Shown here piece by piece: positions 1 to 36,059 of a stretch of 36,059 bases of DNA (within the stretch, counting starts at the first letter, position 1; each line of letters opens with the position of its first letter). The notes under the pieces are model-generated. The model was not told where the DNA came from and searched no databases. It saw nothing but the letters and a program-made list of their open reading frames with translations. The DNA is from Minisyncoccota bacterium. Lineage in GTDB: Bacteria; Patescibacteriota; Minisyncoccia; Phycocordibacterales; UBA9973. The DNA is taken from contig JAGOPR010000002.1 of NCBI GenBank assembly GCA_017991895.1, positions 27,522 through 63,580 on the forward strand, read 5' to 3'. A program made the position numbers and the translations under genes.

Positions 1-324
1 GAGCCACAAGGAGATTCTATTTTTGCAGTAATTGGCGAAGAGTTTGGATTTATAGGAAGTGTCGTAACACTTATTTTATATTTACTGTTTTCAATGCGAG
101 GATTATGGATTGCACGTAGAGCTCCAGACCAGTTCAGTGGACTTCTCGCTTCCGGTCTTGTTATACTTATTACACTTCAGTCGCTGATGAACATTGCCTC
201 GATTACTGGGCTTTTCCCGCTTACGGGTGTACCACTTGTATTCATGAGTCAGGGAGGAACTTCGCTACTTGTTTCGCTTGCATCTGTCGGAATCGTTTTA
301 GGAATATCTAGAGCTAGAAAGTAG
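1..324 (+). CDS. ftsW: FtsW/RodA-family septal peptidoglycan polymerase, C-terminal part (5' end outside window)
   Basis: The reading frame is open from base 1 and encodes about 107 residues of the C-terminus of a SEDS (FtsW/RodA/SpoVE) glycosyltransferase, the integral membrane enzyme that polymerises lipid II. Visible family landmarks are the FAVIGEEFGFIGS segment near the start of the fragment and the GLFPLTGVPLVFMSQGGTS segment, which matches the usual GLxPLTGVPLPFxSxGGSS signature. At least two hydrophobic helices are seen. murG follows two genes downstream, which is the usual dcw-type neighbourhood and favours FtsW over RodA. The sequence alone cannot exclude RodA. The gene is truncated only by the window edge. 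Confidence 0.88.
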   Translation, partial: EPQGDSIFAVIGEEFGFIGSVVTLILYLLFSMRGLWIARRAPDQFSGLLASGLVILITLQSLMNIASITGLFPLTGVPLVFMSQGGTSLLVSLASVGIVLGISRARK

Positions 325-345
325 TTAGTAATTAGTAGATAGTAG
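321..345. repeat. TAGTTAGTA-type repeat, left arm flanking the S23 gene
   Basis: A low-complexity stretch of TAGTTAGTA and ATTAGTAG units begins at the ftsW stop and ends directly at the ATG at 346. Its reverse complement recurs right after the S23 gene (694-727), and a same-sense tandem copy lies at 24084-24114. It carries stop codons in all three forward frames. Confidence 0.75.
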
Positions 346-690
346 ATGGAACAAGGATACAAAAAACTTATTGTTTGGCAAAAATCGATTGAACTAGTTG
401 TTCAAATTTATGAACTTTCATCAATTCTACCTAAAAATGAGCAATACGGGATTTGCTCGCAAATACAAAGAGCAGCCGTATCGATTCCATCAAACCTTGC
501 CGAGGGTTCGAGAAAATTAAGTAAAAAAGAAAAGCAACACTTCTGTCGAATGGCATTCGGTTCTGCATCTGAACTCGAAACTCAGATTGAAATATTAAAA
601 CGATTGCCTTTTTCAAAGGAAAATGATTTCACAAAAATTGAAAATTTACTTAATGAGGTCCTACGTATGTTAAACAAAATGTCGTATTAA
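346..690 (+). CDS. Four-helix-bundle protein of the S23 / 23S rRNA intervening-sequence family
   Basis: The 114-residue protein matches the S23/IVP-like four-helix-bundle family (TIGR02436 type). Typical features are an N-terminal (Y)KKLIVWQKSIELVVQIY segment, IQRAAVSIPSNLAEGS in the middle and FGSASELETQIEIL towards the C-terminus. Family members are encoded inside 23S rRNA intervening sequences in some bacteria, and a relative (Avd) works with diversity-generating retroelements. The biochemical role of stand-alone copies is unclear. The gene sits between ftsW and murG and interrupts a normally tight cell-wall cluster. Both sides carry copies of the same TAGTTAGTA-type repeat in opposite orientation, which looks like insertion of a small unit. 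No ribosome binding site is visible; the start touches the left repeat. Confidence 0.88.
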   Translation: MEQGYKKLIVWQKSIELVVQIYELSSILPKNEQYGICSQIQRAAVSIPSNLAEGSRKLSKKEKQHFCRMAFGSASELETQIEILKRLPFSKENDFTKIENLLNEVLRMLNKMSY

Positions 691-693
691 TTT

Positions 694-727
694 CTACTAC
701 TAATTACTAGCTACTACCTACTAACTA
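694..727. repeat. TAGTTAGTA-type repeat, right (inverted) arm flanking the S23 gene
   Basis: This stretch contains CTACTAATTACTAG and CTACCTACTAACTA. Its reverse complement carries the same TAGTTAGTA and TAATTAGTAG words as the left arm at 321-345. It ends two bases before the murG start codon, so it occupies the whole S23-murG gap. Confidence 0.75.
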
Positions 728-729
728 AT

Positions 730-1857
730 ATGCGAATTGTATTTACAGGCGGGGGATCAGGCGGGCATTTTTATCCAATAATTGCCGTGGCAGAATCTGT
801 CCGAAATATTGCCGATAAGGAAAAAATTTTGGACACAAAATTGTACTACTATTCCGACAGCCCTTATGATAAGGAGTCTCTTTTTGAAACTGGAATTAAA
901 TATACTTACATTCCAGCAGGAAAATTAAGAATTTATCGGTCAACCTTGAACATTATTGATATGTTCAAGACTCTGGTTGGTGCTTTTCAGGCACTGGTCT
1001 CACTTTTTTTTCTTTACCCAGACGTAGTATTTTGCAAAGGAGGTTATGGAAGTTTTCCAGTAGTACTTGCCGCTAGAATATTACGCATACCGGTAGTCGT
1101 ACACGAATCTGATACAGTACCGGGGCGTGTAAACAAGTGGGCTGGCAAATTTGCCAAGCACATTGCTGTTTCTTATGACGAAACGGTTCAGTATTTTCCA
1201 AAAGACAAAGTGGTGCACACTGGTCAGCCTATCCGAGAAATTATAAAGGAGAAGAAGCCTGAAGGTGCATTTGAATATCTAAAACTCGACTCGACAATCC
1301 CGACAATTCTTATTCTAGGCGGCTCACTCGGCGCTGAGGCTATCAACAATATCGTTATCGATTCTTTGATGCAATTACTTCCAAACTACCAAATCATTCA
1401 CCAGACCGGTATCAACAATTTCAAGGATGTAAAAGCTCGTGCCGAATTCCTCACTCGTGGAACATCATACGAGGGAAGATACCTTGCATTTCCTTTTTTA
1501 AATCCACTTGCAATGAAAATGGCCGCTGGAGCAGCGTCATTAGTAGTGTCTCGTGCAGGATCTACAATTTTTGAAATAGCTTCATGGGGAATACCTTCTA
1601 TAATTATTCCAATCACAACATCATACGACGATCATCAAAGAAAAAATGCCTACAACTATGCGAGCCATGGCGCTGCAGAGGTTATTCAAGAGGGAAACCT
1701 TTCACCGGCAATACTTCTCACAGAAATAAAGCGCTGTCTTTCCGACAAAGAGCGCAATGAGAAAATGCGCGCGTCGGCAAAGTCATTTGCATCTCCTGAC
1801 GCTGCAGAACGAATCGCACGTCTACTTGTAGACATGTCACTTCGGCATGAGAACTAG
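730..1857 (+). CDS. murG: UDP-N-acetylglucosamine--N-acetylmuramyl-(pentapeptide) pyrophosphoryl-undecaprenol GlcNAc transferase
   Basis: MurG adds GlcNAc to lipid I to form lipid II at the inner face of the membrane. The 375-residue length is normal. The N-terminal domain begins with the glycine-rich GGGSGGH loop (residues 7-13). The family segment VVHESDTVPGRVNKW and the second glycine loop LGGSLGAEAIN follow. The donor-binding motif reads SRAGSTIFEIASWG, and PITTSYDDHQRKNA completes the UDP-GlcNAc site. The gene starts immediately after the inverted TAGTTAGTA repeat, and no Shine-Dalgarno sequence is present. It supplies substrate for the upstream FtsW. Confidence 0.96.
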   Translation: MRIVFTGGGSGGHFYPIIAVAESVRNIADKEKILDTKLYYYSDSPYDKESLFETGIKYTYIPAGKLRIYRSTLNIIDMFKTLVGAFQALVSLFFLYPDVVFCKGGYGSFPVVLAARILRIPVVVHESDTVPGRVNKWAGKFAKHIAVSYDETVQYFPKDKVVHTGQPIREIIKEKKPEGAFEYLKLDSTIPTILILGGSLGAEAINNIVIDSLMQLLPNYQIIHQTGINNFKDVKARAEFLTRGTSYEGRYLAFPFLNPLAMKMAAGAASLVVSRAGSTIFEIASWGIPSIIIPITTSYDDHQRKNAYNYASHGAAEVIQEGNLSPAILLTEIKRCLSDKERNEKMRASAKSFASPDAAERIARLLVDMSLRHEN

Positions 1858-1862
1858 GTAGT

Positions 1863-1890
1863 TTGACTACCGCCTAAGGGGTGGTACTAT
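1863..1890 (+). promoter_or_regulatory. Promoter placed for a leaderless transcript of the 1899 gene
   Basis: TTGACT (1863-1868), a 16-bp spacer and TACTAT (1885-1890) form a recognisable sigma70-type promoter. The ATG at 1899 lies 8 nt after the -10 box, so transcription should begin at or within a base or two of the start codon. This argues for ATG 1899 over the in-frame GTG at 1881. Confidence 0.6.
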
Positions 1891-1898
1891 TTAATTCT

Positions 1899-2759
1899 AT
1901 GAAAAAATACTTCAATGACTTATTAAAAGCGTTAGGCTCTAGCGACTACTATAAACAAGCATCAAGTGAGTCCACATCAAATGGTCTTATTTTCAACCTT
2001 AAAACATCACTCCTCGTTGGAATTTTCGGTGGAATAGTAGCAATTATCTTTGTTCTCGGAACTTGGCCTACAGTAAGAAGCGAAGCGCGCAATTTTGTCG
2101 ACATGTATTATCCGACAGATCTTGTGATGACATTTTCAGACGGCACGCTTACAACAAATACAACAGAACCTATCGTCATTGCATCTACTGAAGGCGAGCT
2201 TGGTGACAACGACCGTAAAAATGTCATCGCAATTGCGTCAAACGAAAAAGCTAGTGTTGATCTAAACGATAAGTACGACGCCCTCATTGTACTAGCGAGC
2301 GACGGACTTGTTGGCGAAAAGGAAAATGAGACACGCATTATTGGCTACGAAAATTTTGGAGATACAGTCCTCACAAAGGAATCATCGCTCGGGGATGTAG
2401 ATATGCTCGCTCGTTTGTTACTTAAAGTGACAGTATTCTCAGCTATTCCAATACTCATTATTGTCGCTATGGTTTTTGTCTTTGTTCACATGCTATGGCT
2501 ACTTCTTGTAGGGGCTGTTATTTTTATTGTATTTAAAGTACGAAAACTTCCATATACTTACAAGCAATCATATCGAATAGGCCTACGCGCCATATCACCA
2601 CTACTCGTTATAGAACTCGTCGCCGTGCCGCTTGGTTTCTCAGGAAGAATCCTTACAAGTGTAGTTATCCTTGGAATCGTATTATTTGCCACAAAGGACT
2701 GGAATAACGTTGAGCTACAAAAGCCCGCTGAAGAACCAACACTAACTACGACCGCATAA
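1899..2759 (+). CDS. DUF1189-like integral membrane protein
   Basis: The product is 286 residues from the ATG at 1899. It has one hydrophobic segment near residues 30-55, an extracytoplasmic-looking region of about 110 residues rich in Asp, Thr and Ser, and three or four C-terminal membrane helices. The layout, with a short charged N-terminus, TM1, an external domain, and a C-terminal part containing a (L/I)xYxxxYRIGLRAxSP-like segment (KLPYTYKQSYRIGLRAISP), resembles the DUF1189 family. That assignment is from memory of the family and is moderate. The role is unknown. The gene has its own promoter and a strong terminator, so it is likely monocistronic. Confidence 0.6.
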   Translation: MKKYFNDLLKALGSSDYYKQASSESTSNGLIFNLKTSLLVGIFGGIVAIIFVLGTWPTVRSEARNFVDMYYPTDLVMTFSDGTLTTNTTEPIVIASTEGELGDNDRKNVIAIASNEKASVDLNDKYDALIVLASDGLVGEKENETRIIGYENFGDTVLTKESSLGDVDMLARLLLKVTVFSAIPILIIVAMVFVFVHMLWLLLVGAVIFIVFKVRKLPYTYKQSYRIGLRAISPLLVIELVAVPLGFSGRILTSVVILGIVLFATKDWNNVELQKPAEEPTLTTTA

Positions 2760-2760
2760 T

Positions 2761-2799
2761 AATTAACAAACCCCGAGACAAACTCGGGGTTTGTTAATT
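2761..2799. terminator. Bidirectional-looking intrinsic terminator
   Basis: A perfect 17-bp stem (2761-2777 with 2783-2799, core AACCCCGAG/CTCGGGGTT) has a 5-nt ACAAA loop. It starts two bases after the stop at 2759 and separates this gene from gltX. Confidence 0.85.
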
Positions 2800-2844
2800 T
2801 AGTTTAAACTCGCCAAAAGGCCTTGTTTTTGATAGACTTTTTGA

Positions 2845-4299
2845 ATGAATCACTCGCACAGCGTAGTCACAAGATTTGCGCCTAGCCCCACAGGATGGCT
2901 TCATGTAGGCGGAGTACGAACGGCGCTTTATGCATGGCTTTGGGCTAAGAAAAACAAGGGTTCTTTTATCTTACGCATCGAAGACACCGACAAGGAGAGG
3001 GAAGTCGCAGGGTCAATGGAACACATCATTGAATCGCTAACATGGCTTGGCGTCAACTTCGACCAAGGTCCAAATGTAGGCGGTCCATATGAGCCATACA
3101 TTCAATCTCTACGTCTACCTTTGTATAGAAAATATGCTGATATATTGATCGAAAAAGGTTTTGCATATGCAGACCCGTATACGCAAGAAGAACTAGACGC
3201 ATTCCGAACGAAAGCTGATGAGGAAAAGAGACCATTTCTTTTTAGAGATCATCGTCCATCTATTATGCCTCCTTGGGATGGCACAAAACCTCTTCGCTTT
3301 AAAACGCCGATTAAACAGTATTCATGGAATGATGTAGTCCGAGGCGATCTTAGCGCTGGAGTTGAAGCTGTGGACGACTTCATCCTCATAAAGAGCGACG
3401 GATATCCTACATACAACTTTGCTCACATTGTCGATGATATCGAAATGCAGGTGACTCATGTCATGCGCGGTGAGGAATTCATTTCTTCCACACCCAAGTT
3501 CCTCGCAATATACGAAGCGCTTGAACTTACACCGCCGATTTTTGTCACAATGCCTCCGATACTTGGACCATCTGGCAACAAAAAACTATCAAAGCGCGAT
3601 GGCGCAAAAGACATACTCGAGTATCGAAACGAGGGCTATCTTCCGTCAGCAATAGTAAATTTCTTAGCACTTCTTGGATGGAATCCGGGCGGTGATGCTG
3701 AAATTTTTACTATCGACGAAATCATTGAAAAATTTGATATTACTCGAATCCAAAAATCCGGTGCTCAATTTGACGACAAGAAGCTCGTCTGGATAAATCG
3801 CGAGCATATGAAAAAACTTTCATATGAAGAGCAGGAAGAATTTATCGACAGTTATATACCGGCACATATAAAACAGCAAAGTACTTGTACAAATGAGCTC
3901 ATTCACAAACTTGTACCTGTAATAATGGAGCGAATCGAAAAGTTTTCAGATGTTACTTCGATGTTCGAGAACAAAGAGTTGGATTTCTTCTTCACGAAAC
4001 CAAAACTCGACGTAAATAAAATCTCTTTAAAGGACATCGATAAAAAGGAAACTATACACCACTTAAGTTCAATTTTATCTAGTCTTAATGCAGTTGAAAA
4101 CTGGGAAATCGATAGCATAAAACAAAAAATAATGGAGTACGCAGATACTCTACCAAAACGTGGGCCTGCACTTCACCCACTTCGCTTCTCTCTATCTGGT
4201 CTCGACCAATCTCCTGATCCATTTATTATTTCGAGTATTATCGGCAAAGAGGAGACACTGTCTCGAATAGGTAAAGCAATCGATACCTTGGCAAAATAG
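2845..4299 (+). CDS. gltX: Glutamyl-tRNA synthetase
   Basis: This class I aminoacyl-tRNA synthetase charges tRNA-Glu, and possibly also tRNA-Gln if the organism uses the transamidation route. The 484-residue length is typical. The HIGH-type signature is APSPTGWLHVGG (residues 12-23), and LRIEDTDKER follows. The KMSKS equivalent is KLSKRDGA near residue 250. The anticodon-binding helical domain occupies the last 150 residues. No second gltX/glnS gene is in the window to settle tRNA specificity. A TAGACT hexamer (2833-2838) lies 6 nt before the ATG and no Shine-Dalgarno is present, consistent with a leaderless message. Confidence 0.96.
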   Translation: MNHSHSVVTRFAPSPTGWLHVGGVRTALYAWLWAKKNKGSFILRIEDTDKEREVAGSMEHIIESLTWLGVNFDQGPNVGGPYEPYIQSLRLPLYRKYADILIEKGFAYADPYTQEELDAFRTKADEEKRPFLFRDHRPSIMPPWDGTKPLRFKTPIKQYSWNDVVRGDLSAGVEAVDDFILIKSDGYPTYNFAHIVDDIEMQVTHVMRGEEFISSTPKFLAIYEALELTPPIFVTMPPILGPSGNKKLSKRDGAKDILEYRNEGYLPSAIVNFLALLGWNPGGDAEIFTIDEIIEKFDITRIQKSGAQFDDKKLVWINREHMKKLSYEEQEEFIDSYIPAHIKQQSTCTNELIHKLVPVIMERIEKFSDVTSMFENKELDFFFTKPKLDVNKISLKDIDKKETIHHLSSILSSLNAVENWEIDSIKQKIMEYADTLPKRGPALHPLRFSLSGLDQSPDPFIISSIIGKEETLSRIGKAIDTLAK

Positions 4300-4302
4300 C
4301 TA

Positions 4303-4710
4303 ATGAAAGTAAAAAATCCATTTTTTCGAAAAATGAATATAGATTCCTTGTCAAAAACTGAGAGAAATTTCATATTGGTTTTAATAGCTGTCTCATTTCT
4401 AGTACTTGGCTTTCTGATAAATAATATTTTTACTTTGCACATCGAGAGAAAATATACTGAGACTCTCAACAAAGCAGAGAAACGTGTAATCTCACTGGAG
4501 GAAATCGAGCCTTGGATGACCTTCGACTACCTAAATTTTGCTTTCATGCTTCCGGAAAGATATTTGCAAGATGCATTTATGATTTCTGGTACAAAGTATG
4601 AGAATTTTCCAATCGGCAGATATGCACGTAGGAACAATCTTTCAAAAAATGATTTCATAACTAAGGTCTCCGAAGAAATAGCAAAGTACCGAGCGAAACC
4701 AACCCAATGA
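4303..4710 (+). CDS. Small single-pass membrane protein of unknown function
   Basis: The 135-residue protein has a charged, Lys-rich N-terminus and one clear transmembrane helix (about residues 22-47, FILVLIAVSFLVLGFLINNIF). A soluble, probably external domain follows, containing EIEPWMTFDYLNFAFMLPE and an Asn/Lys-rich helical end. No family is recognised. It begins 3 nt after gltX and its TGA stop overlaps the ATG of the DedA gene (ATGA), indicating translational coupling. The trio 4303-6153 looks like one envelope-related unit. Confidence 0.75.
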   Translation: MKVKNPFFRKMNIDSLSKTERNFILVLIAVSFLVLGFLINNIFTLHIERKYTETLNKAEKRVISLEEIEPWMTFDYLNFAFMLPERYLQDAFMISGTKYENFPIGRYARRNNLSKNDFITKVSEEIAKYRAKPTQ

Positions 4711-5309
4711 ACTTCCTTGTTGAAATAATTCTGCCTTACTTACTGATATACAAGTATTACGCTATTTTTTTCATTACATTTATAGCCGCGCTTGCTTTCC
4801 CGATACCTCCAGGCACCCTTCTCATGGCATCATCTGCGTTTGCCAGTCAGGGCTATCTTAACTTTTGGTTTATAGTTCTATTCGGCAGTCTTGGAAATAT
4901 CCTTGGAGATAATGTCGGTTACTTCCTAGCAAGAAAATATGGTAAAGAAGTACTCTCGAAGATTGGATTCAAAAGATTCATAAACGGAAAACAGTACGCA
5001 AATCTTGAAGCAAAAATGTTAAAGCGTCCCGCTTTAATCATATTTGTAAGTCGCTTTGAGGTTTTATCAAACTTATGCGTAAATCTACTATCTGGCCTTA
5101 GCCGTGTCCCGTATAGAACCTATCTATTATTCGATACCCTCGGGGAGTTTGCTCAAGTATTTATATATTGTAGTATCGGATACATGGTAGGGGATAATTG
5201 GGGAATAATAAGCAACCTAATTAGTAATTCTCTCCTATTCATATTACTCATCGCCATAGTAATACTAGTGCTTTTCAGAAAGCGCATTTTTAAAAAGAAC
5301 AATGCTTAA
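4707..5309 (+). CDS. DedA/VTT-family membrane protein
   Basis: The 200-residue protein is a DedA-family (SNARE-associated/VTT) membrane protein. Members act in lipid flipping and membrane homeostasis, including undecaprenyl-phosphate recycling. Diagnostic parts are FPIPPGTLLMASSAFAS near the N-terminus, GNILGDNVGYFLARKYG in the middle, and FVSRFEVLSNLCVNLLSGLSR, which is the counterpart of the usual F(x)RFxPxxR(x)xxxxxAG motif with the prolines and small residues changed. It has four or five membrane helices. It overlaps the upstream gene by 4 bp and the downstream gene by 8 bp. Confidence 0.87.
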   Translation: MNFLVEIILPYLLIYKYYAIFFITFIAALAFPIPPGTLLMASSAFASQGYLNFWFIVLFGSLGNILGDNVGYFLARKYGKEVLSKIGFKRFINGKQYANLEAKMLKRPALIIFVSRFEVLSNLCVNLLSGLSRVPYRTYLLFDTLGEFAQVFIYCSIGYMVGDNWGIISNLISNSLLFILLIAIVILVLFRKRIFKKNNA

Positions 5310-6153
5310 AGAATATTTTAAGAAATTTACCTTCGGACTCGTCGGGTTTTTCGCATTAATCGGTGTGCTTTTTTCGTTTGTCTTTGTTGGTATGCAATTT
5401 GATATCCTAAAAGTACGTGGGTCAATCAAAGACCGAAACAAATTTTTTACGAATGATAAGGATACTGGCGCGCAAACACTCCTATGCACACCTACTAGAT
5501 ATCATGCATGTGAATGGAATTCTACATCTGAGTGGGGTGTAGTAAAAAGTGGTCTAACAAAAGATGCTGAAAAAATTTTACTCGTTAGCAAGCAAACTGG
5601 CGTATCTTCAAGAATGATTGCCTCGGTAGTTGTTCCAGAACAAATTCGATATTTTACAGCAGAAAGAGAATCGTTCAAGAAAATATTCGAACCATTAAAA
5701 ATACTCTCATCACTTTCAAAATTTTCGCTTGGAATATCTGGCATAAAACAAGAAACAGCTGATTTGATCGAAAGGTACGCAAGATCTCCTGAGAGTGAAT
5801 TTTACCCCGGAGATGGTATTTCCGAGCTAATCTCATACAGCGACAATGAGGATCATGACACAGCACTTTATAACAGACTGACTGATAAAAATGACCACTA
5901 TTACCAGTACCTCTATACTGCTATATTCATCAAGGAAATAAGCGCGCAATGGGCGAAACACGGCTACGACATCTCGCAAAGTCCTGAAGTGGTCGTTACT
6001 CTATTCAACCTTGGATTCAAATCTTCAGAGCCAAATAGTACTCCGGTTGTCGGTGGATCGACAATAACGCTAGGAGGCGAGAATTATACATATGGTAGGC
6101 TTGGTAGTATCTTTTATCGATCAACAGAATTATCAGATATTTTTCCTATATAA
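5302..6153 (+). CDS. Membrane-anchored, possibly lysozyme-like envelope protein
   Basis: The 283-residue protein has an N-terminal membrane anchor (about residues 9-32) and an external domain. MIASVVVPEQIRYFTAERESFKK (with E113), FSLGISGIKQETADLIERY and YQYLYTAIFIKEISAQW resemble the helical layout of lysozyme-like transglycosylases: a Glu at the end of a first helix, a GxxGIK segment, then a helix with repeated Ile/Ala. This is a fold-level impression, not a certain family match, and the function is inferred. It overlaps the dedA gene by 8 bp. Homology or structure prediction of the region around E113 would settle it. Confidence 0.55.
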   Translation: MLKEYFKKFTFGLVGFFALIGVLFSFVFVGMQFDILKVRGSIKDRNKFFTNDKDTGAQTLLCTPTRYHACEWNSTSEWGVVKSGLTKDAEKILLVSKQTGVSSRMIASVVVPEQIRYFTAERESFKKIFEPLKILSSLSKFSLGISGIKQETADLIERYARSPESEFYPGDGISELISYSDNEDHDTALYNRLTDKNDHYYQYLYTAIFIKEISAQWAKHGYDISQSPEVVVTLFNLGFKSSEPNSTPVVGGSTITLGGENYTYGRLGSIFYRSTELSDIFPI

Positions 6154-6160
6154 TATTCAT

Positions 6161-6922
6161 ATGGACAAAAAAAATAACTTAACTTCGTGGGGTGGAGTTT
6201 CAGAATGGTACGACAACTACCTCGAAACGGATAAAGATAGCTATCAAGAAAAAGTAATAGCTCCAAACATCCTAAGAATACTTAATATAAAAAAAGGGGA
6301 CGTACTTCTAGACCTAGCATGTGGTCAAGGTTTTTTTTCAAGAAAATTTTCCGCACAAGGTGCAAATGTTACAGGAGTTGATATATCCCGCGAACTCATC
6401 ACTGTTGCAAAAAAACATTCAGAGAATATTTCCTACAATATTTCGCCTGCTCACAAATTACCATTCATAAAAAACAACACAGTTGACGCTGTAACAATAA
6501 TCCTTGCGATTCAGAACATTGAAAATATGCAGGAGGTATTTAATGAGGTGTCACGTGTGATGAAAAAGACGGGACGACTTGTTCTTGTTGTTAACCATCC
6601 TGCTTTTAGAATTCCAAAAGAATCATCGTGGGGCTTTGATCCTGCCTCTGGTACACAGTATAGACGAGTAGATTCATATCTATCGCAGAGTAAAACAAAA
6701 ATTTCTATGCACCCAAGCAAGAAAGATAGTACTCAAACAGTTTCGTACCATCGCTCACTTCAAGACTTCTTTAAAGCTCTCGGTAAATCAGGATTCGCGG
6801 TAACCAAATTTGAAGAATGGATTTCGCACAAGAAGAGCGAGAAAGGGCCTAGACAAAAAGCCGAGGATACCGCCAGAAAAGAAATACCTATATTTCTGGC
6901 AATTGAAGCAAAAAACCTTTGA
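6161..6922 (+). CDS. SAM-dependent class I methyltransferase
   Basis: The product is 253 residues from the ATG at 6161. An in-frame upstream start would overlap the previous gene and is not needed. Motif I is LLDLACGQGFFSRKF, followed by the acidic strand end GVDIS. NTVDAVTIILAIQNIENMQEVFNEVSRVMKKTGRLVLVV matches motifs II-III of methyltransferase type 11 proteins. The C-terminal region (FRIPKESSWGFDP) probably forms the substrate cap, and the substrate is unknown. TATAAT at 6149-6154 lies exactly 6 nt before the ATG, so the mRNA is probably leaderless. Confidence 0.88.
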   Translation: MDKKNNLTSWGGVSEWYDNYLETDKDSYQEKVIAPNILRILNIKKGDVLLDLACGQGFFSRKFSAQGANVTGVDISRELITVAKKHSENISYNISPAHKLPFIKNNTVDAVTIILAIQNIENMQEVFNEVSRVMKKTGRLVLVVNHPAFRIPKESSWGFDPASGTQYRRVDSYLSQSKTKISMHPSKKDSTQTVSYHRSLQDFFKALGKSGFAVTKFEEWISHKKSEKGPRQKAEDTARKEIPIFLAIEAKNL

Positions 6923-6956
6923 TTTTTAGGGTTTTTAGAGTAATATTGTTCCCGCA

Positions 6957-8429
6957 ATGTCAAAAAACGAAGCAATACTTCGATTCGAAGAAGTGTCATT
7001 TGAATATGGCCACAACAAGCCTATCTTAGATACGGTAAGCTTCGGCATACGTGCTGGCGCTAAAATCGCTCTAATGGGGCAAAATGGGGCTGGCAAGAGC
7101 ACTATCTTCGGTTTGATTAATGGTATCCACGTCCCAGAATCGGGGAATATTAACATTGTTCACGGAATAACAATCGCCACCTCAAGACAAGTAATCCCAC
7201 GCAGTGAGCTCAACCTTTCCGTCCGAGATTTTTTTCAAAAAAGTTTTACGAAAAAAGTTTACGACATCGACCCTAAGATTGATGAGGTGCTAGAAGTCGT
7301 AAATCTTAAAGGTCACGAGAAAGTTCACGACCGAATTATTAATACATTTTCTGGTGGACAACAGGCTCGCTTGCTTCTAGCTTCTGCGCTCATTACCGAT
7401 CCCGACCTACTCCTACTTGACGAACCAACAAACAACCTAGACAAGGCAGGAATCGAGCACCTGACAAAGTTTTTGATGGAATACAAAAAAACTGTAATTG
7501 TAATTTCCCACGATGCTCACTTCCTAAACGCGTTTACTGATGGAGTCCTTTACCTTGATATCTACACGAGAAAAATTGAATACTACATGGGCAACTACAA
7601 CAACGTGCTCAAGGATATTACAGCACGTGTAGAAAAGGAAAACATGAAGAACGCTCAGCTTGCAAAACAAATCCAAGCCAAAAAAGACAAGTCGAACGAA
7701 TTTGCTCACAAAGGAGGCCGACTTCGTTTAGTTGCCAAGAGAATGCGTGAACTTGCCGAAGATCTCGAGGATGAGATGGTTGATGTTCGAAAGGAAGACA
7801 AGACTATTCGACCATTCCAAATACAACATCAACCTGAATTAATTGGAGAAATAATTTCAATTTCTTCGCTATCACTTATGAAGAACCATAAAGTGGTCGA
7901 AAGAAAGATTAAAGCTTCGCTAAAACGCAACCAGCATCTTCTACTCAAAGGACCAAACGGGATAGGGAAGACAACCCTCCTAGAAAGTATCGCCCGAGCT
8001 ACGGCAAAAGGAGTCACGATTCAGTCTGGGGTAAAAGTTGGATATTACCGACAAGATTTTTCAACACTCAATTTCGAAGACACTGTTTATAAATGCCTAT
8101 CTGATGTCCTTACTAAAGTTACTGGACGATTAGACGTGGAATATTTACGCAGAGTGGCTGCAGGCTTCCTGCTTACAAGTGAACTAATGGAAGTTAAAAT
8201 CGGCGCTCTATCTGAAGGGCAAAAAGGGCTTGTTGCATTCGCGAGCCTTGTACTTGAAAAGCCGGGTCTACTTATATTAGACGAGCCAACAAACCACATA
8301 AACTTCCGCCATTTGCCTATCATAGCGAAAGCTCTCGATGAGTATCAAGGTGCAATGATTCTTGTCTCGCACGTGCCAGAATTTGTAAAACAGATTCGGA
8401 TAGATGAGACTCTGGATTTGGACAAGTAA
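6957..8429 (+). CDS. ABC-F family ATPase (ribosome-associated translation factor type)
   Basis: The 490-residue soluble protein has two ABC domains and no membrane helices. Domain 1 has Walker A GQNGAGKST, signature FSGGQQ, Walker B LLLLDEPTNNLD and H-loop SHD. A charged linker of about 70 residues (ENMKNAQLAKQ... RMRELAEDLED) fits the ABC-F tRNA-interaction region. Domain 2 has Walker A GPNGIGKTT, a degenerate signature LSEGQKG, Walker B LLILDEPTNHIN and SHV. ABC-F proteins act in translation elongation or antibiotic protection of the ribosome, and the exact subtype cannot be called. TTGATT, a 16-bp spacer and TAATAT lie just upstream. Confidence 0.9.
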   Translation: MSKNEAILRFEEVSFEYGHNKPILDTVSFGIRAGAKIALMGQNGAGKSTIFGLINGIHVPESGNINIVHGITIATSRQVIPRSELNLSVRDFFQKSFTKKVYDIDPKIDEVLEVVNLKGHEKVHDRIINTFSGGQQARLLLASALITDPDLLLLDEPTNNLDKAGIEHLTKFLMEYKKTVIVISHDAHFLNAFTDGVLYLDIYTRKIEYYMGNYNNVLKDITARVEKENMKNAQLAKQIQAKKDKSNEFAHKGGRLRLVAKRMRELAEDLEDEMVDVRKEDKTIRPFQIQHQPELIGEIISISSLSLMKNHKVVERKIKASLKRNQHLLLKGPNGIGKTTLLESIARATAKGVTIQSGVKVGYYRQDFSTLNFEDTVYKCLSDVLTKVTGRLDVEYLRRVAAGFLLTSELMEVKIGALSEGQKGLVAFASLVLEKPGLLILDEPTNHINFRHLPIIAKALDEYQGAMILVSHVPEFVKQIRIDETLDLDK

Positions 8430-8432
8430 GCC

Positions 8433-8726
8433 TTAATCTAAATATTTCTTGCCGTATTTTGTCATTTCGGAGTAAATATCTCCGAGTTTTTTTCCTTTTT
8501 CGGTAATTTGATAGTACGGTTCTTTTTTAACGATAACTCCACTATCAACGAGCTTACCAAGCTTAAGTGTTAGTGTCCGAGTACTTATACCAGTTAGAGA
8601 ATCGCATAAGTCTTTATACCTATGGGGCATTTTCATTACGTCACGCACAATAAGCATAGTCCATTTGTCAGATAGAAGTGAGGCTACACGCGCAACTGGA
8701 CAGGTTTCTTTAGAATTACTCTTCAT
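8433..8726 (-). CDS. HxlR-family winged-helix transcriptional regulator
   Basis: The 97-residue protein matches HxlR/MarR-like regulators: CPVARVASLLSDKWTMLIVRDV at the N-terminus, FRYKDLC-like HRYKDLCDSLTGISTRTLTLKLGKLVDSGVI as the recognition helix-turn-helix, and YQITEKGKKL as the wing end. Cys9 is in the position used for thiol redox or electrophile sensing in relatives such as YodB and HypR, so redox sensing is plausible but inferred. It is divergent from yceI across a 98-bp spacer with TGTAAAG repeats and probably regulates both. It converges with the ABC-F gene, with only 3 bp between the stops. Confidence 0.88.
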   Translation of the reverse strand: MKSNSKETCPVARVASLLSDKWTMLIVRDVMKMPHRYKDLCDSLTGISTRTLTLKLGKLVDSGVIVKKEPYYQITEKGKKLGDIYSEMTKYGKKYLD

Positions 8727-8750
8727 ATTCGATATCGTACCACAGTATAA

Positions 8751-8790
8751 TGTAAAGTAAAGCTTTACATTGTAAAGTAATCGTGTAAAA
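8751..8790. promoter_or_regulatory. Operator-like TGTAAAG repeats in the hxlR-yceI divergent spacer
   Basis: TGTAAAG (8751-8757) and CTTTACA (8763-8769) form a 7-bp palindrome with a 5-bp gap. TGTAAAG recurs directly at 8771-8777, giving TGTAAAGTAA twice at 20-bp spacing, and a TGTAAAA variant lies at 8784-8790. Two helical turns between copies fits dimer binding. A TATACT/TATAAT-like -10 for the hxlR side overlaps the left edge. Confidence 0.6.
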
Positions 8791-8824
8791 TGAGTTTCAT
8801 TAATACTAATGTAATAATTAAACT

Positions 8825-9349
8825 ATGAAAAAATGGAACATTGACGCAGGACACTCAGAGGTAGGATTCACAGTAAAGCATTTGCTAATTTCAACAGTGC
8901 GCGGACGATTCGGGGTTTTTGAAGGAGAGCTAGTCGCAGAAGATGAGTCATTCAACAATGCAAAATTATCATTCACCGCGCTTGCATCTAGTATCACAAC
9001 CAACAATTCTGCCCGAGATGCTCATCTCCAGTCTCCAGATTTTTTTGACTCAGTAAACAATCCAAATATTTCCTTTGTATCAAAATCATTTAGTAAAGAT
9101 GGGGAAAATAAATATAAAGTAGAAGGAGATCTTACAATGCGAGGTGTTACAAAGCCCATTACCGTCGACGCGATATTTAATGGTGCGATAAATGATGCTT
9201 ACGGTAAAAGAGTTTTGTCTTTTGACGTTTCCGGTATCATTAAACGCACAGACTTCGGTGTAAGCTGGAACGCAGTGCTAGAAGCAGGAGGTCTATCTGT
9301 AAGCGAGGAAGTAACGCTTGAAGCTACAATAGAACTTAAAGAAGAGTAA
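8825..9349 (+). CDS. YceI-family lipocalin-like protein
   Basis: The 174-residue protein is a YceI-domain beta-barrel that in other bacteria binds polyisoprenoids or related lipids. Signature parts are WNIDAGHSEVGFTVKHLLISTVRGRFGVFEGE at the N-terminus, LQSPDFFDSVNNPNISF(V)S in the middle, and GDLTMRGVTKPITVDA followed by KRTDFGVSWN. No signal peptide is visible, so this copy appears cytoplasmic, as in many YceI proteins of small genomes. It is divergently paired with the HxlR regulator and is likely controlled by it. Confidence 0.93.
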   Translation: MKKWNIDAGHSEVGFTVKHLLISTVRGRFGVFEGELVAEDESFNNAKLSFTALASSITTNNSARDAHLQSPDFFDSVNNPNISFVSKSFSKDGENKYKVEGDLTMRGVTKPITVDAIFNGAINDAYGKRVLSFDVSGIIKRTDFGVSWNAVLEAGGLSVSEEVTLEATIELKEE

Positions 9350-9354
9350 TCATT

Positions 9355-9379
9355 AAAATACCGCCTAGGCGGTATTTTT
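9355..9379 (+). terminator. Intrinsic terminator after yceI
   Basis: AAATACCGCC pairs with GGCGGTATTT across a minimal TA centre and is followed by a short T-run. It begins five bases after the yceI stop. Confidence 0.8.
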
Positions 9380-9406
9380 GTTTGTTTATAGTAAATAAGA
9401 TAAAAT
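9378..9406 (+). promoter_or_regulatory. Promoter of the 9414 gene, leaderless spacing
   Basis: TTGTTT (9378-9383), a 17-bp spacer and TAAAAT (9401-9406) precede the ATG at 9414 by 7 nt. Transcription would start at about the A of the start codon. Confidence 0.55.
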
Positions 9407-9413
9407 TGTATAT

Positions 9414-9911
9414 ATGAGCTTAGATTACCAAGATAAAGAAATCGACACGGAACACGCGAACAACCGCGCGCGTTTTTTTGACCTCATTGCTCATATTGAA
9501 GATCTATTAGAAGATGCCCGAATATACGGAAAGTCAGCAAGCTCAAAACTATTTATCACGATTGATCGTTTTATTGAATCAGAATCCGAAATTGAAAAAC
9601 TCGCAAAAATTTCAGGGGAGTCAATGCCACCTAAAAACTACTTTGATGAAATGAGCAAAATCGCAACTCAGTATTTACCCGTAGTTGTTCATAGAGAATC
9701 GCAAAAAATCAAAGACGCAATACACAACCTAGGATGTCTTAACGATGGATGCAAGCGCCTCATAGATGATCTTTCAAAAAGCGTTCTGTACTACGGAGAA
9801 ATGTACCCGAATCTTAATCTTTCAAAATATATCGACGAGATCGATTCTATCTGTCAAAAAGTCCCGCGTGTAACAAGAAAAAACTTTTGGCAAAGGTTTT
9901 TCGGAAACTAA
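9414..9911 (+). CDS. Hypothetical soluble helical protein
   Basis: The 165-residue protein has no signal peptide and no membrane helix. It is rich in charged helices and contains two close cysteines in GCLNDGC. The basic, aromatic C-terminus is RKNFWQRFFGN. I recognise no family. It has its own promoter, and its stop overlaps the end of the convergent carboxypeptidase gene by 4 bp. Because the two genes share their 3' ends, their transcripts must overlap. Confidence 0.7.
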   Translation: MSLDYQDKEIDTEHANNRARFFDLIAHIEDLLEDARIYGKSASSKLFITIDRFIESESEIEKLAKISGESMPPKNYFDEMSKIATQYLPVVVHRESQKIKDAIHNLGCLNDGCKRLIDDLSKSVLYYGEMYPNLNLSKYIDEIDSICQKVPRVTRKNFWQRFFGN

Positions 9912-10828
9912 TCAAAGAATTTTGAAATATAAGAATCAATAACTCGTTGGTCCATATTATAAAAATACATATTATCTTGCGCTAATTTAGTCGCGAGATC
10001 CAATCCCACATAACGCCAGTGCCATGGCTCAAATTTGTAGTACGAATTATTTGGTGGATATGACAAAATAAATCCATATTTGTGAGCATTATTTTTAAGC
10101 CAAGTGTACTCAGGTTTTGTTTCAAACCCTGAAAGTCCTCCTTTTGTTCCTGATGTAAAGTCTACAGTCGTTCCAAGTTGATGCTCGGAGTATCCTTGAT
10201 CAGCAGAAAATTGATTGGCGGTACCAGCACCATAAATTACTTTATAAGCGGATTTTAATTGGGCTTGTGTACTAAAAGAGCGAAAAGCTGATTCTACTCG
10301 AAGTGAGAGTCCAGACTCATTTGAGGCCTCGAGAAGAGCTACCAGTCGCGGGTAAACGTTGGCATGAATTTGCATAGGTTTACTATTTGCAATCATGTAT
10401 TTCGGATCAATATTTGAGAGCGAAAGCGGTACATAATGTTCGTTCAAAAAGTAAATTTTTGAATATTTCTTAAGAAGCTCGCCATCAGTTGAACTTACTT
10501 TCTTAAGCTCTTCTACTGCATGCGAAATTTGTCCAAGCTTATCAAAAACAGTACCGCCTGCAGTTTGTTGAGCAATTATAATCTCTTCCATTATTCCAGA
10601 TTTAACCTTTAAATTATCTGAAACTTGTGCGAGCGACTGAAGTCGCTTTTCTGTTTCTCTTCTCGAATTTTCTAATTCGCTCGTGAGTTCTTTAACCTCA
10701 AATTCAAGATAAGATATCTTTTTGGTATATGAATATATACTGAGAGCGAAGCCTGAAATTGCAACCGAGCCGATTATTATGACCGAGGATACTATCGGGC
10801 TTAATCGCTGGAGAAAAAATGTTTTCAT
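9908..10828 (-). CDS. VanY/LAS-type D-alanyl-D-alanine carboxypeptidase, membrane-anchored
   Basis: The 306-residue protein has an N-terminal membrane anchor (about residues 11-33), a coiled-coil stalk (about 38-110) and a C-terminal zinc peptidase domain. Catalytic motifs of the LAS/VanY family are complete: the SAFRS region with R183, SEHQLGTTVD (H216, D223), and EPWHW (E267, H270). It trims the terminal D-Ala of peptidoglycan stem peptides outside the membrane. The long coiled coil resembles the stalks of division-associated hydrolases. It is preceded by a terminator that separates it from the small lipoprotein gene. Confidence 0.92.
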   Translation of the reverse strand: MKTFFLQRLSPIVSSVIIIGSVAISGFALSIYSYTKKISYLEFEVKELTSELENSRRETEKRLQSLAQVSDNLKVKSGIMEEIIIAQQTAGGTVFDKLGQISHAVEELKKVSSTDGELLKKYSKIYFLNEHYVPLSLSNIDPKYMIANSKPMQIHANVYPRLVALLEASNESGLSLRVESAFRSFSTQAQLKSAYKVIYGAGTANQFSADQGYSEHQLGTTVDFTSGTKGGLSGFETKPEYTWLKNNAHKYGFILSYPPNNSYYKFEPWHWRYVGLDLATKLAQDNMYFYNMDQRVIDSYISKFFD

Positions 10829-10850
10829 GTCGTATATTCTACCATACCAA

Positions 10851-10883
10851 AAAAATACGCACTGAGCTTATGAGCTCAGTGCG
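10851..10883 (-). terminator. Intrinsic terminator of the small lipoprotein gene
   Basis: An 11-bp stem CGCACTGAGCT/AGCTCAGTGCG (10858-10868 with 10873-10883) has a 4-nt loop. Read on the minus strand it is followed by TATTTTTTT. It lies 15 nt beyond the stop of the 48-residue ORF. Confidence 0.85.
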
Positions 10884-10898
10884 ATTAATATATAACGT

Positions 10899-11045
10899 CT
10901 AATGACGTCGTTTTTTTCCTTCAGGATCTGCAAGACCCTTACCAGAATAATGAGTATCACCCTTGATATAAATACCTGACTTCTTGGGTGAGTAACATGA
11001 GGCCATAAATATTACAGCCGTAAGGAACAAAATTGATGTTTTCAT
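10899..11045 (-). CDS. Small lipoprotein (48 residues)
   Basis: This short frame is easily missed. The N-terminus MKTSILFLTAVIFMASC is a compact lipoprotein signal with a lipobox-like FMASC. Lipidated Cys17 would leave a mature peptide of about 32 residues (YSPKKSGIYIKGDTHYSG... ending KKRRH) that is basic and Gly-rich. No family is recognised. Support comes from context: a good promoter (TTGACA-17-TATCAT), a structured leader and a strong terminator enclose exactly this frame. Alternatively the RNA itself could be the product. Confidence 0.65.
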   Translation of the reverse strand: MKTSILFLTAVIFMASCYSPKKSGIYIKGDTHYSGKGLADPEGKKRRH

Positions 11046-11051
11046 CGTCGA

Positions 11052-11105
11052 TTTTTAAGTGACTAAAATCTTCTACTAAAGTAGGGGACTTAAGTCACTT
11101 AAAAA
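11052..11105 (-). promoter_or_regulatory. Structured 5' leader of the small lipoprotein mRNA
   Basis: TTTTTAAGTGACT (11052-11064) pairs perfectly with AGTCACTTAAAAA (11093-11105), a 13-bp stem. The loop contains a second hairpin, CTAC-TAAA-GTAG. On the minus strand this element fills the space between the promoter and the ATG at 11045 and ends 6 nt before it, so it may gate translation. Confidence 0.55.
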
Positions 11106-11119
11106 CCTTACTTCCTAAA

Positions 11120-11148
11120 ATGATACCATATTTTAAGGTACGTGTCAA
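11120..11148 (-). promoter_or_regulatory. Promoter of the small lipoprotein gene
   Basis: On the minus strand, TTGACA (11148-11143), a 17-bp spacer and TATCAT (11125-11120) form a near-consensus sigma70-type promoter. The start would be near 11113, about 70 nt before the ATG. Confidence 0.7.
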
Positions 11149-11175
11149 ACAAAGCCTATATGGTATTCTTAAGTC

Positions 11176-11706
11176 GTGGAAAAATTCGAATATAAAATAC
11201 AAGAAACCAAACGAGGACGAAAAATTCGACTCATCATAAAACATACAGGCGAAATAATAGTTACAAAGCCATATTTAACACCCAATGCACTTGTCGTTAG
11301 GTTTATCGACCAACACAAAGAATGGATTGATAAAAACCTAAAAAGATTTAAAAAGCGTCCGATTCCATTACTATCAGGAAAATCAAAAAAAGATTATATA
11401 GAAAACAAGGAGCGCTCAAGAGCTCTGGTCCACGACCGCATAAACTACTGGAACAAGGACAATAGATACAGCATCGGTACTATCCGTATTGGAAATCAAA
11501 AAAGCCGTTGGGGAAGTTGCTCTAAAAAAGGTAACCTAAACTTCAACTATAAGGTCATATATCTGCCAAAAGAGGTACTAGACTACGTCATAGTTCACGA
11601 ACTATGCCACTTAGTGCATCTAAATCATTCTAGGGCATTCTGGAGCCTTGTAGAATCCCAAATACCAAACTGGAGCGCGCTTCGTAAAGAATTAAAAAAA
11701 TATTAG
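11176..11706 (+). CDS. YgjP-like (DUF45, SprT-related) zinc metallopeptidase
   Basis: The 176-residue protein carries the YgjP/DUF45 signature: SRWGSCSKKGNLNFNY (residues 110-125), then VIVHELCHLVHLNHSRAFW with the HExxH motif at 141-145 and a third likely ligand at H151. Family members are putative cytosolic metalloproteases, some of which are linked to restriction-modification loci. The start is a GTG at 11176. TATTCT (11164-11169) lies 6 nt upstream, again pointing to a leaderless transcript. No TM segment is seen. It converges on the 11967-12494 gene across a structured spacer. Confidence 0.88.
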   Translation: MEKFEYKIQETKRGRKIRLIIKHTGEIIVTKPYLTPNALVVRFIDQHKEWIDKNLKRFKKRPIPLLSGKSKKDYIENKERSRALVHDRINYWNKDNRYSIGTIRIGNQKSRWGSCSKKGNLNFNYKVIYLPKEVLDYVIVHELCHLVHLNHSRAFWSLVESQIPNWSALRKELKKY

Positions 11707-11875
11707 TTCGTTCATCGAGAGGGTCAACGAGAACAATATCGAAGATAAGTAAAACCCGAACGAAGGCGGAGGGATTATTCTTTCGACGTTCATGCTCTGA
11801 TGTACGTTGAAAAATAATCCCAATCTTTTCCGACGCTTTTGCTCTTCGAGCTAAGCGTCGGAAAAGATATATTGT
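11707..11875. other. Structured gene-free stretch, candidate RNA or convergent terminator region
   Basis: The 260-nt gap between convergent genes (11707-11966) holds no convincing ORF but several strong stems. TTCGTTC (11707-11713) pairs with GAACGAA (11758-11764). GGGATTATT (11771-11779) pairs with AATAATCCC (11813-11821). ATCTTTTCCGACGCTT (11823-11838) pairs perfectly with 11853-11868 and has an inner GCTC-TTC-GAGC tip. ACAATAT (11733-11739) can pair with ATATTGT (11869-11875), crossing the first stem as a pseudoknot. Strand and function are unknown. Nothing matches RNase P, tmRNA or SRP RNA motifs. Confidence 0.45.
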
Positions 11876-11966
11876 GCGACGTTACCATATTCTCCAACAT
11901 ATTATTCCCCCTATAGGCATCCTTGACGGATGTCTGGTATCGTGTCTGTCCCCGATGGGTAACTAT

Positions 11967-12494
11967 TTAAGAGTTAAGGCAGGCAATATATTTATCAACC
12001 TGCTCGTTGAATGCACGTCTCAAATCTTCAACCTGCACAAATTTACTTTGATATAATTTCACGTCTTTATTGTAGATGTCTACTACCTTATTCATCGTAT
12101 TGTACCCATCTCTACCCTTCTTTATCTCAGCTTCAAGTTCTTTAATAACATCCGCCATATGAAGAAGCTTAGATTGTTGTTCTTCAATAACCTCACGCAT
12201 TGCATAATTTGGTATTTGGCATGATCTGGTTATTCCATCCTTGCCAGTTTTTTCGTAAAAGTCCGGTTTAATACTTGGTATAGATATTGATGTATCAACG
12301 ATGCTTTCATCGGATGATGATAAGTATACTGCGTCGGTTTTACCTTTGAGTAATTGAGAGATTATATTCAGAGCCTCTGTAATATTACTCCTCGCAGAGG
12401 AGAATATATTTCCATCTCTGAGCAGGTAAACTATCGTGAGAAGTACAAAGGCGTAAAATATCCAATTTAGTGCTTTTTTGAGTGTTTTGCGCAT
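11967..12494 (-). CDS. Single-pass membrane protein with coiled-coil domain, unknown function
   Basis: From the ATG at 12494 the product is 175 residues. An open frame extends further upstream, but it has no promoter logic and runs antisense into rpmA. A basic N-terminus (MRKTLKKAL) leads into one transmembrane helix (about residues 10-27). A Ser/Thr-rich linker follows, then a long amphipathic helix (about residues 100-170, EEQQSKLLHMADVIKELEAEIKKG) likely to form a coiled coil. One Cys is in SCQIPNY and one near the end in ACLNS. No family is recognised. The gene is divergent from rpmA. Confidence 0.68.
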   Translation of the reverse strand: MRKTLKKALNWIFYAFVLLTIVYLLRDGNIFSSARSNITEALNIISQLLKGKTDAVYLSSSDESIVDTSISIPSIKPDFYEKTGKDGITRSCQIPNYAMREVIEEQQSKLLHMADVIKELEAEIKKGRDGYNTMNKVVDIYNKDVKLYQSKFVQVEDLRRAFNEQVDKYIACLNS

Positions 12495-12518
12495 TTTCTT
12501 ACAGCATATTTTATGCTC

Positions 12519-12547
12519 TTGATTTTTTAGCTTAAAGTATGTATACT
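12519..12547 (+). promoter_or_regulatory. Promoter of rpmA
   Basis: TTGATT (12519-12524), a 17-bp spacer and TATACT (12542-12547). The start would be near 12554, giving a leader of about 90 nt, in contrast to the leaderless genes of this window. Confidence 0.65.
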
Positions 12548-12642
12548 GGTATGGCTTTATTATATAATATTTAAGGACTGGCTGTATAGGTATTTGGGCT
12601 ATCTCAAACCTGAAAGCTCTAACCTGTAACCAAAATTTATCT

Positions 12643-12915
12643 ATGGCACATCGAAAAGCGGGCGGAACCGCCCGGAACCTAACGGACTCAAATCCCAAAT
12701 ATCTCGGAACAAAACTCTATGCTGGTGAAAAGGCAAAGACGGGCTCTATAATCATCCGTCAACGTGGTACTGTTATCATGGCTGGCCGAAACGTTAAAGT
12801 AGCGACTGATCATACTCTCTTTGCACTTAAGGAAGGCACAGTATCATTCTCAAACAAGCGCAAAGTAAACTACGATGGAACAAAGACAACAAAAAAAGTA
12901 GTTCACGTAGACTAA
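12643..12915 (+). CDS. rpmA: 50S ribosomal protein L27
   Basis: The 90-residue protein starts [12 protein letters not shown], the conserved L27 N-terminus that reaches the peptidyl-transferase centre. [12 protein letters not shown] and the conserved DHTLFAL segment follow, with a basic tail. No N-terminal extension of the Firmicutes type is present. rplU, the usual partner, is not adjacent, so the gene stands alone between its own promoter and a strong terminator. Directly after the stop codon is a perfect AAGGAGGT sequence with no gene behind it. Confidence 0.97.
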
Positions 12916-12950
12916 GGAGGTAGACACAAGAACATTCAATCACTAGATCA

Positions 12951-12989
12951 TTAAAACAAAAGCCCGCACTACGCGGGCTTTTGTTTTAA
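12951..12989. terminator. Bidirectional terminator between rpmA and rplI
   Basis: A 15-bp core AAAACAAAAGCCCGC/GCGGGCTTTTGTTTT (12953-12967 with 12973-12987) with a 5-nt loop has T-runs when read in either direction. It serves the convergent rpmA and rplI genes. Confidence 0.9.
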
Positions 12990-12994
12990 TATAC

Positions 12995-13438
12995 CTATGC
13001 CTTTATGATCTGTACTGTAATCACCTCTGACATACCTAGTGCTTCAATCTTAATATTGAATGTACCGTTTTGCTTTATTGGAGCAGGAAGTTTAATAAAT
13101 TCTGGTGAAATAGTAATATGACATTGTTTCTTAAGCGCGAGGGCAATATCGCTTTCATGAATTGCCTTAAAAAGGCTCCCCTTATCATTTGTTTTAACAG
13201 GAATAGTAATATCAACCCCCTTAATTGCCATCAAATTTTTCTTAAAAAGGTCGCCTTGTATTTCCTTTTCAACCCGAATCTCGTTTCTTGATTGCTCAAG
13301 TTTTTTGATTTCTTGAGGTGTAGCAACTATGGCAAGTCCTTTAGGTAGCAGAAAATTTCGAACATAACCATCTGGCTGATCCTTAACTTCTCCAATATTA
13401 CCTACCTTTGGAACCTTTTTAATAAATATTACTTTCAT
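12995..13438 (-). CDS. rplI: 50S ribosomal protein L9
   Basis: The 147-residue protein has the canonical L9 N-terminus, MKVIFIKKVPKVGNIGEVKDQPDGYVRNFLLPKGLA, a long connecting helix (residues 41-75) and a C-terminal rRNA-binding domain. L9 is absent from several CPR lineages, so its presence helps narrow the host. TATAGA lies 8 nt upstream of the ATG. The gene is separated from the S41 protease gene by a short gap. Confidence 0.97.
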   Translation of the reverse strand: MKVIFIKKVPKVGNIGEVKDQPDGYVRNFLLPKGLAIVATPQEIKKLEQSRNEIRVEKEIQGDLFKKNLMAIKGVDITIPVKTNDKGSLFKAIHESDIALALKKQCHITISPEFIKLPAPIKQNGTFNIKIEALGMSEVITVQIIKA

Positions 13439-13501
13439 ATACCCACTCTATAGGAATCTAGATCGCAGATCAAGTCAGAGACGACACACTGAATGAGTGC
13501 G

Positions 13502-14722
13502 TTACTTCCCAGTATTAAAATACAAGATAGCTCGCTCCATCGCAGGATCACGTTTTGCCTCGATATCCTTTTCTGTTGGTTTAATCTTTATATCTGGCTC
13601 GATACCCGTCGTCGAAATCGATACACCATTTGGCGTATACCACTTAGCAACAGTTATTTTAAGTGTCGTGTCTTTTGTTATATCAATAAGCTCTTGGACT
13701 GATCCTTTCCCGTATGTTGTCTCGCCAATAAGTTTAGCAACATTATGCTCGCGGAGCGCACCTGCGACAATCTCGGAAGCAGACGCAGAGCCTCTGTCGA
13801 TAAGGATCACAATCTTGTACTTAGACGGATCGATTATTCCATAACCCCTACTTCTAAAAACTTCAGACTTTGCATCTTCGTTCTCGTTGCCTTCAGAGAC
13901 AATTAAATCGCCTGTTGGCAAAAACATACTCGCGATGTCAACAGAAGCTTCAAGAAATCCTCCCGGATTGCCACGAAGATCTATAACAAGATTTGATAGA
14001 CCACTATTCTTAAAATCTATCAGGGCATTCCCAAACAAATTCGCTGATGATTGACTAAAATTATATAGTTCAACAACAAATACACCGTCTTTTCGTGCCT
14101 CAGTTTTAAGAGTGGGTATCTTAATTACATCACGAACAACAGATATTTCTCTTGCTTTTTTCTCCCCCTCACGATATATCGTAAGTTTAACAGGAGTTCC
14201 CTTTTCACCACGAATTAGGCTCACAGCCTTATCGACAGAAATATCACTTGTCGATGTTTCGTTTATACCTAAAATCTTATCGCCAGCACGCAATCCGGCA
14301 TTATCAGCAGGAGTATTTTTAAGCGGAGAAATGATTGTTAATATTTTGTCCTTCATTCCCACTTCCATTCCAATACCTTCGAAACTTCCTTTAATAGTTT
14401 CGTCAAATTCTTTTGACTCCTCAGGGGGAAAGTATACTGAATACGGATCATTCAATGAATCTACAAGTCCTTTTATTGCACCATGTACTCGATCCTCAGC
14501 ACTTATAGATTCTGAATCAGCGTATTTTTCATCTATCAAATTCCATACTTTCCAAAATGGTTCGAAGTCGGCATCTACTTTAGGATTTTCCTTATTAGAA
14601 ATCCCGCCTATCTTTGATACAGAAGGACGGTGTTCGTACCCTATATATACTCCCAGTACAAAAAACCCAGCAATCAAAATTACTGAACCCGCAATAAATA
14701 CAATTTTTCGTTTTAAATTCAC
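13502..14722 (-). CDS. S41-family C-terminal processing peptidase
   Basis: The product is a periplasmic, membrane-anchored serine protease of the CtpA/Prc type, 406 residues from the GTG at 14722. It has an N-terminal TM helix, an S41 N-terminal helical region (FWKVWNLIDEKYAD, LVDSLNDPYSVYFPPEE), a PDZ domain (SFEGIGMEVGMKDKILTIISP to KLTIYREG) and the protease core. The catalytic Ser is in DRGSASASEIVAGAL and the Lys in TYGKGSVQ. A TTG at 14758 would give 12 more residues and overlap the upstream stop. I prefer the GTG because a promoter (TTGACC-17-GATACT) ends 7 nt before it and the protein then starts with basic residues plus a TM helix. Confidence 0.93.
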   Translation of the reverse strand: MNLKRKIVFIAGSVILIAGFFVLGVYIGYEHRPSVSKIGGISNKENPKVDADFEPFWKVWNLIDEKYADSESISAEDRVHGAIKGLVDSLNDPYSVYFPPEESKEFDETIKGSFEGIGMEVGMKDKILTIISPLKNTPADNAGLRAGDKILGINETSTSDISVDKAVSLIRGEKGTPVKLTIYREGEKKAREISVVRDVIKIPTLKTEARKDGVFVVELYNFSQSSANLFGNALIDFKNSGLSNLVIDLRGNPGGFLEASVDIASMFLPTGDLIVSEGNENEDAKSEVFRSRGYGIIDPSKYKIVILIDRGSASASEIVAGALREHNVAKLIGETTYGKGSVQELIDITKDTTLKITVAKWYTPNGVSISTTGIEPDIKIKPTEKDIEAKRDPAMERAILYFNTGK

Positions 14723-14729
14723 GTAGTAT

Positions 14730-14758
14730 AGTATCGCAAATGTGGGTGCGCGGGTCAA
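14730..14758 (-). promoter_or_regulatory. Promoter of the S41 protease gene, leaderless spacing
   Basis: On the minus strand, TTGACC (14758-14753), a 17-bp spacer and GATACT (14735-14730) stand 7 nt before the GTG start at 14722. The -35 overlaps the stop codon of the upstream glycosidase gene. Confidence 0.55.
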
Positions 14759-15945
14759 TCAATTATTTCCGTCAGAGAATTTTCCGATTCAGTCAAGTCC
14801 GAAGCGTACCGGTTTGAAGGGTCCCATAATAGCCAACTAGTAAGACCCGAATCGTAAGTGCCTTGAATTTGCGCGAGTATTTCGGCTCTACCATATTTCA
14901 TTCCGTATAGGCCAAACTCTTGAAGCCACGGACGCAATTTAGTTCTAGGTATTCCAAGCGTATCTGCACGCTCCCCTGCTCGAGTCATAGATATTTTAAT
15001 TACTTTGTATGGCTCAGACTGAGGGTCGGAAATACCTTCCCATCCAGTATAAAAGTGTGACGGATATACCATCGGAGAAACATAGTCAAAATTTATAAGT
15101 GCATCTTCTAGAATTTGACCTATGCCCATATCTTCTTTGACCACGGTTGTCATTCCAAAAAGATCTGCAGATGTTACTATACCCGTGCCAAATAATTCAG
15201 TATTAATGTATTTGAAAAATTTCGAAATCACGAGTGATTTTGAAATTCCGTTACTTACAGGATAGTAAATGTCCTTCATGTTTCCATCTGATGGAAAACG
15301 TATGTAATCAAACTGAATCTCGTCTACACCTTGCGCGTGAGCATCCTTTGCAATAGCAACTATATATTTCCAGACTTTTTCTTCGCCTGCATCTAACCAG
15401 CTTATACCCTTTCTATCTAACCAGATCTTTGTAGTATCTGTACTAGTTTTGACAGCAAACTCAGGGTATTTTCGGACAAAATGTGGATCCTGAAATACTG
15501 CAACTCTGCCTATAACGTACAAATTTTTGCTGTGAAGTAGCCTAGTAAATTCTTCAAGGTTTTTTATTTTTTTTTCACTAGAGTTTTCTTTCGCTAGTTC
15601 TAGATCTTTTACCGGATAAGCGATTTTCCCAGTATAATCCTTTATATCAAAGACAATTGCATTAACCTTACGTTCGAGTGCTGTATCTAAAACCTTATTC
15701 ATTATGCTTGGAGTACCTGCGACCCAGCTCGTCATGTACATCCCGTAGAGCGGTTCGGGCGTTGAAATATGTGTTATCTTAGGTTCCTGTTGTAAAAAGA
15801 CAGGCTTCTCCTCAACAATATTGGGAACAAATACTTCTGCTTCAACTATATTTTGAATAGCTGGTGCAGAATTTATAGCAACAGCTGTTAAGCCAAGAAA
15901 TATTAATATCAGATACAAAATTGGCTTAGAGCTTACTGGTTGCAT
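14755..15945 (-). CDS. DUF4015-type putative glycoside hydrolase, secreted or membrane-anchored
   Basis: The 396-residue protein has an N-terminal hydrophobic segment (about residues 8-28), either a signal anchor or a signal peptide. A TIM-barrel domain of the DUF4015 putative glycosidase family follows. Recognisable segments are YGMYMTSWVAG, NAIVFDIKDYTGKIAYP, HSKNLYVIGRVAVFQDP, WLDAGEEKVWKYIVAIAKDAHAQGVDEIQFDYIRFPSDG and YVSPMVYPSHFY. Asp/Glu in the DEIQFDYIRFP strand are the likely catalytic acids. The substrate is unknown; cell-surface polysaccharide is a reasonable guess. It starts directly (0 bp) after the stop of the small membrane protein. Confidence 0.88.
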   Translation of the reverse strand: MQPVSSKPILYLILIFLGLTAVAINSAPAIQNIVEAEVFVPNIVEEKPVFLQQEPKITHISTPEPLYGMYMTSWVAGTPSIMNKVLDTALERKVNAIVFDIKDYTGKIAYPVKDLELAKENSSEKKIKNLEEFTRLLHSKNLYVIGRVAVFQDPHFVRKYPEFAVKTSTDTTKIWLDRKGISWLDAGEEKVWKYIVAIAKDAHAQGVDEIQFDYIRFPSDGNMKDIYYPVSNGISKSLVISKFFKYINTELFGTGIVTSADLFGMTTVVKEDMGIGQILEDALINFDYVSPMVYPSHFYTGWEGISDPQSEPYKVIKISMTRAGERADTLGIPRTKLRPWLQEFGLYGMKYGRAEILAQIQGTYDSGLTSWLLWDPSNRYASDLTESENSLTEIID

Positions 15946-16206
15946 TTATACAATTTCTGTAAAAGTAGTCCTTTTAATTTCCGCTACCTGTTCAGTATTT
16001 TTTTGAGAATTTTTTTTAAAAACTAACGAACCTAAATATACGATTAAAACGCCGATGATAAACGAGATAACAGTCTTCCAGTTTCTTGGAAATCCACTAA
16101 ACGGCAAAACAATCAGTAAGACTCCGCATGCAATAATAATTTTTTCTTGTATAAGTTTCATCCCGTAGTGAAAAATGGCATGGCCTTGCGGCGATATAAA
16201 TACCAT
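15946..16206 (-). CDS. Small two-helix membrane protein
   Basis: The 86-residue protein has two membrane helices (IIIACGVLLIVLPFSGF and VISFIIGVLIVYLGSLVF) joined by a short PRNWKT turn and a polar C-terminal tail. The start is uncertain: ATG 16206, or the internal ATG 16161, which would begin MKLIQEKIII. A TAAAAT hexamer 8 nt before 16206 mildly favours the longer form. Its TAA stop abuts the ATG of the glycosidase gene, so the two are translationally linked. No function is recognised. Confidence 0.7.
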   Translation of the reverse strand: MVFISPQGHAIFHYGMKLIQEKIIIACGVLLIVLPFSGFPRNWKTVISFIIGVLIVYLGSLVFKKNSQKNTEQVAEIKRTTFTEIV

Positions 16207-16300
16207 CTCTAATTATTTTAGTAATCTCGAACAACCCATCAATACTCGAATCCCTTCTTTTCCGCAATACCATTTTCTACTACTGGATTCATGTTTTTGA

Positions 16301-17017
16301 TTATACTCCTTTTTCAACTACTACAACAAACTCCCCTTTTTGTTTTTCAGGTCTAGTTTCTAATAGATTCATCAATTGCGAAGGATTCCCTTCGATTACT
16401 TCTTCAAATTGTTTAGTAAGCTCCCGTCCGATTGAGACCTTAGCTTCTGGATAATCTTTATCGAGTTCGCCGAGCAACTTAACAATTCTATGTGATGATT
16501 CATAAAAAACAAAAGCTTCACCACTATCCTTCATATTCATTATCACTGTATGACGCCCCTTTTTGTGCGGGAGAAAACCTAGAAATGTAAATCTTCCACT
16601 TGGTACAGGAATAATAGAGAGTGCTGCGGTGAGTGCACTTGGTCCGGGTACCGCAACTACACGAAGATCTGCTCCAAATATTCTTTTGAGGTAAGAAATA
16701 AGTGGAGACCCCGGATCAGAAATAAGCGGGGTGCCTGCGTCAGATACAAGCGCGATATCCATTCCTTCATTTAATTTTTCTGCCACTGATCTAAGCTTTG
16801 CATCGTTTGAGTGTACATGATAGCTTTCAGTTCTAGTTTTAATATCATATTTATTAAAAAGAATTCTTGTGTGTCGTGTGTCCTCACAAAGAACTAGTGA
16901 CACCTCTTTTAGAACACGAAGTGCTCGAAGAGTTATATCTTCAAGGTTGCCGATTGGAGTGGCCACTACATATAGTGTTCCGATTCCTAGTTTTTCTTCT
17001 TTGTTTGTTGTTTTCAT
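16301..17017 (-). CDS. rsmI: 16S rRNA (cytidine-1402 2'-O)-methyltransferase RsmI
   Basis: RsmI ribose-methylates C1402 in the decoding centre of 16S rRNA. The product is 238 residues from the ATG at 17017, chosen because it lies 2 nt after the upstream stop and gives a normal N-terminus. TLYVVATPIGNLEDITLRAL, LCEDTRHTRIL, LVSDAGTPLISDPGSPLI and VAVPGPSALTAAL are the tetrapyrrole-methylase-fold signatures. FYESSHRI and IGRELTKQFEEVIEG are specific to RsmI. It forms a tight minus-strand unit with the HAD and ATP-cone genes. Confidence 0.95.
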   Translation of the reverse strand: MKTTNKEEKLGIGTLYVVATPIGNLEDITLRALRVLKEVSLVLCEDTRHTRILFNKYDIKTRTESYHVHSNDAKLRSVAEKLNEGMDIALVSDAGTPLISDPGSPLISYLKRIFGADLRVVAVPGPSALTAALSIIPVPSGRFTFLGFLPHKKGRHTVIMNMKDSGEAFVFYESSHRIVKLLGELDKDYPEAKVSIGRELTKQFEEVIEGNPSQLMNLLETRPEKQKGEFVVVVEKGV

Positions 17018-17019
17018 GT

Positions 17020-17805
17020 TTAGATTATTTTTGTTGCCCCATCCTTTCCTGACCATTCATAGATTACATCTTTTCGTTCAACAACGATATTCCATCCATT
17101 AGATCTCGCAACTTTGGCCAACTTTGCATTTGGATTGAAACACACAGGATTCTCGACAAGTGAGAGCATTGGTATATCCCCCTCAGTATCTCCTACCCCA
17201 ACCGAGCCCTTAAGTGTAAGGCCGTATTTATTCACAGCCCGTCGTAAAACCGCTGCTTTGTCGCTTATAAGCCCTTCTCCGCGTACTTCTCCTGTAAGAC
17301 GCTCGTTAGGGCCCAATTCGTAAAATCGCCCATATACCTTATCAAAACCGAGTGATTTACAGAAATTCTCTAGTACTGCCCACGGAGACTGAGACACGGC
17401 TAGTAAATAATACCCTTCTTTTTTTAGCTTAGATATAAGACGACTTGTGTAATTGTATCTAACATCTTTTTGTCTCTTAGACACAGCAAGCGAGGCTTCG
17501 TGCAAGGATTCATAGGGTAATCCTTTTATATGTCCCGTAAATGTATCAATTACTTTTTGAATATAGTCTTCGTACGAGCCTTTTCGATCTACCCATGCCT
17601 CCTCATATTTTTGGTAAACCAAACGAGCACTTTCAGGAAAGTCGCCACGTGAAATTAATTCCTCTACGAGCTTGATCAAAAGACTAGAACGAAAAATTGT
17701 TCCATCGATATCGAAGACAGCAACCGACTTCTTAGACGGCACTCCGCCTGTTGAAGTCGCGGTGCCCTTGTGTACTACCGGTTGCTTAGAATTCTGTTTA
17801 TTCAT
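17020..17805 (-). CDS. HAD-superfamily (subfamily IB, phosphoserine-phosphatase-like) hydrolase
   Basis: The product is 261 residues from the ATG at 17805. Motif I is VAVFDIDGTIF (nucleophile D32, D34). Motif II is in LLAVSQSP, and the lysine of motif III lies near LISDKAAVL. Motif IV is VGVGDTEGDIPML. The helical cap (residues 40-120) and motif spacing fit the IB group of SerB-like phosphatases or lysophospholipid-type phosphatases. The substrate is not determined. The start lies 1 nt after the stop of the ATP-cone gene, and rsmI follows 2 nt after its own stop. Confidence 0.88.
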   Translation of the reverse strand: MNKQNSKQPVVHKGTATSTGGVPSKKSVAVFDIDGTIFRSSLLIKLVEELISRGDFPESARLVYQKYEEAWVDRKGSYEDYIQKVIDTFTGHIKGLPYESLHEASLAVSKRQKDVRYNYTSRLISKLKKEGYYLLAVSQSPWAVLENFCKSLGFDKVYGRFYELGPNERLTGEVRGEGLISDKAAVLRRAVNKYGLTLKGSVGVGDTEGDIPMLSLVENPVCFNPNAKLAKVARSNGWNIVVERKDVIYEWSGKDGATKII

Positions 17806-17806
17806 T

Positions 17807-18640
17807 TTAAATATTACCCAACAAACCTGAAACTTCCTTCGCAATTTGCTCTGCGAGAACCTTCGATATCCCAAAATTTCGCACAAGATCATTTGCTTCA
17901 TATGTAAGCAAATCCTGTGCAAGTATAATATTGCGACTTGCCAAAGTAGGAAGAAGCGACTTCGGGATTGAAGGTAATACTGTTACCGGATACAATTTTT
18001 TATCAGCAATAATATCTTCTAGACTGGCACCTCGTGGATAATTCCATCCAGTAAGTCTGATTCCTCGACACTTTGCGTATCGTATAGCTGCATCAGTAAA
18101 CTTGGTATTAGTTACTACCCACATTGCATACTCGTACTTTTTTTGATTATTTTCTGATTCATTTCGCACAACATCAAGAAGTCTCGCATCGGCGTACATT
18201 ATTACATCAACATGAGTTTTAATCCCCATATCATTATGATACTTTGCTTCCACCAAAAAACGCTTTGTTCCAACTGAAGCTATTACATCAATCTCATGCG
18301 GTACACATTTACCAGCAAGTATAACGTCACGTTTAGTTTTAAAACCATACGATTGTAGTACCGTTTCAAAATATTGTTCAAAAATAAACCCTGCTGGCCC
18401 GAGTGCGGCGAGTCCGCGAGAAAGTGAGTAGCGCGCTGCGACCTCCATATTTTCTTTTACTAAATACTTAAGTGCTTTTCGAAAGATGGTATTCGTAGAA
18501 TCGTTTGGGGTTATCTTATTTTGAACGGAACGACAAACAGAATCAGCAACATCTCGAGGTGCGCCAGATTTCCGGAGTGAAAGACAAAATTTTGCTGGAC
18601 TAAATGGCTCTTTTGTTCCGTCAGTTTTTAGGATTTCCAT
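17807..18640 (-). CDS. ATP-cone / PD-(D/E)XK nuclease / helix-hairpin-helix protein
   Basis: The 277-residue protein has three parts. Residues 1-85 look like an ATP-cone nucleotide-sensing domain (ILKTDGTKEPFSPAKFCLSLRKSG and later LSRGLAALGP). Residues 86-165 carry an Mrr-type PD-(D/E)XK nuclease core: E-rich helix FEQYFETVLQSYGF, D118 in HEIDVIA, and E131/K133 in LVEAKYH. Residues 225-275 form a helix-hairpin-helix-like DNA-binding end. Related ATP-cone plus restriction-endonuclease proteins exist in Bacteroidetes and CPR, with no settled function. TAGAAT lies 6 nt before the ATG. It heads an operon with the HAD gene and rsmI. Confidence 0.8.
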   Translation of the reverse strand: MEILKTDGTKEPFSPAKFCLSLRKSGAPRDVADSVCRSVQNKITPNDSTNTIFRKALKYLVKENMEVAARYSLSRGLAALGPAGFIFEQYFETVLQSYGFKTKRDVILAGKCVPHEIDVIASVGTKRFLVEAKYHNDMGIKTHVDVIMYADARLLDVVRNESENNQKKYEYAMWVVTNTKFTDAAIRYAKCRGIRLTGWNYPRGASLEDIIADKKLYPVTVLPSIPKSLLPTLASRNIILAQDLLTYEANDLVRNFGISKVLAEQIAKEVSGLLGNI

Positions 18641-18664
18641 ATCACTATTCTACCATAGGCATAA

Positions 18665-18735
18665 ACCCGAACACCAAATTGTATGAGGCGCCTCTGGCGC
18701 ACAGTACACTGCGTCATACAAATTGGTGTGCGGGT
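18665..18735 (-). other. Long branched hairpin upstream of the ATP-cone gene
   Basis: ACCCGAACACCAAATTGTATGA (18665-18686) pairs with 18714-18735, 22 bp with two mismatches. The 27-nt loop contains two further hairpins, GCGCC-TCT-GGCGC and CAGT-AC-ACTG, giving a three-way junction. It lies between a minus-strand promoter (18811-18839) and the ATP-cone start, so it may be a leader element or a small RNA. Confidence 0.5.
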
Positions 18736-18744
18736 AAATAGCAA

Positions 18745-18774
18745 AAGTCCGCGTTGATAGGCAACGCGGAACTT
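18745..18774 (-). terminator. Terminator-like hairpin downstream of atpC
   Basis: CCGCGTTG/CAACGCGG (18749-18756 with 18762-18769), extended by AAGT/ACTT with one bulged A. Read on the minus strand it is followed by only a short TTTT. It could end the ATP synthase transcript or act as an attenuator of the leader starting near 18804. Confidence 0.55.
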
Positions 18775-18810
18775 CTGTGTATATACACTGTTTCGACCAC
18801 TTATGCGTAT

Positions 18811-18839
18811 ATTATAACTTTGTATTTGTATCTTTGCAA
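18811..18839 (-). promoter_or_regulatory. Minus-strand promoter between atpC and the ATP-cone gene
   Basis: On the minus strand, TTGCAA (18839-18834), a 17-bp spacer and TATAAT (18816-18811). The start would be near 18804, giving a 160-nt RNA through both hairpins before the ATP-cone ATG at 18640. Confidence 0.6.
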
Positions 18840-18873
18840 TGCGCTACAATAAATAAGTGTGGAAAATATTAAA

Positions 18874-19305
18874 CTAAGCTCGATATTTTTTGTTTCTCCA
18901 TTTATCAGCGATTTTTACACGAGTTAGTGATCTGGCAAGCTCTGCCTCAAAATGCTCAAAGTCAACAATTGATGCATCGTTTTTCATTTTTATTAATTCT
19001 TCTGCACGTGCCTTTGCTTTTTCAACAGCCTCATCAGAAATATCTGACACGAGTTCTGCAAAGTCAGCAAGAATAGCTACTTCATTATTCTTAACCTCGA
19101 TAAATCCACCGGAAACTGCCATCGGAATATCTTCGCCATTCTTCTTTCCTACAATATCTCCAGACGAGAGAGCGGCAACGAGCGGAATATGATTCGGGAA
19201 TATTCCTATCTCTCCAAGAGTAGTAGGAATTGTAACTGAATCAACCATCTCCTCGAGTACGGTCTTTTCAGGCGTTATGATTTTTAGTTTGATCTGATTA
19301 GCCAT
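18874..19305 (-). CDS. atpC: F1Fo ATP synthase subunit epsilon
   Basis: The 143-residue protein has the epsilon N-terminal beta-sandwich (LKIITPEKTVLEEMVDSVTIPTTLGEIGIFPNHIPLVAAL, then VSGGFIEVKNNEVAILAD) and a C-terminal two-helix domain with an EAVEKAKARAEEL-type helix. Epsilon couples rotation of gamma to the c-ring and regulates hydrolysis. It is the last gene of the ATP synthase operon, starts 3 nt after atpD stops, and is followed by a hairpin. Confidence 0.96.
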   Translation of the reverse strand: MANQIKLKIITPEKTVLEEMVDSVTIPTTLGEIGIFPNHIPLVAALSSGDIVGKKNGEDIPMAVSGGFIEVKNNEVAILADFAELVSDISDEAVEKAKARAEELIKMKNDASIVDFEHFEAELARSLTRVKIADKWRNKKYRA

Positions 19306-19308
19306 TTT

Positions 19309-20703
<1,395 letters not shown>

Positions 20704-20722
20704 TTAATAATCTTATAAAAAT

Positions 20723-21607
20723 TTAACTTACACTCGCCATACCTGCGGAAATTTCCGAAATTTCTTGGGTAATGTTTGCCTGTCGAGCTTTGTTAAAGGC
20801 TAATGTCAAATCGTCAATCATTTCTCCAGCGGCGTCCGACGCATTCTTCATTGCCATCATGCGCGCTGAATGCTCAGAAGCTGAAGACTCTAGTATCATC
20901 TGATACACTCGCATTCGAGCAATCTTTTCAACGATTATACTCATGAGCGTTTCGTAGTCTGGTTCAAAAGTATAGTCAGTTCCGACACGGACAGCCGTTG
21001 TCTTTGCTTCGGCTATTCCCTCGTCTATAGCTTTTTTCGATATCGGCAAAACAGTACTTACATGAGGCACCTGAGATAGTGCCGACACGAAGTCTGTATA
21101 AGCAACACAAATCTTGTTGTACACGCCCTGTTTATACATATCGATGGCTAGATTTGCAATCGGATAAATATCTGAAAGCTTTGGCGCGTCAGGAAGCTCA
21201 TTGAATGAGGCAACAATATTCTGACCAACTCGACGAAGCGAGCCTTCACCTTTTTTACCAACAGAAATAAAATCAATTTCTGTTGTTGTATTTTCACGGA
21301 GAGTTGAAATTACTTTTCGAGTTATTTGTGAATTATACCCACCACAGAGTCCACGATTTGAACTTATAAAAATGATGAGAGTCTTCCCTTCTTCGCGTTT
21401 CAAAAGAAGTGGATTAGCTGTATTTGTTACGTATTGAGAAAGAGATTCAAGAACCTCCCAAGAATAGTTCGCATAGGCACGAGAACCTAGCGCACTTCCG
21501 ATTGCGCGTTTCATTTTAGAAGCCGAGACGAGTTCCATCGCCTTAGTGATCTTCTTTGTGTTCTTTACCGATTTTATTCGGCGTTTGATTTCTTTTGTTC
21601 CGGCCAT
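20723..21607 (-). CDS. atpG: F1Fo ATP synthase subunit gamma
   Basis: The 294-residue protein starts with the conserved AGTKEIKRRIKSVKNTKKITKAMELVSASKM and ends with the C-terminal rotor helix, containing RMMAMKNASDAAGEMIDDLTLAFNKARQANITQEISEI. FISSNRGLCGGYN is the family signature in the Rossmann part. Gamma is the central rotor shaft. It lies between atpA and atpD as usual. Confidence 0.97.
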   Translation of the reverse strand: MAGTKEIKRRIKSVKNTKKITKAMELVSASKMKRAIGSALGSRAYANYSWEVLESLSQYVTNTANPLLLKREEGKTLIIFISSNRGLCGGYNSQITRKVISTLRENTTTEIDFISVGKKGEGSLRRVGQNIVASFNELPDAPKLSDIYPIANLAIDMYKQGVYNKICVAYTDFVSALSQVPHVSTVLPISKKAIDEGIAEAKTTAVRVGTDYTFEPDYETLMSIIVEKIARMRVYQMILESSASEHSARMMAMKNASDAAGEMIDDLTLAFNKARQANITQEISEISAGMASVS

Positions 21608-21629
21608 GATAGCTAATATTCAGTTGAAA

Positions 21630-23132
21630 TTACGCAAACGTCTTTTTAAAGTCTTCGATTACCTGCTTGAGTTCTGCTTCGCCGTCGTCTTCCCACATTT
21701 TTTTCTCACGTACCTGTCTTAGGAAGTTTTTTGCATTTAGCTCAACGTACCTAACAAGTTCTGTTTGAAATCGCTGAATGTCTGCAACTGGAATCGAATC
21801 CGTGTAGCCCTTTACAAGTGCGTATAGCGATACAACTTGGTGCTCAACTAGTACAGGACTGTACTGTGGCTGTTTCAAAAGTTCAACTGCGCGCTTACCG
21901 CGTTCGAGCTGGCTCTTGGTAGATTCGTCGAGGTCAGAGCCGAACTGTGAGAATGCTTCAAGTTCACGGAATTGAGCGAGGTCTAATTTAAGAGTTCCAG
22001 CCACTTTCTTCATGGCCTTGATCTGCGCCGATCCTCCCACGCGAGACACTGAGTTACCCACGTTGATAGCTGGACGGATACCCTTGTAAAAAAGATCAGT
22101 TTCCAAAAAGATTTGTCCGTCAGTGATTGAGATCACGTTTGTCGGAATGTACGCAGAGATGTCTCCCGCCTGAGTTTCGATGATTGGAAGTGCTGTGATA
22201 GATCCACCACCGTAGTCCTTGTTTCGGCGACACGCACGCTCAAGAAGTCGTGAGTGAAGATAGAAAACGTCTCCCGGATATGCTTCACGGCCTGGAGGAC
22301 GGCGGAGAAGAAGTGAGATTTCGCGGTATGCAACGGCGTGTTTTGAAAGATCATCATACACAATCAAAACATCTTCACCTTTGTCCATAAAATATTCTGC
22401 AATAGAAACTCCAGCATACGGAGCAATGTATGCGAGTGCTGCAGGATCTGACGCACCAGCTGAAACGATGACTGTATATTCCATAGCTCCCCCTTCGCGA
22501 AGACGAGTTTCGAGTTTGCGGAGCTTCGAATCTTTCTGTCCTATAGAAACATACACGCATTTCATATTCTGACCCTTCTGGTTCAAAATTGCGTCAATCG
22601 CAACAGCAGTCTTTCCAGTCTGACGGTCTCCGATAATGAGCTCACGTTGTCCACGTCCGATTGGCACAAGTGCATCGATAGCTTTGATACCGGTCTGCAT
22701 CGCCTGATCCACTGACTGACGTGTAATAACACCTGACGCAACACGCTCGATTGGATACATTTTTGTCGTTGCAATCTTACCAGCTCCATCGATAGGATTT
22801 CCGAGCACGTCAACCGTACGGCCGATCATTGCGTCACCTACACCGATTTCAAGAATTCGTCCTGTTGCCTTTACTTCATCGCCTTCTTTGATCTTCGAAA
22901 AGTCACCGAGGACAATAATACCCACAGTGTCCTCTTCTAGGTTAAGCGCTACTCCAGTAACGCCAGAAGAGAAAGTCACCATTTCTGAACTTTTGATATC
23001 AGATAGTCCCGAGACACGTACGATACCGTCAAAAACCTCAAGCACTGTTCCTACGTGCTCAATTTTTATTTCTTTCTTAAATTTCGATATCTCTTGCTTG
23101 AGATTCTCGATGATAATGTTTTTTGTTGCCAT
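21630..23132 (-). CDS. atpA: F1Fo ATP synthase subunit alpha
   Basis: The 500-residue protein has the alpha signatures [27 protein letters not shown] (Walker A GDRQTGKT), [58 protein letters not shown] and ITDGQIFLE. Length and motifs are complete. It binds non-catalytic nucleotide and contributes the arginine finger, in the [10 protein letters not shown] region. It is in the standard H-A-G-D-C order. Confidence 0.98.
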
Positions 23133-23156
23133 ATCTGTATTTTTTTACTTATGATA

Positions 23157-23576
23157 CTAATAACTCGCTCCCGAAGTTAGCTTCTCCTCAAGATCCTCGA
23201 GAACGTGTTTAATTGAACTATCGAGTATCTCGTCTCCGACCTTAATACGCATTCCGCCAATTAGACGTTCGTCAACTTTTTCGACCAAATGAACTTCACT
23301 CGCACCATATTTTTCTTTTAAAGCTTCGCTCAAGTGAGTCTTTGTTCTTTCAGGAAGTCTGGCAGATAGAGTAACGGTAGCCTCAATAATTTTATATTTT
23401 TCATTATAGAGCTTATGGTATTCATTGATTATCGCTTCCTCATAAGAGAGCATGCCTTTCTTCCTCAGGTACTCTGCAAATTCATGAGTTGCTCTGCGTG
23501 CTTCTTCATCTGTAGCTTCCTCAGTAAGTGCAAACAGCGCTCCAGCCAGTATTTTAATGTCGGACGATTTCATCAT
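23157..23576 (-). CDS. atpH: F1Fo ATP synthase subunit delta (short form)
   Basis: The 139-residue protein occupies the atpH position between atpF and atpA. It is clearly shorter than the usual 170-180 residues. The C-terminal delta signature is kept: VHLVEKVDERLIGGMRIKVGDEILDSSIKHVLEDLEEKL. The N-terminal helical domain that binds alpha looks shortened. Delta links the peripheral stalk to F1. Two consecutive ATGs are available at the start, 2 nt after the atpF stop. Confidence 0.88.
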   Translation of the reverse strand: MMKSSDIKILAGALFALTEEATDEEARRATHEFAEYLRKKGMLSYEEAIINEYHKLYNEKYKIIEATVTLSARLPERTKTHLSEALKEKYGASEVHLVEKVDERLIGGMRIKVGDEILDSSIKHVLEDLEEKLTSGASY

Positions 23577-23578
23577 AA

Positions 23579-24079
23579 CTATTTCTTGAGCTCAGTAAGA
23601 CTTTCTTCGACTAGTTTTGCCTCTACTTTTTGGTCAACAGCTTTTCCAAGAACACTTTCAGTCGCACTCATTACGATTGATACAATTTCATTTTTAGCTT
23701 CTGTAAGCATGCGCTTCTTTTCCTCCTCAAACTTTGCTATTCCGGCTGAAAGGACTTTATTTGATTCAGACTTACTCTTCTCCAACATTTCACTACGCAA
23801 TTCCTCACCCTCCTTACGGACGTTCTGAAGCATTTCATTCGCTTCTTTCCTAGCTTTTGACAAGACGGCATCATACTCTGTCTTTGAAACAGCGAGCAAT
23901 TCCTTCTGCTTGTCTGCGTTATCAAGACCTCCTTGAATTGTCTTCGAACGTTCTTCCATGAGCTTCTTGAGTGGCTTCATAGCAAAGAAGTAGAGTACGG
24001 CCATAACAATTGCAAAGTTAACCGCTTGCGCGACCATGAGTTTCCAATCTAAATGAAATGTTGAAATTAGTGAATCCAT
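23579..24079 (-). CDS. atpF: F1Fo ATP synthase subunit b
   Basis: The 166-residue protein has one N-terminal membrane helix (about residues 10-32, LMVAQAVNFAIVMAVLYFF), then KPLKKLMEERSKTIQGGLDNADK and a long charged coiled coil. This is the standard b-subunit plan (peripheral stalk). Its start follows a solo TAGTTAGTA-type tandem repeat, which fills part of an unusually large 99-nt gap after atpE. Confidence 0.95.
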   Translation of the reverse strand: MDSLISTFHLDWKLMVAQAVNFAIVMAVLYFFAMKPLKKLMEERSKTIQGGLDNADKQKELLAVSKTEYDAVLSKARKEANEMLQNVRKEGEELRSEMLEKSKSESNKVLSAGIAKFEEEKKRMLTEAKNEIVSIVMSATESVLGKAVDQKVEAKLVEESLTELKK

Positions 24080-24083
24080 GAGG

Positions 24084-24114
24084 ATAGTTAGTAATTAGTA
24101 GTTAGTAATTAGTA
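24084..24114. repeat. Solo TAGTTAGTA-type tandem repeat in the atpE-atpF gap
   Basis: The 14-mer TAGTTAGTAATTAG occurs twice in perfect tandem (24084-24097 and 24098-24111), followed by TAG. It is the same word that flanks the S23 gene at 321-345 and, inverted, at 694-727. No S23 gene is next to this copy. It ends 4 bp before the atpF start codon. Confidence 0.75.
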
Positions 24115-24143
24115 GGAAATACGATACTGCAAGCATGCAGTAG

Positions 24144-24172
24144 AGAAGATTTAAGCTTTGCTTAAATCTTCT
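24144..24172 (-). terminator. Strong hairpin between atpE and atpF
   Basis: AGAAGATTTAAGC (24144-24156) pairs perfectly with GCTTAAATCTTCT (24160-24172) around a 3-nt loop. It is 7 nt after the atpE stop in the sense of transcription and lacks a T-run. It more likely stabilises the atpE message or causes partial termination than fully ends transcription. Confidence 0.6.
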
Positions 24173-24178
24173 AACTGC

Positions 24179-24412
<234 letters not shown>

Positions 24413-24485
24413 CTAATTAACTTATAATCATTTGACCTTTACCTTTTGGCATCCTAGAGCAGAATACCATAAGACACAGTTCAAA

Positions 24486-25481
24486 TCATACCGGTGTCGT
24501 TTTTGGTATTTCTTTGTCCTCGCCTGGCACTTCATCAAGAACGTGGGATCCATGTTCTTCTGAGTGCGAGCCATGGCCATCACCTTCTTCATGATCATGA
24601 TCCTGCGCCGCAATAGTGAAGTACACTGTTGTTAGAACAGCGAAAATAAATGCTTGAATTAGACCTACCCCAACCTCAAGGAGAAGAAATGGAATCGGAA
24701 CAAAATATGCGACCATTGCTCCCATCGAAGCAAGGAGAACCTCTCCAGCAAAAACGTTTCCAAAAAGACGAAGAGAGAGCGATGCAACTTTTGCCATTTC
24801 TCCTACAATTTCAATAAGACCAACTGCGAATGTAATCGGCGCGACAAGAATAATTGCAGGGTCTTTTCTAATTTTTGTAAAAATACCTCCGAGAGCCTTA
24901 AGGTTAATGTATTTATTCAACATTTTCCAACCACCAATGATAAATATTCCAAAAATATTTGAACCAAGTACCGCAATTACAGCGATTGCAATATTCGTAT
25001 TTAAATCTGCTGTTCCCGAACGAAGAAAAGGAATAAAAGTATTTCCATGCTCAACTACACCGAAAGCCATAAATGGCATGATACCGAGCCAATTATTTAT
25101 GAGTATGAAAAAGAAAACACATGATGCTATTGGAAGGACTTTTTCTGTAATTTTTCTATCATTTGTGATCTGGTCTCCGACAGAAAGGGCTCCTTCAATG
25201 AATATTTCAAATATGTGCTGAAGTTTTCCAGGAATTTTCTTTATGGACAAGCGAAGAGCAACAGCAATTACTATTATTATTAAAACAGCTGCCCAACTTG
25301 TAACTAGAGCGTTTGTAACACCAAAACTTCCGATATGAAAAACGGGCTCTGCATAAAGCGTCTGCTCATGCTTGAGGTCGTGACCGTCACTCGCCACTTC
25401 GTGCGGAACAGCAGTCAACGCCACATCGTGAGATGTTTCCTCATTTGCTTGTTCAGTATTATTTGTTTTCTGTATCTCCAT
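24486..25481 (-). CDS. atpB: F1Fo ATP synthase subunit a with His/Asp/Glu-rich tail
   Basis: The 331-residue membrane protein contains the essential stator arginine in SLSLRLFGNVFAGEVL and the usual final helices (EVGVGLIQAFIFAVLTTVYFTIA). Proton half-channels are formed with the c-ring. Both ends are extended: a polar, His/Glu-rich N-terminus of about 45 residues before the first helix, and a C-terminal tail of about 40 residues dominated by His, Asp, Glu and Gly (HDHEEGDGHGSHSEEHGSH). The tail is unusual for AtpB and could bind metal ions. The start overlaps the atpZ end by 23 bp. Confidence 0.96.
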   Translation of the reverse strand: MEIQKTNNTEQANEETSHDVALTAVPHEVASDGHDLKHEQTLYAEPVFHIGSFGVTNALVTSWAAVLIIIVIAVALRLSIKKIPGKLQHIFEIFIEGALSVGDQITNDRKITEKVLPIASCVFFFILINNWLGIMPFMAFGVVEHGNTFIPFLRSGTADLNTNIAIAVIAVLGSNIFGIFIIGGWKMLNKYINLKALGGIFTKIRKDPAIILVAPITFAVGLIEIVGEMAKVASLSLRLFGNVFAGEVLLASMGAMVAYFVPIPFLLLEVGVGLIQAFIFAVLTTVYFTIAAQDHDHEEGDGHGSHSEEHGSHVLDEVPGEDKEIPKTTPV

Positions 25482-25734
25482 TTGATTGTTTGGCCTTTAG
25501 GTCATCCACCTCCATTGATATTTGGTATTTCTTTGCTTCCTTAAATATGCCATAAGAAGAAATAAAGAATCCAACCCCGACAAAAATAAAAAACCATAAA
25601 TTTTCTGTACCCCTCTTTGCATCCATCCAGCGACCAAGAAATACGGCTAGGAGAATAGGTGTAGCCACCCAACCGGACATTCGTCCAAAGACCAGAAGTG
25701 CTTGTCGCCATACTTGTTTCTCTATAGCTGCCAT
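25459..25734 (-). CDS. atpZ: AtpZ/AtpI-type small membrane protein of the ATP synthase operon
   Basis: The product is 91 residues from the ATG at 25734, with a possible TTG start 12 nt earlier. Two membrane helices are linked by FLGRWMDAKRGTENLWF, which matches the GxxLGxWLDxxxGTxPW signature of the AtpZ/ATPase_gene1 family. Family members assist c-ring assembly or Mg2+ supply. It leads the operon, with a promoter 55 nt upstream. No Shine-Dalgarno sequence is visible. Confidence 0.87.
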   Translation of the reverse strand: MAAIEKQVWRQALLVFGRMSGWVATPILLAVFLGRWMDAKRGTENLWFFIFVGVGFFISSYGIFKEAKKYQISMEVDDLKAKQSNGDTENK

Positions 25735-25750
25735 ATATTTATGCAAAAAT

Positions 25751-25770
25751 GGTCAAACCTTAGTTTGGCC
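25751..25770 (-). promoter_or_regulatory. Leader hairpin of the ATP synthase operon
   Basis: GGTCAAAC/GTTTGGCC with a 4-nt loop, followed in the + direction by CCCC. On the transcript it sits between the start near 25782 and the atpZ ATG at 25734. Its role is unknown; it may stabilise the operon mRNA. Confidence 0.4.
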
Positions 25771-25788
25771 CCCCATAATTACGGTTCA

Positions 25789-25817
25789 ATTATACTGTAA
25801 TCATTTATTAAATACAA
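25789..25817 (-). promoter_or_regulatory. Promoter of the ATP synthase operon
   Basis: On the minus strand, TTGTAT (25817-25812), a 17-bp spacer and TATAAT (25794-25789). A start near 25782 gives a leader of about 48 nt to atpZ. It is back to back with the tRNA promoter. Confidence 0.65.
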
Positions 25818-25829
25818 ATCTGGAAAACT

Positions 25830-25857
25830 TTGAAAAAATGATGCATTCTGGTATAGT
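25830..25857 (+). promoter_or_regulatory. Promoter of the tRNA-Ile locus
   Basis: TTGAAA (25830-25835), a 16-bp spacer and TATAGT (25852-25857). The expected start near 25864 lies about 20 nt before the degenerate outer tRNA 5' end (25884), not next to the intact tRNA at 25979. Confidence 0.6.
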
Positions 25858-25882
25858 TTTATCCGTTGTATTTCGATACATT

Positions 25883-25922
25883 TGTGCTCGTAGTTCAGTG
25901 GTAGAACGAGTCCCTGATATGA
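25883..25922 (+). pseudogene. 5' half of a degenerate tRNA-Ile copy
   Basis: The first 26 bases (25883-25908, acceptor 5' strand, D-arm and following G) are identical to the intact tRNA-Ile beginning at 25978. The alignment continues ungapped to CCTGATA, including the GAT anticodon, with changes that break the anticodon stem. No matching 3' half follows directly; instead the large inverted repeat begins at 25928. Confidence 0.8.
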
Positions 25923-25927
25923 GTACA

Positions 25928-26097
25928 TATAAATGGTTCGCTCGTTTCAAATAAATAAGCCCCAATAGTTTTCTGTGTGTGCTCGTAGTTCAGTGGTAGA
26001 ACGCTGTCCTGATAAGACAGAGGTCGTAGGTTCGATTCCTACCGGGCACACACAGAACGGTATGGCTTATTTACTTAGAAACTCGTTGCCATTTATA
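25928..26097. repeat. Imperfect inverted repeat enclosing the intact tRNA-Ile
   Basis: TATAAATGG (25928-25936) pairs with CCATTTATA (26089-26097), GTTTC (25944-25948) with GAAAC (26078-26082), and TAAATAAGCC (25952-25961) with GGCTTATTTA (26064-26073). TTCTGTGTGTGCTCG (25971-25985) pairs with CGGGCACACACAGAA (26043-26057), extending the acceptor stem to 15 bp. All helices are nested and in register. Confidence 0.75.
25979..26050 (+). tRNA. tRNA-Ile (anticodon GAT)
   Basis: All four stems form. Acceptor GTGCTCG/CGGGCAC has two G-U-type pairs or fewer, D stem GTTC/GAAC, anticodon stem CTGTC/GACAG with loop CTGATAA (anticodon GAT), and T stem GTAGG/CCTAC with loop TTCGATT. The variable loop is AGGTC and the discriminator is A. 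CCA is not encoded; the following bases are CAC. The leader and trailer pair with each other to extend the acceptor helix by 8 bp. Confidence 0.95.
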
Positions 26098-26145
26098 AGA
26101 CAGATGTCGTAGGCTGACATTTTCTTGAATCGTAATCGATTCCTA
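26095..26145 (+). pseudogene. 3' part of a degenerate tRNA-Ile copy, with insertion in the T arm
   Basis: ATAAGACAGATGTCGTAGG (26095-26113) matches the intact tRNA (26012-26030) at 18 of 19 positions, covering the anticodon-loop end, anticodon stem, variable loop and T-stem 5' strand. After about 22 unrelated bases, TCGATTCCTA (26136-26145) resumes the T-loop and T-stem 3' strand. A further TTCGATTCCTA copy lies at 26169-26179. Confidence 0.7.
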
Positions 26146-26190
26146 GAAAACGGCGTCCCCTTGTGGGATTCGATTCCTATCCCTGTATAA

Positions 26191-26228
26191 ATCAAAAAAC
26201 CCACAGGCTATCCTGTGGGTTTTTTGAT
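26191..26228. terminator. Bidirectional terminator of the tRNA locus and the RRM gene
   Basis: A perfect 17-bp stem (26191-26207 with 26212-26228, core AACCCACAGG/CCTGTGGGTT) has a 4-nt loop and T/A runs on both sides. Confidence 0.9.
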
Positions 26229-26239
26229 ACTAGCCAATA

Positions 26240-26503
26240 TTAGAATCGGCGTGGTTCCTGAGGACGAGCCTCTGAAACAGTAAGTTTGCGTCCTTGAAAG
26301 TCCTGATTGTTGAACTTGTCGACTGCAGTCATCGCATCAGCATCGTTTGTCATTTCGACAAAACCGAAACCTTTTGAGCGACCTGTCATCTTATCCATGA
26401 TAATGACTGCTGAATCAACTTGACCAATCTGCTCAAAATGAGCTTTGAGGTCTGCATCTGTAGAAGAGTAAGGTACTCCTCCAACGTAAAGCTTCTTTGC
26501 CAT
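26240..26503 (-). CDS. RRM-domain RNA-binding protein
   Basis: The product is 87 residues from the ATG at 26503, a single RNA recognition motif. RNP2 is KLYVGGV and RNP1 is SKGFGFVEM, with intact aromatic positions. A short basic C-terminal tail (EARPQEPRRF) follows. Similar small RRM proteins in cyanobacteria and other bacteria are often cold-induced RNA chaperones; that role is only inferred here. A long spacer (26504-26708) to prfA contains a GCCCC-AAAA-GGGGC hairpin at 26630-26643 and no gene. Confidence 0.93.
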   Translation of the reverse strand: MAKKLYVGGVPYSSTDADLKAHFEQIGQVDSAVIIMDKMTGRSKGFGFVEMTNDADAMTAVDKFNNQDFQGRKLTVSEARPQEPRRF

Positions 26504-26708
26504 ACTATTGTCTGTGCGAAAATTGCGTCGCACTCGCGAAACCTATTAATCAGAAACCTCGATGGTCTCCGCGTAGAACGTTTGCACCGATATGGAGAAA
26601 CAAAACTACTGTATTAAGAATAGCACTTGGCCCCAAAAGGGGCAAGGACTATTCCTCGTCAGCATCACCTTTCTTCCCTTACAGGGACTGTACACCTTTC
26701 GCATTGGA

Positions 26709-27704
26709 TTACCACTGCTCAAGGTCTTGCGCTTGGGTCCCCTCCCCAAGCTCACCTTCTTCAAGAGCTGAGATAATTTTATCCAATTTTCCAAGCATAA
26801 TCCCCGGAATATTTGACCACGACTGCTTTATTCGATGATCAGTTACTCTGTCTTGCGGATAGTTGTATGTTCGTATTTTTTCGCTTCTGTCTGCCGTTCC
26901 AACCTGACTTTTTCGTTCAGCAGAATACTTTGCTGCCTCTTCTTGCTCTTTAAGCATCTGAATTTTTGCAGTCAAAATTTCCATAGCTCGTTCACGGTTT
27001 GCAAGCTGACTACGCTCACTAGTACATCGCACATCTAGTCCTGTTGGTTTATGAATCAAGCGCACGGCCGTCTCAACTTTATTTACATTTTGTCCGCCCT
27101 TTCCTCCAGCACGTGAATACTCCATATCAAGATCTCCGGGATTAATAACGAAGTTTACTTTTTTACGCATTGGTAGTACCGCCACAGTAATTGTAGAGGT
27201 ATGAATACGTCCGTTTTTTTCAGTATCTGGGATGCGTTGCACGCGATGTGTCCCCGTCTCAAATCTCATCTTTTTGTATACATCCTTGCCACGAACCTCA
27301 AAAGAGGCTTCTTTATATCCTCCCACATCTGATGGAGAGCCTTCGAGTTTCTTCCAACTCCATTTTTGGGTTTCAGCATATTTTTGATACGCACCCACTA
27401 GTTCGGCAGCAAAAAGTGATGCTTCGTCCCCGCCTGCACCAGCTCTAATTTCAAGAATAATTTCATTTGGAAATTGCTCTTCCTCCTTTTCTGATTCCTC
27501 TATTGCTTTAAGTTGTTCTTCAATACCATGCTTCTGAACTTCAATTTGTTCTAGCTCCTTTACCGCCATTTCATGTAGCGAGCTGTCTCCTGCAAGCAGT
27601 TCACGCACTTGCTCCTCTTCACGCAAAAGCTTCTCGTACGTTTCAGCAAAATACGAGGTCTTGTGATCTTTTTTAAGTTCTGAAAGCTTATCGATAATAC
27701 TCAT
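26709..27704 (-). CDS. prfA: Peptide chain release factor 1
   Basis: The product is 331 residues from the ATG at 27704, giving the standard [12 protein letters not shown] start. The GGQ loop is [18 protein letters not shown]. The codon-recognition PxT motif reads PDT within [17 protein letters not shown], identifying RF1 (UAA/UAG) rather than RF2 (SPF). TATAAT (27717-27712 on the minus strand) lies 7 nt before the ATG, so its transcript is probably leaderless. It follows rpmE, as in many bacteria, but a terminator separates them. Confidence 0.96.
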
Positions 27705-27723
27705 GTTGTTTATTATACAAAAC

Positions 27724-27760
27724 AAAGCACAAAATCGCCCGTGGGGCGATTTTGTGCTTT
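27724..27760 (-). terminator. Terminator after rpmE
   Basis: A 17-bp stem, AAAGCACAAAATCGCCC paired with GGGCGATTTTGTGCTTT around a GTG loop, starts 9 nt after the rpmE stop and is followed by GTTTTG on the minus strand. It ends just before the prfA -10 box. Confidence 0.85.
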
Positions 27761-27769
27761 ATAAAGTCG

Positions 27770-27991
27770 TTATTTTGACTTCTTAGGAGTAGCTGCTGCT
27801 CGGCGCTTGTTGAAACGATCTAGGCGACCTGCTGTGTCAAGAATGTTTTCCTTACCTGTATAGAAAGGGTGGCAAGCAGAACAGATTTCAACATTCAATT
27901 CGTTCTTTGTAGAACCAACTGAAAAACTAGCTCCGCACACGCAGGCAGCCTTTGCGCTTGGATTATATGATGGGTGGATTTCTTTTTGCAT
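27770..27991 (-). CDS. rpmE: 50S ribosomal protein L31 (zinc-binding form)
   Basis: The 73-residue protein has the L31 start [12 protein letters not shown]17, C19, C37 and C40 (CVC and CSAC) make the zinc-binding C+ type. [23 protein letters not shown] is the family C-terminal signature, with an added Lys-rich tail. Its start codon lies within an 18-bp perfect inverted repeat. Confidence 0.97.
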
Positions 27992-28034
27992 ACTTTTTTG
28001 ATACTAACACATAATTAAAAAGTATGCAAAAAGA
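27981..28034 (-). promoter_or_regulatory. 18-bp inverted repeat over the rpmE start, overlapping its promoter
   Basis: TCTTTTTGCATACTTTTT (27981-27998, containing the rpmE start codon) is perfectly complementary to 28017-28034. On the minus strand, TTGCAT (28029-28024), a 17-bp spacer and TAGTAT (28006-28001) form a promoter inside the repeat, starting near 27994. The repeat may act on DNA as an operator. On read-through RNA it would fold and hide the rpmE start. Confidence 0.55.
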
Positions 28035-28129
28035 GATAAGAGATCAAAGAGAAAAATGTAGCGAATCAACCCAAAACACAAGTATTCTTCTTTTAATTTT
28101 TCTCTTTACTTTTTTATCTCGCTTTAGCG
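28026..28129 (-). other. Long imperfect hairpin after the lytic transglycosylase gene
   Basis: Bases 28026-28057 pair with 28096-28129. The core is AAAGAGAAAAAT/ATTTTTCTCTTT (28046-28057 with 28096-28107), and an outer GAGATAA/TTATCTC helix extends it. The loop is 38 nt. It starts at the stop codon of the transglycosylase gene. It shares bases 28026-28034 with the rpmE-start repeat, so the two folds are mutually exclusive. Confidence 0.5.
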
Positions 28130-29563
28130 TTAGTTGCCGTTTTTAGTAACCCCATACTGCTGAAGATAGTCTATATCACTTTGAATTGAAGCTTTAATTT
28201 TCTGTACACTTCGTCCATATGCACAAGTTGATCCGCCAGAACCATAATATTTACACGCAGCGCGTAGCTGGGCACTTGCACTCTTTCCCACACCACCGAG
28301 ATCAGCCAAGTACATAGCAGAAGCCATAAACGCATCATGTGCTGACCAAGGATTTGTAATAGTTACTCCATATTTTGTAGGTGCTTGTTTGGCAACAATT
28401 TTCCACGTCGAAGCAATAAACTGAGCAGGGCCCATAGCTCCCCCCCAACCAGCAACCCCTGCAATTGGACACGAGACTGCTGTCTTCAAATAATTGAAAC
28501 CTAAACCAGTTGTAATATCGATAAATGGCTGAACATCACGAGTTGGCTTCATTACATTTTTATATGTCGTCTTTCCATTTACGTTAATTCCAGCGCCAGT
28601 GTTTATATTTGTTAGATAACATTTACCCACATTTGAGCCAAGGTTTGATTCTTGCTTAAGTTCTGCAAGCAAGAATGCAGGATCAACTCCCGTAACCTTT
28701 GCCGCCTCATTTGCATAACCCAGAGCAACGTCAAAGCGAATCGCTTGAGACCCACCCGCCAGACTAAAAAGTTTGGACTTGATTTCAGCCACCTTTGCTT
28801 GCTGTTGGGCAATTAATTTCTTGTATTGAGCTTCCTTATCCTTACTTAAAGACAGGAGGGTTTTTTGCGTTGATTCCTTTTTCGCAAGATCATTTTGAAC
28901 TTGAATTAGCGACTGCTTTTCGTCATATGCTTTATCTTGTTGCTTTTCTAATTCTGCTTTAGTTTTTTCAGTTACGCCCTTGATTGTTTTTACTGTCTGT
29001 ACAGAATTTCGTACACTTTCTTTTAACGTATCAAAACGGACAATATCTGAGGAAAAATCTGACAAAGTTTCAGAAGACGATAAAAAATCAACGAGGCCTG
29101 ATCGGTCGGACTCATTTGTCTTTCTTAATAGTTTAGCAAGTGTACGTTTTTCACGATCGATCTTCTCGGTGAGTGTCTCAATGACTACTTTTTTTTCTCC
29201 AATTGAATTTGTGAGCTGTCCAATATGTGCAATCTTTGCTTTAACTTGTGTCTTTTTTACTGAAATTTGTGATGATATAACCTTTATATCGCCCGTCAAA
29301 GTTCCTGACACCCCTTGCTGTGCCTCTAACTGCTTTTGCTGTACGTCTAGCTCGGCGAATAGCGTTATAAGTGTACGGCACTGTGATGCCTTACTATTCG
29401 GGTTATCAAACTCTGACTGGGATGCACTTGAAATGAAATTTTTACAATCAGCAACAGCAGGATCATCAGCTCCTAGTGTGGGTATTGCTGGGTAAACTAG
29501 AAAAAATGCCCCGAGTACCAAAACGGCGCTCAAAATATACCTTGGAATTAAAGGATGTGACAT
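28130..29563 (-). CDS. Secreted coiled-coil lytic murein transglycosylase
   Basis: The 477-residue protein has an N-terminal signal or anchor (about residues 10-31), a long PcsB-like coiled-coil region (about 65-265) and a C-terminal transglycosylase domain. The catalytic Glu is E305 in LAELKQESNLGSN. GWGGAMGPAQFIASTW matches the MltB/SLT-type GxxGxxQFxPSTW signature, with Ala in place of Pro. It cleaves peptidoglycan outside the membrane and the coiled coil could link it to division machinery. TATAAT lies 6 nt before the ATG. Confidence 0.9.
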   Translation of the reverse strand: MSHPLIPRYILSAVLVLGAFFLVYPAIPTLGADDPAVADCKNFISSASQSEFDNPNSKASQCRTLITLFAELDVQQKQLEAQQGVSGTLTGDIKVISSQISVKKTQVKAKIAHIGQLTNSIGEKKVVIETLTEKIDREKRTLAKLLRKTNESDRSGLVDFLSSSETLSDFSSDIVRFDTLKESVRNSVQTVKTIKGVTEKTKAELEKQQDKAYDEKQSLIQVQNDLAKKESTQKTLLSLSKDKEAQYKKLIAQQQAKVAEIKSKLFSLAGGSQAIRFDVALGYANEAAKVTGVDPAFLLAELKQESNLGSNVGKCYLTNINTGAGINVNGKTTYKNVMKPTRDVQPFIDITTGLGFNYLKTAVSCPIAGVAGWGGAMGPAQFIASTWKIVAKQAPTKYGVTITNPWSAHDAFMASAMYLADLGGVGKSASAQLRAACKYYGSGGSTCAYGRSVQKIKASIQSDIDYLQQYGVTKNGN

Positions 29564-29619
29564 ACTTTAATTATAGCACAGTGAAAAGGCACCGAAGTTA
29601 AAACGCTATGTATACCCAA

Positions 29620-29658
29620 TTTAGAAAAAATTCCGCCTGAGGCGGAATTTTTTCTAAA
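29620..29658. terminator. Terminator between rplY and the transglycosylase gene
   Basis: An 18-bp stem, TTTAGAAAAAATTCCGCC paired with GGCGGAATTTTTTCTAAA around a TGA loop, with T-runs within the stem. It lies 25 nt after the rplY stop. Confidence 0.88.
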
Positions 29659-29683
29659 TCTTGATATTTTGAGCTTGAAGTTT

Positions 29684-30334
29684 TTATTTTTTCTCTGCAC
29701 CTGCCTCTCCTTCCTCTTCTTTCTTTCCTTTCTTTTCAACTTCGATAGAAGCAAAGTCAATTACTGTTGGAGCATCTTCTTTTTCTTCCTTAAAGGCGGA
29801 GATCGATACAACTATATCGCTATCTTTAGCTATAGCCTCAACTCCTGCTGGAAGAGCGAGCTCAGAAACCTTTATATTACTATCAAGTACATCGAGTCCG
29901 GAAATATCAACAATGAGAGTGTGGGGAATTGCACTAGGTAGACCCTTAACTTCGATTTCATGGATAACTTTAACGAGTACTCCAAGACCTCCCTTGATTG
30001 CAGGAGAAACTCCTGTAAATTCCAAAGGAATTTTTACTTGGATAGGTTTTGATATATCAATAGCAAGGAAATCAATGTGTTCTGGAGTTCCACGAACAGG
30101 GTCGCTTGTCATGTCGTGAACAAGCACGCTCGCCTTTCCAGACGGCATTTCAAGAGTAATAATGCCAGATTCACCTGCTTCTTTAAATACGTTCTGAAAC
30201 TCACGTGATTGTACTGAGATAGATGTAGTCTCGCGTCCTGCTCCATATACTACTGCTGGAACGCTTCCAGAAGCTCGAAGTTCGTCGAGGCCAACTCCCG
30301 CCTTTCTTTCTTGTGCCGTAAGTGTGATAGTCAT
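29684..30334 (-). CDS. rplY: 50S ribosomal protein L25/CTC-type
   Basis: The product is 216 residues from the ATG at 30334. The N-terminal L25 domain (TLTAQERKAGVGLDELRASGSVPAVVYGAG) binds 5S rRNA. The CTC domain follows (VKIPLEFTGVSPAIKGGLGVLVKVIHEIEVKGLPSAIPHTLIVDISGLDVLDSNIKVSEL). The tail is Lys/Glu-rich. A strong promoter ends 8 nt upstream of the ATG, so an apparent N-terminal extension of the open frame is rejected. Confidence 0.95.
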   Translation of the reverse strand: MTITLTAQERKAGVGLDELRASGSVPAVVYGAGRETTSISVQSREFQNVFKEAGESGIITLEMPSGKASVLVHDMTSDPVRGTPEHIDFLAIDISKPIQVKIPLEFTGVSPAIKGGLGVLVKVIHEIEVKGLPSAIPHTLIVDISGLDVLDSNIKVSELALPAGVEAIAKDSDIVVSISAFKEEKEDAPTVIDFASIEVEKKGKKEEEGEAGAEKK

Positions 30335-30342
30335 AGGTTGGT

Positions 30343-30370
30343 AGTATACAGGTTTTTTGTCATAAGTCAA
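30343..30370 (-). promoter_or_regulatory. Promoter of rplY, leaderless spacing
   Basis: On the minus strand, TTGACT (30370-30365), a 16-bp spacer and TATACT (30348-30343), 8 nt before the ATG. Confidence 0.65.
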
Positions 30371-30400
30371 AAAACCTTGTGGGTTATGGATATTTAGAGG

Positions 30401-31309
30401 TTAACGAGTTTTTTTGATCGCTTCTGCAAGAAGAGATGCAACCGAAACAACGTGCAGTTTAGGGAACATATATGCATCTGGAATAGGTATTGTGTCTGTT
30501 ACGTAAATAGCGTCAAGATCACTATCCGCAAGGTTCGCTTTTGTTCCATCAATAAATACGGGGTGAGTCACGCAAGCAACGACTCTTGGAGCACCTTCTT
30601 CTTTAAGAGCCTTCGCAGCTTTTGCGAGCGTTTGCCCACTTGTCACCAAGTCATCGATAATTACGGCCTCCTTTTTATCAGAACTACCGATAAGCTTCAT
30701 GTGTTCAACAACATGCACCTTTTCAAGACTTCGAGTTTTTTCAAGAAGAATCATTGGTGCATTAAGAAGAGTGGCAAATCGCTGTGCGCGCTTTGTTCCA
30801 CCTGCATCAGGTGCAACAATAACCGGCTCACGATGCTCTTTAGCTATAACATCGGCAAAAAGATTGAATGAGAACAAGTGATTTACTGGAATATTGAAAA
30901 ATCCCGCTGATGCATCACTGTGCATATCGAGTGTTATTACTTTGTCATATCCTGCGCTCTCAATAATACGTGCAATCACACGAGCAGAAACTGCCTCGCC
31001 TTCACGGTGAGCTTTATCCTGTCGCATATAACCGAGATATGGAAGTACAGCAATTATTTTTTTAGCATCAGCCCCACGAAGAGCATCAGCAATAAGGCAA
31101 AGCTCGATGATGCGGTCATTCACGGGAGTCGCGACAGTAAGGAGTACGAAAACCACCTTGTCTCCTACGTCATCAAGAACACGCACGCGCTGTTCCGTGT
31201 CTTTGAACGAAGTAATTTCTAAGCGACCGAGTTCACATCCAATAATAGAAGCGACTTTTTCTGCGAGGACCAAGTCGTGAGTCCCATGAAATAACATTCG
31301 GTCTGTCAT
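30401..31309 (-). CDS. prs: Ribose-phosphate pyrophosphokinase (PRPP synthase)
   Basis: The 302-residue enzyme makes PRPP from ribose 5-phosphate and ATP. The PRPP-binding loop is EAVIIDDLVTSGQTLAKAA. LPYLGYMRQDKAHREGEAVSARVIARII and VITLDMHSDASAGFFNIPVNHL match the ATP-binding region and flag segment. The DKAHREGEAVSAR form resembles archaeal-type sequences more than the DRKARSREPISAK of typical bacterial enzymes. TATACT lies 11 nt before the ATG. Its substrate comes from the pentose pathway (transketolase is nearby). Confidence 0.94.
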   Translation of the reverse strand: MTDRMLFHGTHDLVLAEKVASIIGCELGRLEITSFKDTEQRVRVLDDVGDKVVFVLLTVATPVNDRIIELCLIADALRGADAKKIIAVLPYLGYMRQDKAHREGEAVSARVIARIIESAGYDKVITLDMHSDASAGFFNIPVNHLFSFNLFADVIAKEHREPVIVAPDAGGTKRAQRFATLLNAPMILLEKTRSLEKVHVVEHMKLIGSSDKKEAVIIDDLVTSGQTLAKAAKALKEEGAPRVVACVTHPVFIDGTKANLADSDLDAIYVTDTIPIPDAYMFPKLHVVSVASLLAEAIKKTR

Positions 31310-31356
31310 ATATGCAAAGAAGTATACGACCTATGAATGAAAGTGTAAAGTGACCC

Positions 31357-33072
31357 TTATTTTCCTGAAATCAAATACTTACCGATATCGGCTTTAGTGA
31401 GTCCTACTTTTTTCCCAGGATTAAATATATTTTGTGGATCAAATATTTTTTTAACATGCGCGAAAATATCTGTCATTTCTTTTCCAAACATATCTGTAAG
31501 GTACGGGGTACGAATTATTCCATCATTATGCTCTGCCGTAATCGAGCCTCCGAGTTTTATCACAAGCGCGTACACTTCTTCTGACACATCTAAAATCATT
31601 TGATTTGAAAGTCTAGCGTCGGCATCAATAAGCGGAATAATATGAAAATTTCCATTTGCTGCATGACCGTGAATATTGTAAGTGAGCTTATGTTTTTCTA
31701 GAATTTTTTGAATTGCAGGAATAAATTCTGGAAGCTTTGCAGGTGGAACAACTACATCATCAATAAAAGGCGCTGTACGTTTGCCTTGGTAATGCTCCCG
31801 CAAAAGTGCGAAAGAATCTCGACGAATAGTCCAATACTTTTCTGCAGAAGCTCGGTTTTTAACCACGCGAGTCTTAACCTTATCAAACTTTTTTAGATTT
31901 GATTGTAGCGTAGAAATACGTCCCATTACTTCTTCCCTACTATCACCTGCGCATTCAACAAGAAGTACGAGCTTAGGCATTCCACCGAGCATCATTTTAA
32001 ATTCTGGTACAAATTGTAGTCCAAGTTTAAGCGCACCAAAGATTCCAAGTTTTTTAATAAAGCCCGTCCAAAATCGTACTGCGAGCATTATAGTTTTATC
32101 ATCATAAGCCTCAACAGTTTCTGGTTTTACCTCAAGTGCTTCAAGCACAACTTGTGCAAGATTGTTTAAATCTGAAAGAAATATTACAAGAAGAGCAGAT
32201 TCTTTTTTAACTTTTACAAGTCGAAGTGTTGCTCCCGTAACAACGCCAAGTGTTCCTTGAGCTCCGACAAAAAGCTGAGTCATATCTATCATGTCTTTCC
32301 CAGTTTTTTCATCTTTACGTACGATATTCCAGACGTTGTATCCAGCAGAATTTTTAGAAATATGTGGACGCTTGCTTTCAATTAGTTCTTTATTTGAATC
32401 AAGAACTTTCAGCATCTCGCGGTAAATAACACCTGCAAAATTATTCGCCTTAGCTTTTTCATCTGCTTGTTCACGTGTCATCTCTGAAAAAACTTCCTTT
32501 GATCCGTCAGAAAGTACGACTTCAAGCTCCTTAACATAGTCTTGCATCTTTCCATATTTGAGTGAAAGTTCCCCTCCTGAATTGTTCCCCATCATTCCAC
32601 CAAGTGCATTTATAGTCTTCGAAGCAGTAAAACATGGCAGGAGTAAATCTTTTTCAAGTGTTTTCGGTTCAAAGTCACGATAAAAAATCCCTGGTTGAAT
32701 TCTTGCTTCTCCTGAAATCACAACAGGACTTGCTCCATAAAAATGAGGTAAATATGTATAGTCTTCGACTGCACGAACTTCCTTTATCGTATTTAAGTAG
32801 CGCATACAATCGAGACTTATCGAATTGTTGAGTGAACCACCTGCCATACAAGTACCTGCGGAGCGCGGAGTAATAGAAAGCTCAGGATTGTCTTTTTTAT
32901 TTTGAGATACATACGACACAAGCGCCGAAACATCATTTGCGTCTTTAGGATAAGCAACAACTGTAGGTTTTATTTCAAAAAGACTCGCGTCGCGACTATG
33001 TTTCTGTATAGCCTCGATAGAATTATCCAAATCGCCTTTAAAAAATGTCTTTAAATTTTGAAGTATGTCCAT
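31357..33072 (-). CDS. FAD-linked oxidase (GlcD/DLD-type)
   Basis: The 571-residue flavoprotein has an N-terminal FAD_binding_4 domain (VVAYPKDANDVSALV, ITPRSAGTCMAGGSL, ALGGMMGNNSGGELSLKYGKMQDYVKELEVVLSDG, FVGAQGTLGVVTGATLRL) and a C-terminal FAD-oxidase domain ending in HGHAANGNFHIIPLID, ITAEHNDGI and FDPQNIFNPGKK. This is the 2-hydroxy-acid (lactate/glycolate) dehydrogenase plan. There is no attached ferredoxin domain. Its electron acceptor is unknown. It is divergent from the PfkB gene across a 62-bp spacer. Confidence 0.93.
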   Translation of the reverse strand: MDILQNLKTFFKGDLDNSIEAIQKHSRDASLFEIKPTVVAYPKDANDVSALVSYVSQNKKDNPELSITPRSAGTCMAGGSLNNSISLDCMRYLNTIKEVRAVEDYTYLPHFYGASPVVISGEARIQPGIFYRDFEPKTLEKDLLLPCFTASKTINALGGMMGNNSGGELSLKYGKMQDYVKELEVVLSDGSKEVFSEMTREQADEKAKANNFAGVIYREMLKVLDSNKELIESKRPHISKNSAGYNVWNIVRKDEKTGKDMIDMTQLFVGAQGTLGVVTGATLRLVKVKKESALLVIFLSDLNNLAQVVLEALEVKPETVEAYDDKTIMLAVRFWTGFIKKLGIFGALKLGLQFVPEFKMMLGGMPKLVLLVECAGDSREEVMGRISTLQSNLKKFDKVKTRVVKNRASAEKYWTIRRDSFALLREHYQGKRTAPFIDDVVVPPAKLPEFIPAIQKILEKHKLTYNIHGHAANGNFHIIPLIDADARLSNQMILDVSEEVYALVIKLGGSITAEHNDGIIRTPYLTDMFGKEMTDIFAHVKKIFDPQNIFNPGKKVGLTKADIGKYLISGK

Positions 33073-33098
33073 AAATAATTAAGAATCTATTAAATACC

Positions 33099-33128
33099 TT
33101 ACAAAAGTATATCATGCTGTGGTAAAAT
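33099..33128 (+). promoter_or_regulatory. Promoter of the PfkB gene, leaderless spacing
   Basis: TTACAA (33099-33104), an 18-bp spacer and TAAAAT (33123-33128) lie 6 nt before the ATG at 33135. Confidence 0.55.
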
Positions 33129-33134
33129 GAATCC

Positions 33135-34124
33135 ATGCAAAACTATGATTTTTTAGCTATCGGTGACATCGTTGTCGACGATTTTATTCGTCTCGAGGAC
33201 GCCGAAGCATATTGTGATCTTGATCAAGAGCATTGTAAGATTTGTCTTCGTTTTGGCGACAAGGTTCCCTTTGCCTTTCACGAGGTACTGTACGCAGTTG
33301 GAAATAGTGGCAACGCAGCAGTCTCTGCATCTCGTCTAGGATTAAAATCTGCACACTCTGCAGTTGTGGGTGATGATGAATACGGTAAAAAATGCCTAGA
33401 TGCTCAAAAAGCTGACAACGTTAGCACAGAGTACATCGAAACCGACCCAAAGCTTCCAACAAACTACCACTACGTGCTCTGGTATGGTCCTGAACGTACA
33501 ATTCTTGTAAAGCATGCTCCGTTCGAACGACATCTTCCAAAGGACATGCCTGCACCTAAATGGATTTACCTCACATCACTCGGGGAAAATACTGAGGCGT
33601 TCCATCACGAGATTGCAGAGTGGCTTAATGCGCACCCAGAAACAAAGCTCGCATTCCAGCCCGGAACTTTTCAAATGAAGCTCGGCAAAGAAAAACTAAA
33701 AGATATTTACGCGCGTGCAAATATATTTTTCTGCAACTTTGAAGAGGCCCAAAGAATTCTTGGCAACAAAGAAACAAGCTTCGTAAAACAAATGAATTCG
33801 ATCCACGAGCTCGGTCCTAAAATAGTAGTAATAACAGACGGTATCAAAGGTGCGTATGTACGCGACGAAGATGGGACAAATTGGTTTATGCCAGTGTATC
33901 CTCACACCCCAGTGGAGCGTACCGGCGCCGGCGATTCATTTTCTTCTACTTTCACCTCTGCAATTTCTCTTGGGAAATCTGTAGAAGAAGCGCTCCTTTG
34001 GGCGCCGATAAATGCAATGTCTGTCACACAGGAAATTGGAGCGCAAAAAGGACTACTTACTCAGGAAGAAATTAAAAAGTACTTAGATAAGGCACCGGCA
34101 GACTATAAACCGAAAAAAATATAG
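33135..34124 (+). CDS. PfkB-family carbohydrate kinase
   Basis: The 329-residue ribokinase-fold enzyme phosphorylates a sugar or nucleoside. The catalytic C-terminal motif is ERTGAGDSFSSTF near residue 265. The N-terminal glycine segment is VGNSGNAAVSASRLGL, and VVITDGIKGAYV precedes the active site. A Cys-rich insert near the N-terminus (C27, C34, C37 in YCDLDQEHCKIC) is unusual for PfkB enzymes. The substrate is not known. A hairpin and a terminator follow directly. Confidence 0.92.
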   Translation: MQNYDFLAIGDIVVDDFIRLEDAEAYCDLDQEHCKICLRFGDKVPFAFHEVLYAVGNSGNAAVSASRLGLKSAHSAVVGDDEYGKKCLDAQKADNVSTEYIETDPKLPTNYHYVLWYGPERTILVKHAPFERHLPKDMPAPKWIYLTSLGENTEAFHHEIAEWLNAHPETKLAFQPGTFQMKLGKEKLKDIYARANIFFCNFEEAQRILGNKETSFVKQMNSIHELGPKIVVITDGIKGAYVRDEDGTNWFMPVYPHTPVERTGAGDSFSSTFTSAISLGKSVEEALLWAPINAMSVTQEIGAQKGLLTQEEIKKYLDKAPADYKPKKI

Positions 34125-34125
34125 C

Positions 34126-34249
34126 GGAACTTTCAGATACAGCGCATTTCATTGTTGCTTCGCTCACTTGTTCCCGCAACGTACGTTCAAGTACGTTTTG
34201 GTCACAAGCTTCACTCGCGTCTCGAACTGCATCTGTCTATGAAAGTTCC
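34126..34249. other. Long branched inverted repeat after the PfkB gene
   Basis: GGAACTTTCAGATACAG (34126-34142) pairs with 34233-34249, 17 bp with two mismatches. The interior folds further: AACGTAC (34178-34184) with GTACGTT (34191-34197), plus CTTGT/ACAAG. It starts 1 nt after the pfkB stop and abuts the terminator, so it is probably a structured 3' UTR or an independent small RNA. Confidence 0.5.
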
Positions 34250-34283
34250 TTAAAAATCCCGAGCAATTGCTCGGGATTTTTAA
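34250..34283. terminator. Bidirectional intrinsic terminator
   Basis: A 15-bp stem TTAAAAATCCCGAGC/GCTCGGGATTTTTAA with a 4-nt loop serves the convergent PfkB gene (+) and the small membrane protein gene (-). Confidence 0.9.
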
Positions 34284-34288
34284 TAGAG

Positions 34289-34534
34289 TTAGATAAAATA
34301 TTTTATAATTGCAACTATCGCGATTAGGAAATAAACCAAATTTAGAGTGGCAGAAGGATACGCTTTGTCGTAAAGAGTTTCGCAACCAAGACAAAATGCA
34401 CCAAACCCATTTAAAACAAGATATGAAATAGAACGAGGCGAAAGATATCCAAAACTTACCAGAAAAAAACAAAGTAGTATCGCACCAGACCCAAACCACC
34501 CTCCGGTCTCAATTATTCTTCCTTTTTTATCCAT
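34289..34534 (-). CDS. Small membrane protein, CBU_0592-like
   Basis: The 81-residue protein has a G-W-x-G-x-G-A start and three short membrane helices, with ISYLVLNGFGAFCLGCETLYDKAYPSATLNLVYFLIAIVAI. The layout resembles the CBU_0592-like family of small membrane proteins, moderate confidence. No function is known. It starts 5 nt after the transketolase C-terminal subunit gene and is the last gene of that operon. Confidence 0.7.
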   Translation of the reverse strand: MDKKGRIIETGGWFGSGAILLCFFLVSFGYLSPRSISYLVLNGFGAFCLGCETLYDKAYPSATLNLVYFLIAIVAIIKYFI

Positions 34535-34539
34535 AAAAA

Positions 34540-35538
34540 TTATTTACCTTTTCTATCGACAGCTCGCTTGATTGCTTCCATTATGTGACTTACGCCCATT
34601 CCGAAGTGTTCAATAAGTTCGGCCGGTGTTCCCGACTCTCCATATTTATCATTCATACCTAAAAATTCTATCGGCGTGGGAATAGTCGCAGCCAAACATT
34701 CTGCAACAGCACTTCCAAGACCTCCATGGATTTGATGTTCCTCTACTGTTACAAGCGTTCGAGTTTCTTTTGCGAGTGCAATAATCGCTTCCGTATCAAG
34801 TGGCTTTATAGTTCCCATGTTAAGCACCTTTACGCGGATACCCTCTTTTTCAAGCTTGTGCGCAGCCTTCATAGCATTATGTACAAGCGCTCCGCACACG
34901 ATCACCCCAACATGAGCAATTCCATCAGTTTCAAAAAATACTTGTGCTTTGCCTATTTCAAAAGGAGTCTCGTCAGTTGTTATTATCGGACTTTTCTCAC
35001 GAGCAAGACGTAGATACGCAGGAATACGTGCCTTTGCAAGAGCGAGTGTAGCCTTTCTTGCCTCGATAGAATCGCAAGGCGTGAGTACTACCATTCGTGG
35101 AAGGACTCTCATAAGAGCGATATCTTCAAGAGCTTGGTGTGTTCCTCCGTCGGGTCCGACAGAAACGCCGGCGTGACTTCCGACGACGACAACCGGCTGA
35201 TCGTTATAACAAATAGTAGTACGAATCTGTTCCCAGTTACGCCCCGGAGAAAACATCGCATACGAAGAAACAAATGGATACTTACCCATTGCCGCCATTC
35301 CGGAAGCAACGGTGACGAGGTCTTGCTCAGCAACACCAACTTGAACAAAACGCTCTGGAAATTTATTTGCAAAAAGATGCATCTGAGTACTTTCGGTAAG
35401 GTCAGCACAAATACCAATTATATTTTTATCGGCTTCACCGGCTTTTAAAAGCCCTTCACCAAAACCTTTACGTATTGGTAGTTGTTCAACATCATCGTTC
35501 CAAATTTTTGGATTAAGTTTTAACTTTGGATTTATCAT
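34540..35538 (-). CDS. Transketolase, C-terminal subunit
   Basis: The 332-residue subunit contains the pyrimidine-binding domain of transketolase (IGICADLTESTQMHLFANKFPERFVQVGVAEQDLVTVASGMAAMGKYPFVSSYAMF, with the catalytic Glu in GVAEQDL) and the C-terminal domain (VTVEEHQIHGGLGSAVAE). It combines with the N-terminal subunit encoded upstream (35806 onward) to form a split transketolase, as in many archaea and CPR. The two genes are separated by a small membrane-protein gene, which is not usual. Confidence 0.95.
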   Translation of the reverse strand: MINPKLKLNPKIWNDDVEQLPIRKGFGEGLLKAGEADKNIIGICADLTESTQMHLFANKFPERFVQVGVAEQDLVTVASGMAAMGKYPFVSSYAMFSPGRNWEQIRTTICYNDQPVVVVGSHAGVSVGPDGGTHQALEDIALMRVLPRMVVLTPCDSIEARKATLALAKARIPAYLRLAREKSPIITTDETPFEIGKAQVFFETDGIAHVGVIVCGALVHNAMKAAHKLEKEGIRVKVLNMGTIKPLDTEAIIALAKETRTLVTVEEHQIHGGLGSAVAECLAATIPTPIEFLGMNDKYGESGTPAELIEHFGMGVSHIMEAIKRAVDRKGK

Positions 35539-35558
35539 AACTTGTGAATTATTTATTA

Positions 35559-35789
35559 TTAGTTTGTGAGAGTTTTACTTTCCTCAGAAATAAACTTATT
35601 TCCTTCATAAAGCATAAATATACCAATGATAAGAGGTAAACCCATGACAAAAATAAGCCGAGGCACGTCAATACCCTGCCCTATTCCAAAGCCGGCCATA
35701 AATATGAAAAGAAAGAAAAGTTGAATCGCAACCCACCCTAAGCAAAGGATGCCTATTACTATAACTATACCTCCAAATATTTTTTTCAT
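35559..35789 (-). CDS. Small two-helix membrane protein between the transketolase subunit genes
   Basis: The 76-residue protein has two membrane helices (IFGGIVIVIGILCLGWVAIQLFFLFIFMAGF and LIFVMGLPLIIGIFMLYEG), a Gly-rich turn (GIGQGIDVPR) and a polar tail. No family is recognised. Gaps of 16 and 20 nt to the two transketolase genes place it within the same operon. Confidence 0.72.
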   Translation of the reverse strand: MKKIFGGIVIVIGILCLGWVAIQLFFLFIFMAGFGIGQGIDVPRLIFVMGLPLIIGIFMLYEGNKFISEESKTLTN

Positions 35790-35805
35790 ATTTATTATGT
35801 GTTGT

Positions 35806-36059
35806 TTAAATTTTTGACTTAGCTTCTATCAACTCTTTCAAAGCTTGTTCGGCCTGCTCAGCATTTGGTGGATTACCATGCCATTTATATGCATGCTCCA
35901 TGTATGAGACACCTTTTCCAGGGATTGTGTGAGCGAGAATTACTATTGGCTTTTCAAAAATAGTTTTTGCTTGCTCGACAGCAGTGTCTATGGCACGAAA
36001 ATCATGTCCATCTACTTCGATAACATGCCAATTAAAGCTTCTCCATTTTTCAGCTAGAG
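35806..36059 (-). CDS. Transketolase, N-terminal subunit (5' end outside window)
   Basis: The frame is open from the window edge to the TAA at 35806-35808 and encodes the last 84 residues. EVDGHDFRAIDTAVEQAKTIFEKP, ILAHTIPGKGVSYMEHAYKWHG and PPNAEQAEQAL match the end of the transketolase thiamine-diphosphate-binding domain, including the conserved GKGVS(x)MEnxxxWHG motif. It pairs with the C-terminal subunit at 34540-35538. Confidence 0.93.
   Translation of the reverse strand, partial: LAEKWRSFNWHVIEVDGHDFRAIDTAVEQAKTIFEKPIVILAHTIPGKGVSYMEHAYKWHGNPPNAEQAEQALKELIEAKSKI

Follow-up and report, generated by a model that had tools for sequence, protein, structure and literature searches.

A tRNA-bearing rod within the anticodon loop of a broken tRNA-Ile gene in Paceibacteria: a candidate protein-free insertion element

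The stretch of DNA analyzed here (the window; 36,059 nt from a Minisyncoccota bacterium) contains a single tRNA gene, a tRNA-Ile(GAT) located at the tip of a long hairpin, and the two halves of a second tRNA-Ile lie on either side of this hairpin. This arrangement raises the question of how one tRNA gene came to reside inside another, for which the first-pass annotation, made from the sequence without database searches, had considered a mobile hairpin inserted into an anticodon loop, decayed tandem duplications or a functional scaffold, with a preference for insertion. The nest itself was confirmed by ARAGORN, Rfam and a half-by-half comparison; ARAGORN and Rfam (74.4 bits) agree on an intact inner tRNA at 25979–26050, which was the sole tRNA-Ile(GAT) found in a search of its own genome (93% complete).

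All parts of the nest are on the forward strand. The outer tRNA is split between nucleotides 35 and 36, within the anticodon loop as had been proposed, by a non-coding rod of 178 nt (25918–26095) that bears the tRNA-Ile(GAU) at its tip. The broken 5′ half (nucleotides 1–35, 25884–25917), with the same layout in relatives, begins at G25884; as first noticed, its initial 26 or so bases are those of the inner copy, from which it then diverges in the anticodon stem (GAGTC vs. CTGTC). Immediately after the break, the rod starts with a tip hairpin (TATG-AGTA-CATA, 25918–25929), followed by the left strand of a 7-bp basal stem with covarying pairs (TAAATGG, 25930–25936), an internal-loop strand conserved in the alignment and in other loci (TTCGCTCG, consensus UUCRYUCG, 25937–25944), a left helix strand of variable length deduced from folds (25945–25970) and a leader strand (25971–25978). 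The latter pairs with the discriminator base and trailer strand (26050–26057), with support from covariation, adding 8 bp to the inner acceptor helix for a total of 15 bp, the length originally read. The rod continues with a right helix strand, also of variable length and seen in the folds (26058–26081), the second conserved internal-loop strand (CTCGTTG, consensus CUCRYUG, 26082–26088) and the right strand of the basal stem (CCATTTA, 26089–26095). The 3′ half of the outer tRNA, whose start we place at 26096, runs from nucleotide 36 (TAAGACAGATGTCGTAGG, one mismatch; 26096–26113) to an insert in the T-arm (26114–26135), and resumes at 26136 with TCGATTCCTA, as had been described; an extra copy of TCGATTCCTA at around 26168 leaves T-arm remnants with two copies and an insert between them (26136–26181).

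The likely promoter of the whole unit (TTGAAA-16-TATAGT with TG before the −10 box, 25830–25857, forward strand), regarded at first as the only good one, is weak when taken alone, with consensus matches no more frequent than by chance (three found, 2.7 expected), although similar sequences (TGNTATANT-like, of the form TGnTATAnT) precede the outer half in relatives. The proposed terminator at 26191–26228, located between the unit and a convergent RRM gene, consists of a perfect inverted repeat of 17 bp accompanied by T/A tracts, but a terminator scan reported none. The whole unit folds with a stability far above that of shuffled sequences (z = −9.8; none of 100 shuffles was as good). Rfam gave no credible match other than the tRNA; a below-threshold match to Plastid-ycf2 on the opposite strand reflects this same tRNA. 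In the window (25459–26533), the unit and atpI point away from each other, whereas in most relatives the unit is upstream of atpI and on the same strand; the divergent orientation is a local inversion or rearrangement.

Blast comparisons of the locus with 100 relatives retrieved other genomes in which both outer halves accompany the leader, the tRNA and the trailer. Records of close relatives that share this structure are listed under Candidatus Nomurabacteria and Paceibacterota. A covariance model of the hairpin (R1) distinguishes nested loci (above 118 bits) from plain tRNAs (around 75–108 bits) in the family of the window, where nests occur in approximately 12 of 147 genomes, distributed among seven genera. 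With the same model, 16 of 397 genomes were nested in a sample of the order and 14 of 384 matched in a sample of the class, with some of the weaker class matches (L083, L085, and L086) being plain tRNAs with partial structure only. Nests are patchy within Paceibacteria (Nomurabacteria, Jorgensenbacteria, Liptonbacteria, and others), and their neighboring genes, identified by eye from translations or with Rfam, vary between families (atpI, murD, rnhB, recG, 16S rRNA, and others). Because the nest recurs in many independent assemblies, both chance and assembly error are ruled out. A phylum-wide search for the motif beyond the class returned unrelated matches only, and a pattern applied across the class to detect rods enclosing a tRNA of any type recovered just the L080 locus again. 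Two scans of viral contigs found no true rod, their single match (L180) being devoid of a tRNA and looking like chance; with no vehicle coming to light, these scans tell against a mobile element. We also sought a split tRNA-Ile in 12 genomes without matches, and found no halves save for a weak 24-nt match. Four genomes that are 94–100% complete (G044, G138, G015, and G018) have no recognizable tRNA-Ile(GAT), either whole or halved.

The structure of the rod is under selection. An alignment of 26 nested loci, which extends an eight-sequence version of the covariation test, showed 95% of base-pair cells paired, vs. 35–50% when the partner was slid. Most pairs had changed on both sides with pairing maintained, namely 8 of 9 in the basal helix and 11 of 15 in the extended acceptor helix. 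Since this alignment had been fitted to the model, we made a second test of pairing, for which the arms were picked out by eye. In 25 of 31 rods, the 7 nt preceding the right break pair perfectly with the left arm; swapping arms between loci never produced more than eight rods with 7/7 pairing in 5000 permutations; the conserved motif UUCRYUCG/CUCRYUG sits 7 bp from the right break. At the left end, the break is followed by a tip hairpin with three or more base pairs in 27 of the 31 rods (mean of 3.9 bp, vs. 0.7 in shuffles). Joining the two ends of the insert would therefore make one continuous closed hairpin.

The break is not peculiar to one gene, and nests are also found in genes for tRNA-Ile(UAU) and tRNA-Lys(UUU/CUU), with the same or nearly the same break. 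It falls between nucleotides 35 and 36 both in tRNA-Ile(GAU) and in tRNA-Lys(UUU) (L081 and L082), as well as in the tRNA-Lys(CUU) locus L084, where nucleotide 36 is altered. All the target tRNAs read ANN codons (U36-A37), and the left arms of Lys and Ile rods have GGTTCGCTCRTTRAAAATGAAAA in common. The flanks of the rod in L082 (CTTT|TAAGC) reveal neither duplication nor loss at the target. In the two tRNA-Ile(UAU) loci (L088 and L089), a tRNA-less rod in the opposite orientation adjoins the inner tRNA. Rods can also be stacked: each of the concentric double nests L071 and L069 combines two different rods, whereas the two rods of the double nest L084 are nearly identical. L067, L009, and L045 contain an additional rod that has the same ends but no tRNA. 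The window genome contains a single rod locus, as judged by a DNA search, as opposed to the tandem and nested copies of other genomes. Unequal crossing-over could copy identical rods, as in L084, but not matched pairs of different rods.

Comparison of inner and outer tRNAs gave a mixed picture. Both are 100% identical over the comparable part in seven loci (L045, L068, L074, L077, L078, L079, and L080), in five of which (L045, L068, and L078 to L080) the outer tRNA is also complete. Conversely, they are clearly different in L073 and L092 (80.7 and 74.6%), with identities below those to the inner tRNAs of other loci, as would be expected for a foreign tRNA; the family of G220, which bears on the native tRNA in L073, comprises one genome only. 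The match at most loci is unexpected for a foreign tRNA unless gene conversion has operated, and would count against an incoming element. The same applies to the anticodon-stem damage GAGTC, which is common to the outer tRNAs of L001, L007, L009, L010, and L011, from several genera of the window's family, and points to old vertical inheritance there. In most of these five loci the outer acceptor part follows the inner tRNA of its own genome, a pattern that suggests an old insertion in that lineage plus gene conversion of the first half. The nested state in this family looks old and often lost.

Outer copies are also decaying. The anticodon stems of their halves are broken in L001, L007, and L011, nucleotide 36 is changed in L008, L013, and L084, and large inserts occupy the D- and T-loops of many of them; given these broken stems and large inserts, many outer copies cannot be tRNAs. 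Several genomes with a plain gene (e.g., L049, L050, L052, L139, and L144) retain a one-sided vestige, the outcome predicted if inner and outer halves recombine. The nested locus L008 and its plain sister locus L141 show 88% identity over 477 nt upstream and have a similar short spacer before atpI. Since plain loci share their flanks with nested ones, the outer tRNA holds the place of the original gene. In L142, three tandem degraded outer 5′ halves (TGTGTAGTTGTTGGTTTGAATGC…) lie upstream of, and adjoin, a plain tRNA-Ile.

An insertion is the best fit to this body of comparative data, because the same break recurs in tRNA-Ile(GAU), tRNA-Ile(UAU), and tRNA-Lys, the rod covaries, and there are double nests, tandem tRNA-less rods, discordant tRNAs and plain sister alleles. 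We therefore favor, with a probability of about 0.6, a protein-free insertion element that breaks a resident tRNA gene and supplies a replacement of the same isotype, which is in essence the mobile hairpin of the first-pass annotation, its mobility being presumed. A palindromic rod with a complete tRNA would enter a resident tRNA of the same isotype at 35/36, as its structure suggests; the resident gene would be broken and the carried tRNA would substitute for it, so that the cell would survive but come to depend on the element. Transcription would probably proceed from the old tRNA promoter, reading through the whole unit, where we saw no other promoter, and the inner tRNA would be processed out of the rod. 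As pairing of the leader with the 3′ end of a tRNA slows bacterial RNase P (PMC9433436), trimming of the rod by RNase III may precede the RNase P step. The outer halves, whose decay is observed, would then gather further inserts, and recombination between outer and inner repeats might collapse the unit to a plain tRNA with a vestige, in agreement with the vestiges found. A circle is a likely, putative intermediate, because the joined ends of the rod give a perfect closed hairpin. More tentatively, the rods may represent a new class of protein-free mobile elements that move as a closed viroid-like rod, either an RNA or a single-stranded DNA circle, insert into anticodon loops at 35/36 and become indispensable through the tRNA they carry; we advance this wider proposal as a possibility that we consider rather doubtful.

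The rod could instead be a new type of bacterial tRNA intron that encodes a tRNA, being excised with joining of the outer halves and release of the inner tRNA from the rod. The exactness of the break, its location in the anticodon loop, the closed hairpin formed by the joined ends and the five loci with a complete outer tRNA identical to the inner one are all consistent with an intron. However, many outer halves could not form a tRNA even if joined, given their broken stems, their inserts in the D- and T-loops and the changes in nucleotide 36, and there was no match to group I or group II self-splicing introns in Rfam (E-values up to 1 and 0.5). RtcB is missing from 36 of 37 genomes, and splicing by RtcB, present in just one of the 37, was rejected. 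Additionally, in no case did we see a sole tRNA gene interrupted by a rod that lacked a replacement tRNA, the five tRNA-less rods observed being each beside a tRNA-bearing unit. The lack of RtcB, the decayed exons and the failure to see solitary rods argue against splicing being required, and we deem an intron unlikely overall, with species that have intact outer tRNAs as the place where splicing could still occur. We also considered whether the rod might be a group I intron, a tmRNA or a T-box, and dropped these readings for lack of a match or of a matching anatomy.

A vertically inherited and conserved structural RNA, or a scaffold for processing, with the rod and the outer halves controlling the maturation or the amount of tRNA-Ile, would fit the strong covariation, the known slowing of RNase P by leader pairing (PMC9433436) and the identity to the inner copy that the outer half in the window still shows over its initial 26 nt. 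Nevertheless, most relatives lack the rod, its genomic neighbors differ, different tRNA isotypes carry it and the outer halves decay; this option, already contemplated at the outset, is weakened and we retain it as a distinctly improbable rival. A shrunken prophage or island, the remnant of a tRNA-dependent integration with its own tRNA, has a precedent in phages whose integration target is tRNA-Lys(UUU) and which bring a substitute tRNA with them (PMC10865867), but the unit has no integrase or phage genes, the rod is conserved across families in a way not expected of remnants, and the scans of viral contigs gave no true match, making such an origin very improbable. As for decayed tandem duplications, with inverted repeats arising by chance or recombination, repeats of tRNA halves do lie close together here and partial tRNA copies are common in the window genome. 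They explain neither the fixed break, nor the conserved motif, the covarying rods and the matched but distinct rods of the double nests; covariation and the sharing of one rod motif by Ile and Lys genes refute simple duplication as a full account, and we give it hardly any credence.

The insertion element that we favor looks previously undescribed, mobile or intron-like, and we rated it as categorically new, with a strategy that has known parallels, within the open PMC text, which was the literature searched. Bacterial group I introns occur in tRNA anticodon loops, and resemble the rod in having their site in or near the anticodon; the rod differs in being too small for a group I core, in lacking an Rfam match and in containing a tRNA. 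REP/MITE-type elements are short non-coding palindromes of patchy occurrence, perhaps moved in trans, and are in these respects similar to the rod, which in contrast contains an essential gene and whose target within tRNA genes is fixed. By eye, the rod also shares with integron attC sites a 7-bp helix, an internal loop and a variable tip, but not the AAC/GTT conservation. One of the two nearest precedents, by its layout, is a Lak-phage tRNA-Thr gene with an intron that may itself encode a tRNA, one tRNA thus being predicted inside the interruption of another (PMC6784885); that case concerns a phage genome and one tRNA only, the outer tRNA was taken as intron-containing, and neither a rod structure nor a same-isotype replacement was reported. 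The other, by its strategy, is tRNA-dependent lysogeny (PMC10865867), where the insert likewise contains a replacement tRNA of the same isotype and tRNA-Lys(UUU) is also targeted, although by a large prophage with a tyrosine integrase and a core of about 10 bp, as opposed to a rod of around 150–190 nt without protein; neither integrase nor phage genes are present in the 178-nt non-coding insert of the window. Archaeal tRNA introns are also short structured inserts found across several tRNA genes, between which they transpose, but they are spliced by an endonuclease and a ligase, carry no tRNA and usually occupy site 37/38 (PMC10714607). Compared to introns of the archaeal/eukaryotic type, the break in the parsed loci is at 35/36, not at the canonical 37/38, and RtcB is nearly absent.

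If our interpretation is correct, some 180 nt without a protein gene would capture the place of an essential gene and become hard to lose, possibly the smallest example known of addiction through gene replacement. This would also raise the question of how a structured non-coding rod finds position 35/36 of tRNAs that read ANN codons. For annotation, these loci serve as a warning that Paceibacteria can have nested, and even doubly nested, tRNA genes.

Other inserts and repeats were noticed around tRNA genes. Broken or extra tRNAs in L009, L010, L045, L066, L073, and L085 contain palindromic inserts in the D-loop, often of the form TTCAG|CCCCGACG…AGCCGAC…GTCGGCT|TGGTA; found across different families, they are a second, D-loop-specific type of insert. 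The outer tRNA halves of unrelated genomes (L010, L038, L077, and L088) contain, mostly at the T-arm, a longer insert that includes AAGGCCGGAGNGCGACGGCNCGAGGC or a close variant of it. In the window genome (L161, L171, and L160; contigs C8 and C27 of G000), palindromes are located 3′ of tRNA-Phe, tRNA-Glu, and tRNA-Gln, and consist of inverted and direct copies of the 3′ part of the tRNA itself, with TCGAAAGACTTTTC…AGCGTACTCGC-like inserts; the tRNA-Phe gene is additionally preceded by two tandem 5′ fragments. Lastly, an ORF resembling by eye a LAGLIDADG homing endonuclease (YIAGFIDGEGSF; L076, positions 1–493) lies about 1 kb upstream of a nested tRNA-Ile.
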